A DNA stretch of 55,921 nucleotides from a virus: positions 1 through 55,921 of the IMG/VR virus record IMGVR_UViG_3300050821_011106. The stretch is one strand, 5' to 3'. The notes beneath the pieces are model-generated. The model saw nothing but the letters and a program-made list of their open reading frames with translations, did no database searches and was not told where the DNA came from. The position numbers were made by a program, and so were the translations under genes. Positions 1 through 55,921 of the stretch are shown here, one piece after another (the stretch's first letter is position 1; each line of letters opens with the position of its first letter).

Positions 1-23
1 CCCCCCCCCCCCCCCCCCCCCCC
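1..23. repeat. poly-C run at left contig end
   Basis: An uninterrupted run of 23 cytosines opens the window. The other end of the window is its complement in character, with long G runs. Such homopolymers at both ends are typical of sequencing or assembly artefacts; a true terminal homopolymer cannot be excluded from the sequence alone. Confidence 0.85.
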
Positions 24-386
24 GCTCCCCGGCAGCCATCCGGGGGGATGTATCGCAGCCATACCGCAGCCATATCGTGATTCCCCCTATCCAATATCCG
101 ATTCCTTCGCCTATTTCCCCTTCAGTATCCCCTATTCAGCTCTTGACCTTGACCACTGACCTTTCCCCACTTACTTACTGGTTATTATTAAATTTTTTTT
201 TTTTTAAGAGAACTCCAGAAGAAGAGAGCCCAAGGGCTCGGACCACGTTCACCCCCAGCAGACAGACAGGCGAAAGAATGTGCCATTCGATAGCCAATTT
301 CCCATTATATCCCCCTTACACCCCCACCTACATCCCCCGCGCGACCTTCGGCCACAAACTGAACCAACCCCAAGGAGCCCCAGCCC
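24..386 (+). other. left-end leader before first gene, no convincing gene
   Basis: About 360 bases precede the first well-supported start. The stretch is pyrimidine-rich and AT-richer than the rest, with a T12-13 run near 191-205. It contains two overlapping TTGACC hexamers at 143-154 and the segment GGCTCGGACCA near 235-245, which recurs at 10412 and, inverted, at 25352. A frame of about 140 codons crosses it (77-499) but is proline-rich, lacks a ribosome site and overlaps the first real gene, so I do not call it. The stretch most likely holds the early promoter and leader. Confidence 0.5.
143..193 (+). promoter_or_regulatory. possible early promoter
   Basis: Two overlapping TTGACC hexamers (143-148 and 149-154) resemble a sigma70 -35 box and are followed by an AT-rich tract (TTACTTACTGGTTATTATTA) before a T run. 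No perfect -10 box lies at 17 bp; TACTTA at 172 is the best fit for the second hexamer. The position upstream of the first + gene supports a promoter. The call is weak. Confidence 0.25.
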
Positions 387-668
387 ATGTCCCGCCAAGC
401 CCGCTTAGGCAATCGCCACCTCACCAACCCCAAAGCCCTTGCCCTTGCTCGTGCCCTTGTGATCCTCCGCCAAGCCTGCGGCGAGCGCATCGGCCCTGAT
501 GATGTGGAGGTTATCGAAGATTTCTGCCGTGTTCCGCAGTATCGGCGTCATTGGCCCATATTCCGGGAAATTGCCCGGAGGTGTGAATTGGTGGAGTTCA
601 AATTGCCCACATACATAACTGATGAAACACCAGAGCAACTCGCGGTTGCCCATCTATTGGAGGCTTGA
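387..668 (+). CDS. hypothetical protein, first early gene
   Basis: A 93-residue basic protein that I do not recognise. The start is supported by AAGGAG about 10 bases upstream. It has no membrane segment or known motif: the N-terminal half is Arg/Ala-rich (SRQARLGNRHL) and the second half is mixed charged, ending LAVAHLLEA. It is the first gene of the + strand operon, with only 6 bases to the next start, so it is probably translated early in infection. The function is unknown; first genes of phage early operons are often host-takeover proteins, which is inference here. Confidence 0.75.
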   Translation: MSRQARLGNRHLTNPKALALARALVILRQACGERIGPDDVEVIEDFCRVPQYRRHWPIFREIARRCELVEFKLPTYITDETPEQLAVAHLLEA

Positions 669-674
669 CCCCCC

Positions 675-1268
675 ATGCCGATCACCCAATCTCGCTTGCA
701 CCGCTTGCTCCAGGCCGGGGAGAAATACCAGTCCCTCTGGCAGACAGCATACGGGGAATTACGGGAACAAATGGCCATGGTCAAGCGCCAGCAATGCACC
801 CCAGATCAAGCCCTGGCCACCATGGAATCCATCCTCTACACCACCGACACCACGGCCGCGGCCATCGTCCTGTCCGAGGAACGTGTGCGGTACAAGCTCA
901 CCAGCGGCAAAAATACCTTCACCCGAGGGCGGAAAGAACGCCAGCGCCGGGCCCTCGGCATCCCCCCGAGAATGCCAGCAGGCGAGCCCCTGGACCTTGG
1001 GCCTTCGGCCCCGCTCCGGGAGCAGCAAATCGCCCAGGAGGCCGACGACGAGGACGACGCCATGGCCGGGCTGGAGGACCTTGGCCCCGGCAATGCTCCA
1101 GGCTCACCACCCAAACCACCCGAGTTCTCCGGAGAATACACAGAACTCACCGAATCCGACAAGCGCCGGATCGAGCGGGAGATTGCCCGGGACCAGGAGC
1201 GGGAGGAGGCCCTGGCCCGGTATAACGCCGGGACGCGGCCCAAGACTCCAGAGGCATCAGAATGTTGA
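675..1268 (+). CDS. hypothetical protein
   Basis: A 197-residue hydrophilic protein with no family recognised. The N-terminal 90 residues look helical and mixed charged. They are followed by an Arg-rich stretch (RGRKERQRRALG), a low-complexity acidic stretch (EADDEDDAMAGLEDLG) and a charged C-terminus (RRIEREIARDQEREEALAR) that could form a coiled coil. It starts 6 bases after the previous stop, and the next frame's first ATG overlaps its stop, indicating translational coupling. The acidic/basic layout would suit a nucleic-acid or host-protein binding role, but that is speculation. Confidence 0.75.
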   Translation: MPITQSRLHRLLQAGEKYQSLWQTAYGELREQMAMVKRQQCTPDQALATMESILYTTDTTAAAIVLSEERVRYKLTSGKNTFTRGRKERQRRALGIPPRMPAGEPLDLGPSAPLREQQIAQEADDEDDAMAGLEDLGPGNAPGSPPKPPEFSGEYTELTESDKRRIEREIARDQEREEALARYNAGTRPKTPEASEC

Positions 1269-1627
1269 GTGGACCGGGGGATGCAACCGGGGGTTGTAGG
1301 TTACAATTCGTTACAATTTACCCCTTGCCATACCCCCCCGCCCCCGTTCATAATCCAATGGCAACAATCCACCCAGGCCCCACCATGCCCGCCCGCCCCT
1401 TACCCGATACAGACCTACCCTACTACGCTCGTCGCCAAACTGCCAACAGCAAGCGCCCGACCGCGGCGCAACAAGCAGCAAGATTGATAAAGGGCTGGGC
1501 CTTTTCCTCTCCTCTCGTTTGGGTAGAAATGTTGCAGAGATTACAGAGCAGCCCAATACAAGATGCTGCCCACCAAATTGCTATTGCTACGTTGACAGAA
1601 GCTCTAGCAAGGCAACAGAAACAGTAA
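1262..1627 (+). CDS. hypothetical protein, start uncertain
   Basis: Up to 121 residues, with no family recognised. The first ATG (1262) overlaps the previous stop as ATGTTGA, but the first 32 residues are unlike a protein core. ATGs at 1358 and 1385 give 89 or 80 residues and are also possible; none has a strong ribosome site. The C-terminal half is helical and Gln/Ala-rich (ALARQQKQ). The stretch 1300-1318 carries GTTACAATT twice, 10 bp apart, so a promoter or operator may lie inside the early part of this frame, which would favour the later starts. Confidence 0.5.
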   Translation: MLSGPGDATGGCRLQFVTIYPLPYPPAPVHNPMATIHPGPTMPARPLPDTDLPYYARRQTANSKRPTAAQQAARLIKGWAFSSPLVWVEMLQRLQSSPIQDAAHQIAIATLTEALARQQKQ

Positions 1628-1648
1628 TCAAGAAAGGAGCCCGGCACC

Positions 1649-1927
1649 ATGTCCACATCAACCCATTCAATCTTAACAACCCCCTTCCCCTTGCCCTATT
1701 CCACCAGGCTCGTTATGGCCTCAGCCTATCGCTCTGCCCAGCCCCCCGGCCCAACCTGGCTTGCCCGCCTGGACGACGCCCTCTGCGAACGGATTATCTC
1801 CGGGGATTGCTGGTGGAGGGAAAGCGACGGCGCGGTGCTGCTGACCCCCCAGGGCCTGGCCAAGGCTGCCATGCTGGTCCCCCAGGCCCATGCTGGTCGC
1901 AATGCTGGCCGCCGGTTGGGAGGTTAA
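1649..1927 (+). CDS. hypothetical protein
   Basis: A 92-residue protein of unknown family. The start has a strong AAAGGAG 8-9 bases upstream. A second in-frame ATG lies at codon 23. The middle (WLARLDDALCERIISGDCWWRE) looks like a small folded domain with two cysteines and a WW pair. The next gene starts 3 bases after its stop, within the same operon. No function is proposed. Confidence 0.7.
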   Translation: MSTSTHSILTTPFPLPYSTRLVMASAYRSAQPPGPTWLARLDDALCERIISGDCWWRESDGAVLLTPQGLAKAAMLVPQAHAGRNAGRRLGG

Positions 1928-1930
1928 GCC

Positions 1931-2257
1931 ATGGCCACCAACAAACAACCTCGCTACACCCCGCAATTCCACACTGTGGAGCTTCGGCTGGGCGGCCTGG
2001 TCCTGGCCCATTCGTTCGGAACGCTCCCGGAGGCCATGGCCGCAGTGGAAACCATGCGCCGGGAGTTGGTGGGCAAGAATGCCCACATTTGGCTCTGGCA
2101 CCGCCATGCAGTGGCGGGGACGTTCTCCCCCCACATTGCCCCGGGGCCGCGCGCACTCCCACCCCCTGGCCCGGATGGCGTTCGCCGGGCGCCTGGGATT
2201 GGCGCCAACGCCCAGCAGTTCTTTTTCCACGCTTCCCCGGAAAAGATTGGCTTGTAG
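1931..2257 (+). CDS. hypothetical protein
   Basis: A 108-residue protein, not recognised. The first 70 residues (TVELRLGGLVLAHSFGTLPEAMAAVE...) read as a beta-alpha fold and the last 40 are Pro/Gly-rich. The start is 3 bases after the previous stop, so it is probably coupled. Codon use is GC-rich like most of the early operon. The reverse strand here also has long open frames (1721-2707), which I regard as a GC-rich shadow because they lack a start signal and run against the operon. Confidence 0.65.
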   Translation: MATNKQPRYTPQFHTVELRLGGLVLAHSFGTLPEAMAAVETMRRELVGKNAHIWLWHRHAVAGTFSPHIAPGPRALPPPGPDGVRRAPGIGANAQQFFFHASPEKIGL

Positions 2258-2322
2258 CCTTGGAACAAGCAGCCACCACTGTGGGTAACCACAATAGCAG
2301 AATAACAAGAGTTGGCCAGAGA

Positions 2323-2697
2323 ATGCCAGACTGGATCTGGTTTGGTTACCAAGATCGTATTGCTGGCTTACCATACCGGCCGGAATATCAAACGGCCAGT
2401 CAAATTCAGCAGCAGAATTATGAAAACGGCCGGTTGATTGTGGCCAACATGCTGTTGGCTGGTATTCAACCCCCGGCTTTGCCAAGGCAAATTCGAACTC
2501 GGCAATACGCCGATGCAATCGCGCAGGCAGATATCCAGGTTGGCTATTGGAAACCAGCAACGGCATGCGCCCAGCCCCCGGACCTGGATTTGACCTGGAC
2601 GCGGCGCCCGCTTGATCGACGAGGCTGGCCACTGCCAGTGCCGGAGGCTTCGCCTGGAAGGTCCCGAGCCCTAAGCCCTGAATCATTGGGACTATAA
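2323..2697 (+). CDS. hypothetical protein, start uncertain
   Basis: About 124 residues from ATG 2323; a GTG at 2281 in the same frame would add 14. The stretch 2260-2560 is clearly less GC-rich than its surroundings, and only this frame stays open with a protein-like composition (PDWIWFGYQDRIAGLPYRPE, then Gln/Asn-rich). The C-terminal 35 residues revert to Pro/Arg-rich GC-rich sequence. No good ribosome site is visible, so the start is a guess. No family recognised. The AT-richer base use suggests a later addition to the operon. Confidence 0.5.
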   Translation: MPDWIWFGYQDRIAGLPYRPEYQTASQIQQQNYENGRLIVANMLLAGIQPPALPRQIRTRQYADAIAQADIQVGYWKPATACAQPPDLDLTWTRRPLDRRGWPLPVPEASPGRSRALSPESLGL

Positions 2698-2727
2698 CAT
2701 CCACCAACGTAATAGGAGTCCACCCTC

Positions 2728-3192
2728 ATGTCCCCGCCCCGTGATCTTGCTGAGGCCCTTGCAACCGCCATGAGCGGTAGCCCCGGCACCGACTCCAGCC
2801 CCCCATCCCTTCCCCTCCCCCTGGCCCAGTTGACTGAATTCCAGGTCATTCGTCACCAGCTTGATTGGCCGAAGGCCGATTGGCAACGCTGGGACCTCGT
2901 TCGCTACGGACATCGGAGTGGCCAAATTCGCCGGGACATTGAGGACAGCGCAGTTCTGGTGTTCTGGCGGTGGCTGGACCCCGAGGCGGCTTGGGACCAG
3001 CATCGGATACGGCTTTGCCGGGGGGATGAGCCGGAGTTGCTTGGCCGAGGGGACTGCCTGATTGCACACCTGATGGCCGGGACACTGGCCTTTCTGATCG
3101 CGGACTCGGAGCTGCTGGTGGTGGAAGGGCGCTGGCAGTGGGACTGCGTCCAGGCAGAGCAGGCGATAACCACGGAGGTCAACCAGCCATGA
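2728..3192 (+). CDS. hypothetical protein
   Basis: A 154-residue protein with a good start (TAGGAG 10 bases upstream). The N-terminus is Ser/Pro-rich to about residue 33. From residue 37 on it reads as a mixed alpha/beta domain rich in Trp (FRQ-free, with WPKADWQRWDLV and VFWRWLDPEAAWD). Its stop overlaps the next start as ATGA. I do not recognise the family. One copy of the GGCCGAAGGCC palindrome lies inside it at about 2868-2878. Confidence 0.75.
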   Translation: MSPPRDLAEALATAMSGSPGTDSSPPSLPLPLAQLTEFQVIRHQLDWPKADWQRWDLVRYGHRSGQIRRDIEDSAVLVFWRWLDPEAAWDQHRIRLCRGDEPELLGRGDCLIAHLMAGTLAFLIADSELLVVEGRWQWDCVQAEQAITTEVNQP

Positions 3193-3602
3193 AAATCACT
3201 CAGATCGACGGCCTGCCAGTCTTCGACGCCAAGCGTCCCCTGGTGCTCCATGTCACCCGGAGCGATATTGCCAAAGCTGACAGGAAAGAGCCCAATAATT
3301 GTGCCATCGCTCGGGCCTGTCGCCGGGAACTCCATGTGGTGGAGGCCAGGATTCACCTGGGCCGGACCTACCTCCGGCTTAATGCCCACAATTGGACTCG
3401 GTACGCCACCCCAAAGGCAGCGAGGGATGAAATCATTGCGTTTGACCGGGGTGGAAGCTTTGAACCAGGAGAAATTCTCCTTGCTCCGGTGAAACACTCA
3501 CAGAAGCTGGGTACTAAACGCAAGACCGGGCCTAAGACCAAGCCCGGAAAGCCTCGGCGCTCGCCCCAGGTGGTCAAGAACGTCCGTGGCGGGCCGGCAT
3601 AA
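3189..3602 (+). CDS. hypothetical basic protein, DNA-binding-like tail
   Basis: A 137-residue protein, started at ATG 3189 because it overlaps the previous stop as ATGA; an in-frame ATG at 3138 is less likely. Residues 1-95 form an alpha/beta-looking region with RSDIAKADRKEPNNCAIARA and a later LNAHNWTRYATPKAARDE stretch. The last 40 residues are strongly basic (KRKTGPKTKPGKPRRSP), typical of nucleic-acid binding. The first part resembles phage proteins of similar layout found near replication genes, but I cannot name a family. Confidence 0.75.
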   Translation: MKITQIDGLPVFDAKRPLVLHVTRSDIAKADRKEPNNCAIARACRRELHVVEARIHLGRTYLRLNAHNWTRYATPKAARDEIIAFDRGGSFEPGEILLAPVKHSQKLGTKRKTGPKTKPGKPRRSPQVVKNVRGGPA

Positions 3603-3627
3603 TGCTGGTCCTCCGGGAGCCCACTCC

Positions 3628-3846
3628 ATGCCAGACAACATGACCAACACGCTCCAGTGCACAAATTGCTCAGCCCCGGTGGTGGCGACGCCCAGTGCAC
3701 CGCACAAGCACTTTTGCAGCGGACGCTGCCGCCAAGCCTGGTGGGACCGCAAGCGCCGGGAAGGGCTGGCCCTGGTCCTGGCGGACCTGGGTGAGCGCCT
3801 GGATAAGGCCCGGGCCACGGGGGCGAAGCCATGCCCGGAGCGGTAG
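3628..3846 (+). CDS. small zinc-finger-like protein
   Basis: A 72-residue protein from ATG 3628 (GGGAG 8 bases upstream). It carries a CxxC pair (QCTNCS) and a second pair in HFCSGRCRQAWWDRKRR. That gives a four-Cys site of the FCS/YacG-like kind followed by a basic helix, consistent with a small zinc-binding, nucleic-acid or protein-contact module. The C-terminal helix LALVLADLGERLDKAR may dimerise. The next gene overlaps it by 16 bases. The zinc binding is inferred from the cysteines; the target is unknown. Confidence 0.7.
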   Translation: MPDNMTNTLQCTNCSAPVVATPSAPHKHFCSGRCRQAWWDRKRREGLALVLADLGERLDKARATGAKPCPER

Positions 3847-4052
3847 TGCTGCTGGTGGTGGTGCAGGCGGTGGTGGCCTGGCGCGGGAATGCAATGGACC
3901 CGGCAGCAGCGCTGGCGCTGGTCCCCGCGCAGGTGGCCTTTGTGGACGCAGCAGCTTGTGAACGGGCTCGGCACCTGGCGATCCGAGAGTTCCAGGCAAT
4001 GCCAGGTTGGCAGGTTTCGGCAGTGTGTTTGGTGGTGGGTGGCAAGCCATGA
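3831..4052 (+). CDS. small protein with hydrophobic N-terminus
   Basis: A 73-residue frame beginning inside the end of the previous gene. The N-terminus (AVVLLVVVQAVVAW) is a hydrophobic segment that could be a membrane anchor or signal peptide. The next gene starts at its stop as ATGA, which supports expression. No family recognised. It has no strong ribosome site of its own and would rely on coupling. Confidence 0.5.
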   Translation: MPGAVVLLVVVQAVVAWRGNAMDPAAALALVPAQVAFVDAAACERARHLAIREFQAMPGWQVSAVCLVVGGKP

Positions 4053-4378
4053 GCCTCAGCCCCCCATTCAACCCTACCATTGGCCCCATCCACCTGACCA
4101 ATTGCGCTCGGTCCATTGCCCGAGCCCAAGCCTTTCGCCGGGATGCCCTGGCGGACCACTGGACCGGGTGGAATCCATTTCCTCGCTTGGCCGCGGCCTT
4201 CGGCATCATGCTGGTGCGGGGGCCATTCACCATGCTGGTGATCACTGCCCCGGGCTGGGGTGGGTACTCGCATTGGTGCGGGGTGGAATTGCGGCGGGGT
4301 GGGCAGCGGCTGGTGGCCCCGGAGTGGTATGACTGGGGGGCAATAGTGGTAGCGGCGATAGCGATGGAAGGGAACTGA
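4049..4378 (+). CDS. hypothetical protein
   Basis: A 109-residue protein starting at the ATGA overlap with the previous stop. It is rich in aromatic residues (DHWTGWNPFPRLAAAFGIML; GWGGYSHWCGVEL) and ends with a hydrophobic helix (AIVVAAIAMEG). No family recognised. It belongs to the run of small coupled early genes and is followed after 3 bases by the HiPIP-like gene. A possible membrane association of the C-terminus is inference. Confidence 0.65.
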   Translation: MSLSPPFNPTIGPIHLTNCARSIARAQAFRRDALADHWTGWNPFPRLAAAFGIMLVRGPFTMLVITAPGWGGYSHWCGVELRRGGQRLVAPEWYDWGAIVVAAIAMEGN

Positions 4379-4381
4379 GCA

Positions 4382-4576
4382 ATGGCAACCAGCTCCAGCA
4401 AAGAGGCCGCGGACTACACAGACCACGGGACCAAAGCCGAGCATTGTGCAATTTGCAGGCACTGGGCGCCAGGGGCCACCGCACGGGGTGCTGGGGTCTG
4501 TAGCATAGTCTCCGGGGCCATTGCTCCTGGCGGATGGTGTCGTTACTATGAAGATGAACTCGAGGCAGCAGATTAA
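4382..4576 (+). CDS. HiPIP-like small iron-sulphur protein
   Basis: A 64-residue protein with cysteines at 22, 25, 40 and 53, i.e. C-x2-C-x14-C-x12-C with the last one in a GGWC context and a preceding AADY. This spacing and the final G-W-C are close to high-potential iron-sulphur proteins (C-x2-C-x16-C-x13-C, GWC), which bind one [4Fe-4S] cluster and carry electrons in the periplasm. No Tat or Sec leader is visible, so this copy would be cytoplasmic. A zinc-binding role is the main alternative. The start is 3 bases after the previous stop. The cluster type is inferred from spacing only. Confidence 0.6.
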   Translation: MATSSSKEAADYTDHGTKAEHCAICRHWAPGATARGAGVCSIVSGAIAPGGWCRYYEDELEAAD

Positions 4577-4582
4577 GCGCCG

Positions 4583-4788
4583 GGGTTCCACAAGTGGACT
4601 CGAACCCAGGAGACTGGTCATGTAACCGCGCAGTGGCACCGAGCCGGCTCTCGGCCTAATTGGTATGTTCCGACTGGTTTGTATTGCTTTGGTCTGGCCA
4701 GTCGGCGGAATAGCGAAAGTCCAACCGGGCCATTGAGCCCAAAAGATGCAACCAACCTGGAGGGTCACTTCCCCGACCCTCCATTTTT
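4583..4788 (+). ncRNA. candidate structured RNA ending in terminator
   Basis: The 261-base gap between two early genes has no convincing reading frame but contains four hairpins in a row on the + strand. First, GGGTTC/GAACCC at 4583-4588 and 4602-4607, enclosing a nested CCAC-AA-GTGG alternative. Second, CCGAG/CTCGG at 4639-4654. Third, a perfect 8-bp stem CCGACTGG/CCAGTCGG at 4670-4677 and 4698-4705. Fourth, a strong terminator at 4759-4788. The parts look slightly tRNA-like on the reverse strand but do not fold into a tRNA. It could be a small RNA, a leader regulating downstream genes, or only an attenuator. The function is unknown. Confidence 0.35.
4759..4788 (+). terminator. intrinsic terminator inside the early operon
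   Basis: Perfect 8-bp stem GGAGGGTC / GACCCTCC with an 8-base loop, followed by ATTTTT. It is the clearest rho-independent terminator on the + strand and lies within the early block rather than at its end. It would separate genes before 4.6 kb from those after 4.8 kb or act as an attenuator. No strong promoter is visible just after it, so read-through or antitermination may be needed for the downstream genes. Confidence 0.75.
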
Positions 4789-4837
4789 GGCTCTGATCCT
4801 CCGGGCCAATCACCTTACACAAAGGAGCACCCCCACC

Positions 4838-5095
4838 ATGCCCCCAGCCTCTTCCGCTGATCCGGAGCTTCGCTCCGAGGCCAAGAAAATTGAAGGCTTC
4901 CAGCGCTGGTTGGAAAAGTCCGAGGTCAAATTGCTGTTAGCCATCCTTCCGCCGGGGGAATCGGAGCAGCAGAAAGAATGCCTCCTCGGCCTGCTGCGGT
5001 CGGCCTTTCTCACTGGTTATGGCACTGGTGAGGGAGCGGTGGCGGTGCTGATGCTGGAAGCCATCATGAAAAGGAAAGAGGAGGACAAGCGGTAG
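4838..5095 (+). CDS. hypothetical protein
   Basis: An 85-residue protein started at ATG 4838 with AAAGGAG 10 bases upstream. It is helical and charged (LRSEAKKIEGFQRWLEKSE), with a more hydrophobic second half containing GYGTGEGAVAVLMLEA and a lysine-rich end. No known family. It is the first gene after the internal terminator at 4759-4788, so its expression may mark a regulated second segment of the early operon. Confidence 0.75.
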   Translation: MPPASSADPELRSEAKKIEGFQRWLEKSEVKLLLAILPPGESEQQKECLLGLLRSAFLTGYGTGEGAVAVLMLEAIMKRKEEDKR

Positions 5096-5146
5096 CTTGT
5101 CTGGATAGTTGGTTTAATACTGCAAGCAACACAGGAGCACAATCCC

Positions 5147-5581
5147 ATGCCCACCACCACCATATCCGCCCCCCTCGTGGGCAGCCATTTCCGCCCCCCG
5201 GCCAAGCAGGTCCTAGCAGTCTTGCCAACGGGCTGTGCCCTGGCACTGGTCCCCGAGCCGGAAAACCCATATGACGAGAAGGCCATTCGGGTCATGCTGA
5301 TCCCCGCTGAGACCATCCCGGTGGGTCAGGTTGCGGCCCTGGCAACGGCCCTGGCCGGGACGGGGTTTGATGCCCTGGACCTCATCGGGTCGAGCGAGCC
5401 CTTGCACCTGGGATACATCGGGGACTCGGATGGCAAAGTGTGCAAGCAGCGCCAGTGCCCGGGTAACCGGGAGGTGGGTGCCATGCTCGCCACCAGCGCC
5501 AGCACCAGTGCCACCCTGGGGTTCGACCCAGATGGGCAGGCTATGGTCCTGGTGGTCGCCGGTGGGGAGGAGGCTGGTTGA
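5147..5581 (+). CDS. HIRAN-domain protein
   Basis: A 144-residue protein with CAGGAG 9 bases before the ATG. Residues 10-95 match the HIRAN pattern: GSHFRPP at the start, ALVPEPENPYDEKAIRVML in the centre and LGYIGDSDG near the end of the domain. HIRAN domains (from HIP116/Rad5) bind DNA 3' ends or single-stranded DNA and in eukaryotes are linked to fork remodelling; bacterial and phage copies often stand alone. It precedes a UvrD-like helicase by three small genes, so a role at DNA ends or forks fits. The role is inferred from the family. Confidence 0.7.
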   Translation: MPTTTISAPLVGSHFRPPAKQVLAVLPTGCALALVPEPENPYDEKAIRVMLIPAETIPVGQVAALATALAGTGFDALDLIGSSEPLHLGYIGDSDGKVCKQRQCPGNREVGAMLATSASTSATLGFDPDGQAMVLVVAGGEEAG

Positions 5582-5778
5582 TGGCCGAGGATACAGTCCG
5601 CGTGCTCCGGATGGTGGAGTACATTGGCAAACGCAGCTGGGTGGAGGCGACAATCTCCAGGTCCATCCATGGGGTTAAGGAAGTCCCAGGGAAGGGCACC
5701 ATCCAGGCTGTGACACTCGGAGAGTTCCCGGAGATTTGGGGCCAGGTAGTTCCAGCAGTCAAGGAGAGCGCGCCATGA
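5581..5778 (+). CDS. hypothetical protein
   Basis: A 65-residue protein starting at ATG 5581 (TGATG overlap with the HIRAN gene; a TTG one codon earlier is possible). Sequence features are a beta-strand-like start (DTVRVLRMVEYIG) and short charged segments, without a known motif. Its stop overlaps the next start as ATGA, so it sits in an unbroken chain of translationally coupled genes from 5147 to 7767. Confidence 0.65.
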   Translation: MAEDTVRVLRMVEYIGKRSWVEATISRSIHGVKEVPGKGTIQAVTLGEFPEIWGQVVPAVKESAP

Positions 5779-5879
5779 CCCCCCAGGCCATCATGCTCGG
5801 GCTGGGAGCTTTTGGCTGGAGCAAACTCCAGGACATTCGCCGGGCATATGAACGCCGACAAGACGAGGCCACTCCATGA
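5775..5879 (+). CDS. 34-residue microprotein
   Basis: A very short frame, MTPQAIMLGLGAFGWSKLQ followed by a charged helix DIRRAYERRQDEATP. It is bracketed by ATGA overlaps at both ends (5775-5778 with the gene before, 5876-5879 with the gene after). That pattern is the same as for the proven-looking neighbours, which is the main support. A short amphipathic helix and a charged tail could contact a membrane or partner protein. No function is known. Confidence 0.6.
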   Translation: MTPQAIMLGLGAFGWSKLQDIRRAYERRQDEATP

Positions 5880-6178
5880 CCAGCCCAATTCCCGAGGCCC
5901 ACGCCCGGTTGCTGTGGTGTCCGTTTGCTCGGCAGGAAGCCGGCGAAGCCGGCGGGGGGATTAACCGAGTTGGCGGCAGGTCGGTGCCCCAGAAAGATCC
6001 TGCCACCGGAGAGTGGATGAAGAACGGCGCGGGTGGGTATGTTTACAAGATCACTCCCCCAGAGCCTGCGGCCAATTGCTTGTGTTTAGGCGCCCAGTGC
6101 ATGGCCTGGGTGGTGGTAGAAAATTCCACGAGGTCCAGCGGATATTGTGCCTTGATCCACAAAGGGGCCGGGGCATGA
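5876..6178 (+). CDS. Cys-containing phage protein, unknown role
   Basis: A 100-residue protein in the ATGA chain. It has a CPFAR motif near residue 15 (LLWCPFARQEAG) and a C-terminal set CLCLGAQCMAWVVVE ... SGYCALIHKG. Small phage proteins with the same order (CPFAR, Asn-rich middle, C-x-x-C-x-A-W, G-Y-C) are familiar to me from other phage genomes, usually without a function. The spaced cysteines suggest metal or iron-sulphur binding (inference). Its stop overlaps the helicase start. Confidence 0.65.
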   Translation: MTSPIPEAHARLLWCPFARQEAGEAGGGINRVGGRSVPQKDPATGEWMKNGAGGYVYKITPPEPAANCLCLGAQCMAWVVVENSTRSSGYCALIHKGAGA

Positions 6179-7767
6179 CCTGGACCCCAACCCCCGAGCA
6201 GGGGAGCATCTGCGATGCGGTGGGTCGGGCGAAAGGCTCGGTCATGGTGGAAGCCGGCGCCGGGTGCGCAAAATCCAGCACCCTGGAACTGGCCGCTCAA
6301 TTGGTCCGCGTGCCGGCCCTTGGCCTGGCATTTAACAAACGCATAGCAAGCGACCTGGCCAGCAAAGTTCCCAGCAACTTCACCATCAAGACCATGAACG
6401 GGCTCGGGCACATGGCCTGGGCTCGGGCGATCCCGGGGGTGAGCTTGCGCCTGGAAGACCGGAAAATTGGCAAGCTGGTCACACAGGTCGCGAAAGATCG
6501 CAAGGTGGACCTTAGCAGTGACCAGTGGGATGGCCTTCGCCAGCTGGTGGGCCGGGCGATGCAGGAAGGGCTGGTGCCCCAGGTTGACCCCTGTGCGGCC
6601 AACACCCTGGTTCCGGACACCGAGGCCGGCTGGAGCATTTGCTCGGACGCGATTGGCCTAGGCAGCGACGACCACCAGTTGCTCTGGGAACTCGCCCGAG
6701 AGGTCCTGGTGGAGAGCAATCGCCTAGCCCGTCTCGGCACCATCTCGTTCGATGATCAGGTATATGCCTCAGTAATGCTTGGAGGCCGATTCCCTAAATT
6801 CCCGGTGGTCATGGTGGATGAGGACCAGGACCTTTCCCCACTGAACATCCGAATGCTGGAACTGGCCAGCAGAGAAGATGGCAGAGTGATCGCAGTAGGA
6901 GATAAAAGGCAAGCGATTTACGCCTGGCGTGGAGCCGCCGGCGACTCGGCAGAGCGAATCCGAGCGCTGCGGCCGGCGGCGGATTGGGGAGATTTCCCAC
7001 TAATGACCACCTTCCGCTGCCCCAAGCTGGTGGTGGAGCGGCAACGCGAGCATGTGCCATTGTTCCGGGCCTGGCATGGGAACGCCGATGGCCGGGTGGT
7101 CCAGCTCCCGCTCCAGAAAGGTTCATCCCCAGGTTTCATGGGTGGATCAGAGTATAGCTGGAGCTGGACAGATCTGGCTGAGCTGGTCCCCGGAGACGGC
7201 ACCGGGCTGGCAATACTCTGCCGAAACAACGCCCCGTTGCTGTCCCTGGCGTTCAAACTGCTCCGCAGGCAAATTGGCTGCCACATGCTCGGGCGGGATA
7301 TTGGCCGAGGGCTGGTGGCCCTGGCCCGTAAGATCGCCCCGGAGGACGGGCTGGCGGCGGACCTGGTCGCCGGGGCCATCAGCCAGTGGAGAGACCGGGA
7401 GGTAGCGCTCGCCCAGGCCAACCAAGCGAGCGAGGCTCGCATTGACTCCATCCACGACCGGGCGGAGTGCCTCCAAGCTGTTCTGCAGTCTACCGAATGC
7501 CGCGATGCCGGGGGCCTTCGCTCCATGCTGGAACGCCTGTTCGCCCGGACTGACGGGCTGGTCACCCTGAGCTCCATCCACCGGGCCAAGGGCCTGGAAT
7601 GGCCTTGCGTGCTGCATTTGGACCCCTGGCGGCCCCGGGTTTGGGCTAAGCGAGCAGCAGCGAAAGGGGACCTGGTGCAGGTGGAACAGGAGAGAAATCT
7701 CGAGTACGTTTGTGAAACAAGAACTAAAGATGTTTTAGTTCTCGGAAATTTGGAAGATTTTGAGTGA
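6175..7767 (+). CDS. UvrD/Rep-like superfamily 1 helicase
   Basis: A 530-residue ATP-dependent DNA helicase, started at ATG 6175 in an ATGA overlap. SF1 motifs are in order: motif I GAGCAKSS (28-35), motif II VDEDQD (214-219), motif III GDKRQAIYAWRG (242-253), a motif V-like LSSIHRAKGLEW and a motif VI-like ERNLEYVCETRTKD near the C-terminus. The size is at the short end for UvrD/Rep, and the 2B region appears reduced, as often in phage versions. It probably unwinds DNA 3'-5' during replication or recombination. Downstream, the DNA becomes AT-rich at the very end of the gene. Confidence 0.9.
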   Translation: MTWTPTPEQGSICDAVGRAKGSVMVEAGAGCAKSSTLELAAQLVRVPALGLAFNKRIASDLASKVPSNFTIKTMNGLGHMAWARAIPGVSLRLEDRKIGKLVTQVAKDRKVDLSSDQWDGLRQLVGRAMQEGLVPQVDPCAANTLVPDTEAGWSICSDAIGLGSDDHQLLWELAREVLVESNRLARLGTISFDDQVYASVMLGGRFPKFPVVMVDEDQDLSPLNIRMLELASREDGRVIAVGDKRQAIYAWRGAAGDSAERIRALRPAADWGDFPLMTTFRCPKLVVERQREHVPLFRAWHGNADGRVVQLPLQKGSSPGFMGGSEYSWSWTDLAELVPGDGTGLAILCRNNAPLLSLAFKLLRRQIGCHMLGRDIGRGLVALARKIAPEDGLAADLVAGAISQWRDREVALAQANQASEARIDSIHDRAECLQAVLQSTECRDAGGLRSMLERLFARTDGLVTLSSIHRAKGLEWPCVLHLDPWRPRVWAKRAAAKGDLVQVEQERNLEYVCETRTKDVLVLGNLEDFE

Positions 7768-7806
7768 AAAATCTTAGTTCCCAGACGGCAGCGCGCGAGG
7801 CTTTGA

Positions 7807-8094
7807 ATGTCTGATCCAGCCACACCAAATACGACGATCCAGCGATCCGAGGTCGAAGCGAACTTTGCCGTCTTCCAGGGTGAGCTTCCCTCACTGCTAG
7901 GCACCGATCGCAACCGCTTTGCTATCTACCGCCAGCAAAAACGCATCGCCATCATGGACACGTTCGCAGACGCGCTTATCTATGTGCGCGATACTGGCGG
8001 TTTCCCCGCTTCCGTGCAGGAGATCACTGATCGAGTGGAGTGCTGTTATACCAAATGTCCCGGCAAACCATTCCCCCAATCCACCAGTTTCTAG
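7807..8094 (+). CDS. hypothetical protein, AT-richer island
   Basis: A 95-residue protein with FAVFQGELPSLLG, then RFAIYRQQKRIAIMDTFADAL. It resembles the short bacterial proteins with a DUF5678-like pattern (a strand, basic patch and 'dt..dAl' helix), but I cannot confirm the family. It is separated by 39 bases from the helicase and its codon use is less GC-biased than its neighbours, suggesting a transferred cargo gene. The ribosome site (GAGG) is acceptable. The function is unknown. Confidence 0.65.
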   Translation: MSDPATPNTTIQRSEVEANFAVFQGELPSLLGTDRNRFAIYRQQKRIAIMDTFADALIYVRDTGGFPASVQEITDRVECCYTKCPGKPFPQSTSF

Positions 8095-8126
8095 ATCTTA
8101 TCCCCTCGGAAAGGAGCCCCACCCCC

Positions 8127-8321
8127 ATGCCAACCCCAGTCCTCCAGACCTACCGCATTGCCCTCCAACGCCTGGACCCCGGCAAACGCCGGTGGAGGGA
8201 GCTGGCCTCGTGGCTGGTGAGCACCAGCGAAAGCGACATGGCCGGGCCACTGAATGTGGGTCTACGCGAGGGCTACCGGGTGGTGGTGCAGGCAGTGACA
8301 GCAAAGGAGCCCAGCCAATGA
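8127..8321 (+). CDS. hypothetical protein
   Basis: A 64-residue protein with AAAGGAG 11 bases before ATG 8127. The sequence reads as one small alpha/beta unit (VLQTYRIALQRLDPGKRRW ... GYRVVVQAVTA). No known family. Its stop overlaps the next start as ATGA. Confidence 0.65.
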   Translation: MPTPVLQTYRIALQRLDPGKRRWRELASWLVSTSESDMAGPLNVGLREGYRVVVQAVTAKEPSQ

Positions 8322-8875
8322 TCGAGCAATCAGCCGGGGAATTTCGCCGAGGCATTGAGCTAATCCCCGGGTATGACCACCGGGACCCCGGCAAAGGTGG
8401 TATTCATCATCTGCATTTGGTCATGCTAGTCCGCTGGCCTCTTGCCGGGGCGACCAAGTTGGCCTTGCAACTGGACATTGGGACTGGCTGGTATCCCAGC
8501 ACGGTCAAAATCCAAAGGCTGGATGGGCAGAAATGGGGCTGGGCGGATGCCCAGTGCTATGCCGAGGCTTCGGCCTGGGACCTGAACCTGCACTCAGCGC
8601 GGCAGGTGGGGGAGAACCAGTATAATCGAAAGCATTGCGACTGGCTGGACGGCCAGTCATGCTGGTGCTATGGATGGTCAAACCGGGCGATGGAGTTGTT
8701 TAAGCTCCTGGTGGACAAAGGCCCGGATGAGGTCTGGGCGGAAATGGAATCCATGATGCCCCGGGAGATTGAACTGCTGCAAGGGGCGGAGGAACGGGAA
8801 GGGCTCTGGGCCAAATGGGCCGGGGGTCATGGAGGCGAGATAGCGGCAGCGGCAGCAAAGGAGCCAACTCCATGA
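8318..8875 (+). CDS. hypothetical protein
   Basis: A 185-residue protein started at the ATGA overlap (GCAAAGGAG upstream). It is rich in Trp and His: HRDPGKGGIHHLHLVMLVRW, WYPSTVKIQRLDGQKWGWAD, and a Cys-containing HCDWLDGQSCWCYGW segment. The C-terminus is a charged helix ending in poly-Ala. No family recognised. It lies directly before, and is coupled to, the GHKL-like ATPase, so a joint role is possible. Confidence 0.7.
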   Translation: MIEQSAGEFRRGIELIPGYDHRDPGKGGIHHLHLVMLVRWPLAGATKLALQLDIGTGWYPSTVKIQRLDGQKWGWADAQCYAEASAWDLNLHSARQVGENQYNRKHCDWLDGQSCWCYGWSNRAMELFKLLVDKGPDEVWAEMESMMPREIELLQGAEEREGLWAKWAGGHGGEIAAAAAKEPTP

Positions 8876-10095
8876 GCAATCAATACCTGGTATTCTCCAA
8901 TCCCGGGGAGATCGACCCGAGGCTGATCACCACCCTGGGCGTGAATGTCAAAGCTGTGGCCGAAGGCCAAAGCCCCATTGGATTCTTCGGTACGGGGTTG
9001 AAATACGCCATCGCTGTGGTGCTGCGTAGCGGCGGCCAGGTGGTAGTGAACAGCGGCCACCGGCAAATGGCCTTCAGCGCAGCCCCGCAGACCATAAGGG
9101 GGAAGGAATTCCAGCTGGTACAGATGGCCAGCTCGATTGATGGCCCGGTCACCTACACGGAGCTGGGCTTTACGCTGGATCTAGGCCGGAACTGGCAGCC
9201 CTGGATGGCCATCCGTGAGCTCTGGGCCAATGCTCAGGACGAGCTGGGCACCGTGCTGGTGACGGGGGTACCCCCGGCGCCGAAGGCCGGGCAGACCACC
9301 ATCGTGGTCTCGGGGGAGGCCCTGCTCCAGGCCTGGTCCACCCGCCATACCTGGCTGCTGGAGTCCAACCCGGTGGGGCTGGCGGGGGACCTGGAGGTGC
9401 ATCCAGGCCCCGGGCTGGTGGGATATTACCACGGAATTCGAGTGTGTGACCTCCCGGCCCCGGGAATGCACACTTATAATTACACCGGCTCGCTGCGACT
9501 GACCGAGGACCGGACGGTGGATCTGTGGGAATTTCGCCAGGCCGTTACCAAGCAACTTTCCATGGCCTGTGAAGATGAAGCACTGCTTACAGATTTAATG
9601 CTTCCGGAGCACAAGTCCTTTGAGGACCAGATGCAATGGGAGTATTGTTGGAACAGGCCAAGTGAGACCATGCAGGCAGTCGCGGAACGGGTGTTTGACT
9701 CCCATCCCGGGACCATGCACTCCGGAATGGTCAAATACCTGCAACAGCACATGCCCAAGCGCCAGCCCCCGCTCGTGCAGCTGACCAAGGTGGAGCAAGC
9801 CATGCTGGACCGAGCTCTTGTGTTCCTGGCCAAACTCGGCCACCCGGTTTCCGCGCCGATAAAAGTGATTGAGACCCTGGGGGATCACTGGATCTCCGGG
9901 TTGGCCACCCCAGATGGAGAGATCTGGCTGCCAAAGGCAACGTTTGGAAAAGGGACAAAGTACGTGAGCAGTACGTTGCTGGAGGAACACCTGCACATTG
10001 TCCAGCACCTTCCGGATTGCAGCCGAGCCATGCAGGACTGGCTGTTCGACCGGGTGATGTCGTTGGGAGAGGAATTGCAAGGAGAGCCCTTGTAA
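8872..10095 (+). CDS. GHKL-like ATPase with C-terminal metal-site motif
   Basis: A 407-residue protein started at the ATGA overlap. It has a glycine loop GFFGTGLKYAIA (37-48) and a box RELWANAQDE (115-124) that matches the E..NA.D N-box binding Mg-ATP in the GHKL fold (gyrase, Hsp90, MutL, histidine kinases). The usual order is N-box first, then the Gly loop; here the order is reversed. Near the C-terminus LLEEHLHIVQHL (from about 369) offers Glu and His side chains like a metallohydrolase site. Similar phage proteins exist as unannotated ATP-binding proteins to my knowledge. The role is unknown. Confidence 0.6.
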   Translation: MSNQYLVFSNPGEIDPRLITTLGVNVKAVAEGQSPIGFFGTGLKYAIAVVLRSGGQVVVNSGHRQMAFSAAPQTIRGKEFQLVQMASSIDGPVTYTELGFTLDLGRNWQPWMAIRELWANAQDELGTVLVTGVPPAPKAGQTTIVVSGEALLQAWSTRHTWLLESNPVGLAGDLEVHPGPGLVGYYHGIRVCDLPAPGMHTYNYTGSLRLTEDRTVDLWEFRQAVTKQLSMACEDEALLTDLMLPEHKSFEDQMQWEYCWNRPSETMQAVAERVFDSHPGTMHSGMVKYLQQHMPKRQPPLVQLTKVEQAMLDRALVFLAKLGHPVSAPIKVIETLGDHWISGLATPDGEIWLPKATFGKGTKYVSSTLLEEHLHIVQHLPDCSRAMQDWLFDRVMSLGEELQGEPL

Positions 10096-10394
10096 TGGCC
10101 CCCGGAGCGTCAGATTCCGTGGACTCGCTGCTGGAGTCCCTGGTCGCCCGGGACCTCCGGCTGGCGAACCTGTTCGAGCTGGGGGACGGACGATGGCAGG
10201 CCAACGTGACCGATGGGGATAAAGTCTGGGAATTCAGCCGAGGCGGCAGTGCAGCCATCGCCCTGCGGGGCGCCATGTTCATCGCGGCGAATGAGCCCGG
10301 GGAGGCATATGGCCCGGAGGCGGCAGTGAGTGGGGCGCCGGAGCAGACGCGGAAGCGGGTGACCCTGGCGACAGCAGGAGACCTTGGGTTGTGA
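10095..10394 (+). CDS. hypothetical protein
   Basis: A 99-residue protein started at ATG 10095 (TAATG overlap with the ATPase gene). It begins with a helix (SVDSLLESLVARDLRLANLF), followed by a small beta-like part (GRWQANVTDGDKVWEFSRGG) and an Ala/Gly-rich end. It ends in GDLGL; the protein at 12973 also ends GDLGL and the one at 11987 ends GDLDL. No family recognised. Confidence 0.65.
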   Translation: MAPGASDSVDSLLESLVARDLRLANLFELGDGRWQANVTDGDKVWEFSRGGSAAIALRGAMFIAANEPGEAYGPEAAVSGAPEQTRKRVTLATAGDLGL

Positions 10395-10411
10395 GCCGGC
10401 CGAAGGCCGAA
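10395..10411. repeat. GGCCGAAGGCC palindrome copy
   Basis: Directly after the stop of the preceding gene the sequence reads GCCGGCCGAAGGCCGAAGG. It contains one copy of the GGCC-TTCG-GCC type palindrome (UUCG-loop hairpin on one strand) that recurs through the window. It may act as an mRNA end hairpin, but it lacks a U run. Confidence 0.5.
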
Positions 10412-10437
10412 GGCTCGGACCATCTTTGACCATCAAA
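10411..10437. promoter_or_regulatory. dispersed inverted-repeat element, copy 1
   Basis: AGGCTCGGACCATC followed by TTTGA-CCA-TCAAA (10425-10437). The same block with two changes is present inverted at 25337-25362, and the TTTGA-N3-TCAAA core alone sits at the start of the terminase gene (46880-46892). It lies in a 149-base gap between two + genes. An operator or regulatory protein site is likely; the binding protein is unknown (the HTH protein at 51913-52170 is a candidate). Confidence 0.45.
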
Positions 10438-10543
10438 CCCCATCCCCTTCCCATTTTCCTTGCGCCACCCGGTCCCTCCCCCCACAATCCCCGTGTTGGG
10501 CACATTCCCCGCCCATCCCATCAACCATAAAGGCTCCCCTTCC

Positions 10544-11077
10544 ATGCCCCAGTCCATAACCGAAGCCCTCGCAGAAATCAAAACCATCAGCAAGAGGTTG
10601 GAAAAGAAACGAGAGTTTGTGCTGGCGAATCTCGGCCGGATGGACGGAATTCGAGATCCGTTCGAGGCCCAGGGCGGGGCGGTGGCCATGGTTCGGGCGG
10701 AGCGCCAGGCCATTGGGGACCTGGAGGCCCGAGTGGTCGCCATCCGCCACGCCATTGCCCGGGCCAACAGCAGCGAGACCCTGGTTATCAACGGGGTGAG
10801 CCGGAGCATCGCAGATTGGCTGGCCTGGAGACGCGAAGTGGCTCCGGGGCAGCAGGCGTTCCTGGGGCGGATTCGCCAGCAACTGGGGGCATTCCGTTCC
10901 CAAGCTCGGCAGCACAATTTCACGGTCCTGGCCCCTGGCCAATCCGGGCAGATGAACGACATAACGCTCCATGTGGACGAGCTGGGGTTGGCCAAGGAGA
11001 TCGACCAGATCGAGGACACTCTGGGCCAACTGGACGGTCTTTTGTCCCTGAAGAACGCGACGGTCATAGTGGACTAA
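10544..11077 (+). CDS. hypothetical coiled-coil protein
   Basis: A 177-residue helical protein from ATG 10544 (TAAAGG 10 bases upstream). It begins with TEALAEIKTISKRLEKKREF and continues in heptad-like helices, with DQIEDTLGQLDGLL near the end. The central INGVSRSIADWLAWRREV is a recognisable small loop-helix. I have seen similar annotated 'hypothetical' helical phage proteins near replication genes, but no role is known. It is followed by the tRNA pair after 56 bases. Confidence 0.7.
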   Translation: MPQSITEALAEIKTISKRLEKKREFVLANLGRMDGIRDPFEAQGGAVAMVRAERQAIGDLEARVVAIRHAIARANSSETLVINGVSRSIADWLAWRREVAPGQQAFLGRIRQQLGAFRSQARQHNFTVLAPGQSGQMNDITLHVDELGLAKEIDQIEDTLGQLDGLLSLKNATVIVD

Positions 11078-11133
11078 TCACAGGACCAGCCCGAGAAGCC
11101 TTCGACAGTGAAGTGAGAGAACAATAGACATCA

Positions 11134-11210
11134 ATCGACATAGCTCAGTTGGTTAGAGCATCAGCGTCATCCGAAGCTGAGGGCCGAGGGTTCGAATCCC
11201 TCCGTCGATG
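11134..11210 (+). tRNA. tRNA, probably Arg(CCG), enlarged anticodon loop
   Basis: A tRNA cloverleaf is clear: acceptor ATCGACA with CGTCGAT (6 of 7 pairs), D arm GCTC/GAGC with AGTTGGTTA loop, and T arm GAGGG-TTCGAAT-CCCTC. The anticodon arm pairs TCAGC with GCTGA but leaves 10 bases (GTCATCCGAA) instead of 7. Reading T33 as the T before CCG gives anticodon CCG (Arg), with three extra bases on the 5' side; CAT is the other reading. No CCA is encoded. The extra bases may be real or a sequencing error. Confidence 0.75.
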
Positions 11211-11401
11211 CCCTGTAACGGCATCCCTAGTGAAGAAGCTCACAGGTCAGAGTTCAAAGTGCAGGTTCTGAATGTTCAAAGGGCAATGGGTAAAGTTGGT
11301 TAAAAATCCATCATCTGGTCTGCTTGCCCGTGAGAGCGGGCAAAAGGGTTGGTCAATTGACCCTTTCTCAGGACCGATGGCTACTGTCTGGAGGCACCTT
11401 T
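11211..11401 (+). other. spacer between the two tRNAs with hairpins
   Basis: A 190-base spacer without a reading frame. It has a hairpin GCCCG/CGGGC (11326-11341) directly followed by AAAGGG/CCCTTT (11343-11366), the latter enclosing GGTCAATTGACC, a perfect 12-bp palindrome. These may be processing or termination signals of the tRNA precursor. A third tRNA is not present. Confidence 0.45.
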
Positions 11402-11484
11402 TGTGCAGGTGGGTGAGTGGCTGAAACCGTTGGACTGTAAATCCAATCCGCAAGGCACGGAGGTTCGAATCCTCCTCTGCACAT
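11402..11484 (+). tRNA. tRNA-Tyr(GTA)
   Basis: Acceptor TGTGCAG pairs fully with CTGCACA. The anticodon arm is TTGGA-CTGTAAA-TCCAA with anticodon GTA, and the T arm is GGAGG-TTCGAAT-CCTCC. The 12-base variable region with a short stem (TCCG/CGGA) fits the class II type usual for bacterial tRNA-Tyr. No CCA is encoded. Phage tRNAs commonly help read codons that are rarer in the host. Confidence 0.9.
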
Positions 11485-11516
11485 TCCTTGCTTGCTGGTA
11501 ATGGAGATCCCGCCCA

Positions 11517-11987
11517 GTGAAAATTCGCATTCGTCATTATACGTTCCAGCTCCGAGATCGTTATGCAGCGGGGCATGTGGTTACAGCGGGAGAGGCCCAG
11601 GCCCTGAACCAACAGCTGGCGGAGAATATCCGGAATAATATCGATCGCCTGGTAGTCGATGCAATCGCGGGGCTGCAACCTGGGCAGCTGCTTTCTGCTG
11701 CCGCGCAAGCCGAGCTCCAAGAACGGATTGCACTCTACGAGCTCAATTATCAATTCCAAGCCCGGCACATTCCCCGGCGCACCGGGCCAATCGAGGCCGA
11801 GGCCATGGCCATCGCCACGGAGCGAGCGCTGGAGGGGGCCCGGTTCCGGGGGGAGCCGGAGGACGGCCCGGCCATAGACGCCGAAATTACCGCCTGGCTG
11901 GAGGACCCGGAGGTCCAGGCGCTTGCACGCACCCGGGTGGGAGAGCGGGAGCGGTTGGCAACAGTTGGGCTGGAGGAGTTGTTGTAG
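11517..11987 (+). CDS. hypothetical protein, GTG start
   Basis: A 156-residue protein starting at GTG 11517 with GGAG 10 bases upstream. The sequence is largely helical (ALNQQLAENIRNNIDRLVVD; AAAQAELQERIALYELNYQF) with an acidic C-terminal part (EPEDGPAIDAEITAWLEDPE). The N-terminus KIRIRHYTFQLRDRY and VVTAGEAQALNQ are typical of a small phage family I recognise only as uncharacterised. Its stop overlaps the next start as TAGTG. Confidence 0.7.
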   Translation: MKIRIRHYTFQLRDRYAAGHVVTAGEAQALNQQLAENIRNNIDRLVVDAIAGLQPGQLLSAAAQAELQERIALYELNYQFQARHIPRRTGPIEAEAMAIATERALEGARFRGEPEDGPAIDAEITAWLEDPEVQALARTRVGERERLATVGLEELL

Positions 11988-12253
11988 TGGCGGGGGTGGA
12001 TCAATCGTTGCTGGCCTCGATACTCGAGTCCGCAATGGCCCAGCCCATTGGCCTGTTGCTCCGTTGCAGTGATCCGATTGCCGCCCGGGCAGCCCTTTAC
12101 CGAGCCCGGACCAAGGCTGGGAACCCCGCCATGTCCCAGTTGCAAATCCGCATCAGCCCTTTCCCCGATGGGGACCTGGTGGTTTGCAAAGGCCCCGGAG
12201 CGGGCAGCGGAGCGCGACGACTGGGAGTGGACCTGGGGGACCTGGACCTGTGA
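11987..12253 (+). CDS. hypothetical protein, GTG start
   Basis: An 88-residue protein started at GTG 11987 in a TAGTG overlap. It has LLASILESAMAQPIGLLLRCSDPIAARAAL, then an Arg-containing beta-like stretch (QLQIRISPFPDGDLVVCKGP). No known family. The next gene overlaps by 4 bases (GTGA). It is part of a chain of seven coupled small genes between 11.5 and 13.4 kb. Confidence 0.65.
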   Translation: MAGVDQSLLASILESAMAQPIGLLLRCSDPIAARAALYRARTKAGNPAMSQLQIRISPFPDGDLVVCKGPGAGSGARRLGVDLGDLDL

Positions 12254-12534
12254 TTTCAGCAGACGACGAAATTGCCCGGCTGCGGAGGTTGCTCTGGGAG
12301 AATGGAATTGACCCAGATCCAGAACCTGCGCTCCCTCCGCAATTTGGCCCGCCAACTGAGTCCGAGTACCAGATGCAGCAGTTATTCAGGGCTGCAACTG
12401 AGGGATATGCAGAGAGCATTATGGAACAGATAACAGACATGGGATTTTTATCTGGTGAACAAGATGTTCCGTTGAAGATAAAGCTCCCAAAGTCTTTCCA
12501 GGTCCTAAAAGGACCAAAGGCCAGGGGCGAATGA
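12250..12534 (+). CDS. hypothetical protein, GTG start
   Basis: A 94-residue protein from GTG 12250 (GTGA overlap). It begins ISADDEIARLRRLLWENGID, then has a Pro-rich linker and a helical end (QQLFRAATEGYAESIMEQ). The first helix resembles a short coiled-coil or DNA-contact helix. No family recognised. Its second half is AT-richer. ATGA overlap with the next gene. Confidence 0.65.
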   Translation: MISADDEIARLRRLLWENGIDPDPEPALPPQFGPPTESEYQMQQLFRAATEGYAESIMEQITDMGFLSGEQDVPLKIKLPKSFQVLKGPKARGE

Positions 12535-12764
12535 CCCGCCGCGCTGTCCGCCCCCAATCCCCCCACCATATCTTGGTGGAAGATGCCGATTGGGCCTACA
12601 TCGCGGGGCTATTCGGGCCATCTGGCCTTCGGCCAGAAGTTGGGATCAGCCCAGCCATCCGAGCGATCATCCATCGGTGGTGCAACCAGCATCGCCAGCG
12701 AGAGGCCCTTTTGCGCGACGGGGCGGCGCAGCCGCCATTGCCTCCAAATGGAGACCAGCAATGA
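12531..12764 (+). CDS. hypothetical protein
   Basis: A 77-residue protein in the ATGA chain, with HILVEDADWAYIAGLFG in the centre and ISPAIRAIIHRWCNQHRQRE after it. The spacing resembles a ribbon-helix-helix unit (a short strand followed by a helix with IRAIIHRW), but this is a weak guess. The gene contains one TCTGGCC-TTC-GGCCAGA palindrome near 12621-12637. Confidence 0.6.
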   Translation: MTRRAVRPQSPHHILVEDADWAYIAGLFGPSGLRPEVGISPAIRAIIHRWCNQHRQREALLRDGAAQPPLPPNGDQQ

Positions 12765-12976
12765 TTGTATGGGGCGTTGTTGGACCAAGGGGTTCGCAGG
12801 TATTCAGCTGTGATGAAATACCAGACTGGGAATGGGCACGGTGCCATAAGGCTGGCTGTTCCAATTTTGTCTGTCATCAGTTGAGTGATCAATTCTGCTG
12901 GGTGCATTTGGACAGCCTTCCCAACGGGCAAGAGTTCATAACCAGGCTTGGAAAAATAAAGGAACCAGTGGAATGA
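12761..12976 (+). CDS. small Cys-rich protein, possible zinc binder
   Basis: A 71-residue protein started at ATG 12761 (ATGA overlap). Cysteines and histidines cluster at CHKAGCSNFVCHQLSDQFCW followed by VH, enough for one zinc site. The DNA is AT-richer than flanking genes, so it may be a recent addition. No family recognised. Confidence 0.6.
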   Translation: MIVWGVVGPRGSQVFSCDEIPDWEWARCHKAGCSNFVCHQLSDQFCWVHLDSLPNGQEFITRLGKIKEPVE

Positions 12977-13218
12977 CCACCCCAACAATACCCCAATCCA
13001 ACGCCCTGGCCGAGGCCAATGGGGACTCCCTGGCGGAACTGTTCAGCCGGGACCCAGAGGGCTACACGGAACAGGACCTGGAGAAGGTGGTCATTGCGTT
13101 GCGGCTGCAACGCGAGCGATGGGCGGCGGCGGAAGCCCAAGGGGCGACCAAGGCCCCGGGCACCAAGGCCCCCAAATCCAGCACCACGGCGGCCTCCGCC
13201 GGGGACCTGGGGCTTTAG
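12973..13218 (+). CDS. hypothetical phage protein
   Basis: An 81-residue protein in the ATGA chain. It contains DSLAELFSRDPEGYTEQDLEKVV followed by a helix ALRLQRERWAAAEAQG and a Lys/Ala/Ser-rich tail. The LF(S)RDPEG(Y)TEQDL pattern is familiar from many tailed phages next to recombination nucleases, always without known function. It comes shortly before the RecB-like nuclease, so a helper role is possible (inference). Confidence 0.7.
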   Translation: MTTPTIPQSNALAEANGDSLAELFSRDPEGYTEQDLEKVVIALRLQRERWAAAEAQGATKAPGTKAPKSSTTAASAGDLGL

Positions 13219-13220
13219 CA

Positions 13221-13370
13221 ATGAGAAAAATTCATTGCCCAAAATGTGACGCGGAGCTGGAGGTAGAAGAAGCTGAGCCAGACGTTGGTATTATGACTTC
13301 AGGGGCATATTGTGATGTTTGTGCTTTGATAGTGGAAATTCCAGATGATGGTGGTCCTGATGACTGTTGA
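13221..13370 (+). CDS. 49-residue zinc-ribbon-like protein
   Basis: From ATG 13221 the frame encodes MRKIHCPKCDAELEVEE, then YCDVCALIVEIP and an acidic end. Two CxxC pairs about 24 residues apart form a typical zinc ribbon (rubredoxin knuckles). It starts 2 bases after the previous stop and its stop lies just inside the start of the nuclease gene (overlap of 11 bases), so it is coupled to it. It could be an accessory factor or regulator; unproven. Confidence 0.65.
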   Translation: MRKIHCPKCDAELEVEEAEPDVGIMTSGAYCDVCALIVEIPDDGGPDDC

Positions 13371-14313
13371 CACTAGTTCCAATTCCTCATTCTCTCGGGT
13401 GCTCCCGGGGCTTCAACTGGCAGTGGACTCCACCTCGCTCGGGGAGTTCAAAACCTGTCCCCGGAAATACTATTACTCGATCGTCCTTGGCTGGCAGCCC
13501 CGGGCGACATCAGTGCACCTGGTATTTGGCATCCTGCTGCACCAGGGCCGGGAGGATTATGAGAAAGCCAGGTGCACTGGGCTGGGCCACGAGGAGGCCC
13601 TGCGCAAAGCCCTTCGGGAGACCCTCCGCCGGACCTGGAATGCCGAGTTGGCCCGGCCGTGGTCCAGCGGAGATGCGAATAAGAACCGCCTAACGCTCGT
13701 CCGGACACTGGTCTGGCTCCTGGACGAGCACGGCCCGGATGATCCCCTCGCCACCATCGTGCTGGCTAATGGCCACCCAGCGGTGGAGTTATCGTTCCGC
13801 TTTGACTCCGGCATGGTCGCCAGCACCGGGGAGGCGTTTACCCTGTGTGGGCATCTGGATCGCCTGGTGGAGCTCAATGGCGAGCGGTTTGTGAACGACA
13901 TCAAGTCCACCAAATCCACCATCAGCGCGAGCTTCTTCCACCAGTACGCTCCGGACAACCAGTTCTCCATGTATAATCTGGCCGGGCAGGTTGCGTTCGG
14001 GGTGCCGGTGTCGGGGGTGGTGGTGGATGCGTGTCAGGTGGCGGTCTCGTTCTCTCGGTTCGAGCGCGGGCTGGTGCAGCGGACCCAGGCTCAGTTGGAC
14101 GAGTGGCTGGTGGACACGGGGAGTTGGCTGCGGACCATGGACACCGCAGCCCAGACTGGTCATTGGCCCCAGAATGACAAAGCCTGCCACCACTATGGAG
14201 GCTGCCAGTTCCGGCCGGTTTGCAGCCGGCCGCCGGCGGCGCGTGAGCAGTGGTTGCAGGCAGATTATGTAAGGCGGGTGTGGGATCCACTTATCCTGCG
14301 TGGAGATGTTTAG
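13360..14313 (+). CDS. Cas4/RecB-like PD-(D/E)XK exonuclease with Fe-S cluster
   Basis: A 317-residue protein (start at ATG 13360; 13345 is also in frame). It has SLGEFKTCPRKYYY near residue 27, with the first cluster cysteine C33. A PD-(D/E)XK core follows, with CGHLDRLVE (D167) and NDIKSTK (D180, K182). Three more cysteines, C276, C282 and C288, lie in KACHHYGGCQFRPVC. This is the AddB/Cas4 arrangement, one N-terminal and three C-terminal cysteines holding a [4Fe-4S] staple. The enzyme would degrade or resect DNA ends in phage recombination, in line with the RecA-fold ATPase gene at 15148. No associated Cas genes or CRISPR array are present. Confidence 0.85.
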   Translation: MTVDTSSNSSFSRVLPGLQLAVDSTSLGEFKTCPRKYYYSIVLGWQPRATSVHLVFGILLHQGREDYEKARCTGLGHEEALRKALRETLRRTWNAELARPWSSGDANKNRLTLVRTLVWLLDEHGPDDPLATIVLANGHPAVELSFRFDSGMVASTGEAFTLCGHLDRLVELNGERFVNDIKSTKSTISASFFHQYAPDNQFSMYNLAGQVAFGVPVSGVVVDACQVAVSFSRFERGLVQRTQAQLDEWLVDTGSWLRTMDTAAQTGHWPQNDKACHHYGGCQFRPVCSRPPAAREQWLQADYVRRVWDPLILRGDV

Positions 14314-14315
14314 CC

Positions 14316-14561
14316 ATGCCACAGCCTGAATTTAATTTCCGCCTAGCTATCTTCCCCAATCCCATGCGAAGCGATGGGGTATTCCTGGCTGAGGACAAAC
14401 CAATTGAGCCATATCCAGAGCCAAATGCCCATGCTCGCCCGGCTGTGCCCCTTGGAGCTTTCTCATTCCCATACCAGTTGCCCTTGGCCCTGGCCGAAGA
14501 GGTGGTGAAAAGGTGGAATTTCTGGCAAGATAGCACAACAGCGGGGAAGGAACCAGGCTGA
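14316..14561 (+). CDS. hypothetical protein
   Basis: An 81-residue protein from ATG 14316, with TGGAG about 10 bases upstream. It is Pro-rich at first (FRLAIFPNPMRSDGVFLAED; PYPEPNAHARPAVPLG) and ends with a helix ALAEEVVKRWNFWQD. No family recognised. TGATG overlap with the next gene. Confidence 0.65.
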   Translation: MPQPEFNFRLAIFPNPMRSDGVFLAEDKPIEPYPEPNAHARPAVPLGAFSFPYQLPLALAEEVVKRWNFWQDSTTAGKEPG

Positions 14562-14836
14562 TGGCCCTGCCCACTCACAGGTGGTTCCTGGGTGGCCTGG
14601 GCGCTGTGCTCGCGGCACCGGCAATTATCCGGACCTCGGGCCTGCTAATGCCCATCCGGCCACTGGTATTGGCAGCGCCACCGTTGGTCCTGGCCCATAC
14701 TTTCATCACCGTTCCAACCGCCCGCTTGCACCAGTTCCATCACACCAGCGACGGGAGCTGGAGGATTGGCAGCCACGATCCCAACACCGGAATGACAACA
14801 CTGTGGAGATCCCATACTCCATCGGAGATTACATAA
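14561..14836 (+). CDS. small protein with Tat-like leader pattern
   Basis: A 91-residue protein started at ATG 14561 (TGATG). The N-terminus THRWFLGGLGAVLAAPAII then RTSGLLMP follows the same layout as two - strand proteins (41541-41903 and 54593-55114): a basic residue near position 6, a short Gly/Ala hydrophobic helix, AP-A-I/L and LMP. Here the twin Arg is HR. After residue 30 no domain is recognised. The layout could be a Tat/Sec leader or a membrane anchor. Confidence 0.6.
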   Translation: MALPTHRWFLGGLGAVLAAPAIIRTSGLLMPIRPLVLAAPPLVLAHTFITVPTARLHQFHHTSDGSWRIGSHDPNTGMTTLWRSHTPSEIT

Positions 14837-15148
14837 ATGTCAAGTTTTGCTCAGAAAGATGCCTGGAGACGACCGCTGATTTCTTTTGTAAATCTTAATA
14901 CAGACGAAATTCCACTCGGAATTTCAGAAGAACGAGCATTAGAAGCTGGAGATTTATTTCGTGATAATCGAGGAAGAATATTAGCAGTTATTGGCGTTGG
15001 AACACATACCTGCCCTTGTGTTATATTTGACATAAATGGAGAATTGGCCACAGTAGATAGAATCCCAATACACCGTTTTGATCGTAGTCTTAGAATTGGA
15101 AGATTGAAAGAACAACCCCGCTGGGATGCTATTTGGGGAGATGTATAG
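14837..15148 (+). CDS. hypothetical protein, AT-rich island
   Basis: A 103-residue protein starting directly after the preceding stop. It contains EERALEAGDLFRDNRGRILAVIG then CPCVIFDINGELATVDRIP. This looks like a small beta-barrel or SH3-like domain. The DNA is markedly AT-richer than both neighbours, with A/T third positions, pointing to recent acquisition. A TAGTG overlap couples it to the ATPase gene. Confidence 0.65.
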   Translation: MSSFAQKDAWRRPLISFVNLNTDEIPLGISEERALEAGDLFRDNRGRILAVIGVGTHTCPCVIFDINGELATVDRIPIHRFDRSLRIGRLKEQPRWDAIWGDV

Positions 15149-15999
15149 TGGCCGGGTTTGAGGACTTTGAAACTAACCAGGTTACCAAGATGTTTCTGCT
15201 CGGGGACTCCGGCTCCGGCAAAACGGGTGCGATTATGTCCCTGGCCGCTGCGGGGTACAATATCCGAATAATGGACCTGGACAACGGGGTGGAAATCCTG
15301 AACGGGTATTTGAAAGACCCGGAGAGCATTTACCGGAAGGCCGAGCCCTCGGGCCTATGGACCGCCGAGCAGGCTGGTAGTGTAATCAAGCGGGTGCGGT
15401 ATGAAACCCTCACCGACCCCATGACCAACCGGGGTGGGACGCTGGTCCCCCGGCAGGCCACGGTCTGGCAGCGGGCCATCAAATTGCTGGAGAACTGGAA
15501 AACCCCCACCGATGACTTCGGCCCGGTAAGCAAATGGACTCCGCAGGAGGTCCTGGTGATTGACTCCATGACTTTCTTGAGCAAGGCGGCGTTTAATTTC
15601 CAGCTGGGAATGAACGCTCGCCTCGGCCAGCAGCCCCACCAATCGGACTATGGGAACGCCCAGCGGAGCATTGAGTCGTTAATCCAGATGTTGTATGACA
15701 CGGGCATTAATTGCAACGTCATATTCAATTGCCACATCAAGCTCTTTGGGGAGGACAACGGCCCCCAACGCGGCCTCCCGGAGACCGTCGGGAAGGCCAT
15801 CAGCCCCATCATCGGTCGGTATGTCAACTCCGTGCTGCTGGCCCAGACCAGCGGAATCGGGGCCAACGAAAAACACAAAATCCGGACGGTTAGCACGGCG
15901 ACACTGGAGCTCAAAACCCCGGCCCCGTTGAAGGTCAAGCCGGAATATCCGCTGGAAACCGGGCTGGCCCAATATTTTGCAGACCTCCGCCGGGGATAG
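15148..15999 (+). CDS. RecA-fold ATPase (AAA_24/Sak4-like)
   Basis: A 283-residue protein from GTG 15148 (TAGTG overlap). Walker A is LLGDSGSGKTG near residue 20, Walker B is VLVIDSMT near 134, and a later NCHIKL may be the sensor region. It matches the phage AAA_24/Sak4 type of single-domain RecA-fold ATPases that bind ssDNA and promote annealing or strand exchange together with an SSB. The next gene (16134) is the possible SSB partner, and the Cas4-like exonuclease lies 0.8 kb before, giving a recombination module. The exact subfamily is not certain. Confidence 0.75.
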   Translation: MAGFEDFETNQVTKMFLLGDSGSGKTGAIMSLAAAGYNIRIMDLDNGVEILNGYLKDPESIYRKAEPSGLWTAEQAGSVIKRVRYETLTDPMTNRGGTLVPRQATVWQRAIKLLENWKTPTDDFGPVSKWTPQEVLVIDSMTFLSKAAFNFQLGMNARLGQQPHQSDYGNAQRSIESLIQMLYDTGINCNVIFNCHIKLFGEDNGPQRGLPETVGKAISPIIGRYVNSVLLAQTSGIGANEKHKIRTVSTATLELKTPAPLKVKPEYPLETGLAQYFADLRRG

Positions 16000-16133
16000 C
16001 CCCACACCCAACCACCCAATTCCAGGCCCAACCTGGAGTCGAGCCTTCGGCCCCGTCGCTCGTTAATCCCGGGGGGCCAACCACCGTGCTGGGATCGGCC
16101 CGGCATCGTCGCAGCAACAAGGAACACCAGCCA

Positions 16134-16592
16134 ATGCCTGACTTCAGTCAATTGCTTCGCAAACCCGCTGGGGAGGCCAAACTCCCACCCCCGCTCCCAC
16201 CCGCCGACTACCCCGCGGTGGTTTCCCAGTTCGAGTTCCGTGAGGCCCCGGCGGACAACAGCCGCAAGGTCATCGTCCGCCTGTTCGTGAAGCTCACCGG
16301 ATGGCCAGAAGCCATGGAGGTCGGCGATCGTCCCGAGGGCGCGAAGGTCGAAGGCCGCCAGATGCGGAAGGACTTCTACGTCATGCCGAAGGATGAGTCC
16401 GAGAATGACACCGGGTTGTTTTTCCTGGATGAGACTATTCGCTCCTGTGGGATCGAGCCCGCGGGACGGCCCTATGAGGAGGTCATTCCGGAATTGGTCG
16501 GGCGGCAAGTGCTGGTGGAAATGCAGCAGTACATGAACCAACGGACCTCGGAGATCGGGAACCAGATCGGGAAGATGCTGGGCTCGGGTTAG
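16134..16592 (+). CDS. possible ssDNA-binding/annealing partner protein
   Basis: A 152-residue protein with AAGGA 9 bases before ATG 16134. After a Pro-rich start it reads as beta-rich (YPAVVSQFEFREAPADNSRK, then RLFVKLTGW) with a late helical part (EVIPELVGRQVLVEMQQYM). Genes following Sak4-type ATPases in phages frequently encode DUF669/OB-fold single-strand binding proteins; size, position and beta content fit. I see no decisive motif, so the call rests on context. Confidence 0.5.
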   Translation: MPDFSQLLRKPAGEAKLPPPLPPADYPAVVSQFEFREAPADNSRKVIVRLFVKLTGWPEAMEVGDRPEGAKVEGRQMRKDFYVMPKDESENDTGLFFLDETIRSCGIEPAGRPYEEVIPELVGRQVLVEMQQYMNQRTSEIGNQIGKMLGSG

Positions 16593-16613
16593 GCCCCGGG
16601 CCTTCGGCCCTTC
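16593..16613 (+). terminator. UUCG hairpin after the ATPase pair
   Basis: Directly after the stop: GGCCCCGGGCCTTCGGCCC, i.e. GGGCC-TTCG-GCCC with an alternative GGCCCC pairing. A GC-rich UUCG-loop hairpin followed by TTCT is a plausible weak terminator or mRNA-stability hairpin. It opens a 140-base gap before the next gene with no frame. Confidence 0.4.
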
Positions 16614-16732
16614 TACACCACCAACCACATAGCCCGTTGGTGCGCTCGGGCTACCAGGGCGGGTCTTCCCCGGACGCCGGCCCTGGCGTTTGCCGGTATC
16701 GTATAACCGGCTTTCCCCCGGAGCATTTTACA

Positions 16733-17116
16733 ATGACCCGCCGAGATGGACTAACCTTCGTTGCTGTTGCATTGGCTGCGGCTGTGGTAACAGCTGGGGT
16801 GGTAAACATTATCACTCCCAGACTGCCACCCCCACCGATTTATGTTGTCAGTTCAGTAGAGCAAATTCCTCCAGGGGCTAATGCTCGGATAGATTACACT
16901 ACCCAGGTAGATTACATCCGCCTTAGTAGTTACGGGATTATAACTGTTGGATTTACCTCTGGCCTGCACTGTCTGCGTCCGGTGTGGGATATTGGAGACG
17001 GCACTGGAATTAACCCAGGGGATCGAGTGCGAGTGACTGGACTTGGTTTGGAAGGAACGAGTAAGAGCAGTAGGAATTGGATCTTGAATTGTAAAATCGT
17101 TGCCATTAGCAACTGA
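16733..17116 (+). CDS. small exported or membrane-anchored protein
   Basis: A 127-residue protein started at ATG 16733. Residues 7-28 (LTFVAVALAAAVVTAGVVN) form a signal peptide or membrane anchor. The rest is polar and beta-like, with YVVSSVEQIPPGANARIDY and GDRVRVTGLGL, resembling an extracellular OB/SH3-like domain. Its base use is AT-richer than flanking genes. It could be a periplasmic or inner-membrane cargo protein (for example exclusion); this is only inference. Confidence 0.6.
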   Translation: MTRRDGLTFVAVALAAAVVTAGVVNIITPRLPPPPIYVVSSVEQIPPGANARIDYTTQVDYIRLSSYGIITVGFTSGLHCLRPVWDIGDGTGINPGDRVRVTGLGLEGTSKSSRNWILNCKIVAISN

Positions 17117-17133
17117 CCCGGAGCCCAGCCCCA

Positions 17134-18546
17134 ATGCCAATAACCGATCATTACCAAAGGTTGCCTTTGGCCACCATCTGGGTCCACCGGGACGATCGCC
17201 AGCGGACGAAAATCGACACGAGCAAACTGGTGGATTCGGTGAGAAAGAATGGGGTTCTGCACCCGGTGATAGTGCAGAGGGTGGTGGAGCAGGATGGCCC
17301 CGGGGTCGGCAGGCATCGCCTGATCGTGGGCGAGCGGAGATATACCTGCTCGGTTGAGCTGGGGCTGCCAGACATCCCAGTCCGCTTTGCCGAGGATCTT
17401 TCCGACATCGAGCGCCAGATCATCGAGCTGGAAGAAAACATCAAACGCCAGGATCTGGACTGGCCAGACATCGTGCGGGGGACAGAGCGCATTCACCGGC
17501 TCTATCAAGCCCTGGATCCTGAGTGGACCCAGGAAGAAACCGCCGAAGCCTGTGCCCTGCAACCTGGGACCCTGTCCATCTACCTGACCGTGGCGCGCCA
17601 TATCACCGAGGAGCGCATTATTGGCGCCGGAACAGTCCGGGAGGCATACAATATCCTCTCCCGGCGGGACGCTCGGGCCGCGGGGGATGCCCTGGCAGAG
17701 ATTCTGGAAACTCCGGACTTGGCCCCCGGCCCCGTCGCCGTCACACAACCAGACCCCCTCAACCCCACCGAGCCCCCGCCCAGGCTACTCCCCGGGAATG
17801 GCAACGGAGCGTTGCCCCCGCGTCTGGTGCTCGACCCGGCGAAAACCATCTTGCAGGAGTCGTTTTTGCATTGGGCGCCTTCGTATTCCGGTAGGAAATT
17901 CAACTTCATTCACTGTGATTTTCCATTTGGGATCAAGGTGTTTGCGGGGCCTCAGGCTGGCGCCGGTCGCCACCAGGCATACGACGACGGTCAGGATGTG
18001 TATTTCCGGTTGTTGGAGTGCTTGTTGACCAACCTGGACAGGTTAATGTCCGTGAGTGGGCATATGATGTTCTGGTATTCCGAGCAATATCGGGATGAAA
18101 CCCGGGAGATGTTTCGGCGGCTGGCCCCCTCGCTTGCAGTCCACAAACACCCCCTGGTCTGGGTCAAGTCCGACAACGCCGGCATTGCAAGCGATGTCCG
18201 CCAAGGCCCCCGGCATGTCTACGAAACCTGCCTGTTCATCACCCGGGGGCAGCGGCAAATTGTCCGGGTGGTGGGGGATGCCTACAGCGCCCCGACGGAC
18301 CATAAATTCCACGTCAGCACCAAGCCTGAGCCCATGCTGAGGCACTTCATGACCATGATCGTGGATGAGCAGACCAGTGTGCTTGATCCGACCTGTGGGA
18401 GTGCCAGCAGCATCCGAGCCGCGGAATCGCTGGGAGCGCGAAGCGCGCTTGCCATGGACATCGACGAGCAGACTGTGGGGATGGCCCGGATGGCCTTGCG
18501 ACAGGCCCGGGCACTCCGCGGAGTTGTTGGAGCGACAGCACAATGA
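17134..18546 (+). CDS. ParB-like domain fused to DNA methyltransferase
   Basis: A 470-residue fusion. Residues 1-190 form a ParB/Srx-type N-terminal part with GERRY (66-70), ENIKRQDL (101-108) and a helix-turn-helix-like part around 130-160. After a Pro-rich linker (200-230) comes an amino-methyltransferase of the N6-Ade/N4-Cyt class in the beta order. Motif IV is DFPFG (262-266) and the SAM-binding motif I is DPTCGSASSI (from 418). Such fusions are common in phages, where they may mark or protect phage DNA. DFPFG replaces the usual DPPF/Y, as seen in some phage variants. Target sequence unknown. Confidence 0.85.
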   Translation: MPITDHYQRLPLATIWVHRDDRQRTKIDTSKLVDSVRKNGVLHPVIVQRVVEQDGPGVGRHRLIVGERRYTCSVELGLPDIPVRFAEDLSDIERQIIELEENIKRQDLDWPDIVRGTERIHRLYQALDPEWTQEETAEACALQPGTLSIYLTVARHITEERIIGAGTVREAYNILSRRDARAAGDALAEILETPDLAPGPVAVTQPDPLNPTEPPPRLLPGNGNGALPPRLVLDPAKTILQESFLHWAPSYSGRKFNFIHCDFPFGIKVFAGPQAGAGRHQAYDDGQDVYFRLLECLLTNLDRLMSVSGHMMFWYSEQYRDETREMFRRLAPSLAVHKHPLVWVKSDNAGIASDVRQGPRHVYETCLFITRGQRQIVRVVGDAYSAPTDHKFHVSTKPEPMLRHFMTMIVDEQTSVLDPTCGSASSIRAAESLGARSALAMDIDEQTVGMARMALRQARALRGVVGATAQ

Positions 18547-18716
18547 GAACATTTATTATAGAGTCAATCGCCCTTGGCATCATCATATCCGCTGCTTATT
18601 TTCTGGATATTCCAGCCACCTGGCGAATGGGAGCATTTGTTTTTATTCTGCTAATAACCCGGATAATTGCAGACGCCCTTGGCATCATCATATCCGCCGA
18701 AATTCGCAATGGCTGA
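18543..18716 (+). CDS. 57-residue membrane microprotein with internal duplication
   Basis: The frame starts at the ATGA overlap with the methyltransferase and encodes MRTFIIESIALGIIISAAYF, then a middle hydrophobic helix (MGAFVFILLITRIIA) and ALGIIISAEIRNG. An exact 24-bp direct repeat (18569-18592 and 18674-18697) encodes ALGIIISA twice. It is AT-rich. The protein is almost all membrane-spanning, with two or three helices. Its stop overlaps the next gene's start region. A holin-like, antiholin or exclusion role is conceivable but unsupported. Confidence 0.6.
   Translation: MRTFIIESIALGIIISAAYFLDIPATWRMGAFVFILLITRIIADALGIIISAEIRNG
18569..18697. repeat. 24-bp exact direct repeat pair
   Basis: CGCCCTTGGCATCATCATATCCGC, written here in two parts as CGCCCTTGGCAT and CATCATATCCGC, occurs at 18569-18592 and again at 18674-18697, in the same reading frame (offset 105 bases = 35 codons). 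Both copies fall inside the membrane microprotein gene. It may be a recent segmental duplication or a site for recombination. Confidence 0.9.
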
Positions 18717-19890
18717 CCACCAGCCTTTGCCACCATTTTCTGCTTGGGCAGGGCCACATAATCCAAAAATGCTTATTATTGGAGAAGCATTTGGGGAACA
18801 AGAGGCCATGTGCCGGCAACCGTTCGTGGGGACCAGCGGGCAGGAACTTTGGCGCATGCTCGGCGAGGCCATACCGCAGGTAGCACCAGAACTATGGCGA
18901 GAGGCCGAGGCCATGTTTCGCTATGGAAATGCCTGGATCGGTCGCCGGGCACCTTGGCTGGAGGCCACCGGCATTGCGTTCACCAATGTGCTCAACCTCC
19001 GGCCACCCGGCAACAGGTTGGATAATCTTTGCGTGGCCAAGAAGGAGGTCCCCAATGACTACCCCATGCCGTTCCTCGCCCGAGGCCAGTACCTGCGACC
19101 TGAGTACCTGCTCGAGCTTAATCGCCTGTTTAATGAAATTAGCACATCCAGACCAAACCTTATTGTCGCTGCGGGGAATACAGCCTGTTGGGCAGTTTTG
19201 CAAGCTACCAACATTGGGTCTATCCGCGGAGCAACTGCACAAAGCCTTATCAAAAATACAGAATTCAATTCTCGTGATCTCGGACCTATAAAGGTCCTGC
19301 CCACTTACCACCCCGCAGGAGTGCTCCGTCAGTGGTCCTGGCGCCCGATCGTGGTGGCGGATTTGATGAAGGCTTGGAGGGAGAGCGCGTTCTTGGAGCT
19401 CCGTCGCCCAGCCCGCTCGGTCCTCGTTGACCCCACACTTGCGGAGATCGAACAATGGGCTGGTCAGACTCTTGCAAACCCCCCAGCCCTGCTGGCCTTC
19501 GACATCGAGACCGGGCAACAGCAGATCAAGTGCATTGGGTTCGCCCGCAGTCGCACAGAAGCTGCCGTGGTGCCATTTGTGGATTTGACCCAACGCAATG
19601 GCAGCTACTGGTCCACCCCGGCGGAGGAGTTGAGTGCTTGGTCTGTGGTTGGCAGGTTGCTTGGGAGTGGAATTACGAAGGTGGCCCAGAACGGTCTGTA
19701 TGACCTCCAATACCTGTTCAAGATGGGCCTGGTGGTGAGGAATTGCCTGGAGGACACCATGCTGTTACACCACAGCCTGTTCCCGGAAATGCGTAAGGGC
19801 CTGGGGTTCCTGGGCTCCATCTACACCGACGAAGCCAGCTGGAAGCTGATGCGCCGGCCTCGTGCTGACACTGAGAAAAGGGACGAGTGA
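18709..19890 (+). CDS. uracil-DNA glycosylase fused to partial 3'-5' exonuclease
   Basis: A 393-residue protein. Residues 20-220 are a UDG-superfamily domain: GEAFGEQE (25-32), PFVGTSG (38-44) and the late motif PTYHPAGVL (198-206). Residues 258-393 carry a DnaQ-type proofreading fold: Exo I FDIETG (D265, E267), Exo II NGLYD (N328, D332) and the EDT segment (D349). The protein ends at RADTEKRDE, before the Exo III Y-x3-D motif. That motif is found as YCGLD at the start of the polymerase (20698). Together they would make one proofreading polymerase plus a uracil scanner. Confidence 0.85.
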   Translation: MADHQPLPPFSAWAGPHNPKMLIIGEAFGEQEAMCRQPFVGTSGQELWRMLGEAIPQVAPELWREAEAMFRYGNAWIGRRAPWLEATGIAFTNVLNLRPPGNRLDNLCVAKKEVPNDYPMPFLARGQYLRPEYLLELNRLFNEISTSRPNLIVAAGNTACWAVLQATNIGSIRGATAQSLIKNTEFNSRDLGPIKVLPTYHPAGVLRQWSWRPIVVADLMKAWRESAFLELRRPARSVLVDPTLAEIEQWAGQTLANPPALLAFDIETGQQQIKCIGFARSRTEAAVVPFVDLTQRNGSYWSTPAEELSAWSVVGRLLGSGITKVAQNGLYDLQYLFKMGLVVRNCLEDTMLLHHSLFPEMRKGLGFLGSIYTDEASWKLMRRPRADTEKRDE

Positions 19891-19891
19891 G

Positions 19892-20383
19892 ATGATCCCA
19901 GACAACGAGGATAACACCAAACTTCCACCAACACACAGGCTTCTTGCTCAAACAGTTCGAGCAATTGATCATTTGCCTGACGGATGTATGGTTGAGTTTG
20001 AGGATGGTAGTTTCAGCAGTCATCCGATTCCAGTTAATCAAATGGTGTCTTTATTTGCCATTCAGCAAGATCAATTCCCTGCTGGTCGATATCGCGCCCT
20101 GGCCACAACCTTGCTCGGGGAGGCCCTGGAACGCTGGGCTCAGCTGATGCTCCACCCAGAAGGCCCAACGGGGCAGCTGCAATTGAAACTGGCCCAACTA
20201 CAGGCCGCACTCCGGATGGAGCCCTTCCAGGTTCTAACAGAGTGGGAGCGTCGGTTGCAGGAGGACGCCAAGCGCCTGCTCGACCTGGCGGAGAAAGTGG
20301 TGAATGATCAAAAGCATGGGCTGGTTACCGACTCGACTGCCGAGTTGGCCAAGCTGGTGGCGCAGCATCGGGGAGGGGGCTGA
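19892..20383 (+). CDS. hypothetical protein between exonuclease and polymerase
   Basis: A 163-residue protein starting 1 base after the glycosylase/exonuclease stop. The first 70 residues are AT-rich in coding (TVRAIDHLPDGCMVEFEDGS) and beta-like; the remainder is helical (LKLAQLQAALRMEPFQVLTEWERRLQ). No endonuclease motif (HNH, LAGLIDADG, GIY-YIG) is visible, so it is not an obvious homing gene. It separates the two halves of the exonuclease. Confidence 0.7.
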   Translation: MIPDNEDNTKLPPTHRLLAQTVRAIDHLPDGCMVEFEDGSFSSHPIPVNQMVSLFAIQQDQFPAGRYRALATTLLGEALERWAQLMLHPEGPTGQLQLKLAQLQAALRMEPFQVLTEWERRLQEDAKRLLDLAEKVVNDQKHGLVTDSTAELAKLVAQHRGGG

Positions 20384-20384
20384 G

Positions 20385-20684
20385 ATGCCCCGGGCGCCAG
20401 GGCTTAGCGATGATGACATCTTGGAGGTGGTCAAATGTAAGACCGCCGGGTGGGAGCATAAGAAAGTAGCCGACTGGCTAGGCTGCACGGTTAACCAAGT
20501 GCAATATTACTGGTCCAAACATCGAGAGGACATGGGGTATCGCCCGGAGTTCTTGCACGAAATGCATCGGATGGTGAGTGAGCAACTGGCCCGGGAGGTT
20601 GCGGCAGCAGTGCTGGAGCGGAAGGAGCACGAGGCCGGGCTGGCCCACATCCCGCCGTATAAGCCCGGGCCACTGGTCTGGTAA
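20385..20684 (+). CDS. small helix-turn-helix-like protein
   Basis: A 99-residue protein from ATG 20385, 1 base after the previous stop. Residues 8-45 (LSDDDILEVVKCKTAGWEHK, then KVADWLGCTVNQVQYYW) fit a Trp-repressor/transposase-type HTH (helix, 'kvAdwLGct..qVq' recognition helix). The rest is helical and ends with a polymerase-proximal GPLVW. It may bind phage DNA near replication functions. It is the second gene lying between the split exonuclease halves. Confidence 0.65.
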   Translation: MPRAPGLSDDDILEVVKCKTAGWEHKKVADWLGCTVNQVQYYWSKHREDMGYRPEFLHEMHRMVSEQLAREVAAAVLERKEHEAGLAHIPPYKPGPLVW

Positions 20685-20697
20685 TGGCACAGCCCCA

Positions 20698-22266
20698 ATG
20701 CCCATAATTCAAACCTCCGAGATCACCCAATCCACTCGCCTCGCCCCCAACACCGGGTTGCAGGTGTATTGTGGCCTGGATTGTGGAGTCACAATCGAGG
20801 TCCGGGAGGAGCTCGGTCGCCTGTTCAACGAGACTCCGGAGATTTACAATTTCGAGCGAGCGCTCCAGGGTCCATACCTGGAGATCATGCTCCGGGGTTT
20901 CCGGGTGGATCAAATCGCCCGGTCCCGCGCAGCGAGCGAGCTCCGGAGCAGGATCGAAAGGCTCGAACGCACGCTCAACCAAATGGCCACCGCGGTCTGG
21001 CACCAACCGCTCAACCCCCGCTCGCCAAAGCAGCTCACGCAGTTCTTCTACCGAGCCATGGGCTTGCCGGAGGTCTGGTTGTCGCAGAAAGGCGAGCGGA
21101 AGCTTTCGACCAACCGAGAGGCTTTGGAAAAGCTGGAGGTCTACCTGCATGCCCGACCTATCATCGCCTGCATTCTCAGCATCCGTGACCTCGCCAAACA
21201 GCTCCAAGTTTTCGACACTGACATTGACGCTGACGGAAGATTCCGAACCAGCTATAACATTGCTGGAACTGAAACTGGACGACCAAGCAGTAGCGAAAAT
21301 GCGTTTGGGACCGGAGGGAATGCTCAAAATATCGCTCCTGGACTCCGCTACGTCTTCGTGGCTGATCCTGGGTGGAAGCTCGTTGTCATAGACCTGGAAC
21401 AGGTCGAAGCCCGGGATGTGGGATTTTTCTGTGGCTGCCTGTTCAACAACTGGGAGTTCCTGGACGCTTGTGAAAGTGGAGATCTACATACAAACAACGC
21501 CAGAAGAATTTGGCCTGAGCTCAATTGGACTGGAGATAATAAGAAAGACCGGGCAATTGCTGACAGAAACTTCTATCGAGAATTCTCATACCGCGACATG
21601 GCTAAAAGAGGCTCGCATCTCAGTAATTACTACGGCACCGCCTGGACCGCATCCCGGCACCTGAAAGTCCCAATCGCCATGATGGAGGAGTTCCAGGCCC
21701 GGTATATCCGCGGGCGTTTGGCCCGGCCCGGGCAGGCAGCCATCGAGCCCGCGTATCCGGCTATTGCGGAATACTGGCAATGGGTGGCCACCGAGTTGCA
21801 AACCACCCACCAACTGACCACCCCATTTGGCCGCCGGAGGCATTTCTTCGGCCGCCCCGGAGATGACACAACGCTGCGCGAGGCCATCGCGTTCCTGCCC
21901 CAATCCACCACCGCCGACCGCATGAACCTGGGCCTGTGGCGAGTCTGGAAACACATGCCCCACGCGCAGCTCCTGGCCCAAACCTATGACTCGGTCACGT
22001 TCCAGGTCCGGGAAGGCCCGGGGTTCGATGATGCGGTGGCAGAAGCCCTGCAACTTATCGCCGACATCCCGCTCTATGGGCCAAATGGCCGGAGGTATGC
22101 CGTTCCCGGAGAGGCCAAGGTTGGCTACAACTGGGGGAACATGCACGACCCGCGGAAGGCGATTGGCCCGGGGAATAGGTTTAACCCAGACGGCCTGGTT
22201 AAATGGTCCCCTGGGGCGGATCGCCGCGCCCGGGCCAACGGCCTGCAACGAATAATGGAGGGTTAA
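20698..22266 (+). CDS. family A DNA polymerase with truncated exonuclease start
   Basis: A 522-residue polymerase from ATG 20698. It opens with the Exo III motif VYCGLDCGVTIE (YCGLD at 24-28), lacking Exo I and II, which are in the upstream glycosylase fusion. Polymerase motifs are: motif A VIDLEQVEARDV, motif B RDMAKRGSHLSNYYGTAW and motif C QTYDSVTF, where the usual His-Asp-Glu is Tyr-Asp-Ser. The catalytic Asp residues of A and C are kept. It is the replicative polymerase of the phage. No 5'-3' nuclease is fused. Confidence 0.92.
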   Translation: MPIIQTSEITQSTRLAPNTGLQVYCGLDCGVTIEVREELGRLFNETPEIYNFERALQGPYLEIMLRGFRVDQIARSRAASELRSRIERLERTLNQMATAVWHQPLNPRSPKQLTQFFYRAMGLPEVWLSQKGERKLSTNREALEKLEVYLHARPIIACILSIRDLAKQLQVFDTDIDADGRFRTSYNIAGTETGRPSSSENAFGTGGNAQNIAPGLRYVFVADPGWKLVVIDLEQVEARDVGFFCGCLFNNWEFLDACESGDLHTNNARRIWPELNWTGDNKKDRAIADRNFYREFSYRDMAKRGSHLSNYYGTAWTASRHLKVPIAMMEEFQARYIRGRLARPGQAAIEPAYPAIAEYWQWVATELQTTHQLTTPFGRRRHFFGRPGDDTTLREAIAFLPQSTTADRMNLGLWRVWKHMPHAQLLAQTYDSVTFQVREGPGFDDAVAEALQLIADIPLYGPNGRRYAVPGEAKVGYNWGNMHDPRKAIGPGNRFNPDGLVKWSPGADRRARANGLQRIMEG

Positions 22267-22271
22267 TCACC

Positions 22272-22553
22272 ATGAAAACAAATCGACGGACAGCGAACCG
22301 GAATACAACAGCAGGTCAAACAATGCCTGCCCCCAGCTCAATCCACCACCCTGCCCACTACCACGGCGCGGGCTCCCCATACGAGGCTATCAAGGTGATC
22401 GAGGCCTGGGAACTGGGTTTTGCCCTGGGCAATGCGGTGAAATACATCGCCCGGGCTGGTCGCAAGCCCGGGGCCACGAGGCTGGAAGACCTGCAAAAAG
22501 CCCGGTGGTATTTGGACCGGGAAATCAGCAACCTGGAGGCTGGCAATGGCTGA
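22272..22553 (+). CDS. DUF3310-family protein
   Basis: A 93-residue protein with GGAGG 11 bases before ATG 22272. Residues 25-88 match DUF3310: HHPAHY, then YEAIKVIEAW, NAVKYIARAGRK and EDLQKARWYLDREI. This small helical fold is common in phage replication operons and is often labelled nucleotide-kinase-like, without proven activity. Its neighbours, the polymerase and a nucleotide pyrophosphatase, agree with a role in nucleotide metabolism. The tail overlaps the next small gene by 8 bases. Confidence 0.85.
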   Translation: MKTNRRTANRNTTAGQTMPAPSSIHHPAHYHGAGSPYEAIKVIEAWELGFALGNAVKYIARAGRKPGATRLEDLQKARWYLDREISNLEAGNG

Positions 22554-22674
22554 GGTCATACTTGTTATGATGGCTTATGCCCTGGGTATTGGGGTCGGAG
22601 CTATGTTCTGGCGTTCACAGGCTATCGCCTGGAGAAACAGCGTTGGCTACATGGGGAGGCGCGACCACAAATGA
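22546..22674 (+). CDS. 42-residue membrane microprotein
   Basis: MAEVILVMMAYALGIGVGAM followed by FWRSQAIAWRN and a basic end GRRDHK. It has one transmembrane helix with a positive C-terminus. It overlaps the DUF3310 gene by 8 bases and its stop overlaps the next start as ATGA, the same pattern as the genuine genes around it. The function is unknown. Confidence 0.6.
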   Translation: MAEVILVMMAYALGIGVGAMFWRSQAIAWRNSVGYMGRRDHK

Positions 22675-23114
22675 CCAACATCACCACCCGGTTGACCCGG
22701 ACAACCGCCCAGTCCTACCTCCGTTCCCTGGCCTATATCCACAACGCCGCCGGGGCCAGCTTCCGGATTGACGACCTCTGCCAGCAATGCCACGCAGTCG
22801 CCGCGGCCTTGGGCTGGTGGACTGCCCCAGATGGCACCGCCGCGGTGCTCAATTTCGGCGAACGCATTGCCCTGATGCACTCGGAGTTATCCGAGGCTCT
22901 GGAGGGAGATCGGAAAGGCCTGGCAAGCGATCACATCCCGGGGTTTTCCATGGTGGAGGAGGAATTCGCGGATACACTTATTCGGATCTTCGACACCGCC
23001 GGGGCCATGGGGCTTCGCCTGGGCGAAGCCTTTGCTGCCAAAATGGTGTTCAACCAACAGCGCCCGGACCACAAGCCGGAGGCTCGGGAGCAATCTGGTG
23101 GGAAGAAATATTGA
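22671..23114 (+). CDS. MazG-like nucleotide pyrophosphohydrolase
   Basis: A 147-residue all-alpha NTP pyrophosphatase. The metal-binding pattern is ALMHSELSEALEGDRKG around residues 70-86 (E-x2-E) and EEFADTLIRIFD around 100-111 (E-x3-D). A MazG-type helix (AFAAKMVFNQQRPDHK) follows. Such phage enzymes hydrolyse (d)NTPs to monophosphates, cleaning non-canonical nucleotides or lowering ppGpp-like alarms. Start at the ATGA overlap. Confidence 0.85.
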   Translation: MTNITTRLTRTTAQSYLRSLAYIHNAAGASFRIDDLCQQCHAVAAALGWWTAPDGTAAVLNFGERIALMHSELSEALEGDRKGLASDHIPGFSMVEEEFADTLIRIFDTAGAMGLRLGEAFAAKMVFNQQRPDHKPEAREQSGGKKY

Positions 23115-23416
23115 GCCGGGTAGCCGCAGCCAACGTTGTGCAAAGCATGCTTTGCACCACCAGCGCCTGATCCTGCAACCCACCAAGCCAACCGCGCAGC
23201 GCCCCCAGGCCACGTTGAAAGTCTCTGTCCAATGCCGGATGTGCCGGGCGGCCTGGTCGCGTGGTCGCCGGGGGAGGCTCCGAGCCTTGGTTATGCGCCT
23301 TGAAAGAGTCCAATAAAATGGCCGAGCGACACAGTGAATACGGCCGAAACACCCGAGTTGGGCGTTGTGCTGGGCCTCCGGTGATTGAGTGGACGTTGTG
23401 AGAATCGGGCAATAAT
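23115..23416 (+). other. 302-base gap with palindrome and doubtful small frames
   Basis: No strong gene lies here. A frame running to 23316 (from TTG 23152: LHHQRLILQPTKP, then VQCRMCRAAWSRGRRGRLRAL) has a CxxC and a basic tail but no normal start. It is followed after 1 base by ATG 23318-23401, encoding MAERHSEYGRNTRVGRCAGP and a short tail. Both are weak. The gap also holds the 20-bp palindrome at 23138. It may be a decayed gene or a regulatory gap before the DUF3987-like gene. Confidence 0.4.
23138..23157. repeat. 20-bp perfect palindrome
   Basis: GTGCAAAGCATGCTTTGCAC is a perfect inverted repeat without spacer, 24 bases after the MazG-like gene stop. It could be a dimeric regulator site, a cruciform/hairpin, or an RNA end structure (no U run follows). 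Confidence 0.85.
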
Positions 23417-24667
23417 GTGCCCAGGGGAAACGGCACGGTTGGCCACCAGGATTTCATCGATGATTTCATGGCCATGACCTCCTCGGACGATACTCCAGCC
23501 CTATTCCGACTCTGGTCGGCCATTGGGCTGGTTGCCGGGGCACTCGAACGCCGGATCTGGACCCAGGTCGGATGGCGGAGTGGTCGCCCGAGATTGGCCT
23601 ACCCGAATCTCTACACCATGCTGGTGGCGCCCCCCGGTGTCGGGAAATACATAATCGAGGACGTGAATGAGCTCTGGGCGAGTACGTTCGAGCCCGGGAC
23701 CCGAGCCCCGGCGTTTCATGTTGCCCCGACCAGTATGACAAAAGCTTCGCTGGTGGATAAGCTGGCTAAGTCCAAAACCACCAGGCTGGCTGCCAAAGGC
23801 CCCCCGGTGGAGTACCACTCGTTGCTGGTGGCGGCGGAGGAGTTCGGGGTGTTCTTGCCGGCGTATGATAACGAGTTCATCGGGACGTTGAATAAGATTT
23901 ACAATAATCCACCAGTGCATTCCGAAGAACGCCGCCATGGCCCGGCCCGAGAGGTGGTCATAGACCTGCCCCAGCTCAATATCCTGGCCGGCGTGCAGCC
24001 CGGGTGGTTGAGTGAGATCTTCCCCGAGGTCGCTTGGAGCACGGGGCTCACCGCTCGGATTATCATGGTGTATTCCAGTGAGGAGTCTGTCCGCGATCCA
24101 TTTGCGGTGGATCGGGGCCAACACCTAGACCACGACGCGGTGACCCAGCAGCTGGGGGAGCTCTCGCAACTTTACGGAGAGCTCGGCTGGGAACCCAACG
24201 CACAAGAACGCTGGACCACCTGGGTCATGGCCGGGTGTCCCCCGGTACCAATGCACTCAAAACTCGAGCACTACAACCGCCGGCGTAGATTGCATGTTTT
24301 GAAACTCGCGATGGTGTCAGCGATTAGCCGAGGTGGGCGCTCGGCCATTGCCCTCCAAGACGTAGACCGAGCGATTGAGTGGCTGGTAGAGGTGGAGCAA
24401 CTCATGCCGGATATCTTCCGGGCCATGGTCGGCCGGAGCGATCATCAGGTCATGGAGGAGCTGCATTTTTTTGCCAGCAAGCTCTGGCGGGTGCATTCGC
24501 AAGAGCCAATATCCCCGGACAAATTCTGGGCATTTCTCCGCCAACGAGTGCCGAGTGATAAGATCCAGAAGATCCTGCAAGCCGCCGAGCGGAGCGGGAT
24601 GATCGTCCGCTTTGCCGGGACGGAGACCTTCCGGCCTGGAGCTCGGACTGAATTTGAAGTGGAGTGA
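23417..24667 (+). CDS. DUF3987-like helicase/primase-type ATPase
   Basis: A 416-residue protein, probably from GTG 23417 (CAATAATGTG context; no better start). It opens DFIDDFMAMTSSDDTPALFR with LWSAIGLVAGAL after it. Walker A is MLVAPPGVGKY near residue 75, and an acidic LLVAAEEFGVF near 136 may be Walker B. It then has YNRRRRLHVLKLAMVSA and a winged-helix-like C-terminus (DKFWAFLRQRVPSDKIQKIL). This is the layout of DUF3987 proteins that act as helicase partners of phage primases. With no separate DnaB or primase in the window, it may be the replicative helicase (inference). Confidence 0.75.
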   Translation: MPRGNGTVGHQDFIDDFMAMTSSDDTPALFRLWSAIGLVAGALERRIWTQVGWRSGRPRLAYPNLYTMLVAPPGVGKYIIEDVNELWASTFEPGTRAPAFHVAPTSMTKASLVDKLAKSKTTRLAAKGPPVEYHSLLVAAEEFGVFLPAYDNEFIGTLNKIYNNPPVHSEERRHGPAREVVIDLPQLNILAGVQPGWLSEIFPEVAWSTGLTARIIMVYSSEESVRDPFAVDRGQHLDHDAVTQQLGELSQLYGELGWEPNAQERWTTWVMAGCPPVPMHSKLEHYNRRRRLHVLKLAMVSAISRGGRSAIALQDVDRAIEWLVEVEQLMPDIFRAMVGRSDHQVMEELHFFASKLWRVHSQEPISPDKFWAFLRQRVPSDKIQKILQAAERSGMIVRFAGTETFRPGARTEFEVE

Positions 24668-24673
24668 ACGGTA

Positions 24674-24829
24674 ATGTTAATCACAGAACACTGGATTCTA
24701 GCAGTTAGCGCAGTAGTAATTTTCCTTGTCTGGCATATATACTGGACATACAAAGATATTCACAATCTACGAGATCGAATTGGACAATTAGAGCGGAAAA
24801 TAAACGGGCAATATGGATGGCCTCCATGA
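24674..24829 (+). CDS. 51-residue membrane microprotein
   Basis: MLITEHWILAVSAVVIFLVW, then HIYWTYKDIHNLRDRIGQLE and a short polar end. It has one transmembrane helix followed by a short coiled-coil helix, and a predicted cytoplasmic C-terminus. AT-rich. Its stop overlaps the next start as ATGA. The layout resembles small membrane anchors or i-spanin-like proteins, but it lies in the early block, away from lysis genes. Confidence 0.65.
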   Translation: MLITEHWILAVSAVVIFLVWHIYWTYKDIHNLRDRIGQLERKINGQYGWPP

Positions 24830-25329
24830 CCTCCATTGCCTATCGCTCTGGCATCCTGGCCGCGGACTCGGGTTGTTGGGTGGACTCGGTGCTTATCTCC
24901 CGGGTTAACAAAATCCAGCGATCCCCGAACGGCGAGCTGGCCACTGGGACTGGCCCTAGTTTCATTGTTGAGGAGTTCAAACGCTGGTGCTGGGATGGCT
25001 GCCAGGGGCGATTTCAACCCCCACCCCATGAGCCGGATGATGGCTTCACGGGTTTGGTGATCGACAGCAAGGGGATGGCCTGGCTCTACGACCTCCACGG
25101 GAATTCCACCCAGTGCAAGTACGAACCCTACCTGGCTATTGGATATGGCCAGGAGTTTATGCTGGGGGCTATGGCCTGCGGGCGGAGTGCCCAGCAAGCG
25201 GTGGAACTGGCTTGCGAGTTCGTGGCCTACGCCAAGCCCCCGGTGCAGGTTGAGCGAGCTGGGCTCGGCACCCTGCCCGAGCCAATCCAACGACCAAGTA
25301 TGGAAAATCCGCAAGGCTGGATGGGCTGA
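24826..25329 (+). CDS. HslV/proteasome-like Ntn hydrolase
   Basis: A 167-residue protein; I prefer ATG 24826 (ATGA overlap), which places Thr2 behind the initiator Met as in HslV. The N-terminus TSIAYRSGILAADSG matches T-T-I-A-Y-x-D-G-x-x-A-A-D-S of phage and bacterial HslV-like proteins. Asp14 (AADS) and the Lys in VNKI are the expected partners of the Thr nucleophile. The C-terminal AIGYGQEFMLGAMACGRSAQ plus AVELA is the 'GSG..AlgAm..G..A.eAv' region. No HslU is encoded, so it may act alone or with the host ATPase. The activity is inferred. Confidence 0.75.
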   Translation: MTSIAYRSGILAADSGCWVDSVLISRVNKIQRSPNGELATGTGPSFIVEEFKRWCWDGCQGRFQPPPHEPDDGFTGLVIDSKGMAWLYDLHGNSTQCKYEPYLAIGYGQEFMLGAMACGRSAQQAVELACEFVAYAKPPVQVERAGLGTLPEPIQRPSMENPQGWMG

Positions 25330-25336
25330 TGGGAAA

Positions 25337-25362
25337 TTTGACGGTCAAAGATGGTGCGAGCC
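25337..25362. promoter_or_regulatory. dispersed inverted-repeat element, copy 2 (inverted)
   Basis: TTTGA-CGG-TCAAA (25337-25349) followed by GATGGTGCGAGCC. It is the reverse complement of the 10411-10437 element with two differences. It lies just after the last sizeable + gene, 66 bases before the convergent hairpin zone. It could be a regulatory site for the end of either block. Confidence 0.45.
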
Positions 25363-25547
25363 TGGGGTGGTCGGAGGGCTAAGGTGGGGGTGGATGGACC
25401 CCCCGGGTTATGCCCCGGACTTAGGCCCTAAAAGGGCATGGCACGGCCATTCCATGCCCTTGATTTCCCCGATCCCGACCCCAAATGAACCACAACGCCG
25501 ACCCGTAACGCAACGCATCCTTAACCCTTAAAAAGCGAGCCTTTCCC
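25363..25547. other. junction spacer between blocks
   Basis: A spacer without a supported gene. It contains the 10-bp stem at 25431-25460, a CCGG-rich hairpin (25400-25416) and AT-poor sequence up to the small membrane gene at 25548. It is the place where transcription from both sides must stop. Confidence 0.5.
25429..25463. terminator. hairpin at the convergent junction
   Basis: Perfect 10-bp stem AAGGGCATGG / CCATGCCCTT with a 10-base loop. Read on the - strand it is followed by TTTTAGG; read on the + strand by GATTT. It lies just past the end of the - strand structural operon and just before the last small + gene, so it is most likely the terminator of the late operon and possibly bidirectional. 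Confidence 0.6.
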
Positions 25548-25658
25548 ATGCACATCCTCGCCGGCATCGCCATCATTTTCCTGGTCCTGGTCCTAATCGA
25601 GTGGGCTGGCGGCCGCACATCTAGCCGCCCTGGGGGTGGGTTTTACCCCAGGCGCTAA
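25548..25658 (+). CDS. 36-residue membrane microprotein at the junction
   Basis: MHILAGIAIIFLVLVLIEWA then GGRTSSRPGGGFYPRR. It has one transmembrane helix and a Gly/Arg-rich tail. AAAAGCGAG upstream is a fair ribosome site. The stop overlaps the stop of the converging - gene by 4 bases (25655-25658), and a hairpin CCTGGGG/CCCCAGG lies in its last codons. It is small and its function is unknown. Confidence 0.5.
   Translation: MHILAGIAIIFLVLVLIEWAGGRTSSRPGGGFYPRR
25629..25652. terminator. second junction hairpin
   Basis: Seven-base stem CCTGGGG / CCCCAGG with a 10-base loop (GTGGGTTTTA) lies inside the last codons of the small + gene, immediately next to the end of the - operon. It has no U run, so termination would be weak; it may protect mRNA 3' ends. 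Confidence 0.35.
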
Positions 25659-27214
25659 GGCGACAGATCATTCCCGGCCAACGCCCCGGCAGCGGGAAAG
25701 CGCAGTGCGCTTGGGTTCCGGGCCACAGTCCGGGCTCCGGCCAACACCGGCGGAACCACAGCCCCAGAAATCGCCATCAGCCCAGGATCCAGGTGCAACA
25801 TGGGTGCAATGGCCTGGCCAAGGCCCTCGCCCAGAATGGCCTGGACTGTGAGTTTGTCGCTCCCAGGGGCCGGGTGATTGGCCAGGGCCTGCACCGCGGA
25901 GTCAATGCGGCTGCGAGTGGTCGGATCGGGGACCAGCGCGGCCTTCGCCTCCGGCGCGAGCTTGGCCCAGCCTTTCGGAGTTTGCAGCAAATGAGCGGCA
26001 GCAAGCTCATTGGTGGCCTCGTCCGGAAGGACAGCCCGGAGCGTAGCCAAATTTGTCCCGCCTTTCTTCGCCTGGCCCATGGCCACATCCATGGCCTTCT
26101 CCGGCGTCACCCCCGGAGCCACCAGGGGGCCAATATTGTCCTCCGCAAGACCCCGCAGCCGGCTGGACTCGGAGTTAGCAGTGGAGAATAGGTCTCCCGC
26201 TCCAGCCTGATCTGCGGTCTTATTCAGATCCTGTGTAACCGCCGCGTACAGGCGGTCGAGGTTCTTCTGTCCGATGGACTGCAACGGGGACTTGGAGTCC
26301 ACCATTCCCTGGCCAATCGCACTCCTCAGCTCCCGGACGTCGTCCCAGCTGGGACTTATGCCCATTCCGACTAGGGATTTGTCCAACTGACCTTTGAGTT
26401 GATCCGGTAGCGTTGGACGCATTTTCTGCAACTGACCAGACAACACCCCACCCCCGGTGGTGATATCGTCCAGGGTTTTAACATAACTGGTGATTGGGGT
26501 GTTAGGCCCCTGGGGCAAATCCGCCGTGTGCATGGCCGCATCCACTGGTTTCCAGACCTCAGCCTCAGCCGCGGGCAAGGTGGTGGAGAGCCAGGTGCTG
26601 GCGTGGCCTTGGAGAGCAGCTCCCGCTTGCTGTTGGGTCTCGGACTGGCCCAGGGATTTGGCAATGGTTGCTAAGCTCCGCGCCCCCATCAGGCTCCGGG
26701 CCAGTGCCCCCACTCCCCCCGCACCCAGTCCCCCGATCGCACCCCCAGCAATTTCCGCAGCTTTGCTCCCAGGGAACAGTTGATTGGCAGCTTCGCCTCC
26801 CAGTGCTCCGCCGGCAGTTGCCAGAGGCATCACCCCAGCCAGCAACGGGTTGGCCCCAGTGGCCTCGGCTATCGCTCCGCCATAGCGGGCGAGGGCGTTG
26901 GGTGGGTTGGGCGTGGAGGTGCCGAAGACCGCGGTGGTTGGATCGACTGTTTGATCTGATGGGGTAAACCCCTCACCCACCGCCATATTCTGGCCACTGC
27001 CCAGCACCCCGGCGGCAAATTTCCGGCCAATGAATCCCAGAGTCCGGAGGACCCCAGCCCCCAGGCTGGTCGCCGGTTGGGCTGGTGCCGGGCTGGTCTC
27101 CGGGGTGTAGTCGGATAGGAATTGCTCCGGGGGAATGCGCCCCGGAGCCCCCGGGGCTGCCACCGACGCTCCCTGGAATTGTTGCAGGAACTCCAGGGGA
27201 TCTTGCGTGGCCAT
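25655..27214 (-). CDS. internal virion (ejection) protein, large
   Basis: A 519-residue Ala/Gly/Pro-rich protein, the last of four long genes at the end of the late operon. Residues 100-175 contain a glycine-rich hydrophobic stretch (AEIAGGAIGGLGAGGVGALA) that could insert in membranes. The rest is helical with Gln/Ala/Asp-rich segments. P22 relatives place ejection proteins gp7, gp20 and gp16 at the end of their late operon; size, composition and position fit, but sequence-level assignment to one of them is not possible. It starts 3 bases after the neighbour's stop. Confidence 0.6.
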   Translation of the reverse strand: MATQDPLEFLQQFQGASVAAPGAPGRIPPEQFLSDYTPETSPAPAQPATSLGAGVLRTLGFIGRKFAAGVLGSGQNMAVGEGFTPSDQTVDPTTAVFGTSTPNPPNALARYGGAIAEATGANPLLAGVMPLATAGGALGGEAANQLFPGSKAAEIAGGAIGGLGAGGVGALARSLMGARSLATIAKSLGQSETQQQAGAALQGHASTWLSTTLPAAEAEVWKPVDAAMHTADLPQGPNTPITSYVKTLDDITTGGGVLSGQLQKMRPTLPDQLKGQLDKSLVGMGISPSWDDVRELRSAIGQGMVDSKSPLQSIGQKNLDRLYAAVTQDLNKTADQAGAGDLFSTANSESSRLRGLAEDNIGPLVAPGVTPEKAMDVAMGQAKKGGTNLATLRAVLPDEATNELAAAHLLQTPKGWAKLAPEAKAALVPDPTTRSRIDSAVQALANHPAPGSDKLTVQAILGEGLGQAIAPMLHLDPGLMAISGAVVPPVLAGARTVARNPSALRFPAAGALAGNDLSP

Positions 27215-27217
27215 GGC

Positions 27218-28864
27218 CTATTGTCCTGGTGTGGCCGGGGCGCCGCCCGGTGGGTGGAATCGCTCCGGGAATAGCTGGTGCAGCGCGGCTGCTCCCTGCG
27301 CCGGAGTCAGAAACCCCGATTTAACCGCCCCGCCCACAGCCTCCGGAGTCCGGAACCCGTTCTCGCTCATGCCGAAGCGCCCGAGCACCTGGTCGGCATA
27401 GTCCCGAGCCGGATGTGCAGCATTGAAAGCCTCTGCGGCCCCGACCAGTGACCCCTGGTTCCGAGGGTCTGCCTGCCAGGCGTTCTCGAACTTCCTCTGA
27501 TCAATCACCCGTTGCACAGCGGCCTGGATGCCCCCCAGGATGAGCTTGCCTCCCATATACGAGTTCTCAATCGCCGGGACGGAACTGGTGATGCCCTGGA
27601 TGATCTGCGAAGCCTCACGCTGGCCCCCAAGGAACTGATTGGTGACCATCAGCCCCATGCGTTTGGTCTCCTTGTTAAAGTCCTCTGCCGAGGTAATTTT
27701 GGTCGGATCAAACGGGGGCTCGGCGCCAAATACCTGGGCAATTGTATTAACCCCCTTTGCCAGATCAGTTCTAAAATTCGCTGCGGTTCCTGGGATTAAA
27801 AATCCACCATTCTTGACCATGTTATCAAATGCCGAATCCATGTATTGCATAGAGGCCAGAGATTCTTGCGCAGACTCAAATTTCTTAAGCCCTGTGGTTG
27901 AGTATTCGGTCTGGAGTGTTTTAGCCTGGTCTTGTTGCACCGGGGAAAGGACATTGATCCCAGCCAGTCCGGCTCCACGCCCCGCTGCCGGTGAGACCAT
28001 CGCCCCGGGGTTGAACAAGGGCTTGCCATCGGCAGCGAGTTCGTTCGCCACTGGGGGTGATCCACCCCCCAGTTGATTTCCTGTGGCCGCTGGGCCGGGA
28101 GTGTCCCCGGGCACACCCGGGGCTGGTGTTGGCACCCCGCCGACGTTCTGCCACCCAGCCGGGGACCCAATCGGCAAGCTACTCGCTCCAGTGAACCCCC
28201 CACCACTGGTCGCTGGTTGCTGCACTCCGCTGACGAGGCGATTGCCAATTTGCTGAGTTGTCGCCGTGCCCAGGGTCTGCGACACCGCGTCGCTGGAGAC
28301 CCCGGCCCCCATAAGAGTCCCGATCAAACGTTTCTGGTATTCTGTCCGGGCCGCCCCTGGGTCTGGGGGCAAATCTGAGAGCAGGGATTGGGTGTAAGTC
28401 TGCACCGCCGGGGCCACCCGTTGCCGGATTTCCGGGGGCATCAGTTGCAGCTGGGACTGGATCAACCCGGGTAGGCGAGTGGGGTCGGTAATTGCTCCGG
28501 TGGCAGCCTTCATAACCGCGCCGAAAGCATCCCGGGCCTGCCCGGCTTGGGTTCCCTGGATCTGGGTCATCGTAAGTTGCATTTGCCGCAGCTCATTCAC
28601 AATGCCCGGTGCGAAGGCCGCGGTCTGCGGATTGCCCAGGATGCCCTTGATACCAGTTTCCAAATCCGGTGCCCCGGCAATGATCTGCCCGGCAGCGGTT
28701 TTGGCCGCAAACTCCTGCTGGAACAGCCGCAGGGTGTTCATTTGGTTTTGCACCGTGGCCAACGACCCGATTTGGCCGAGTACACCAGTTCCCGGCAAGG
28801 CCGGAGCCCCCCTTCCCCCGCCCCCGGCAACTTGCAGGCTGATATCCGGCTGCGTTCCGCTCAT
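27218..28864 (-). CDS. internal virion (ejection) protein
   Basis: A 548-residue protein with helical blocks such as VQNQMNTLRLFQQEFAAKTA and LRQMQLTMTQIQGTQAGQA, a low-complexity Gly/Pro/Ala middle, and a helical end. No signal peptide. The ATGA overlap with the preceding gene indicates coupled, stoichiometric synthesis with 28861-29427. I infer a DNA-ejection channel component by analogy with P22 gp20/gp16; other tailed-phage internal proteins are possible. Confidence 0.6.
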   Translation of the reverse strand: MSGTQPDISLQVAGGGGRGAPALPGTGVLGQIGSLATVQNQMNTLRLFQQEFAAKTAAGQIIAGAPDLETGIKGILGNPQTAAFAPGIVNELRQMQLTMTQIQGTQAGQARDAFGAVMKAATGAITDPTRLPGLIQSQLQLMPPEIRQRVAPAVQTYTQSLLSDLPPDPGAARTEYQKRLIGTLMGAGVSSDAVSQTLGTATTQQIGNRLVSGVQQPATSGGGFTGASSLPIGSPAGWQNVGGVPTPAPGVPGDTPGPAATGNQLGGGSPPVANELAADGKPLFNPGAMVSPAAGRGAGLAGINVLSPVQQDQAKTLQTEYSTTGLKKFESAQESLASMQYMDSAFDNMVKNGGFLIPGTAANFRTDLAKGVNTIAQVFGAEPPFDPTKITSAEDFNKETKRMGLMVTNQFLGGQREASQIIQGITSSVPAIENSYMGGKLILGGIQAAVQRVIDQRKFENAWQADPRNQGSLVGAAEAFNAAHPARDYADQVLGRFGMSENGFRTPEAVGGAVKSGFLTPAQGAAALHQLFPERFHPPGGAPATPGQ

Positions 28865-29427
28865 GTCATCGCGCCTTTGCTGGTGTCGGCTGGAGCCAGG
28901 GCGTTATCGGTGGCCCCCGGAGTGAGCGCCGGTCCCTGGCCCTGCGGTCGGATGGAATGTGCTGCCAGCATATGCAGACTGCTTACCCCGAGTTGATGCC
29001 TGGCAGCATTCGCGGCTTGCAACAACTTCTGTTCATTTACCATCATCGCCTGGGCATGTTGCCCCACCCAGTCGGCAAGGGCCTCTCCCGGCTGGGGTGG
29101 CATGTCGGCCAGGTAGCCGGCAAGTTGCAATGGGTCCTCGCCGTGGGCCACCAAATTCCCCGCCCCCTTAACCACGTCCTCGGGAGTGACCAGGTCCCCC
29201 AAATGCACAAGCGATTGGAGCTCATCCGCTACACGCTGGGTCCGACCCAGCGCCACCTTCACCGCTTTGAATTGTTCCATGGCCTGGATATGCGCATCTC
29301 CCAGGTCCCCGTGAAACATGGGTTGGCTTGGTCCCGAAGCCTGTGCTGGTTGCACCGCCGGTTGGACCACTCTAGTCAGATCATTTGCAATGGCTGCCTG
29401 CCCAGCCTGGGGCACACTTTCGCTCAT
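28861..29427 (-). CDS. small internal virion protein candidate
   Basis: A 188-residue helical protein with a Pro/Gln-rich start and MEQFKAVKVALGRTQRVADE, a later DLVTPEDVVKGAGNLVAHGE, and a Pro/Ala tail. A strong GGAGGAG lies before the start. It is placed between the Ala-rich 29443 protein and the 548-residue protein and coupled to the latter. No family recognised; structural role by context. Confidence 0.55.
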   Translation of the reverse strand: MSESVPQAGQAAIANDLTRVVQPAVQPAQASGPSQPMFHGDLGDAHIQAMEQFKAVKVALGRTQRVADELQSLVHLGDLVTPEDVVKGAGNLVAHGEDPLQLAGYLADMPPQPGEALADWVGQHAQAMMVNEQKLLQAANAARHQLGVSSLHMLAAHSIRPQGQGPALTPGATDNALAPADTSKGAMT

Positions 29428-29442
29428 CTATGCTCCTCCATG

Positions 29443-30861
29443 TTAACCAGTCCCAGTGGCCGCCATGCCACCGAGCAGTTGATTGGCCACTGGATTATTC
29501 CCCCCGGTAAGCAGCTGGGTCAACAGGGCATTGGAAACCCCAGCAGCTGGAGCCCCGCCGACCCCAGCGGTTAGAGCATTTGTGCTCCCGACCACCCCAG
29601 CAGCTTGGGCCGCCCCAGCGCTGGTAGTGAACTGCCCAGCCTGTCCGGTGGTGTTGAGCCCGAGTGTGCCTTGACCAGCAGCCGCGGCTCCGCCTTGCTG
29701 CACTGCCCCAGCCAGCCGGTTGTAGACATTATTGATGCTGGTGTTGTACGCATTGAACTGGTTCTGATAATTGGCCCAGTAATCGGCAAAGTTCCCCTGG
29801 TAGTTGGTCCAGTAGCTGTTAAGCTGGTTCTGGTAATTGGTCCAATAGTTGTTGAATTGCTGCTGGTAGGTGGTCCCGGCCAGCCCTTCCGCATAATTCA
29901 CCGCGCCTTTCAAAGCCGGGCCACTGGACCCCAGGCCCAGCGCGGCTGCGGAATTTTGCACCGCCTGCTCACCTTGCTGGAGGGTGAACTGGTAGCCAGG
30001 GGTTTGGGAGAGCTGATCCATGGTGGGGGCGAATGCGCCCGGGATTGGGGGTGGGGTTGGTGCCCCTGGCACGGGAGGTGTTCCACCAGTCCCCGGCATC
30101 GGGAACGGCGTGACCCCGGCCCCGAACCCCGGCGGTGGTGGCCCTGCAGCAGCAGCTGGCGCTGGAGCTGGCGCTGCACCCCCACTCCCACCAAACCCCG
30201 GGCCAATGGCCGACAACGGCGATGATAGCGAAAGTCCATCCAGCGTCGGAGTCCCATTCGCCCCGACGACCATCCAGGCTCCGGTGTCGGAATTTTGCGC
30301 CAGGCTGGTCCCGTTGCCCAGATCGGTAATCCCGGCGTTGATCAGGTCCCCCACGGTCTGGAACGCCGATCCCGGAGCTCCTGGTGGATTGCCATTTGCA
30401 CTTTGGATTCCAACCACTGCCGGGGTGAGCAAATTCCCCCCGGAAACCATTCCGCCCGCAGGCCCCATCGGCCCGGGCGTTCCCGGAGCAGCACTGGTCG
30501 CAGCTGGCGCCGCTGGTATGCCAAGGAAGTTTCCCAACTCGCTCGCCGCCCCTTTCCCCAGGTTGATGAATGGGGCCAAATTTGCCTGGGTGGTATTGAA
30601 CATGGCCATGGTTTGTGCGGCACTGGCTTGCGCAGCCCCAGCCTGTATCCCCGCAGCACTGGTCGCCGCTCCACTGGATAGTAGGCCACTGGCAATGCTG
30701 CCCGCAGCCCCAAGACCTCCGGCGACCAAGCCAGCGGTGGACAACCCTCCGGCAGCTGCACCCCCTGCAGCTGCCGCCCCACCAACAGCCGCTGCGGCGC
30801 CAGCTGCATCTGCAGCTGCAGCGCCAGCTGCGACCCCAGCCCCCGCTGCTCCTACCCCCAT
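29443..30861 (-). CDS. Ala/Gly-rich DNA-transfer (ejection) protein
   Basis: A 472-residue protein. Residues 1-90 are almost only Ala and Gly (long hydrophobic, membrane-compatible helix), followed by Pro/Gly-rich spacer. A Tyr/Trp/Asn/Gln-rich block of 11-residue repeats (YWTNYQ units) lies around 325-365, and a Gly/Ala/Thr-rich end follows. The layout of an N-terminal Gly/Ala membrane region plus helical rod is that of podoviral ejection proteins (P22 gp7/gp20, p32-like). GGAGG stands before the start. Confidence 0.65.
   Translation of the reverse strand: MGVGAAGAGVAAGAAAADAAGAAAAVGGAAAAGGAAAGGLSTAGLVAGGLGAAGSIASGLLSSGAATSAAGIQAGAAQASAAQTMAMFNTTQANLAPFINLGKGAASELGNFLGIPAAPAATSAAPGTPGPMGPAGGMVSGGNLLTPAVVGIQSANGNPPGAPGSAFQTVGDLINAGITDLGNGTSLAQNSDTGAWMVVGANGTPTLDGLSLSSPLSAIGPGFGGSGGAAPAPAPAAAAGPPPPGFGAGVTPFPMPGTGGTPPVPGAPTPPPIPGAFAPTMDQLSQTPGYQFTLQQGEQAVQNSAAALGLGSSGPALKGAVNYAEGLAGTTYQQQFNNYWTNYQNQLNSYWTNYQGNFADYWANYQNQFNAYNTSINNVYNRLAGAVQQGGAAAAGQGTLGLNTTGQAGQFTTSAGAAQAAGVVGSTNALTAGVGGAPAAGVSNALLTQLLTGGNNPVANQLLGGMAATGTG
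29745..29860 (-). repeat. 33-bp repeats coding 11-residue YW..NYQ units
   Basis: Within the ejection protein gene, codons for units of the type (N/Q)-x2-YW-(T/A)-NYQ repeat every 11 residues three to four times: NNYWTNYQNQL, NSYWTNYQGNF, ADYWANYQNQF, NAYNTSINN. An 11-residue period suits a right-handed coiled coil (hendecad). Confidence 0.75.
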
Positions 30862-30870
30862 ATCAACCTC

Positions 30871-31950
30871 CTACCCAGCCAAACGCAAGCCATACATCTG
30901 GCCATCTGGTTCTGCTCCCAGTCGTCGGTATATAGCCCCCAATCTTGGCCCCGAGCCCCGTACCCCTGCCCGCATGTTGACCTTAGCAACCCCCCTGGTT
31001 GCCAGCTCAGCCAAAGCCGCCCGTTGGAGTTTGATCCCCAGGTTTTTAACCACCGGCGAGGCAAAAAATGTCGTATGAATGGCGGCAAGTTCATTCTCTG
31101 CCTCAAACGAGGGGCCAATCACGGTCCCCAGGTAGCCAAACATCCGGCCATTGGCCCGGGCGGTGGTTATCATCAGGGCGCCAATGGCTTCCAGCTTCTG
31201 GTGCAATGGGATATTTTTGGCCAGGTAGCTGTCTGGGGACTCTCCCACCAGCTGGGAATGCTCCCGGAACAGGTGGACTCCATCGCGGAGGAAGACATCC
31301 AGGGATTCCTGCTGGAAGGTCATTCCGTCGAACTCGGCAGCCCGCTCCGGTCTCATCCCAGCGATGGTCCGGTGTTTTGCCTGGGCAATCAACTTGGTCA
31401 ATTGAGGGCCATAGGCATAACAATAGCGGAACAGGGCCTCCAGGTCAATCTGGACATTCACTCCGGTCAGGACCCGGTGCCACTCCGGCTCCAGGTTGAC
31501 CCCCATGCAATGCCGGGTGATGGTCTGGCAGGTCGGCAGATTGCTTAGATCTTTGCTCTCAACCACCAGCACATTTGGCAACCGGGCTGCAATCTGCTCC
31601 AGCTTCCGTTCCAGCCCCCGCATAGTGGTGGTTAACAGTCCCAGCTGGTCCACCGGCCAGCCCTTGCGGGCAAAACTCTCTACCACTTCCCCCACCGGGC
31701 GGTGCAGGGTTGCAACCTGCACCCCGGGAGCCAGCGGCTGCAACAACCTCCACCATGGTGCCCCGGCGGTTTCAACAGTCCCAATGCAAGGCTGCGAGAA
31801 CCAGGTGCTTACATCCTCCAACGACCGGCAATACCGCAGCTGGTCATGGCCACAGACCCAGCCCTGGATGGTTAACAACCGAGCCAGCCAGGCACTCCGG
31901 CTGCGGGGCATTGCCAGGATCACAAACGGTGGAGCTCCAGTCCCAGTCAC
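30871..31950 (-). CDS. sulfotransferase-like domain fused to GNAT-like domain
   Basis: A 359-residue protein, started at GTG 31950 (GTGA overlap with the fibre gene). Near the N-terminus FVILAMPRSRSAWLARLL is a PAPS-binding 5'-PSB loop of sulfotransferases (PRS-x-x-x-W-L), followed by TLHRPVGEVVESFARKGW, which fits the 3'-phosphate binding region. Residues from about 215 to the end resemble a GNAT acyltransferase (AENELAAIHTTFFA; late GPRLGAIYRRLGAE). It might modify a virion, tail or host-surface molecule. Both activities are inferred from motifs. It is unusual to find it between fibre and ejection genes. Confidence 0.6.
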   Translation of the reverse strand: MTGTGAPPFVILAMPRSRSAWLARLLTIQGWVCGHDQLRYCRSLEDVSTWFSQPCIGTVETAGAPWWRLLQPLAPGVQVATLHRPVGEVVESFARKGWPVDQLGLLTTTMRGLERKLEQIAARLPNVLVVESKDLSNLPTCQTITRHCMGVNLEPEWHRVLTGVNVQIDLEALFRYCYAYGPQLTKLIAQAKHRTIAGMRPERAAEFDGMTFQQESLDVFLRDGVHLFREHSQLVGESPDSYLAKNIPLHQKLEAIGALMITTARANGRMFGYLGTVIGPSFEAENELAAIHTTFFASPVVKNLGIKLQRAALAELATRGVAKVNMRAGVRGSGPRLGAIYRRLGAEPDGQMYGLRLAG

Positions 31951-33077
31951 GAAACCTCCACCGAGCTTATTGAGACATCTGATATGCTCGCCGTTCCCCC
32001 GACAATTGCCGCCAGGGACAAGTCCAGCCAATAAGGGGTCCCCGGGGTCAGCCCGCTCAACACCGCGTTGACAGAAAATGGAGTTTTCTCCGCTGTGGTC
32101 GCCGCCACGTACTGCACCAATCCTCCGGCAGTGGTTCCGGTCAGCGCATCCCCGTTGGCCGGAGCGGCTCCAGTACCATAGCGAATCTGAGTCTTGCCGC
32201 CGTCTGCGATTGCAGTGGGATTGAAGATGGTGCCGGAAATGATGACCAGAGCCTTTGTCCGTACCGCTGGGATTATCCCCCCAGCCAGCCCCATCATCAC
32301 CCCGATTGTGCTGGCTGTTCCGCTGGGATTCCCGGGGGTGGATTGGGAGCTGGTTGGCAGGCTGGTCACCCCGGTTCCGCCGGCGGCCACTGGAACTGCC
32401 TGATATGTGACAACCCCGGGGGCGGTGACCACCGGGACAGTATTATTCCCCGGGGCCGCCGGGAAGGCCACCCCGTTGACCTTGGCCACAGTGGTCACCC
32501 CGGCACTGGTAATAGTCCAGTCCCCAGTTGCAGCTTGGCTGGCCCAGGCAGCGCCCGAGCCAATCAGCAGGTGTCCACTGGTGGCCGCGGTGGAGCCAAG
32601 TGCGACTCCGTTGATCTGGGCGACTGTGGGATTGGGATAGGTCCCGGAGAGATCACCGCCGGCAGTCCCAGCGGCCGGCGGCACATCCCAGGCCCCATCG
32701 GCTCGGAGGAAATTGGCCGTTCCACCTCCGCTGGCCGGGGCTGCACCCGGCAGCAGGGAGGTGAAGGGGTTGATCTTAGCAGTTAGCTGGACATTATTCG
32801 CAACTGGTCCATTGTTCCATTGAACTGTCAGGGTAGTGCTGGCCCCAATGGTGCTTGCACTAATCCCGGCCCCGGAGGTGGCAATGGTCTGGATCGTCGG
32901 GCCAATGCCGGAGATCGGTCCCGGTTGTCCCCCTGGTTGAACGCCCCCCAGCAATTTCTGCACACTAACAAACCAGCGATACCAACCAGGAGCAATGTAA
33001 CCACCCAGGTCAACCAGAGGGACCCCTAGTGTCGGCAGAGGTTGAAATTGCTGATGATTAGTTGGTGGAGCTGCCAT
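31947..33077 (-). CDS. tail fibre-type protein
   Basis: A 376-residue protein with a short N-terminal part that may bind the tail (PLVDLGGYIAPGWYRWFVSV). Then come Gly/Thr/Ala-rich repeats of the collagen-free fibre type (DLSGTYPNPTVAQINGVALG, and PVAAGGTGVTSLPT). The 'DLSGTYPNPTVA.I.G' repeat is common in phage tail fibres of podo- and siphoviruses. The C-terminal 100 residues are beta-rich and may be the receptor-binding tip. It follows the gp10-like neck gene by 5 bases. Confidence 0.75.
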   Translation of the reverse strand: MAAPPTNHQQFQPLPTLGVPLVDLGGYIAPGWYRWFVSVQKLLGGVQPGGQPGPISGIGPTIQTIATSGAGISASTIGASTTLTVQWNNGPVANNVQLTAKINPFTSLLPGAAPASGGGTANFLRADGAWDVPPAAGTAGGDLSGTYPNPTVAQINGVALGSTAATSGHLLIGSGAAWASQAATGDWTITSAGVTTVAKVNGVAFPAAPGNNTVPVVTAPGVVTYQAVPVAAGGTGVTSLPTSSQSTPGNPSGTASTIGVMMGLAGGIIPAVRTKALVIISGTIFNPTAIADGGKTQIRYGTGAAPANGDALTGTTAGGLVQYVAATTAEKTPFSVNAVLSGLTPGTPYWLDLSLAAIVGGTASISDVSISSVEVS

Positions 33078-33082
33078 TGGCG

Positions 33083-34588
33083 CTAAGTCCTCAGCACCTT
33101 GGCATTAACCCAGGCGCCATTCAAGGCCGCTTGGCCGGGGATAGTATGCTGGATTTCAAACACCACATCCCTGCCAATGCCGATGGGTTGCCAGGTTGGA
33201 TAGGTTGCAAACTGCCCGGGGGACCCGGCGCTTTGCAACACATCGGTGCCGAATGTGTGGCCCCGGTCAAATGACCACCGGAGTGTTACTGTTTGTGCGC
33301 TGGGTGCATTACCCGTGTCCATGTCGAGTTCAAATTCCGAATACTGCACTCGCTTGCCATCTGATTGCACCGGGGCCTTGAGCCCCCCGGTTGGGGTGAG
33401 ATCGAACTCCCCGGAGAACACATGGGGCCAGCCCCGGATGCAGGTAATCGGCCCGGGCGTCCCGTTCACCGTGTCGGTGTAGACAGTTGGGTCCAGGGCA
33501 TAAAGCGTACCATTCTGCCAGTCCCCAACCACATTGGTCCCGTTTATGAAGGCTGCACAATTTGCCCGCTCTCGGTGCAGCGCCCCGGTGGCTGGGTCAG
33601 TCCACCCGCGTTGATGCCACGCGTCCTCGGGCTTCAACCCCGGGGAGTCGTCGAAGACCCAGGTTTGGTCCCCGGTCGGAAAATTGAGCACATAGAATAC
33701 ATGACCATCTTGCTGGTATGTGTAGCCAATAGCATCATTGGTGTTGCCATTTGCCAGCATTTTGCGAATAGCTACCGACAGAGCGTAATTACTAATTTCC
33801 GTGCACTGATACCCCCGGATGCGATAGACCTTGCCCTGGCCTTGCAGATCATTTCCCAGGAAAAACGTAGAAATGTCCGCGGTGGCGACAGAGTATGGAG
33901 CCAACGTCCCGTGTTCGTAATAGGCCCCTGGAAGTTCCGCGAATGGAAACAACGGTAGCCCCGCGTCATACCATTCCTCAGTCTTGAGCGAGCCCAGGAG
34001 CAGTATTTCATGCCGGTTGACCACCAGAGTTACCAGTCTGTCTGGATAGTCAGTCTTGGCGGCAATATAGAGAGGGTCGAAAGTCAAGGAATTGGAATGG
34101 GTGGAAATGAATTGCTGGGTCCCCGGGACATTAAACAACAGGAACGTATCGATGTAATCGGCTTTGTCAGCCCCAACAAACGTCCCGGTGCCGTCGATAA
34201 TGGTAGCAAACGCATTATTTGACATCTGGATAGAATATCCACTGGTACTGCCATCCACCAGCACAATATCGATACCATTATCAGCAAAAGACACCGGATT
34301 ACTTCGATTGGCAATAGTCCCAAGGAGTGTCAGCGTCCAGTCCGCGGCAATCGAAGCCACACTTTGGCCAATCACACAATATCCTTGGCCATTACTCGCC
34401 CGATACAACCCCCGAACCGGGGCGTTAGAGCCCTGGACCAACGGACGCAGCCCCGGACGCTGGTAGTGCGTAACCGGCACCGGGGCGTTTGGTGGGTTGG
34501 GCTCGGGGAAATAATTAATGCACCGCTGGGAGCTGGCAATCGGACTTCGGGTGGAATAGGCCCCACCCAGCAGCGGGATGCGGGACAT
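33083..34588 (-). CDS. 10: P22 gp10-like DNA-stabilisation neck protein
   Basis: A 501-residue protein. It begins RIPLLGGAYSTRSPIASSQR, then CINYFPEPNP, the signature start of the Phage_stabilise family (P22 gp10). The beta-propeller-like body has repeated VGD, DGSTSGYS and GTGTFVGADK segments, and the end DVVFEIQHTIPGQ is typical. P22 gp10 is 472 residues, so the length agrees. It forms the tail hub that closes the portal and holds the packaged DNA. Confidence 0.85.
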   Translation of the reverse strand: MSRIPLLGGAYSTRSPIASSQRCINYFPEPNPPNAPVPVTHYQRPGLRPLVQGSNAPVRGLYRASNGQGYCVIGQSVASIAADWTLTLLGTIANRSNPVSFADNGIDIVLVDGSTSGYSIQMSNNAFATIIDGTGTFVGADKADYIDTFLLFNVPGTQQFISTHSNSLTFDPLYIAAKTDYPDRLVTLVVNRHEILLLGSLKTEEWYDAGLPLFPFAELPGAYYEHGTLAPYSVATADISTFFLGNDLQGQGKVYRIRGYQCTEISNYALSVAIRKMLANGNTNDAIGYTYQQDGHVFYVLNFPTGDQTWVFDDSPGLKPEDAWHQRGWTDPATGALHRERANCAAFINGTNVVGDWQNGTLYALDPTVYTDTVNGTPGPITCIRGWPHVFSGEFDLTPTGGLKAPVQSDGKRVQYSEFELDMDTGNAPSAQTVTLRWSFDRGHTFGTDVLQSAGSPGQFATYPTWQPIGIGRDVVFEIQHTIPGQAALNGAWVNAKVLRT

Positions 34589-34612
34589 AGCCTGGGCCTG
34601 CGGCTCTCCTGG

Positions 34613-35350
34613 CTACGACAGGCGATAGAGCGTGAAGGTGTTGGCCGCGGTCATCCGGACTCGGAACCTCCCGGCAGATTTGGTGGTTGCTGCGCTGTTG
34701 GCGGCGACATCCATGTCGCCGACCAGCGTCCAGTTGGTGTTGGTGGTGATGCTGGCGGACTCTGCCGCCGTTGTGCTGATGTTGATGAGCGAGAAATCAA
34801 ACGCATCATTCACCGCGAAGTCAGCCGGGAGCAACGGCCCCATCACTGTACCATCCGGGAGCTGATACGCTGCACTTGCCCCACCACCTTGCAGGCCAGT
34901 AAGCAAGCCCCCCAGCAATTGCGCGGTGGTCAGCAGGGCGCTGGTTGTAAGGGCTGCAGCTGCACCCTGGTGAACCACATTGAGTGAGCGCTGGATGACT
35001 GCCCCGGCCAGACCACTGCCCCCGGTTCCAGCGGTTAACACTACGCTGGAATTATTCCCGGTGCCGGTGGCCGCGCCGCCGGCGATGGTGTAGTCTGTGC
35101 CGGGGTTATTCCCCGCTGCGGCCGCGTTAATGGCCGGGGGATTGGTCAGGTTCAACGTGCCGACATTGGCGGTGGTAATGTTGCCGGTGGTCAAATTGGC
35201 AGTGGTCAGCGTCATTGTGGTGGTGAACAAGGTCGTGATGGTCATATTGACAACAGCCAGCGAGCCGTTGAAAATATTATTGAGATCCTGCCCATCGATC
35301 AGCCGGAATCCGGGCTGGAAATACTGCACTTGTGGGGTCTGGGCTGCCAT
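34613..35350 (-). CDS. structural protein, beta-repeat type
   Basis: A 245-residue protein with AAAAGGAG before ATG 35350. The N-terminus QYFQPGFRLIDGQDLN is followed by a repeat rich in Thr/Asn (TLTTANLTTGNITTANVGTL), suggesting a trimeric beta-helix stalk, and a beta-sandwich-like C-terminus (SAGRFRVRMTAANTFTLYRL). It lies between gp4-like and gp10-like neck genes. I infer a small tail fibre or neck appendage. No family recognised with certainty. Confidence 0.65.
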   Translation of the reverse strand: MAAQTPQVQYFQPGFRLIDGQDLNNIFNGSLAVVNMTITTLFTTTMTLTTANLTTGNITTANVGTLNLTNPPAINAAAAGNNPGTDYTIAGGAATGTGNNSSVVLTAGTGGSGLAGAVIQRSLNVVHQGAAAALTTSALLTTAQLLGGLLTGLQGGGASAAYQLPDGTVMGPLLPADFAVNDAFDFSLINISTTAAESASITTNTNWTLVGDMDVAANSAATTKSAGRFRVRMTAANTFTLYRLS

Positions 35351-35416
35351 TGGTCAGGTCTCCTTTTGGTAGGTAGTAGCGGAATTGCTACCACCTGTTG
35401 CGATTATCATTGGGAA

Positions 35417-36235
35417 TCAATACATCCGGTCGCTGAAGATATTGTAGAGCTGAGGCCGGACCAAATCCCCTGGCATGTTCAAGCGTTGGATCTGGGCATT
35501 GCTTGGCCGGATGACCGCCAGGGAGTCCTTGGCCAGCCCCGGAAGGTGGTCCCCGGGCCAGGTGCTCAAGCCATATTTCGGCCGGAGGCGGAGAGCCAGG
35601 TTATACAGCATGGCGGAGTAGTATTCATATGGAAGGTTGAATGCCACGGATGAGTTGGCGAATGCCGCGGGGAGTTGCTCCCGTACGGTGATATGGAGTT
35701 CGTAAATGCTAGGCTGGGGCACCGGCCAGGGGTAAACAAACCCGAGAGGCCAGGCGGAGTCATAAAACAAGAACCCCGGGAAGGACATGAGGCCCTTGAG
35801 CGCAATGCGATTGTAATCCTCCCGGGAGAACAGCAAGGTCATGGGGTAGTCAATGCCCCCGGTCGGTCCTCCGAATGGTGGGCCAAAGGGCGGGGCAAAC
35901 GGCCCGACCCCGGACTCCAATTGGCGCAGAAACGAGGACTCGATCTTCGCCGGGCGAGTGGTTGGTCCCCCACCCGGATTGGGGTTGGTGTCGAAATCTC
36001 CACCCGGGCCAATCGAGTAACCCAGCGCCCCGGTGCTGACTTTGGCATAATCCACCAGGTGATACACCAACCAGCGCTGGCGTTCCCATTGCTGGAGCAT
36101 CCATTGCAACCGGGCTTGCGCGTCGTTCACATCGCTTTGCGAAGGGGTCTGCCCAACGCCCCAGGCCCCACACTCCACCAGCGCCGCGGAGCAAAGGTCG
36201 GCCACAGTGGTGGCAGTCGGATCGAGCTGGCTCAT
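35417..36235 (-). CDS. 4: P22 gp4-like neck (tail accessory) protein
   Basis: A 272-residue protein. It begins with TVADLCSAALVECGAWGVGQ and a helical ARLQWMLQQWERQRW region. That is the pattern of P22 gp4-like tail accessory factors ('dLI..AL...G....g...s....a..rLN.mL..w...g'). The later EYYSAMLYNLALRLRPKYGL matches the conserved helical part that contacts the portal. It is longer than P22 gp4 (166) because of an inserted Pro/Gly-rich segment around 80-125. The start is an ATGA overlap. Confidence 0.75.
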   Translation of the reverse strand: MSQLDPTATTVADLCSAALVECGAWGVGQTPSQSDVNDAQARLQWMLQQWERQRWLVYHLVDYAKVSTGALGYSIGPGGDFDTNPNPGGGPTTRPAKIESSFLRQLESGVGPFAPPFGPPFGGPTGGIDYPMTLLFSREDYNRIALKGLMSFPGFLFYDSAWPLGFVYPWPVPQPSIYELHITVREQLPAAFANSSVAFNLPYEYYSAMLYNLALRLRPKYGLSTWPGDHLPGLAKDSLAVIRPSNAQIQRLNMPGDLVRPQLYNIFSDRMY

Positions 36236-36462
36236 TTGGGCACCTGGTCATTAGTCGCCGGTGGATTGGCCTGGATAGGACCCGGGGCCGTTCCCACCAA
36301 TTTGCTCAACAGATCCAAATCCATTCCACAGTCTTTAACTACATGAGCACGAAGCGCGGCTACTATACCCTGATAAACCTCCGAGGGAATTGAAATTGGT
36401 GTTTCTGCTTTGCATTCCAGAGCAACTCCAAGTCCAACTAACAATCCCAACACTATTTTCAT
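36232..36462 (-). CDS. small protein with signal peptide
   Basis: A 76-residue protein with KIVLGLLVGLGVALECKAE as a clear Sec-type leader (cleavage perhaps after CKA or AE), and an acidic/helical mature part with one Cys (VVKDCGMDLDLL). It lies in the ATGA chain between a secreted protein gene and the gp4-like gene. Its export from the cytoplasm would be odd for a virion component. The function is unknown. Confidence 0.6.
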   Translation of the reverse strand: MKIVLGLLVGLGVALECKAETPISIPSEVYQGIVAALRAHVVKDCGMDLDLLSKLVGTAPGPIQANPPATNDQVPK

Positions 36463-37535
36463 GGGTTGTAAAACGGAAATTTAACATCCGCTCCCTGGAC
36501 ATTAATAGTGAAAAAACCAGCAGGGTTTGCCGGCAATGTATCCAGCCCTACATTTGCCGAATGTGTAACCTGGCCGCCAATGCCTACGAACTTGATCCCG
36601 TTGTTAATGGTCATGGTGTCGTTAAAGTAAGTTGCACCATATGTTTCCAGCCTGCTATTGGCCACCGACCATCCTGTTGTTGCTGTCGCCAAATTGTTCC
36701 AGGAAATATCTGAAACATCACGGAGCCAAATAGTGTGGCCACTTAATTTTCCAGCGTTCCGTAAATCAATCCCCGCTTCTTTAAAATTTCCTCCAGCAGC
36801 TAAAAGTTTATAAACATAAGCCCCCGCATTGGCTACAATGGTAATTCCACCATCTGAGCCAAAATCAACCCCAGCTGGGTTTGCCTTATTTATCGCAACG
36901 GTCAATCCGGAACGGATTCTGGCATCATCATCAGCATTGCCGACGTTATCAATCTCCATACCAAGCATAGCATTCGTGACTGATGTTGGCTGGCCTGTAA
37001 AATCGTGGGCTTCGGCTACGGCTCCCCAAATTTGAGGATTATTGCTTGCCCCTCCAGCAGAGAAAGTGCTCCGGACTCCTTGCCCATAGACCCCAACGTG
37101 TTGGCCAGTACCACCAGTTCCCTGATAATTCACCGCGCCCAAAACGCTCCATAGGTATTGATTTGGTGCTCCGGTGATAGTGGTGTAAAATTTACCATTG
37201 AAACTAACAGCTCCAGTTGTTCCTCCACTTGCACTGCTGTTCCATTGACTAAGAACCTGGGCTGAGTTGGTCACGAAGCTGGCGGCAACCAGTTGCGGAG
37301 AGAAATTGATGGAACTTTGCCCTGGTTCGGCAATTAACGCCACCGTGGAGCAGACAAAATCTCGTATACTCCTGGGAGTTATAGTCCCCGGGCCAGAAAG
37401 ATCAGAGAATGTGGCCAGTAGCTGAGTCTGGGTCTTAACCGTGCAGGCTAGCTGGGCCTTGGCCGGTAGGCTGGTCGCCAGGCTGGTCGCCAGCAATACT
37501 CCGGCGACCAGCCTGCTGCGCAGGTTAGTCTCCAT
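36459..37535 (-). CDS. secreted/virion-associated protein with signal peptide
   Basis: A 358-residue protein started at ATG 37535. Leader: MET then NLRSRLVAGVLLATSLATSL with PAKAQ cleavage. The mature protein is Gly/Asn/Ser/Thr-rich and beta-like, with SINFSPQLVAASFVTNSAQV and a mid-part TGGTGQHVGVYGQGVRSTFS. The base use is less GC-rich than the capsid genes. It could be a fibre-like or host-surface protein. Overlap of 11 bases with the preceding gene. Confidence 0.65.
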   Translation of the reverse strand: METNLRSRLVAGVLLATSLATSLPAKAQLACTVKTQTQLLATFSDLSGPGTITPRSIRDFVCSTVALIAEPGQSSINFSPQLVAASFVTNSAQVLSQWNSSASGGTTGAVSFNGKFYTTITGAPNQYLWSVLGAVNYQGTGGTGQHVGVYGQGVRSTFSAGGASNNPQIWGAVAEAHDFTGQPTSVTNAMLGMEIDNVGNADDDARIRSGLTVAINKANPAGVDFGSDGGITIVANAGAYVYKLLAAGGNFKEAGIDLRNAGKLSGHTIWLRDVSDISWNNLATATTGWSVANSRLETYGATYFNDTMTINNGIKFVGIGGQVTHSANVGLDTLPANPAGFFTINVQGADVKFPFYNP

Positions 37536-38031
37536 CGACCTGGGCCTGGGGCTGCGGCGCACGCTGGGTGCGGACGATTGCCCCGCTTGTGCGTTGCTTG
37601 GCCAATTCCTCCGCCCCTTGGTCATTCGCCTGCTGCTGCAACCGGGCGATCTGGGCCTGGAGGTCTGCGATGGTGTCGGAGGCCCCCTTCGGCGGAGCCA
37701 CGCCACCACCAGCCCGCACCGCATCGGCGGGGTGGCGATGCCAGCCCTCTGCCACCAGCTTGGCCTCCTCGCTTGCGTTCCGAGCAATTTGCGACACCAG
37801 CTCCCGCTGCTCGCCCACGGACTTTGGCCCCAGGGGCGTGACGATGACCTCCGCCGGAACGGTCACCACAGTTGCTCCCTCCGGATGGTAGAGCATTTTC
37901 GGAAACTCCACCGGGCCGGAATACAGGCTGTCGCCTTCGTTATCCCGACTCCCGGGATTGGCAGGGTTAGAGTCAAAGTAGCCTTTTTCGTCCAGAACGT
38001 CGTAGATGGTGAATCTGCGGGTGCGGGCCAT
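37525..38031 (-). CDS. paralogue 3 of coat-proximal FPxML domain proteins
   Basis: A 168-residue protein. It has RRFTIYDVLDEKGYFDSN at the start, then VEFPKMLYHPEGATVVTVPA and, after about 35 residues, LVAEGWHRHP. The pattern FP-x-ML-x-x-P-(E/D)-G ... A-x-GW-x-x-x-P is shared with the two upstream neighbours. The C-terminus is a coiled coil (IADLQAQIARLQQQANDQGA). It may attach to the capsid surface or help assembly. TGATG overlap upstream. Confidence 0.7.
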   Translation of the reverse strand: MARTRRFTIYDVLDEKGYFDSNPANPGSRDNEGDSLYSGPVEFPKMLYHPEGATVVTVPAEVIVTPLGPKSVGEQRELVSQIARNASEEAKLVAEGWHRHPADAVRAGGGVAPPKGASDTIADLQAQIARLQQQANDQGAEELAKQRTSGAIVRTQRAPQPQAQVDGD

Positions 38032-38522
38032 CAGGTGGACTCCTTGGTTGTAGCCTGGTGCAGCGGGGGATCTCCGTCCCCGGTTTGGCCAGATTCATCA
38101 ACCTGTCCCTGGCCGCAGCTCGCTGCCAACTTGCTTGGGTCCTCCGGCAGCTTGGACAAGTCCGCCGTGAACACGGGTGGAGGGGCTGGCTGGGCCTGGA
38201 GCGGGGTGTCGGCCTGGGCAGCCGGCTGTTCACCATCCCCCGGGGTCTCGCTCCAGCCATCAGCCAGGGCGGTTGCCAGCTCTTCGCTGGTGTTCACCAC
38301 CAGTTCCGAGCCATCGGGCTTATGCAGCATCTGGGGAAATTTTACCACTGGTGGCTGGGCCGCTCCCAGGCCCTCCACCTCCACCACCACTCGGTGGCCC
38401 AGCGCTGCCAGCCCGGCAATTGCGCTTCGCAGGCCAGACAGATGCAGCTGGCCCAGGGCCGCGCGTTGGGTATCCGCTCCAGCCTCGGTGGCAACCTTGG
38501 CATCCAGGTCATTCAGGTCCAT
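38031..38522 (-). CDS. paralogue 2 of coat-proximal FPxML domain proteins
   Basis: A 163-residue protein from ATG 38522 (AAAGGAG upstream). An N-terminal helix (DLNDLDAKVATEAGADT) is followed by the shared element VKFPQMLHKPDGSELVV ... ALADGWSETPGDG, then a Pro/Gln-rich low-complexity end. It shares this domain with 37525-38031 and 38509-38979. It overlaps the upstream gene by 14 bases. Role inferred as capsid-associated by position next to the coat gene. Confidence 0.7.
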   Translation of the reverse strand: MDLNDLDAKVATEAGADTQRAALGQLHLSGLRSAIAGLAALGHRVVVEVEGLGAAQPPVVKFPQMLHKPDGSELVVNTSEELATALADGWSETPGDGEQPAAQADTPLQAQPAPPPVFTADLSKLPEDPSKLAASCGQGQVDESGQTGDGDPPLHQATTKEST

Positions 38523-38979
38523 TGTTTTGACTCCTTTGCAATTTCCACTGTTCGATTGTCCGTTGCCGGGCCTCGGCCTCAGCGGCCAAATCCCGCCCGG
38601 CAGCCCCACCATTCACCCGGACTGGCAGCGAACGCACCCCTACACCACCACGCCCGGCGAACTGGGTCTTCACCCCATCCGCGTGCTGCGCCCCGGCCAG
38701 CGTAGTGTGCCAGCCTTCGGCCTCGCCCCCCAGGTCCCGGAAGTCCCACTCGGAGTTCACCACCCGGCCATTCGGGGCGGAGTCCACATGGAACATGACG
38801 CGGGGCCACTCATCAGCAGGCGGTTGGGGGCCTTCGGCCAGGTGAAACAGATGCCCCACCGCGGCTAGCCGGCCCAGCGCCTCCTCCAACTCCCGGATGG
38901 AATGTTCGATCACCCGAACGACCTGGGGCTGGTGATGGTGCTGGACGATTAGGCTGGTGCGGAGGGGGGTGAGGTTCAT
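38509..38979 (-). CDS. paralogue 1 of coat-proximal FPxML domain proteins
   Basis: A 156-residue protein immediately after the coat gene (15 bases). It has a helical start with IVQHHHQPQVVRVIEHSIRE, then the domain DEWPRVMFHVDSAPNGRVVN ... GGEAEGWHTTLAGA, then an Arg-rich tail (RDLAAEAEARQRTIEQWKLQ). The W-P-x-V-M-F-H-x-D pattern is a divergent form of FP-x-ML-x-x-P-x-G in the next two genes. A decoration or stabilising role is a guess. Confidence 0.65.
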   Translation of the reverse strand: MNLTPLRTSLIVQHHHQPQVVRVIEHSIRELEEALGRLAAVGHLFHLAEGPQPPADEWPRVMFHVDSAPNGRVVNSEWDFRDLGGEAEGWHTTLAGAQHADGVKTQFAGRGGVGVRSLPVRVNGGAAGRDLAAEAEARQRTIEQWKLQRSQNNGPE

Positions 38980-38994
38980 CGGTGGGGCGACGGG

Positions 38995-40218
38995 TTATAG
39001 CTGGTCGGCCACCACCACCGCCCACTCGGGTCGAATCCAGAGAAAGCCATAAAGCACGTCCAATCGAGTGATAAGCTGGTCAGTACCGATGAAATAGTCC
39101 GTGACCATCCTCATGCTTATCCCGTCAAAAGCCTCCCTAGCCGCCTCATGCACGTTCCGGGGCATTTCCAGGTCGGCAGTGGCGAGTGTCACCGCCTCCG
39201 GGGCGTAAGCAAAGTTCTTGCGGTATTTGGTGGAGGCAGCGAGTGTGAGTGCCGGGTTCACGGCCGCGCCGTTTGCAGGACTGGCGGTCACGGTCTGATA
39301 CTGTACCGGCTGCCCCGCCACTGGCGGCACAATAGCCGGGTAGATCGGAATGCTGGTTGCACCGCTGGCGACATTGGCGGTGACTGCGAACTGGCGGAGC
39401 TGTCCGGTGTCTTGCTTGGTGATGCGGTTGACTTGGTTCACCCCTGCAATTGTGATGATGTCCCCTTGGTTAAGGGCGTTGGACAGGGCATTGACCGTCA
39501 GGTTCAGGCCCGTCTGGTTTGCCCCATTGACGGTGGCGCTGGCCTGCGCGAGCGCCCCATTGGTGTGGGTATTCACCGTCTGATCCATCATCCAGATGAA
39601 CCCCAGCGCGTCATACATCTTGCCGGTGGTGTACTGGCGACTGATCGCCGGCGCGGGGTTGAGCAGGCCCGCGAGGCTGGCCACGACCCTGGCCTCGGTC
39701 ACCGGGTTGTTCACGATCTTGCGGTTTGCAATGGGGGCGGAGTTCAGCGCCAGCTGCGCCCCGGCATTCAGGTAGGTGCTTGCAAGGGGGCTGAGGATGT
39801 TGTTCCCGGAATCCTGGTTCGCGACCATGTTGCAGATGCCACCGTCGGCGCCGCCGATGATGTCAACGGCAACTGCTCCGGCCAGGTTGTTAACCATCGG
39901 GGCAAGCACCCGGCGGGAATAATCATCCAGCGAGAGGGTCCGATCACCAGTCGAGAACGCAACGTCCACATGCTTCTGAGTGGCAAGAACGAGCGTGGTG
40001 GACTGTTCGGCAGTATCTTGCACTGACAAGGCCGGGCCGGTGGTGACGGTGAAATCATTGGGCAGCCGGATACGGAGTGTGCTGCCGATCTTGGCCCCGA
40101 CGACCGCGAACGAATCATCGTATTGCATGTCCACGTTCTGGATGAACGCATTGCTGTTCTTCCAGAGGCGCACCGCCTCCCGGGTGATCATATTGATTGT
40201 GAGCAAACTGTTGGCCAT
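38995..40218 (-). CDS. 5: P22 coat-type major capsid protein
   Basis: A 407-residue protein; AGGAG lies before ATG 40218. The beginning MANSLLTINMITREAVRLWK followed by NSNAFIQNVDMQYDDSF is the P22 gp5 family start, the centre has the I-domain-like Ala/Thr/Val-rich part, and the end is RLDVLYGFLWIRPEWAVVVA. The length is a little below P22 gp5 (430). It forms the icosahedral shell over a scaffolding protein encoded two genes upstream. The strongest member of the structural set by family pattern. Confidence 0.88.
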   Translation of the reverse strand: MANSLLTINMITREAVRLWKNSNAFIQNVDMQYDDSFAVVGAKIGSTLRIRLPNDFTVTTGPALSVQDTAEQSTTLVLATQKHVDVAFSTGDRTLSLDDYSRRVLAPMVNNLAGAVAVDIIGGADGGICNMVANQDSGNNILSPLASTYLNAGAQLALNSAPIANRKIVNNPVTEARVVASLAGLLNPAPAISRQYTTGKMYDALGFIWMMDQTVNTHTNGALAQASATVNGANQTGLNLTVNALSNALNQGDIITIAGVNQVNRITKQDTGQLRQFAVTANVASGATSIPIYPAIVPPVAGQPVQYQTVTASPANGAAVNPALTLAASTKYRKNFAYAPEAVTLATADLEMPRNVHEAAREAFDGISMRMVTDYFIGTDQLITRLDVLYGFLWIRPEWAVVVADQL

Positions 40219-40382
40219 GGTCCAGACTCCTGGGGTTAAGGCGCCCTCCTAAGCGCCGATTGTTGGGCTGGACTATGCCCGATCGAGTGTCCTACCAGGT
40301 TGTGTAGCAGGCCAACCAGAAGCCCGGCAGGTCATTTAAGGGCTGACCAGAGGCCCAGCAGCATCAGACAGGATGCAGGCTG
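40219..40382 (-). other. 164-base gap upstream of coat gene
   Basis: The gap between the small gene at 40383 and the coat gene holds no frame. It contains GGCGC-rich inverted sequence (GGCGCC...GGCGCC-like, 40240-40257) and the ribosome site CAGGAG of the coat gene. Being the longest gap inside the capsid block, it could carry an extra promoter or processing site boosting coat synthesis. Confidence 0.4.
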
Positions 40383-40613
40383 TTAGTTACGTTCAGGCTG
40401 ACAGTGGGCGGAAATAAAATCCTGTTGGGCAATGGACATTCCAGCCAGCAAGGGAAGTTTACTCCCTTCTCGAAAGGCACTCAGCGTTCGCAAATGCCCA
40501 TCTGCCATGACAATCACAACAGCAATTGCGTCGATCTCGTCTGTGGCTGCAAGGTCTGCGACCTCTTTACAAACCTGTTGGACAATTTCCGTCCCGAAAT
40601 TGTTGGTGACCAT
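40383..40613 (-). CDS. hypothetical protein between scaffold and coat
   Basis: A 76-residue protein in a TGATG overlap with the scaffold gene. It contains VQQVCKEVADLAATDEIDAI and a strand VVIVMADGHLRTLSAF. It reads as a small alpha/beta fold that resembles domains near phage proteins of unknown role. The function is not known. Confidence 0.65.
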   Translation of the reverse strand: MVTNNFGTEIVQQVCKEVADLAATDEIDAIAVVIVMADGHLRTLSAFREGSKLPLLAGMSIAQQDFISAHCQPERN

Positions 40614-41515
40614 CAGGCAGCAGCCCTAGCGTTCACCTCGGCCTCGCGCCGACGCATCCACTCGGCGGTGGAGAGCCGATCTGCCCGTTCTGGATCGCCC
40701 GGAGAAATGGCCTCGTGGCTCGTGCCCCTGGCACCGATGGGCTTGAGCGGGTCCGGGGCCTTGGTGGCCTCTGGTCCGGTGCCCTTCGCCAGGGCCAGCT
40801 TAGTCAGCTCAATCCCCATGTTCACCGGGTCGAGGGCCATAATGCGATCGGCTTCGTCAAGGTCGCCCCCGAGCTGGTGAATCAGCCTGGGGCCTTCCCC
40901 TGTGCGGATTGCCGCGGACAGAAATGCATTGTATTGCTGGACTGATCCCGTATCCTGCACATCCACCAGCTTGGTCAACTCCTGCACCCGGGCGGAGAAT
41001 TCCGCCTCGCCGAATGTGGCCTTCCCGGTGGCAGCAGCTTCATTACACTGGCGGTTGAACTCTGCCTGGGCGGCCAGGGTCTGAGCCTTCTGCGTGGCCA
41101 GGGACTCGACTTCACTTGCTGGGACCATTGCGGGCTGGGCCTCGGCCCCCCCAGGTGTGGTCTTGGCCTGGCCCTGGAGTTCCCTCAGCTGGGCAGTGAG
41201 CTTGGCAATCCGCCGGTCTCGGTGGTCGGGCTTTGCGGGCTTGGCCTCGGCAGCAGGTTTAGCCGGGTCTGGCTTAGCGCCACCTTCGCCTTCGCCCTCA
41301 CCACCTTCACCACCCGGCGCAGGGGCGCCAGCGGACGAATCAGTCTGGGAGGAGCCCGACCCATCGCCCGCTGACCCATCGGCCGTTCCACCGGCAGCAG
41401 GATCGGCGGTGCCACCTGCGTCCCCCTGGTTGCCCTCGCCCCCGGAGCCCTCGGTCGAGGTCCCAGAGCGGAGTAGCCAGTCCGGTAGTTCAGCCAATGA
41501 GAACTTGATGTGCAT
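40613..41515 (-). CDS. 8: scaffolding protein
   Basis: A 300-residue very acidic and low-complexity protein: residues 15-95 are Gly/Asp/Pro/Ala-rich. They are followed by KPDHRDRRIAKLTAQLRELQ and other helical blocks, ending with RADRLSTAEWMRRREAEVNA, a basic helix as used by P22 gp8 and other scaffolds to bind coat. Its position (portal, transglycosylase, scaffold, coat) agrees. P22 gp8 has 303 residues. Strong GAGGAGG before the start. Confidence 0.75.
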   Translation of the reverse strand: MHIKFSLAELPDWLLRSGTSTEGSGGEGNQGDAGGTADPAAGGTADGSAGDGSGSSQTDSSAGAPAPGGEGGEGEGEGGAKPDPAKPAAEAKPAKPDHRDRRIAKLTAQLRELQGQAKTTPGGAEAQPAMVPASEVESLATQKAQTLAAQAEFNRQCNEAAATGKATFGEAEFSARVQELTKLVDVQDTGSVQQYNAFLSAAIRTGEGPRLIHQLGGDLDEADRIMALDPVNMGIELTKLALAKGTGPEATKAPDPLKPIGARGTSHEAISPGDPERADRLSTAEWMRRREAEVNARAAA

Positions 41516-41540
41516 CTTGGACTAGGCCTCCTCGCCCAGG

Positions 41541-41903
41541 TTATGCGGTTGGCACCAGTTGAGAATAACCAACTGATTGACTAGCGGTTTGGTAAATTGT
41601 CTTACAGTGCTTTGCAAACTGCTTTGGGAGCTTTGGCGTTTGCCCCGGGACTCCAAGCCAGGTTTTGGACAAAACCGCTTCCCCGTTGCAGTAACCTTCC
41701 CAATTCCAGTCATCTCCAATACCAATCCCACCAATATCGATTCCAAATGGCAAGACCATTGTGGTTTTGGCCAGGATTAATACAGGGTCGGGCCAAATCA
41801 CAGCACAGATACGCATCAATAGCCCAGGGGATTGGATTATTGCCGGGGCAGCCAAGGCTACCAGTCCAATTCCACTAATTGCCCCTCGTCGGGAAATCTG
41901 CAT
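41541..41903 (-). CDS. small protein with twin-Arg leader
   Basis: A 120-residue protein with QISRRGAISGIGLVALAAPA then IIQSPGLLMRI: a twin-arginine leader (SRRGAIS) with the same AP-A-I and LM layout as 14561 and 54593. The mature part has MVLPFGIDIGGIGIGDDWNW and two Cys-containing segments (YCNGEAV; KHCKTIYQ). GAGGAGG is well placed. Export via Tat, or membrane attachment, is inferred. Confidence 0.65.
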   Translation of the reverse strand: MQISRRGAISGIGLVALAAPAIIQSPGLLMRICAVIWPDPVLILAKTTMVLPFGIDIGGIGIGDDWNWEGYCNGEAVLSKTWLGVPGQTPKLPKQFAKHCKTIYQTASQSVGYSQLVPTA

Positions 41904-41926
41904 CCTGGGCCTCCTCGCCCTTTCAC

Positions 41927-42277
41927 CTAGTGCAAAGCCCCATTTCCGGGGCCAAGGCCTGCATTTCCCCGGCCTCTGAGCAAAGTGTTATCGAGTGTGA
42001 GAGCAGCATAGATCTGGTCTTTAGTGGCCGGGTCGGTCATGGGGTTGCCCAACATGCCCGCAAGAACGGCCCGGGCCTGCGGCAGCAGCTTGCTCAAATT
42101 GCGGGCGACAAAGCGATCGGCAAGCCCCCTGGGCGTGAGCCCCGGGTTCTGGGACTTCCACAGATCATACCAGGCGTTATCCGACATCATGGTGTCGTAG
42201 AGCTCATGGGCCATTTCCACCGTGGTCTGGTGGACTAGCGAGTGGGCATGGGCGGATGGGCGGCTTGTGCTGGGCAT
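41927..42277 (-). CDS. hypothetical structural-block protein
   Basis: A 116-residue protein started at ATG 42277 (AAGGAG upstream). His-rich start (SAHAHSLVHQTTVEMAHELY), then a helical part with ADRFVARNLSKLLPQARAVL. No known family. It is in the head-assembly stretch between transglycosylase and scaffold. The function is unknown. Confidence 0.65.
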   Translation of the reverse strand: MPSTSRPSAHAHSLVHQTTVEMAHELYDTMMSDNAWYDLWKSQNPGLTPRGLADRFVARNLSKLLPQARAVLAGMLGNPMTDPATKDQIYAALTLDNTLLRGRGNAGLGPGNGALH

Positions 42278-42293
42278 ATTACGGGCTCCTTGG

Positions 42294-42698
42294 TTAAGCA
42301 AACGGGTCATGATCAACCGGAATGAGCTGATAACCAGGTGGTGGAAGCACCCTGGCCTCTGGTGGCCGCCCAACCCCGGGTTTAGCCCCCTCCAGTCCCT
42401 GGCCTAATATCCCCAGCACAGCCTTAGTAATCAGGTCCTTCGTCGGAGCTCCCTGCTGGCCATGCATCCAGGCATCCAGGGCCTTGCCCCCGGTAGTCAC
42501 CGGGCCTAGCAGAGCGTTGACTGCGGCCCGGGCCGGAAGGCTGGCAATGTCCAGGGCTTTCAAATACCCCGGCTCATTGGGGTCATACCCCGGAACCAGG
42601 GCATTCATCGTATGCCCCTGGATGTATGAAAGCAAATTCCCACCCCGGGCTGCATCCTGCCAGGACTGGTATTCCGGGGGCGCACTCTGGTCAGGCAT
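42294..42698 (-). CDS. hypothetical protein sharing C-terminus with neighbour
   Basis: A 134-residue protein from ATG 42698. It contains YQSWQDAARGGNLLSYIQGH, then AVNALLGPVTTGGKALDAWM. It ends GYQLIPVDHDPFA, nearly the same as GHTLIPVDYDPFAP in the preceding transglycosylase gene. The shared end suggests a common anchoring or processing element (perhaps for packaging into the head). Overlap of 8 bases with the upstream gene. Confidence 0.65.
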   Translation of the reverse strand: MPDQSAPPEYQSWQDAARGGNLLSYIQGHTMNALVPGYDPNEPGYLKALDIASLPARAAVNALLGPVTTGGKALDAWMHGQQGAPTKDLITKAVLGILGQGLEGAKPGVGRPPEARVLPPPGYQLIPVDHDPFA

Positions 42699-43224
42699 TT
42701 TGCTTAGCCGGTGCCCCCGGCATTCCCGGAGCAAACGGGTCGTAATCCACGGGGATCAGAGTATGCCCAGCCGGGAGCAGTAATTTGATCAGATTCAGGG
42801 CAATCAACGGGTTTGGCCCTGGAGCTGGTGCTGGTGTTGGAGCCACCATAGCCAGATCATTTCCCTGGTCCATCGTGGGCGAAGCCGAGGCCACTTGCCC
42901 AAGCATTCCCTGGCCTGGCGCCGGGGCCAGGGCATGACCCTTGGGTGCACTCTCGGCCCACGGGCGCTCGCCATACCGAGCAAACAGCGCTTGCGCGACC
43001 TGGGTCTGGACATCCTTCGGCGCGGAGATTGCGGTTGGGTACTGGCTGGAATCCACCCCCGCCAGCTTGGCCCCCTCCCTCCAGGTCGAGTCCACAATCT
43101 GGTAATACCCGCTGGCAGTGTAATACCTCGGTGCCAGATCATGTTTGTAATTATAAACATTCTGCCCACCAGACTCTCGCTGCATGATGGCATCGAGTGG
43201 ATTGCTCCCGGTCCCATCAGGCAT
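42691..43224 (-). CDS. lytic transglycosylase-like virion enzyme
   Basis: A 177-residue protein from ATG 43224 (GGAG upstream). Residues 8-60 match the SLT/lysozyme-like start: LDAIMQRESGGQNVYNY (Glu17 as catalytic acid), then YYTASGYYQIVDSTWREGAK. The C-terminal half is Pro/Ala-rich and ends with the shared GHTLIPVDYDPFAP. It would cut peptidoglycan locally during DNA ejection and be part of the virion. Location directly after the portal fits. Confidence 0.75.
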   Translation of the reverse strand: MPDGTGSNPLDAIMQRESGGQNVYNYKHDLAPRYYTASGYYQIVDSTWREGAKLAGVDSSQYPTAISAPKDVQTQVAQALFARYGERPWAESAPKGHALAPAPGQGMLGQVASASPTMDQGNDLAMVAPTPAPAPGPNPLIALNLIKLLLPAGHTLIPVDYDPFAPGMPGAPAKQNA

Positions 43225-45505
43225 TGGCGGTTATCTCCGGAGTGGAATGTTGCTGGGCCAGCGGAGCCAGCCGCATGAACCCCCGCATCCGGGTGGGATC
43301 GCGTAAGTACCATTCCCCGTCTGGCGCGCGCTGCGCCCCGGGCATCGGAGGCTCCGGCTGGTCGCCACCCCCAGACTGATCCTCCACCCCACCAGCATTG
43401 GCCTGGAGTATCGGGGTCAGGTGGGTTTGCGCGGCCTCTTGCACCAACTGCTCCACCACCTGCTGCACACCCCCCTGGTCCAGCAGCAACACATCGGTGA
43501 GCGCCTTGAAGCGGTCAGTCTCGGCTTTGTATGCGTCGATGTCCCGCATCTGGTCCTTGCCCACCAGCTTGAGCTGCTCCTTGCCCAACTTCTGCAGGGC
43601 CTCCCGCAGAGCCACCATGAGCTGGGCATTCTGCTGCTGGAGCTGTTGTTCCTGCTGGGTTGGACCCTGGCCCAGGGCCTGCGGCGGCACCATTCGGCGG
43701 AGGCGCCGAGCAGCCTCCTGCGCCTTGTCAAAGTCCATGGAGCTCAGCAGCAGATCCCCAATCACCCCGGTGAGCGCCGGCGCTTGGGTGAGTATAAGTG
43801 TAAGCGCCTGGACGGTCTCCTGCCTCCGAGTGCCAAACGCTGCACCCGGTGCAGCTCGGACTTCATACTGGCCAACCGTCGGGTTGAGCACACGCCCGGC
43901 AATGGCCCCATCGACCAGGGTTTTCTGTTGGTAGGCTGCTCTTGCGGCTGGGTCAATTGCCAGTTCCATGATCGACCCATCATCAGCCTGGATCTGCAGA
44001 ACTCTCCGAGTGTCATATATCCGGGGGACCAGGTCCACAATCTGCTGGGCCGTGAACACCAGCGCGAGTTCGAAATTATCCCGGAAATGGTAAGTCGCGG
44101 TGTCGCCCTGGTCCTGTCTCCGCTCGATGGCCTCCCCGGTCCGCTCATTCCCCATCATACCCATCTGGTTCTGCCATTGCCCGCTCACCATCATGATCTG
44201 GTTAAACGCGGTGGCCATACCGGCCTCGAACGCCGGCGCCGCAGTGGGTGGGTCTACTCGTCGGGGCAGGGCCTGCAACGGTAGGGGCTCTCCATCCGAG
44301 TCCCGGTGCTTGAACGGCAGGAAGGAGTGGTTGGCGGTATTGGCAGATCCCCACATTTGTTCATAGTCTTCAATGGCCTCGGCGGCCCCGGTCCAGGGGG
44401 CCTTGGTCTGCAGTGCAACGTGTTCGACCTGCCCGCTGGAATTGTAATTCAACATCCGCTGGGCGTCCTTCATCGCTCGGGTGTGACCCTTACGATCCAG
44501 CAGGCCCTCCACCACCGTTTCCTCACCCACCACCCGAACGATCGGGATGAATTTCCCCGGCCAAATTGTCCGGTCAATCACCCGGTCCCCGGCGATCAAA
44601 TACCACTCGATGACCTCCCGGTTGCATGCCCGGCGACGAGTCATCGGGTCGGAGGCAATGGCATCCCGCATGTTGGCTGGGAGATCAGAGCGAAGAATGT
44701 TCTTCCTCTGACCACTGCTGGGGTCCAGAAAATTAAACAGCTCATCCTTCACCAGGACTTTCCGGAAATATTCACAAATCCGGACGTGCTCTCGGGTAAT
44801 CCACTCGGAATCATCACCCGCGCTCCCCAGCGGTTGCGTGCCTACCAGGTCTGCAAATTCCGGATATGCTTCCCGGAACGCTGCCCGGGGGACGTTGTCG
44901 AAAATCAGCCCTTTCTTCGCATCACTCCCATCCCGCTGTTTGATATCCGGGTCCAGAAACACGGTCAGCGGATCATTGATTGGAAGCAGTTTGATCTCCT
45001 GGTAGAACTCCCCTTCCACCCAGTCGGTCACCAGCCTCCAATACCCGATGCCCCCATACACCTGGAACTCCCGGGCCACAGAGTAGGCGATGCTGGCAGC
45101 CTTGGATTGATACTGGATGTGCTCCAACAGCGCCTTCATCATCGTCGCGGACTCGAAGCTCGCCCCACCACCAACTGGGACCACCTGGGCCTCCGCCTTA
45201 TTCCTCTTAAAATCATTGATTATTTGCAGATTATGCTGCCGGATGATGTTCATGGTCAGGCAGGGTTTGGCCTCTACATCCCGGGAGCGGCGGATCGCAT
45301 TCGGCCACTGGTAGCCGTTATCGCTATCTCCGTAGGAGAACTTGAGATCCTCGATAAAGCGATGCCGGAAGTTGGATTCCCATTCCGAGCACCGCTGGTG
45401 GAATCTCTTGGCCTCATCAACAACCGGATCGCCCGTGGTGCCAACACCAGCCTCGGCCGCTTCCTGGAGTTCCCCTTCCTGAGCAGTTGCCACGGATTCA
45501 CTCAC
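43217..45505 (-). CDS. 1: P22-type portal protein
   Basis: A 762-residue protein started at GTG 45505 (AGGAGC upstream). It has EAKRFHQRCSEWESNFRHRF, IRRSRDVEAKPCLTMNIIRQ and NDFKRNKAEAQVVPVG near the start, and QMGMMGNERTGEAIERRQDQ in the middle, all P22 gp1-type portal signatures. The Gln-rich helix region (QEQQLQQQNAQLMVALREAL) and helical C-terminus form the barrel. P22 gp1 is 725 residues. Directly downstream of terminase by 4 bases. Confidence 0.92.
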   Translation of the reverse strand: MSESVATAQEGELQEAAEAGVGTTGDPVVDEAKRFHQRCSEWESNFRHRFIEDLKFSYGDSDNGYQWPNAIRRSRDVEAKPCLTMNIIRQHNLQIINDFKRNKAEAQVVPVGGGASFESATMMKALLEHIQYQSKAASIAYSVAREFQVYGGIGYWRLVTDWVEGEFYQEIKLLPINDPLTVFLDPDIKQRDGSDAKKGLIFDNVPRAAFREAYPEFADLVGTQPLGSAGDDSEWITREHVRICEYFRKVLVKDELFNFLDPSSGQRKNILRSDLPANMRDAIASDPMTRRRACNREVIEWYLIAGDRVIDRTIWPGKFIPIVRVVGEETVVEGLLDRKGHTRAMKDAQRMLNYNSSGQVEHVALQTKAPWTGAAEAIEDYEQMWGSANTANHSFLPFKHRDSDGEPLPLQALPRRVDPPTAAPAFEAGMATAFNQIMMVSGQWQNQMGMMGNERTGEAIERRQDQGDTATYHFRDNFELALVFTAQQIVDLVPRIYDTRRVLQIQADDGSIMELAIDPAARAAYQQKTLVDGAIAGRVLNPTVGQYEVRAAPGAAFGTRRQETVQALTLILTQAPALTGVIGDLLLSSMDFDKAQEAARRLRRMVPPQALGQGPTQQEQQLQQQNAQLMVALREALQKLGKEQLKLVGKDQMRDIDAYKAETDRFKALTDVLLLDQGGVQQVVEQLVQEAAQTHLTPILQANAGGVEDQSGGGDQPEPPMPGAQRAPDGEWYLRDPTRMRGFMRLAPLAQQHSTPEITANA

Positions 45506-45509
45506 CTGC

Positions 45510-46895
45510 TCATGCTCCTAACCAACCCAGGTTCGGATGTTCGTCAACAAAGCGGCTGGCCTGCCGGGCGAGCCTATCGATCACGTTGCTTTTGCCCTTG
45601 GGGGCTTTAATATGCTGCGCTAGGGTCATAAACGCATCAGCCCCGTTGGAATTATCATCGTGGAGTGGTTCTTCCGAAAACTGCCCGTTGGTGATGGAGT
45701 AGCAATAATGCTTGAGTCTATTCAGCCCTTCCTTACAAAGAACCTCATCAAACCAGCAATTTGGGAATATCAACCTTCCTGCGTTGATGGCATTCACTTT
45801 CTGGTTAATCTTCGGCACAACATGGGTTTTGAATCCCAGGCCTCGGACAATAGTATCAATAGTGCGCTTTTGGCCAAGTCGCTTAGCCTTGGCATCATGC
45901 GGGAGGTAAATAGTGTCGTATATGTACTCTCGAGATTGTAGCTGCCGCAGGTAATATTCAATTTCCTCTCCACAGTCTTCAAAATACTCCAAAATTCTCC
46001 ATTGCATGGCCACCCGTTGGGCGATCCAGAACGCAGTGAGATCCCGCTTGCCCAGGTCAAAATACACATTCACCGGGGTCTCCCGGTCCCACGGGACATT
46101 GCAAATCCGACCTTCGGCAATGGTCCGGCGGAGCTCCTTCGCAAACACAGCGCCCTGGAGCATTTCCCGACAATGACCCAGCCAGACGTTGTTGTAAGCA
46201 TCCTCGTCCCGGCCTTTGAGATCATTCATCTCGTTTAGTGTAACTTCTGAGACCCATGGATTGTCCAGGTAGGTCATTTTGATAACAAACGAGTCCGTAG
46301 TCTCGACCCAATTTTCTCCCTGGACGATAACCTCCCCAGCTGGGGACAGCACAAACCGCTCGTATGTGTAATCTGTCGCCAACTCTGGATTGAATGTAAT
46401 CCAAACCTCTGAGCCTTCTTTCCTTATGGTCGGAAGCAGAATCTCCCAGCTCTTCTGGCTAACCTTGTTGGCTTCCTCCACCCAGCAATAATCAATTCCC
46501 TCATAGGACTTGATCTTGGTGGTGTTGTTCTTGATGCCCTCGAATGAGAAGGTAGTCCCCCGTCCAGGACCACTTACACAGGTAATCCGGGCGACCTCAA
46601 TTTTGTACTGATTCTCCAGGTGCAATTCCGCAATCTGCTGAGTTAACAGCAAATGCACGGACTCACCAATCGAATTCTGTAGCTCTCGAACGCAAAGTAC
46701 TCGAATTGGCCGCTTAACGCCCAGCAGCAACAACGCCCGCGCACAGCCCCAGCTTCTCCCCGCCGAACGGCCACCCCACAGCACTTTATGCCGCTTCGGC
46801 CGGAACAGGCAGGCCAGCGGTGCCGGAAACTGGGCGGAGATGGCCTGGGATTGGTTGAGGGGTTGGGCCGAAGGCCCAATTTGATGGTCAAACAT
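45510..46895 (-). CDS. 2: large terminase subunit (Terminase_3 type)
   Basis: A 461-residue packaging motor. The Walker A-like loop is WGGRSAGRSWGCA (about 40-52), where the usual Lys is Arg (GRS). Walker B follows at YCWVEEANKVSQ, with a coupling motif WITFNPE and nuclease acids at YFDLGKRD and later DDNSNGADAF. The match to the PBSX/Terminase_3 fold is good. The start is in a GC-rich hairpin region without a clear ribosome site, and the element TTTGA-CCA-TCAAA lies in its first codons. Confidence 0.9.
   Translation of the reverse strand: MFDHQIGPSAQPLNQSQAISAQFPAPLACLFRPKRHKVLWGGRSAGRSWGCARALLLLGVKRPIRVLCVRELQNSIGESVHLLLTQQIAELHLENQYKIEVARITCVSGPGRGTTFSFEGIKNNTTKIKSYEGIDYCWVEEANKVSQKSWEILLPTIRKEGSEVWITFNPELATDYTYERFVLSPAGEVIVQGENWVETTDSFVIKMTYLDNPWVSEVTLNEMNDLKGRDEDAYNNVWLGHCREMLQGAVFAKELRRTIAEGRICNVPWDRETPVNVYFDLGKRDLTAFWIAQRVAMQWRILEYFEDCGEEIEYYLRQLQSREYIYDTIYLPHDAKAKRLGQKRTIDTIVRGLGFKTHVVPKINQKVNAINAGRLIFPNCWFDEVLCKEGLNRLKHYCYSITNGQFSEEPLHDDNSNGADAFMTLAQHIKAPKGKSNVIDRLARQASRFVDEHPNLGWLGA
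46880..46892. promoter_or_regulatory. dispersed inverted-repeat element, copy 3
   Basis: TTTGA-TGG-TCAAA (read + strand) is positioned within the first codons of the terminase gene. The arms equal those at 10425-10437 and 25337-25349, but the GCTCGGACCA flank is missing here. It may be coincidental or a shared operator site. Confidence 0.35.
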
Positions 46896-46922
46896 GGGTG
46901 AAGCCTTCGGCCGTTGGCCGAA

Positions 46923-47018
46923 TCACTTGCCTTTGCTCGGCTTCTTTGACCCCGCCTTCGGCCCCTTCTCAGCCTGCCCCCCGAACACCGGAGGCTTGGG
47001 TCGTTGGTTGATCGCCAT
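46923..47018 (-). CDS. 31-residue basic microprotein before terminase
   Basis: MAINQRPKPPVFGGQAEKGP followed by KAGSKKPSKGK, started at ATG 47018 with GGAG 8 bases upstream. The tail is Lys/Gly-rich, like a nucleic-acid-binding peptide. It lies just after the intrinsic terminator and directly before the terminase gene, with the GGCC/TTCG palindromes between. It may be the first gene of the head block. Confidence 0.55.
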   Translation of the reverse strand: MAINQRPKPPVFGGQAEKGPKAGSKKPSKGK

Positions 47019-47046
47019 CTGATTGCTCCATCGCGTTGTCACTACC

Positions 47047-47084
47047 AAAAAAGGAGCAGGCAGGTCATTCCACCCACCTGCTCC
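47047..47084 (-). terminator. strong intrinsic terminator on - strand
   Basis: Read on the - strand: GGAGCAGG, a loop, CCTGCTCC, then TTTTTT. The 8-bp perfect stem with an additional partly paired stretch (GTGGG/ACCTG) and six T is a textbook terminator. It ends the segment from the lysis genes to 47138 and separates it from terminase and the head genes, which therefore need their own promoter or antitermination. Confidence 0.85.
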
Positions 47085-47137
47085 AGTTCGCCTCAGTCGT
47101 CCCTCGGACGGGACCCCTTTGCGGCCAAGGGCCGCAA

Positions 47138-47827
47138 TTACAAATGCCAGGCGATAAACATCGTTCCATTCAGCGCGGTGGTGCCATCATTTCTCCACAC
47201 CCAGACCACACTCCCATTGGCAGGGGTTGCACTGACCAGGGTCATCTGCGCGGTGTTGGCGAGTCCAGAGAACGCACTTTGGTTCCCAGTACTCGAGCTG
47301 GTCACATTCCCGGAAAGATTGGCCCTGCCCCCGGTATTGGAGAGGGAATAAATGGCCACCTGCGGAATATACCCGGCGGTGATATACGCGGTGTTGAGCA
47401 CCGAGTTGGTCAGGGTGAATGTATAAGAGGCCCCGGCAGCTGTGCTCAGCGACTCCGTCACCACCACACCACCCAGCGTATTGCTCGTCGCCGCATGGAC
47501 CGTGCTGGTCTGGGTGTTGTTAATCCCCTCCAGCAACGTCCCCGCGATCTGGAATGGAGTGGCCCGGACGGTAGCAGGGGCTGCACCTCCGGTTTGATTG
47601 GTATCCATCGGGACAAACGGCCCGCAGCAATTGCTTGGGATCGGCGGGGTGAAATTCTGCCCCGGTTGCACCTGGGTGTAAATCCCATCCGGCGCGGGCA
47701 GCGCCACCGAGTTATACGTCCCGGGGACGACCTGCGGGAACACAAACATCCCCGCCGCGCTCACCAGCCCGGCCACTCCGAGGGCCAGAACTGCTGCCAG
47801 AACTCTGGCCTTCCAAGTGGTATTCAT
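47138..47827 (-). CDS. secreted protein with signal peptide
   Basis: A 229-residue protein with CAGGAG before ATG 47827. Leader: WKARVLAAVLALGVAGLVSAA. The mature part is Thr/Ser/Asn/Gly-rich and beta-like (VAIYSLSNTGGRANLSGNVT). It looks like a bacterial-surface or virion-decorating beta-sandwich. It lies right before the terminator at 47047 and after the S74 fibre gene. The function is unknown. Confidence 0.7.
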   Translation of the reverse strand: MNTTWKARVLAAVLALGVAGLVSAAGMFVFPQVVPGTYNSVALPAPDGIYTQVQPGQNFTPPIPSNCCGPFVPMDTNQTGGAAPATVRATPFQIAGTLLEGINNTQTSTVHAATSNTLGGVVVTESLSTAAGASYTFTLTNSVLNTAYITAGYIPQVAIYSLSNTGGRANLSGNVTSSSTGNQSAFSGLANTAQMTLVSATPANGSVVWVWRNDGTTALNGTMFIAWHL

Positions 47828-47910
47828 GTTGTTGGTCTCCTGGTTGTAGAGGGCTCCGCCCTCCGGGTGGTAGGCACGTTGGTTATGCTGGTGGTGGGTC
47901 CACCCTCTGG

Positions 47911-49569
47911 TTATGGCTTGGGTGTATCGGATGATTTCACAGCCGCAATCTGCTTCTTGAGCTCACCAATTTCCCTCTGCTGTTCCTGCATTCCGCTGAT
48001 CAACATCGCGATAGCATCGATGTATTTGACCTTCAAAGGCCGTCCAGCATTGTCGTTCGCTACCAGCCGTGGATCAATACGCGCAACATCCTCTGCAAGC
48101 AGTCCAAGATGCGGATCGTTAGTCACGTCTCCGTTGTAAAGGAACGACACCGGCCTCATCGCGTCGATCTTGGCAAGCGCGCCTATTAGGGGTTCCACAG
48201 CATGCTTGAACCGCGCCGACGATACAAGGCAGGTGTTCGTGTTGTCATAAGTAATCCCACCAACCGTCCAGCAAAGTGTACCAGTTGCGGCGGTTGTCGC
48301 GTTGGCAATATCTGGCATAATCATGGTTGAGCCATGCAGCGTTGTTGTTGCGGTGGTAATTGTACCCGCGCCAGCCACGGTAATAACAGGGGCCGCTCCG
48401 GCGCACAGGCCGATGAAATTATTCGTCCCAGACGCCGGTGTATCACAACCTGTCGTATTGCCGATTAAAACATTGTTTGACCCGGTCGCAAGCGTGACTG
48501 AACCAACCTGCGGCCCGAGCGCCACGTTGCGCGTGCCTGTGGTGATCGTCGAGCCAGCGAATGTGCCAAATAGTGAATTAAAATTCCCGCCTGTTTGCAG
48601 GGCGACTCCTGCCTGGTAACCGAAGATGGTCAGGTTTGTGGCGCTATACGTGGCGCTGCCGGCACCGGCATAGTATCCAACTGCGGTGCTTTGAGTAGGC
48701 GCGGTGTTATTTTCTAAAGCATTAAACCCCGCCGCGACAACACCAACCGCGCTGACATTAGAAGACGCCGCGTTAGCGCCGATACAAACATTTCCACTGC
48801 CGGAAGTCTGGGCCAAACAAGCGAGTTCACCAACAGCCACGCCAAAGGATGCCCCGGTGAGGTTGAAAAACGCATTCTCGCCAACCGCGACATTCCCAGT
48901 CCCAGCGTCGATGGCATTTTGCATGGCATGGGTGCCGGCAACCGTATTGGCAGTCCCCGCTGTTGCGCTCTGCATTGTGGCGTTGCCGAGCGCAACGTTG
49001 AAATTACCAGCCAGCAATGCCGGCATCGACGTATGACCAACCGCGACGTTGGAATCTTTCCCGCTCCCCGTGCCTGTCAGCGCCGCCAGGGCCTGAGTGC
49101 CAATGGCAAGTATATTGGCACTTCCTATAATCGACGACGCGGCCTGGTACCCGATGGCAATATCGTTGCAGCCGTTTGTCAGCGATTTCAGTGCCTGTTG
49201 TCCAACCCCGAGGTTCACCGTCCCGGGTTCTCCTGCGGTGCATTCAGGGCTGCTACCAGTTGCCGACGACGACAGCGCAGGCAACGGATAGCCGCCGAGG
49301 AACAAACTGGTGAACGACGGCACATCGGCGACCGTCGCATTGCCATTTTGATACTCGTAGCTGGACAGGTTGATAGTTCCCGTGCCTTTATTCCCCCCAG
49401 TCGGGGAACCAAGTGTAATCCCGGTTGAAAACGCTGTATTGCCAGCAACTGTTCCACCAGTAAACGTCGTGCTTTGCGGAGTGACAGAATAGTTCTGTGC
49501 CAGCGCTGTTCCTGCTGCCAATTGCAGCACGAGACCAACCCCAGCCCGAATTTTGGCCTTGGTCTTCAT
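47911..49569 (-). CDS. YadA-head-like fibre with Peptidase_S74 chaperone
   Basis: A 552-residue protein started at ATG 49569 (ATGA overlap). An N-terminal signal-like segment (KIRAGVGLVLQLAAGTALAQ) precedes many repeats of the type A-(V/I/L)-G-x-x-(A/T)-x, such as DIAIGYQAA, NVAVGHTSM, NVALGNATM and NVAVGENAF, as in YadA heads and phage spikes. The C-terminal 110 residues are an S74 intramolecular chaperone: VSSARFKHAVEPL, then GLLAEDVARIDPRLV, ending in a coiled coil (LISGMQEQQREIGELKKQIA). S74 domains trimerise and cut themselves off. Confidence 0.82.
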   Translation of the reverse strand: MKTKAKIRAGVGLVLQLAAGTALAQNYSVTPQSTTFTGGTVAGNTAFSTGITLGSPTGGNKGTGTINLSSYEYQNGNATVADVPSFTSLFLGGYPLPALSSSATGSSPECTAGEPGTVNLGVGQQALKSLTNGCNDIAIGYQAASSIIGSANILAIGTQALAALTGTGSGKDSNVAVGHTSMPALLAGNFNVALGNATMQSATAGTANTVAGTHAMQNAIDAGTGNVAVGENAFFNLTGASFGVAVGELACLAQTSGSGNVCIGANAASSNVSAVGVVAAGFNALENNTAPTQSTAVGYYAGAGSATYSATNLTIFGYQAGVALQTGGNFNSLFGTFAGSTITTGTRNVALGPQVGSVTLATGSNNVLIGNTTGCDTPASGTNNFIGLCAGAAPVITVAGAGTITTATTTLHGSTMIMPDIANATTAATGTLCWTVGGITYDNTNTCLVSSARFKHAVEPLIGALAKIDAMRPVSFLYNGDVTNDPHLGLLAEDVARIDPRLVANDNAGRPLKVKYIDAIAMLISGMQEQQREIGELKKQIAAVKSSDTPKP

Positions 49570-50012
49570 TGTCCTGGCGCCCCTGTTCCCCAGAGAAATG
49601 CGTTGGCCGCAGTCTCGGTTAGGCAATTTGCTCCGGTGGAGAACACAATAATCAAACCATTGGCCACCACCAGTGCCGGCCCTGGCGCCCAGTTAAACGA
49701 AATTGTAGCCGCAGCCGGAGCGGTTATACAGAACAGCGGGGTCTGCGCCCCATTTCCTGGGTCGGTGATGGCATCGTAGCCCAGCAGAAATCCCGGCGTG
49801 GCGCCGATGGTGGCCCCAACGGAATAGATGTTTCCTTTCCGCCCCATAACCACCAGCGAGCTGACCGCAGTTGTGGTGCGGGCCATTCCCAGGCCATTGG
49901 CCGAGCTCCCAGTGGGACTGGCGACGATGGATTGCTGGCTGGTCGCCGGGTGAACCCCGGTTAACAACCCGGCCAGTATCCCCAGAACCAGCCCAATCCG
50001 CCGGCCAGTCAC
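49566..50012 (-). CDS. secreted protein with signal peptide
   Basis: A 148-residue protein in the ATGA chain. Leader: RRIGLVLGILAGLLTGVHPA with TSQQS. The mature part is beta-like (GNIYSVGATIGATPGFLLGY, then NWAPGPALVVANGLIIVFST). I have seen similar small phage proteins near S74 fibres without annotation. It may be a partner of the fibre or a surface protein. Confidence 0.65.
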   Translation of the reverse strand: MTGRRIGLVLGILAGLLTGVHPATSQQSIVASPTGSSANGLGMARTTTAVSSLVVMGRKGNIYSVGATIGATPGFLLGYDAITDPGNGAQTPLFCITAPAAATISFNWAPGPALVVANGLIIVFSTGANCLTETAANAFLWGTGAPGQ

Positions 50013-50278
50013 TCGTCTTGCCCCAGGCTTTGCACGGCGCCTCTCAAGCTATTGCCCTGGTCCGGTGCTGGCCCATAGGCCACCCGGGCGGGGATTATGC
50101 GTGGAGCTCGTTCGGAATACGATTCCGTGCAGCTATATTCCCCGGTCCGCTCGTTGGAGGAGTGCTGCGAGATCATATACCCATTATCGATCTTCCGGAC
50201 GGAGACTCCGTGGGACTCCCCACTCCCCGGTGGCCGCGTCACCAGGGCAGCGGTATCGTTCAGCCTGCGCTTGGCCAT
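50009..50278 (-). CDS. hypothetical phage protein
   Basis: An 89-residue polar protein. The middle HGVSVRKIDNGYMISQHSSN and ESYSERAPRI match a small family of tailed-phage proteins (R-x-I-x-NGY-I-x-S ... E-x-x-x-x-x-P-R/K) of unknown role near the lysis and fibre genes. Coupled to the next gene by an ATGA overlap. Confidence 0.65.
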   Translation of the reverse strand: MAKRRLNDTAALVTRPPGSGESHGVSVRKIDNGYMISQHSSNERTGEYSCTESYSERAPRIIPARVAYGPAPDQGNSLRGAVQSLGQDE

Positions 50279-50296
50279 TGTCTGGTCCCCCGGTTG

Positions 50297-50521
50297 TTAC
50301 TTGCTACCACCAGCGGGCCGTAGGCCACCCAGCGGGCTCATCACTCGGTGTGAGTCGGTGTCGTGGTGCGGCCCGTGGTCGTTGTAGCCATGGGGGTGCT
50401 CCCGGTGCAAATGCTCCGTTGCGTGCCCCAGGCTGGTATTGCCCACAATGCTGCCACTGCTCGTGGTCATCCCGGCGCCGGACAGGTTGGCCTTGGTCTC
50501 GTTCCCGACTTTGCTGGTCAT
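50297..50521 (-). CDS. His-rich small protein
   Basis: A 74-residue protein with AGGAG before ATG 50521. It starts TSKVGNETKANLSGAGMTTS and has a histidine-rich centre (HATEHLHREHPHGYNDHGPH). The His cluster may bind Ni/Zn/Fe; phage tips and small virion proteins often use such clusters. The function is unknown. Confidence 0.6.
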   Translation of the reverse strand: MTSKVGNETKANLSGAGMTTSSGSIVGNTSLGHATEHLHREHPHGYNDHGPHHDTDSHRVMSPLGGLRPAGGSK

Positions 50522-50580
50522 TTTGCTAATCTCCTGGGTGGTTGGTTGGTCGTGGTCGGTCGGTGGTCTGTGCGGGTAGG

Positions 50581-51105
50581 CTATGCGGCAATTTGCCCCC
50601 GGGTGGCGGCGGGAATATGGGGGGTGGTGGCCCCCCGAAACACCGGCCAGAGCGGCTTCCCCCCAACCCAGTGGAGTGTTGCCCAGCCCTCGGCCTTGGC
50701 CAACTCTATTGCCTCCGCCAACCCGGTGGTTACATTCCGGGCATTGGGGGTAAGCACCCGGCAAACCTGCACTGGGATCACCGGGAGGCCCAGCGCCAGC
50801 TCCACCACCGGCTGGTACAGGCCGAGCAATTGCCTCCAGGCATCTACGGTGTAGGTGTATTTGGCCTCCAGCACGAGCACAAAGCGTTCTCCCAGGACCA
50901 GCAAGTCGGTCTGGCAATACCCCGGGCCATTCCGATCCCGGAACTCCCACCAGGCCCCGGCCTCCGCCACCGGCAACGCCTTAGCCACCTCTCGTTCATA
51001 CCGGACGCCCAGGGCCTTCACCCCCCTGGCCCGGCTGGTCGGTATGCAGGCTGGCTTGGTCGTCAGCTTCGCTGCGGAGATCAACCCCCGGATTCGTCGA
51101 GTCAT
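50581..51105 (-). CDS. PD-(D/E)XK nuclease-like protein
   Basis: A 174-residue protein in an ATGA overlap with the next upstream gene. Residues 30-110 fit the core: VRYEREVAKAL (acid helix), WWEFRDRNGPGYCQTDLLVL (Asp) and VLVLEAKYTYT (E-x-K). It is followed by QLLGLYQPVVELALGLPVIP. The layout is that of resolvase/VRR-like nucleases. It may resolve branched DNA for packaging or act against other DNA; unproven. Confidence 0.65.
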   Translation of the reverse strand: MTRRIRGLISAAKLTTKPACIPTSRARGVKALGVRYEREVAKALPVAEAGAWWEFRDRNGPGYCQTDLLVLGERFVLVLEAKYTYTVDAWRQLLGLYQPVVELALGLPVIPVQVCRVLTPNARNVTTGLAEAIELAKAEGWATLHWVGGKPLWPVFRGATTPHIPAATRGQIAA

Positions 51106-51341
51106 CGGCCTGGCGCACTCCCGCCGGTTTGGTTGAGGACAATCAGGTGGGCCAAATTCAGCACCCCCATGACCTCAAAGCTGGTCATATTCCCGGACCA
51201 ACGGATGCCCAGGCCAGCCTTTCCGGGGCCGAGGACCACGGTGATGGCCCCAGCAATGGTTCCGTCTAAAGCCCCGTCGCCCAGCTGCTGGGACATCTCC
51301 ACCAGGGTGGTCCGAGTGGCCTCATCCGGGGTGGTGGTCAT
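51102..51341 (-). CDS. hypothetical protein
   Basis: A 79-residue protein starting at an ATGA overlap. It has a helical start (DEATRTTLVEMSQQLGDG), a strand (GAITVVLGPGKAGLGIRW) and LAHLIVLNQ at the end. No known family. It is placed between the TerS-like candidate and the nuclease gene. Confidence 0.6.
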   Translation of the reverse strand: MTTTPDEATRTTLVEMSQQLGDGALDGTIAGAITVVLGPGKAGLGIRWSGNMTSFEVMGVLNLAHLIVLNQTGGSAPGR

Positions 51342-51916
51342 TTCACCGGCTCTCCATTGATCGTCGGGCCGCTTCGGGCTCCAGCTTCCACAAAACTCAC
51401 ATTGACGGTCACCGGGGCTTGGCCACCAGGCCCCGTCGCCATCCCAGGCCCGGAACGGGACTTAACCAGCATCAAATCCACCATCTCCAAGAGCTCCCGG
51501 TTGGCGAATCCATTGGGGTTTTCCTCCAATCGGGCCTGGAGCTCGTCCAGGGTGCTCAGCCCCAGAACCTTCATTCGCTCCAGCACGTCGGCGAACCGGA
51601 GCTCTCGCTGGGTGGAGTAATGCTCCAGGAGTTGCTGAAACGTGGGATCGGCCTTGAGGATGCTCACCCGGCTGAGCGAATATCCCGTCGCAAGGGCCGC
51701 GTCGCCGTCGCTCATACCCAGGGCCACCAGTTGCGCCAGCTGGTGGTGGCTGGCCCGGAGGGACTGGACCGTCGGCGGCAAGCTGCCGATCGGCAGCGGG
51801 GCTGCCAGCAACGGCAGGTCCTCCGGCCCCAGCGCCCGGACTACCTGGATGTCCAGGTCCCCGCTGCCCAAGGGCTTCCGACCGCCGCGGGCGGAGCCGA
51901 TGGCCAGGTCATTCAT
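51338..51916 (-). CDS. HTH protein, possible small terminase
   Basis: A 192-residue protein in an ATGA overlap. After a linker, residues 50-90 form an HTH-like start (RASHHQLAQLVALGMSDGDA, then ATGYSLSRVSIL). They are followed by a helical part with FQQLLEHYSTQRELRFADVL and, later, RELLEMVDLMLVKSRSGPGM. N-terminal HTH with a helical oligomerisation part is the TerS layout, and no other TerS is seen near the large terminase. Genome position is unusual (4.4 kb from TerL), so this call is tentative. Confidence 0.5.
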   Translation of the reverse strand: MNDLAIGSARGGRKPLGSGDLDIQVVRALGPEDLPLLAAPLPIGSLPPTVQSLRASHHQLAQLVALGMSDGDAALATGYSLSRVSILKADPTFQQLLEHYSTQRELRFADVLERMKVLGLSTLDELQARLEENPNGFANRELLEMVDLMLVKSRSGPGMATGPGGQAPVTVNVSFVEAGARSGPTINGEPVK

Positions 51917-52170
51917 TTCCGTGCTTTCTTTCTCAATTTGCTCAAATCCACCCCAAATCCAGTGAAAATGATCCCAACTTTCTCCAGTCCATCCCGAATT
52001 GCCCTGGCATTGGGCTTAGTAATATTGTGTGGCCGCCAGCTTTCAAAGCTGGTAATTGTTATCTCGCTTACCCCGCAAAGTGCGGCCAGGTCTCTCCGGG
52101 ACAACCTAGCCGCAGCTCTCCCCATTCGGCATTGGTGCGGGTAAATTACTGGCTCAGCCGTTGAAGGCAA
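51913..52170 (-). CDS. XRE-type HTH regulator, TTG start
   Basis: An 85-residue protein; I take TTG 52170, 4 bases after the upstream stop. The HTH is RAAARLSRRDLAALCGVSEI then TITSFES, and the end ARAIRDGLEKVGIIFTGFGV is the classic XRE-type tail ('ALE.aGv.F'). It should be a transcription regulator of the phage or host, and may bind the TTTGA-N3-TCAAA elements. It is located in the late operon next to lysis genes, not in a lysogeny region. Confidence 0.7.
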   Translation of the reverse strand: MPSTAEPVIYPHQCRMGRAAARLSRRDLAALCGVSEITITSFESWRPHNITKPNARAIRDGLEKVGIIFTGFGVDLSKLRKKARK

Positions 52171-52174
52171 TGGC

Positions 52175-52525
52175 CTACCGCCCAACCGGGGGCACAATCG
52201 CCACCGGAGCCACTGGCACCCCAGTTGCCGGCGGGGAGACTGCAACCCCACCAGTCCCTCCGGCCGAGGCTGCTGCCGCTGCGCACGCCGCGTCCACGAA
52301 CCCCTTGCTCATATTCGTGACCAGGACTGCTGCCGGAGCTGCCCCCGGGAGCGCCGCCGAGGCCGTTGCATCGATCACACTGGCCACGATTTGCCCACCC
52401 CCGGAGGTCTGGATGGAGCAGAAGAGCTGCCCGGCGGGAGAGGCCAGGGTGGTGTTGACCTGGGCCTGCTGGGTTGGAGAGCAGGCCGGTAGCAGCAGCA
52501 AAGCAAGCAATGGAATGTATTTCAT
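52175..52525 (-). CDS. small lipoprotein
   Basis: A 116-residue protein with AAGGAG before ATG 52525. The leader MKYIPLLALLLLPACSPTQQ has a lipobox (LLPAC), giving Cys15 as lipidated residue. The mature part is Ala/Ser/Gly-rich (GQLFCSIQTSGGGQIVASVI) and ends in Pro/Val-rich sequence. Such phage lipoproteins in the lysis region may be outer spanins or superinfection exclusion proteins; length and Ala-richness leave this open. Confidence 0.7.
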   Translation of the reverse strand: MKYIPLLALLLLPACSPTQQAQVNTTLASPAGQLFCSIQTSGGGQIVASVIDATASAALPGAAPAAVLVTNMSKGFVDAACAAAAASAGGTGGVAVSPPATGVPVAPVAIVPPVGR

Positions 52526-52555
52526 GGGAAGTACTCCTTGGGGTTCAGTCCGGGG

Positions 52556-52867
52556 CTATGCCGGCGCCGGGGTTTTGGTGAACAGGCCAGTCACCCGTGG
52601 GTCTGTCCACCGGCGAATGACCAGGTTGGCCACCCAGGCCAACGCCCCGGCGACCAGCGCACAGGTGTCCTGGTCCCAGCCCAGGGCAAATCTCCCAGCC
52701 AGATAACTAACCACCAGCGTCCCGGAAGACCCCCACAGACTCGAGCTGGCCAGGGATGCCTTGGTGGTCAATTGCTCGGCCAGCTGCGGGTCCGCGGCCT
52801 TCGCCCGTTGGATGAGCTCCGGCAGCGTCCTCGCCCCGGCAATGACCGCATCCGTGTTGACATTCAT
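52556..52867 (-). CDS. holin-like membrane protein
   Basis: A 103-residue protein, ATGA overlap upstream. It has an N-terminal helix (AVIAGARTLPELIQRAKAAD), then two transmembrane stretches, roughly 45-62 (SSGTLVVSYLAGRF) and 70-85 (CALVAGALAWVANLVI), and a short charged end. This resembles a two-TM holin as found beside endolysins in related phages. The identity is inferred from context. Confidence 0.6.
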   Translation of the reverse strand: MNVNTDAVIAGARTLPELIQRAKAADPQLAEQLTTKASLASSSLWGSSGTLVVSYLAGRFALGWDQDTCALVAGALAWVANLVIRRWTDPRVTGLFTKTPAPA

Positions 52868-53148
52868 GTGTTTGGGCTCCTGGTTGATTGATCGGCGATA
52901 GCATCGGCGGCAGTCTGGCGGTCCCTGGCTTCCACCCGCTCTTCTTGTTTTCCAAGCTGGAAACTGGTTTCCGCCCTGGAGTTGCTTAACTCCGCCGCTT
53001 GTTCTCGTTCTTTTGCCAGGCCGGAATTAATTAACAGATGAACAGTCTGAATTTTATTGGCATTCCGGAGGGAAACAACAATGCCAACCAGGACACCAAC
53101 AGCAAGCACCCCCTTGTAGCCAAAGTCAACAAACTCCGCTCCGGTCAT
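52864..53148 (-). CDS. membrane-anchored coiled-coil protein
   Basis: A 94-residue protein in the ATGA chain. One N-terminal transmembrane helix (GVLAVGVLVGIVVSLRNANK) is followed by a polar helical tail with NSGLAKEREQAAELSNSRAE. This topology, a membrane anchor and a periplasmic coil, is like inner spanins. With the lipoprotein at 52175 as a possible outer spanin, the pair would span the envelope. No overlap-type spanin genes are seen. Tentative. Confidence 0.55.
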   Translation of the reverse strand: MTGAEFVDFGYKGVLAVGVLVGIVVSLRNANKIQTVHLLINSGLAKEREQAAELSNSRAETSFQLGKQEERVEARDRQTAADAIADQSTRSPNT

Positions 53149-53297
53149 ATCCGGCCCAGCAGCAACAGCACCAGCAATACCACCAGCACCAGGCCGAGGC
53201 CCCCGCCGAAGTGCGGGCCGTATTGGCCTTGGTATACCCCCAGTGGCAGGCCCCCGAGCAGCACAATCACCAACACCACAACCAGAACCAGGCCCAT
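53145..53297 (-). CDS. DUF3309-like membrane microprotein
   Basis: A 50-residue protein from ATG 53297 (TAATG overlap). GLVLVVVLVIVLLGGLPLGV then YGPHFGGGLGLVLVVLLVLLL with final GRI is the DUF3309 pattern: two hydrophobic helices joined by a G-x-Y-G-P-x-x-G-G-G loop. DUF3309 proteins are common in proteobacteria and phages, of unknown role. Here it is in the lysis cluster and could regulate holin timing. Confidence 0.7.
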   Translation of the reverse strand: MGLVLVVVLVIVLLGGLPLGVYQGQYGPHFGGGLGLVLVVLLVLLLLGRI

Positions 53298-53458
53298 TAT
53301 TTCACCAGCGGCAGCACCGCTACCATCCCAATTGCCAGGGCCACTGCTGGGCCACCCAGGCCTAGGCCCACCCCCCACCAGCCAATGGCCCAGCCCCATA
53401 CGCAGGCTGCAGCTACGGCCCCCAGGCCGGCCAGGGCGAGAATCACCAGGTATTCCAT
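53297..53458 (-). CDS. 53-residue two-helix membrane protein
   Basis: MEYLVILALAGLGAVAAACV, then WGWAIGWWGVGLGLGG and AVALAIGMVAVLPLVK. Two transmembrane helices with a Trp-rich Gly loop. The start has GGGCGAG 8 bases upstream. Overlapped TAATG with the DUF3309-like gene. It is part of a run of four small membrane proteins in the lysis cluster. Confidence 0.65.
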   Translation of the reverse strand: MEYLVILALAGLGAVAAACVWGWAIGWWGVGLGLGGPAVALAIGMVAVLPLVK

Positions 53459-53480
53459 TGGCTCGCCCCCGCCCCCGGGC

Positions 53481-53648
53481 CTACCGAATAACCGGCCCGA
53501 AGACCTGCCAGCCCAGCAGCCCAATCAGCACAAAGAACACCAGGAAGCCCCAGCGATCCCAATACGGCCGGCCCTGGGGCACAGCCCCAAAGCCCCCAAA
53601 TATAATACACACCACGAAGACCACCCAGAACAACAATCCCTTATCCAT
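53481..53648 (-). CDS. 55-residue two-helix membrane protein
   Basis: MDKGLLFWVVFVVCIIFGGF, then GAVPQGRPYWDRWG and FLVFFVLIGLLGWQVFG. It starts at ATG 53648 with AAGGAGG 8 bases upstream, a strong signal. Two transmembrane helices separated by a polar loop with PxxRPYWDR. This pattern is seen in small phage/bacterial membrane proteins of unknown role (lysis region). Confidence 0.7.
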   Translation of the reverse strand: MDKGLLFWVVFVVCIIFGGFGAVPQGRPYWDRWGFLVFFVLIGLLGWQVFGPVIR

Positions 53649-53661
53649 GGCTTTCGCCTCC

Positions 53662-53955
53662 TTACCCAGAATGGCTTTTTAACACCAACTCGATTGCAAA
53701 CCCCACCACAGCCCCCAGGCACACCACCAGCAATCCCACCACTTTCCAGCCGACCTTGCGGATTTCATTCCGGAGCTCATGCCACCGGGCCGAGCATTCC
53801 ACCAGATGCTCATTCAACCGGGTGTCCGCGCCCTGCTGGTGTTCTTTGGCCACTGCCTGGTTGGTGGTTGTGGTCTCAACCTGGCGAGACAGGCGCTCGA
53901 TGGACTGGGTGAGGGGGGCCAGGGCGGCGTTCAGCGTAACCGAACGGAGGATCAT
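53662..53955 (-). CDS. holin-like protein with C-terminal membrane helix
   Basis: A 97-residue protein in an ATGA overlap with the endolysin gene. Residues 1-65 are helical and polar (TQSIERLSRQVETTTTNQAV; HLVECSARWHELRNEIRK). Residues 68-90 form a transmembrane helix (VVGLLVVCLGAVVGFAIELV) followed by LKSHSG. This is the topology of XhlA/DUF1515-type holin-associated proteins. The next gene is the endolysin upstream, so lysis is the likely context. Confidence 0.6.
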   Translation of the reverse strand: MILRSVTLNAALAPLTQSIERLSRQVETTTTNQAVAKEHQQGADTRLNEHLVECSARWHELRNEIRKVGWKVVGLLVVCLGAVVGFAIELVLKSHSG

Positions 53956-54596
53956 CCGGATTGTGCCGGGTCGTTGGGCGGCAGGCTAGCCTGGGAGTCC
54001 AGCCCGGGCATGGTGACCGCCGGCTTCGCCGGAACCGGAGGTGGGGCTGGCAACACCCCAGCTACCCGTTGGGCCAACTGGCGACATTCCAAGGCCCTGC
54101 GGTATAGCCCCGGCCATTGCTGGCGAAACCCGCAGTCATCATAATAATCCACCCGCCATTGGTAGCACTGGGGGATAAACGCCGTGGCCATGGCGGAGAT
54201 TTTCCCCACCGTCGCCGGCCCCATCAGGCCATCCACGCTGTTCCCAGTGAATCCCAGCCGCCGCTGGATTTCCCGTACCGCCCCGCCGGAGCCAAAAATC
54301 CAGTCAATGGCCTGGATATCCACCCCCGGCGCAAGGGCTTCGCCCCACTGGCGTTTCCAGAAGAATGATTCCGCCAAAACCATAGCCTGGGGTTGCGACA
54401 TGGCCCGAAAGGTCTGGAACGCCAGGTCGCTATACCCGGCAAATCTCCGGGCCAGCCGCCAGGTCGGGTAGATGAACCCCCAGATGGTGGTCCCGGCCCC
54501 GTCGCCCTGGCCATTGGCCGCCACCGCGTCATCGTGGGCGCTGCCGTCGAACTGCTGGCAGAAGTCCCACCAGGTTGGGAAGTTGGCCGTGGTCAT
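53952..54596 (-). CDS. GH108-type endolysin
   Basis: A 214-residue protein started at ATG 54596 (ATGA overlap). Residues 5-90 match the GH108 lysozyme fold (FPTWWDFCQQFDGSAHDD; GTTIWGFIYPTWRLARRF). Residues 95-150 match the PG-binding_3 part (IDWIFGSGGAVREIQRRLGF, DGLMGPATVGKI). In typical members the catalytic acid is Glu in H/x-E-GG; here the equivalent is Asp in FDGS. No signal peptide. It would cut the glycan strands at lysis after holin action. The tail after 190 is Pro/Ala-rich. Confidence 0.75.
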   Translation of the reverse strand: MTTANFPTWWDFCQQFDGSAHDDAVAANGQGDGAGTTIWGFIYPTWRLARRFAGYSDLAFQTFRAMSQPQAMVLAESFFWKRQWGEALAPGVDIQAIDWIFGSGGAVREIQRRLGFTGNSVDGLMGPATVGKISAMATAFIPQCYQWRVDYYDDCGFRQQWPGLYRRALECRQLAQRVAGVLPAPPPVPAKPAVTMPGLDSQASLPPNDPAQSG

Positions 54597-55114
54597 GTGC
54601 GGCACCTTACATCGAAACGGCCCATTATGCAGTCTGTCCCGATCCAATAACCTTTGACAGCTCTAAGCCCGACCCCACCTCGTTCGATTACCGCACAATC
54701 GTATCCAGGTTGTGTGGACCCTCGCATCTCCGCCGCATTGGCAATCATCTGGGCTCCAGAAGGAATTGTTTCTGCTAGAGCTTTCATTGCTGGACGCAGC
54801 ACTCGCATACTGAACTGCTGTATTGCACAGTGCAAATCAACTGGATTGATCTGAAAAACCACGTTGTAGCCTAGAGATTGTTTCTTTGAAATCCAACCAT
54901 GATCCTGCCCCCAGCCAATAACATCATCTCGGGCCAAAAGCGCCAGACGAAGCTGCCGCGCGGCCTCGGTGGTGATCTGGTCCCAGGTCAACACTCCGCT
55001 GGCGTTAAATGTGGCCTGGGGGCTGCTCGGCATGAGGGACTGGATACGAACCAGGGCCGGAAGGGCGAGCAACGCGCCGGCGGCCTGGAACAGGGAACGG
55101 CGGGAGGTGGTCAT
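54593..55114 (-). CDS. twin-Arg leader protein, family with LMP motif
   Basis: A 173-residue protein in the ATGA chain. Leader: TTSRRSLFQAAGALLALPAL followed by VRIQSLMP, an S-R-R-S-L-F Tat-type motif. The mature part has TWDQITTEAARQLRLALL and QQFSMRVLRPAMKALAETIP, and ends with VKGYWIGTDCIMGRFDVRCR. The ending is characteristic of a set of phage proteins of unknown role. Related in leader to 41541 and 14561. Confidence 0.7.
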   Translation of the reverse strand: MTTSRRSLFQAAGALLALPALVRIQSLMPSSPQATFNASGVLTWDQITTEAARQLRLALLARDDVIGWGQDHGWISKKQSLGYNVVFQINPVDLHCAIQQFSMRVLRPAMKALAETIPSGAQMIANAAEMRGSTQPGYDCAVIERGGVGLRAVKGYWIGTDCIMGRFDVRCRT

Positions 55115-55446
55115 TGGGCGTCTCCAATGGGCATATCCCGAGCCGCGGCCAACGTCACTCCGAAATCAATGTTTGCCTGCCGAGTCAGGAAAATCTTGTG
55201 CCCGGCAATTTGCCGTTCCACCCAGGCCCGCATCTGGTCATGCAACTCCTCGGCGGAATTGCAAACCCAGGTTTTGAGTTCATCTACTGTGATGTCATAT
55301 TCCTCCAGGGTGTATTTGCTCTCCTCCGCTTTGGTGACGGAAAATCCGAGCTGGAATTTCCGAACCCGGGTGGGGGAGGCTTCTGCTGGAGGTAGTTTGT
55401 CCCGAGCGCGTTGTGGGAGCTCGGGGAACGGGGGGTTGGTGATCAT
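55111..55446 (-). CDS. hypothetical protein
   Basis: A 111-residue protein in an ATGA overlap with its upstream neighbour. It has KFQLGFSVTKAEESKYTLEE, then VDELKTWVCNSAEELHDQM and ends in AAARDMPIGDAQ. It is helical and may be a structural or regulatory protein of the late block. Not recognised as a known family. Confidence 0.65.
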   Translation of the reverse strand: MITNPPFPELPQRARDKLPPAEASPTRVRKFQLGFSVTKAEESKYTLEEYDITVDELKTWVCNSAEELHDQMRAWVERQIAGHKIFLTRQANIDFGVTLAAARDMPIGDAQ

Positions 55447-55715
55447 GTGGCGTCCCCGCCAATCCGGGTGTAGCCGTTCTCGAAGGCCGCGGCCGGGGAC
55501 CAGGATTCGTAACCATCGTCGTAGAGCAGGTAGTAGCCTCCGATTACTGGCGCTCCGTTGGTCTCCAGCTGGCGCTTCGGCCGGACGATGACCCCGCAGG
55601 CCAGCCGCAGCACTACATCATAGGTCCCGACATCGTAATCAGCCAGGACGATTCGATCCGCCGTCACGCATTTGTGGGATTGCCAGCGGGGAATGGTGGT
55701 GGGGTCTGTGCTCAT
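55443..55715 (-). CDS. hypothetical protein, first late gene
   Basis: A 90-residue protein from ATG 55715 (AGGAG 8 bases upstream; an in-frame ATG at 55745 is less likely). Its beta-like sequence has CVTADRIVLADYDVGTYDVV and GGYYLLYDDGYESWSP. It is the most promoter-proximal gene of the - strand block. The fold resembles a small SH3-like or Gp-type hypothetical. The function is unknown. Confidence 0.65.
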   Translation of the reverse strand: MSTDPTTIPRWQSHKCVTADRIVLADYDVGTYDVVLRLACGVIVRPKRQLETNGAPVIGGYYLLYDDGYESWSPAAAFENGYTRIGGDAT

Positions 55716-55921
55716 GGGGCCTGCTCCTGCCGATTGGAGCGACATTGCACGGTGGCCCGGGCCGGTGGGGTAGAATGCGGAACGCGGGCACGCGCGGGGG
55801 AAAGGATGGGGCGAGCGGGGGCCTTCGGCCCTCCGGGCGAAACATGGCCGCGGTGTTTTCTCGAAAATTATCTTGGGGAGTGGGGGGGGGGGGGGGAAAT
55901 GGAAATGGGGGGGGGGGTTTT
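55716..55921. other. right-end leader and G-rich terminal runs
   Basis: About 200 bases without a gene. It holds one GGCC-TTCG-GCC copy near 55828-55838, no clear sigma70 promoter, and, from about 55875 to 55917, long G runs broken by AAATGG. It is where the late promoter for the - block should lie if the ends are genuine. The G runs mirror the poly-C start and look artefactual. Confidence 0.5.

Follow-up and report, generated by a model that had tools for sequence, protein, structure and literature searches.

Two neighboring genes in the window (the whole 55,921-nucleotide stretch of viral DNA analyzed here, positions 1 to 55,921 of IMG/VR record IMGVR_UViG_3300050821_011106) very probably encode the two subunits of a single replicative family A DNA polymerase, whose exonuclease site would be completed only in the heterodimer. 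Proofreading would then need both proteins. This reading is carried by gene structure, homology, catalytic invariance, co-occurrence, a single origin in phylogenetic trees, and a joint fold prediction for a homologous pair. To our knowledge, the proofreading exonuclease of Pol I-type enzymes is regarded as a single domain on a single chain; in this case, an entire clade of phages appears to have built the active site from two proteins over long evolutionary time.

Layout of the two polymerase genes

The upstream gene, or N-half (18709..19890, plus strand; P0001, 393 aa), encodes a uracil-glycosylase-like (UDG-like) domain followed by the portion of a PolA-type 3'-5' exonuclease that contains Exo I and Exo II. 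The UDG domain (18751..19341), with motifs GEAFGEQE and HPAGVLR, matches PF03167 at 62 bits (Pfam E value, 1.6e-16). Exo I (FDIETG, 19498..19515; D265 and E267) and Exo II (NGLYD, 19690..19704; N328 and D332) follow, and the protein ends in RADTEKRDE, where KRDE and the stop codon (19876..19890) form a conserved C-terminal tail. The downstream gene, or C-half (20698..22266, plus strand; P0004, 522 aa), begins with a conserved new N-terminal element, MPIIQT (20698..20715), and continues with the Exo III segment (YCGLD, 20767..20781; Y24 and D28) and a family A polymerase domain bearing the motif A aspartate D232 (21391..21393) and the motif C aspartate D431 (21988..21990). This domain scores 92.9 bits against DNA_pol_A (PF00476), versus a cut-off of 34.3 (Pfam E value, 2.7e-26). 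Motif C reads YDS in P0004 and HDS or HDA in most relatives.

Two further plus-strand genes lie between the halves. The first (19892..20383, 163 aa) belongs to no family, and its sole homologue lies in the gap of another locus, L145; the second (20385..20684, 99 aa) shows weak helix-turn-helix similarity (HTH_23, E = 0.0046; phrog_664, E = 0.0013) and is an orphan among the gap genes compared. This bears out the initial annotation, which had called both genes unrelated to the polymerase. The gene coordinates, Exo I to III motifs, terminal RADTEKRDE and two intervening genes that it listed all proved exact on re-check, and the glycosylase domain is indeed tied to the Exo I/II half.

P0001 covers positions 555-801 of the PHROG "DNA polymerase" profile, phrog_17, and P0004 covers 805-1236. 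Because the halves meet at 801/805, one family has been cut in two with no segment missing, and both of these co-directional ORFs are required for its motifs. No single polypeptide holds the DEDDy exonuclease motifs (Exo I D-x-E, Exo II D, and Exo III Y-x3-D): the first two are on P0001 and the third is on P0004. Profile searches found no second DnaQ/RNase_T or DNA_pol_A_exo1 domain elsewhere in the 55.9-kb record, confirming that no other gene there carries a full Exo I-III domain.

In P0001, the DNA_pol_A_exo1 (PF01612) match stops at profile position 123 of 173, under the cut-off, and in relatives the sole match ends at 122-131 of 173 and is under the cut-off in several. Such scores would suit loss of the exonuclease, with the N-half as a free uracil-sensing or structural accessory and the C-half as an exonuclease-deficient polymerase, and the degenerate UDG motif of Caulobacter phage Kuura shows that the N-half is open to partial decay. 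We consider this loss quite improbable, since all scorable loci preserve the same five catalytic residues, spread over two genes, without exception, and we know of no other role for the Exo III tyrosine and aspartate in the polymerase. The low PF01612 score is explained by the roughly 45 missing C-terminal positions, which the other gene encodes.

By Klenow match, homologue model, and residue counts, the two chains taken together contain all PolA-type DEDDy exonuclease residues and the whole fold. A profile of the joined halves (positions 204-817) aligned continuously with positions 14-603 of the 605 in the Klenow fragment (E = 3.6e-38); the N-half profile alone matched 17-123, and the C-half profile began at 173, which we take to fall just before Y497 in Klenow numbering. 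A single-sequence AlphaFold run on P0001 gave a pLDDT of 34.5. A linked AlphaFold model, which represents the in-frame homologous pair L172 (N-half ~49% identical to that of the window) and not the window pair, had a mean pLDDT of 89.3 and a pTM of 0.86, with disorder only in the tail and the artificial linker. In keeping with the expectation that the pair would model as one exonuclease/polymerase fold, L172 is predicted to fold as one Klenow-like enzyme, matching Klenow structures over its whole length in Foldseek (1kfs, TM 0.76; 8oo6, TM 0.77), although AlphaFold may merely recall the Klenow fold, as a read-through linker connects the chains and the alignment rows are mostly unpaired.

Conservation and probable assembly of the divided active site

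The split recurs at the homologous position in at least 159 loci in public sequences (about 160 IMG/VR), with 102 representatives at <90% identity. The viral-contig scans covered the best 80 matches each, so that locus counts describe a sample skewed to the queries; in a few cases, loci among the 159 share a contig. At the 159 sampled loci both halves are co-oriented on one strand and in order, and where one half only was found, the match lay near a contig end. Kuura, a cultured, plaque-forming phage (PMC9959647), has the same split with other genes between the halves, which are 38% and 34.5% identical to those of the window (BLAST). It is the sole isolate found with an N-half, which has been overlooked, as Kuura_029 is labeled "hypothetical protein." Within the clade, N- and C-halves diverge to 30-35% identity.

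From a single metagenome-derived record, one might suspect an error of sequencing or assembly, or a gene broken only recently. The present data refute this reading and leave it next to no probability, as Kuura and about 160 loci from many samples share the arrangement, with both frames fully open and conserved. Given at least 159 loci split at the homologous position, we conclude that the split is a fixed trait of a large phage clade, neither artefactual nor local. The observation in the initial annotation was right, but the arrangement is not a peculiarity of this phage.

Mean pairwise identity is 48-49% for the halves, versus invariant catalytic residues: the D and E of Exo I in 157/157 scorable N-halves, the N and D of Exo II in 158/158, and the Y and D of Exo III in 159/159 C-halves, all of which therefore retain Exo III. 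The family A polymerase motifs are also present, with the motif A aspartate in 153/153 scorable C-halves, R299 and K303 of motif B in 152/152 and 151/151, and the motif C aspartate in 142/143. The N-half has the UDG fold with the motifs GExPGxxE and HPA, the proline of the first being mostly tryptophan; among scorable N-halves, the motif residues are kept in 147/154 (E26), 151/154 (G29), 149/154 (E32), and 150/158 (H201).

Because the catalytic residues on both proteins never change in the 159 sampled sequences, the pieces very probably assemble to work. The N-half would supply the glycosylase-like domain and the 3'-5' exonuclease core with the Exo I and II carboxylates, and the C-half would contribute the final helix of the exonuclease, which bears the tyrosine and aspartate of Exo III, and beyond it the thumb, palm, and fingers. 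The heterodimer would form the metal-binding exonuclease site with D, E, and D from one chain and Y and D from the other, and would act as a Klenow-type enzyme preceded by a glycosylase domain. That the halves must associate to proofread, as initially proposed, is supported by the record-wide exonuclease search, the homologous-pair model, and the retention of Exo III.

The chain break is predicted to lie in a surface loop just ahead of the Exo III helix, where about 19 residues appear to have been gained as an N-half tail ending K[RK][DE][DE] and a C-half start M-x-[IV]-[IV]-x-T, possibly forming an interface clasp. In the tail, K or R stands at -4 in 96/102 representatives, and at least two of the last three residues are acidic in 86/102. 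The C-half start follows M-x(0-4)-[IV]-x-[TSA] in 91/102 and is a beta strand in the L172 model (residues 400-403); the MPIIQT-type element was not seen in fused relatives. It is conceivable, if rather unlikely, that the split persists because it confers an advantage: the subunit with the glycosylase and exonuclease would bind reversibly, letting the polymerase run with or without proofreading and uracil surveillance, at a ratio set by translational coupling or the inserted genes. The system opens simple tests of whether proofreading is conditional on subunit association, and, as a family A polymerase split in nature and tuned by evolution, the enzyme could be of use where proofreading is to depend on assembly.

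Origin of the split and of the genes in the gap

Phylogenetic trees indicate that the split arose once, from a fused UDG-exonuclease-polymerase ancestor, and that a fused sister group survives. In the FastTree phylogeny, 104/104 split representatives fell on one side of a single branch (support, 0.95) with no fused members inside; an IQ-TREE tree rooted on L008, from an incomplete search and without support values, agrees. Locus L202 was rejected as a member of the split clade, as it falls within the fused clade, its gene being interrupted by one in-frame stop ahead of a new ATG. The search for unsplit relatives, which had been suggested, yielded fused enzymes (loci L002, L003, and L186 on; PMC7412058). 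The split had initially been read as an unusual coupling of uracil recognition and proofreading, but the link of glycosylase, exonuclease, and polymerase is ancestral, known in unsplit enzymes, and predates the split.

The gap between the halves ranges from -4 to 2,793 nt, with a median ORF coverage of 91%. In several members, including the deepest branch, L099, the halves overlap by 1-4 bases and the gap is empty. In total, 111 distinct gaps hold 152 ORF clusters, including DUF7768, DUF1937, HNH, and DNA ligase, and neither of the two intervening genes of the window is homologous to that of Kuura. Because the halves overlap in deep branches and the gap genes differ by lineage, the split probably preceded the arrival of the unrelated genes, although these branches have moderate support (0.70) and the overlap could also stem from later deletion. 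The split was probably born as an overlapping stop and start in the fused ancestor. A past insertion into a polymerase gene, as first proposed, probably has the order wrong, and we rejected a single insertion as the likely cause. Overlapping, adjacent, and far-separated versions persist alongside the fused sister enzyme. No re-fused gene turned up in the sampled clade; the reason becomes a testable question, as does whether the polymerase junction serves as a place where new genes land.

Both introns and inteins have been described in polymerase genes of phages (PMC10580990, PMC6892783), and the halves share one reading frame in several loci, as might be expected if they were rejoined at the RNA or protein level (by intron, split intein, frameshift, or read-through) to act as a single chain. 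We judge this highly improbable. There was no Rfam intron match in the window or 12 relatives, and the N-half stops directly after KRDE while the C-half starts at most ~22 residues from Exo III, so that intein blocks would not fit; on these grounds an intron- or intein-interrupted gene was rejected. In addition, gaps of such varied length hold different protein genes, and the C-half has its own conserved start.

Comparison with known systems

Fusions of UDG, exonuclease, and polymerase and split phage polymerases are already known. A conserved split within the exonuclease active site was not found described in the literature searched, mostly open-access journal papers, so that a prior description may exist; the literature on split DNA polymerases gave only palm splits, PolB inteins, and jumbo-phage PolIII. 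Fused enzymes occur in PaBG and the Lupandier group (PMC7412058), in Microcystis phage Mel-JY34 (XAI96477.1), and at IMG/VR loci L186-L265, with the three domains in the order of the split enzyme; those of Mel-JY34 and L186-L265 are its sister group in the tree. Unlike the split enzyme, they are one polypeptide with Exo I, II, and III on a single chain, and 13-23 residues separate a conserved WK from the Exo III tyrosine, versus about 36 in the split enzyme.

OM43 phages MEP401 and MEP402 have split family A polymerases (PMC10580990). Like the window, they and Vibrio phage VS-ABTNL-3 (L005) carry the polymerase on two ORFs with a small gene between, but there the break is within the polymerase domain and the exonuclease domain is whole. 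The L005 break point, NLQNIPKGD, is found again in 12 loci belonging to the fused sister group.

In Thermus phage G20c (PolI/ExnV1), a PolA-type 3'-5' exonuclease is likewise a separate protein, ExnV1, which its authors view as a truncated gene (PMC9629493). With this precedent, the N-half might function as an independent exonuclease/glycosylase, detached from the polymerase, by dimerizing or by recruiting a host protein or another partner to complete its active site. This is scarcely probable, as ExnV1 bears all catalytic residues, those of Exo III included, in one chain, whereas Exo III is absent from the N-half and is precisely the invariant segment that the polymerase half contributes.

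Family 4 UDGs (Thermotoga maritima TM0511, 1vk2; Thermus thermophilus, 1ui0) share the UDG fold and motifs with the N-half, which differs in being fused to a partial exonuclease and in lacking the CxxC [4Fe-4S] ligand motif before the UDG motif (0/102 split representatives). The Klenow fragment of E. coli DNA polymerase I has the exonuclease and polymerase fold and catalytic residues in common with the joined halves, which span all of it, but is a single chain without a glycosylase domain.

An exonuclease divided between two genes

The 55.9-kb window record is from a phage whose portal and coat are P22-type and whose large terminase subunit is Terminase_3. Its gene P0001 (18709-19890) encodes a UDG domain and then an exonuclease core with the Exo I (FDIETG) and Exo II (NGLYD) motifs, and ends in ...RADTEKRDE. 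P0004 (20698-22266) starts with MPIIQTSEITQ... and carries YCGLD, the Exo III motif, as residues 24 to 28, with a family A polymerase domain after it. The 807 nt separating them are occupied by two genes (163 and 99 aa). P0001 covers the PHROG DNA polymerase profile up to position 801 and P0004 from 805, so this is one polymerase in two pieces with nothing missing. A domain search of the whole record found no RNase_T domain and no further DNA_pol_A_exo1 domain, and so no complete exonuclease elsewhere in it. Motifs, gene ends, and profile match thus bear out the initial annotation, which placed the exonuclease on two genes.

Polymerase motif C (21985-21993) reads Y-D-S rather than H-D-S/A; among 143 scorable relatives, 15 have Tyr and 8 have Phe at its first position. 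Directly upstream of P0001, 17134-18546 encodes a fusion of a ParB N-terminal domain with an N6/N4 DNA methylase, and similar ParB or methylase genes adjoin the polymerase in several relatives. There are two tRNA genes (11134-11212 and 11402-11484); ARAGORN assigns the former a four-base anticodon (atcc), making it a possible frameshift-suppressor candidate.

Conservation of the split pair

The split is not private to this phage, contrary to what had been supposed. By tblastn against phages, Caulobacter phage Kuura is arranged alike: Kuura_029, a UDG-exo protein annotated as hypothetical, is followed by two small genes unrelated to those of the window and then by Kuura_026 ("DNA polymerase"), with 38% and 34.5% BLAST identity between the respective halves. 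Kuura is a cultured podovirus with stocks of ~10^10 pfu/ml (PMC9959647), so the layout does not preclude a functional phage. The UDG active-site motif of Kuura_029 (L001:6001-7107) is degenerate (GDCPTDGD versus GEAxGExE), with exonuclease residues intact.

Relatives numbered 378 and at least 557 in IMG/VR scans that used an alignment of each half, the best 80 being retained per scan. At 159 loci, a few of them sharing a contig, both halves are separate ORFs, in unchanged order, and with an identical break point; 102 representatives remained below 90% identity. Where only one half was found, the match sits close to a contig end. The pair is also present in two bacterial metagenome bins (Acidobacteria and Terriglobia).

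The exonuclease site, spread over two genes, is under selection. Across the 159 loci, the Exo I Asp and Glu are kept in 157/157 and the Exo II Asn and Asp in 158/158 (the remainder being gaps), and the Exo III Tyr and Asp in all 159, at mean pairwise identities of 48% (N-half, minimum 30%) and 49% (C-half, minimum 35%). Scorable C-halves retain the polymerase motif A Asp (153/153) and motif C Asp (142/143). A single PF01612 match, ending at position 122 to 131 of 173, was found in 11 of 14 relatives searched.

The joined halves and the Klenow fragment

The N-half profile aligns to positions 17 to 123 of the Klenow chain and the C-half profile from 173 onward, while a joined-alignment profile covers 14 to 603 of 605 unbroken (E = 3.6e-38). 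By sequence, the two halves combined are a Klenow fragment. The homologous locus L172 has its halves in a single reading frame, separated by 180 nt, and we modeled them as one chain by reading through its four TGA codons (903 residues, 69 alignment rows). The AlphaFold model is Klenow-like (mean pLDDT 89.3, pTM 0.86, for a linked chain and not a measure of binding), falling below 50 pLDDT only in the N-half tail plus read-through linker (residues 330 to 394) and at the three C-terminal residues. By Foldseek it spans Pol I large fragments over their full length (1kfs, TM 0.76 by target; 8oo6, 0.77) and also aligns to viral PolA proteins; AlphaFold's recall of a known fold may underlie this result. 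Invariant residues on both chains, the joined Klenow match, and the linked model support the proposal that the halves associate to proofread.

From the conserved WK to the Exo III Tyr, the median distance in fused relatives is 17 residues; split-clade medians are 14 following WK and 22 preceding the Tyr. Most N-halves end in K-[RK]-[DE]-[DE], and 91 of 102 C-halves start with M-x(0-4)-[IV]-x-[TSA], an element predicted as a strand (residues 400 to 403) in the L172 model. We infer that these patterned extra residues form an interface clasp.

Origin of the split and comparison with known systems

At 81 loci, UDG-exo-pol is fused, either throughout or up to a break at a later point. Unsplit relatives exist, but none within the split clade: in a FastTree phylogeny with 175 representatives, all 104 that are split lie on one side of a single branch (support 0.95) without a fused member. 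An insertion inside the polymerase gene, suggested initially, is probably not the cause. Gaps between halves range from -4 to 2,793 nt; they are -4 (ATGA or GTGA overlap) in L157, L011, and L012, and -1 (TAATG) in L099, L173, and L015. L099 is the deepest split branch (also in an unfinished IQ-TREE run) and L157 branches basally within one major FastTree subclade. ORFs from 111 distinct gaps fall in 152 clusters, of which the largest spans 25 loci. Thus, the split likely preceded gene gain: an ancestral fused gene would have broken into overlapping halves, between which unrelated genes were repeatedly gained. Junction cargo (e.g., L176, L106, L026, and L128) includes HNH endonucleases, DNA ligase, DUF7768, DUF1937, and deoxyribosyltransferase-like and YfbR-like proteins.

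In the fused clade, L202 (L202:3150-3330) has a lone stop codon, in frame, in the loop between Exo II and Exo III and then an ATG within a few nucleotides (MPIKHETEEDRWVYNAED), possibly a recent, independent split at the corresponding place; a sequencing error is also possible. Another fixed break recurs in the fused sister group, directly behind NLQNIPKGD and ahead of motif A; the ORFs overlap or are at most 0.9 kb apart (L228, L233, L234, L236, L239, L240, L242, L243, L246, L247, L249, L253, and L005, Vibrio phage VS-ABTNL-3). L232 and L252 carry the UDG on its own gene, apart from exo-pol; L256 and L004 (ctLwi270) are cut just past Exo III, leaving the exonuclease complete.

UDG-exo-pol fusions are known in the PaBG and Lupandier jumbo phages (PMC7412058), so the glycosylase link is older than the split. 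UDG motifs are mostly retained in the split clade, but the CxxC iron-sulfur motif is missing in 102/102 representatives; from sequence, the domain could plausibly bind uracil or act as a glycosylase. No description of a conserved split that separates Exo II from Exo III turned up in a literature search covering mostly papers available without subscription. The PolA exonuclease ExnV1 (PMC9629493) stands alone and has all of the catalytic residues. Split phage polymerases are already known: in OM43 phages the family A polymerase is broken inside the polymerase domain (PMC10580990), whereas the split clade is broken between Exo II and Exo III, and the new element is the composite exonuclease site.
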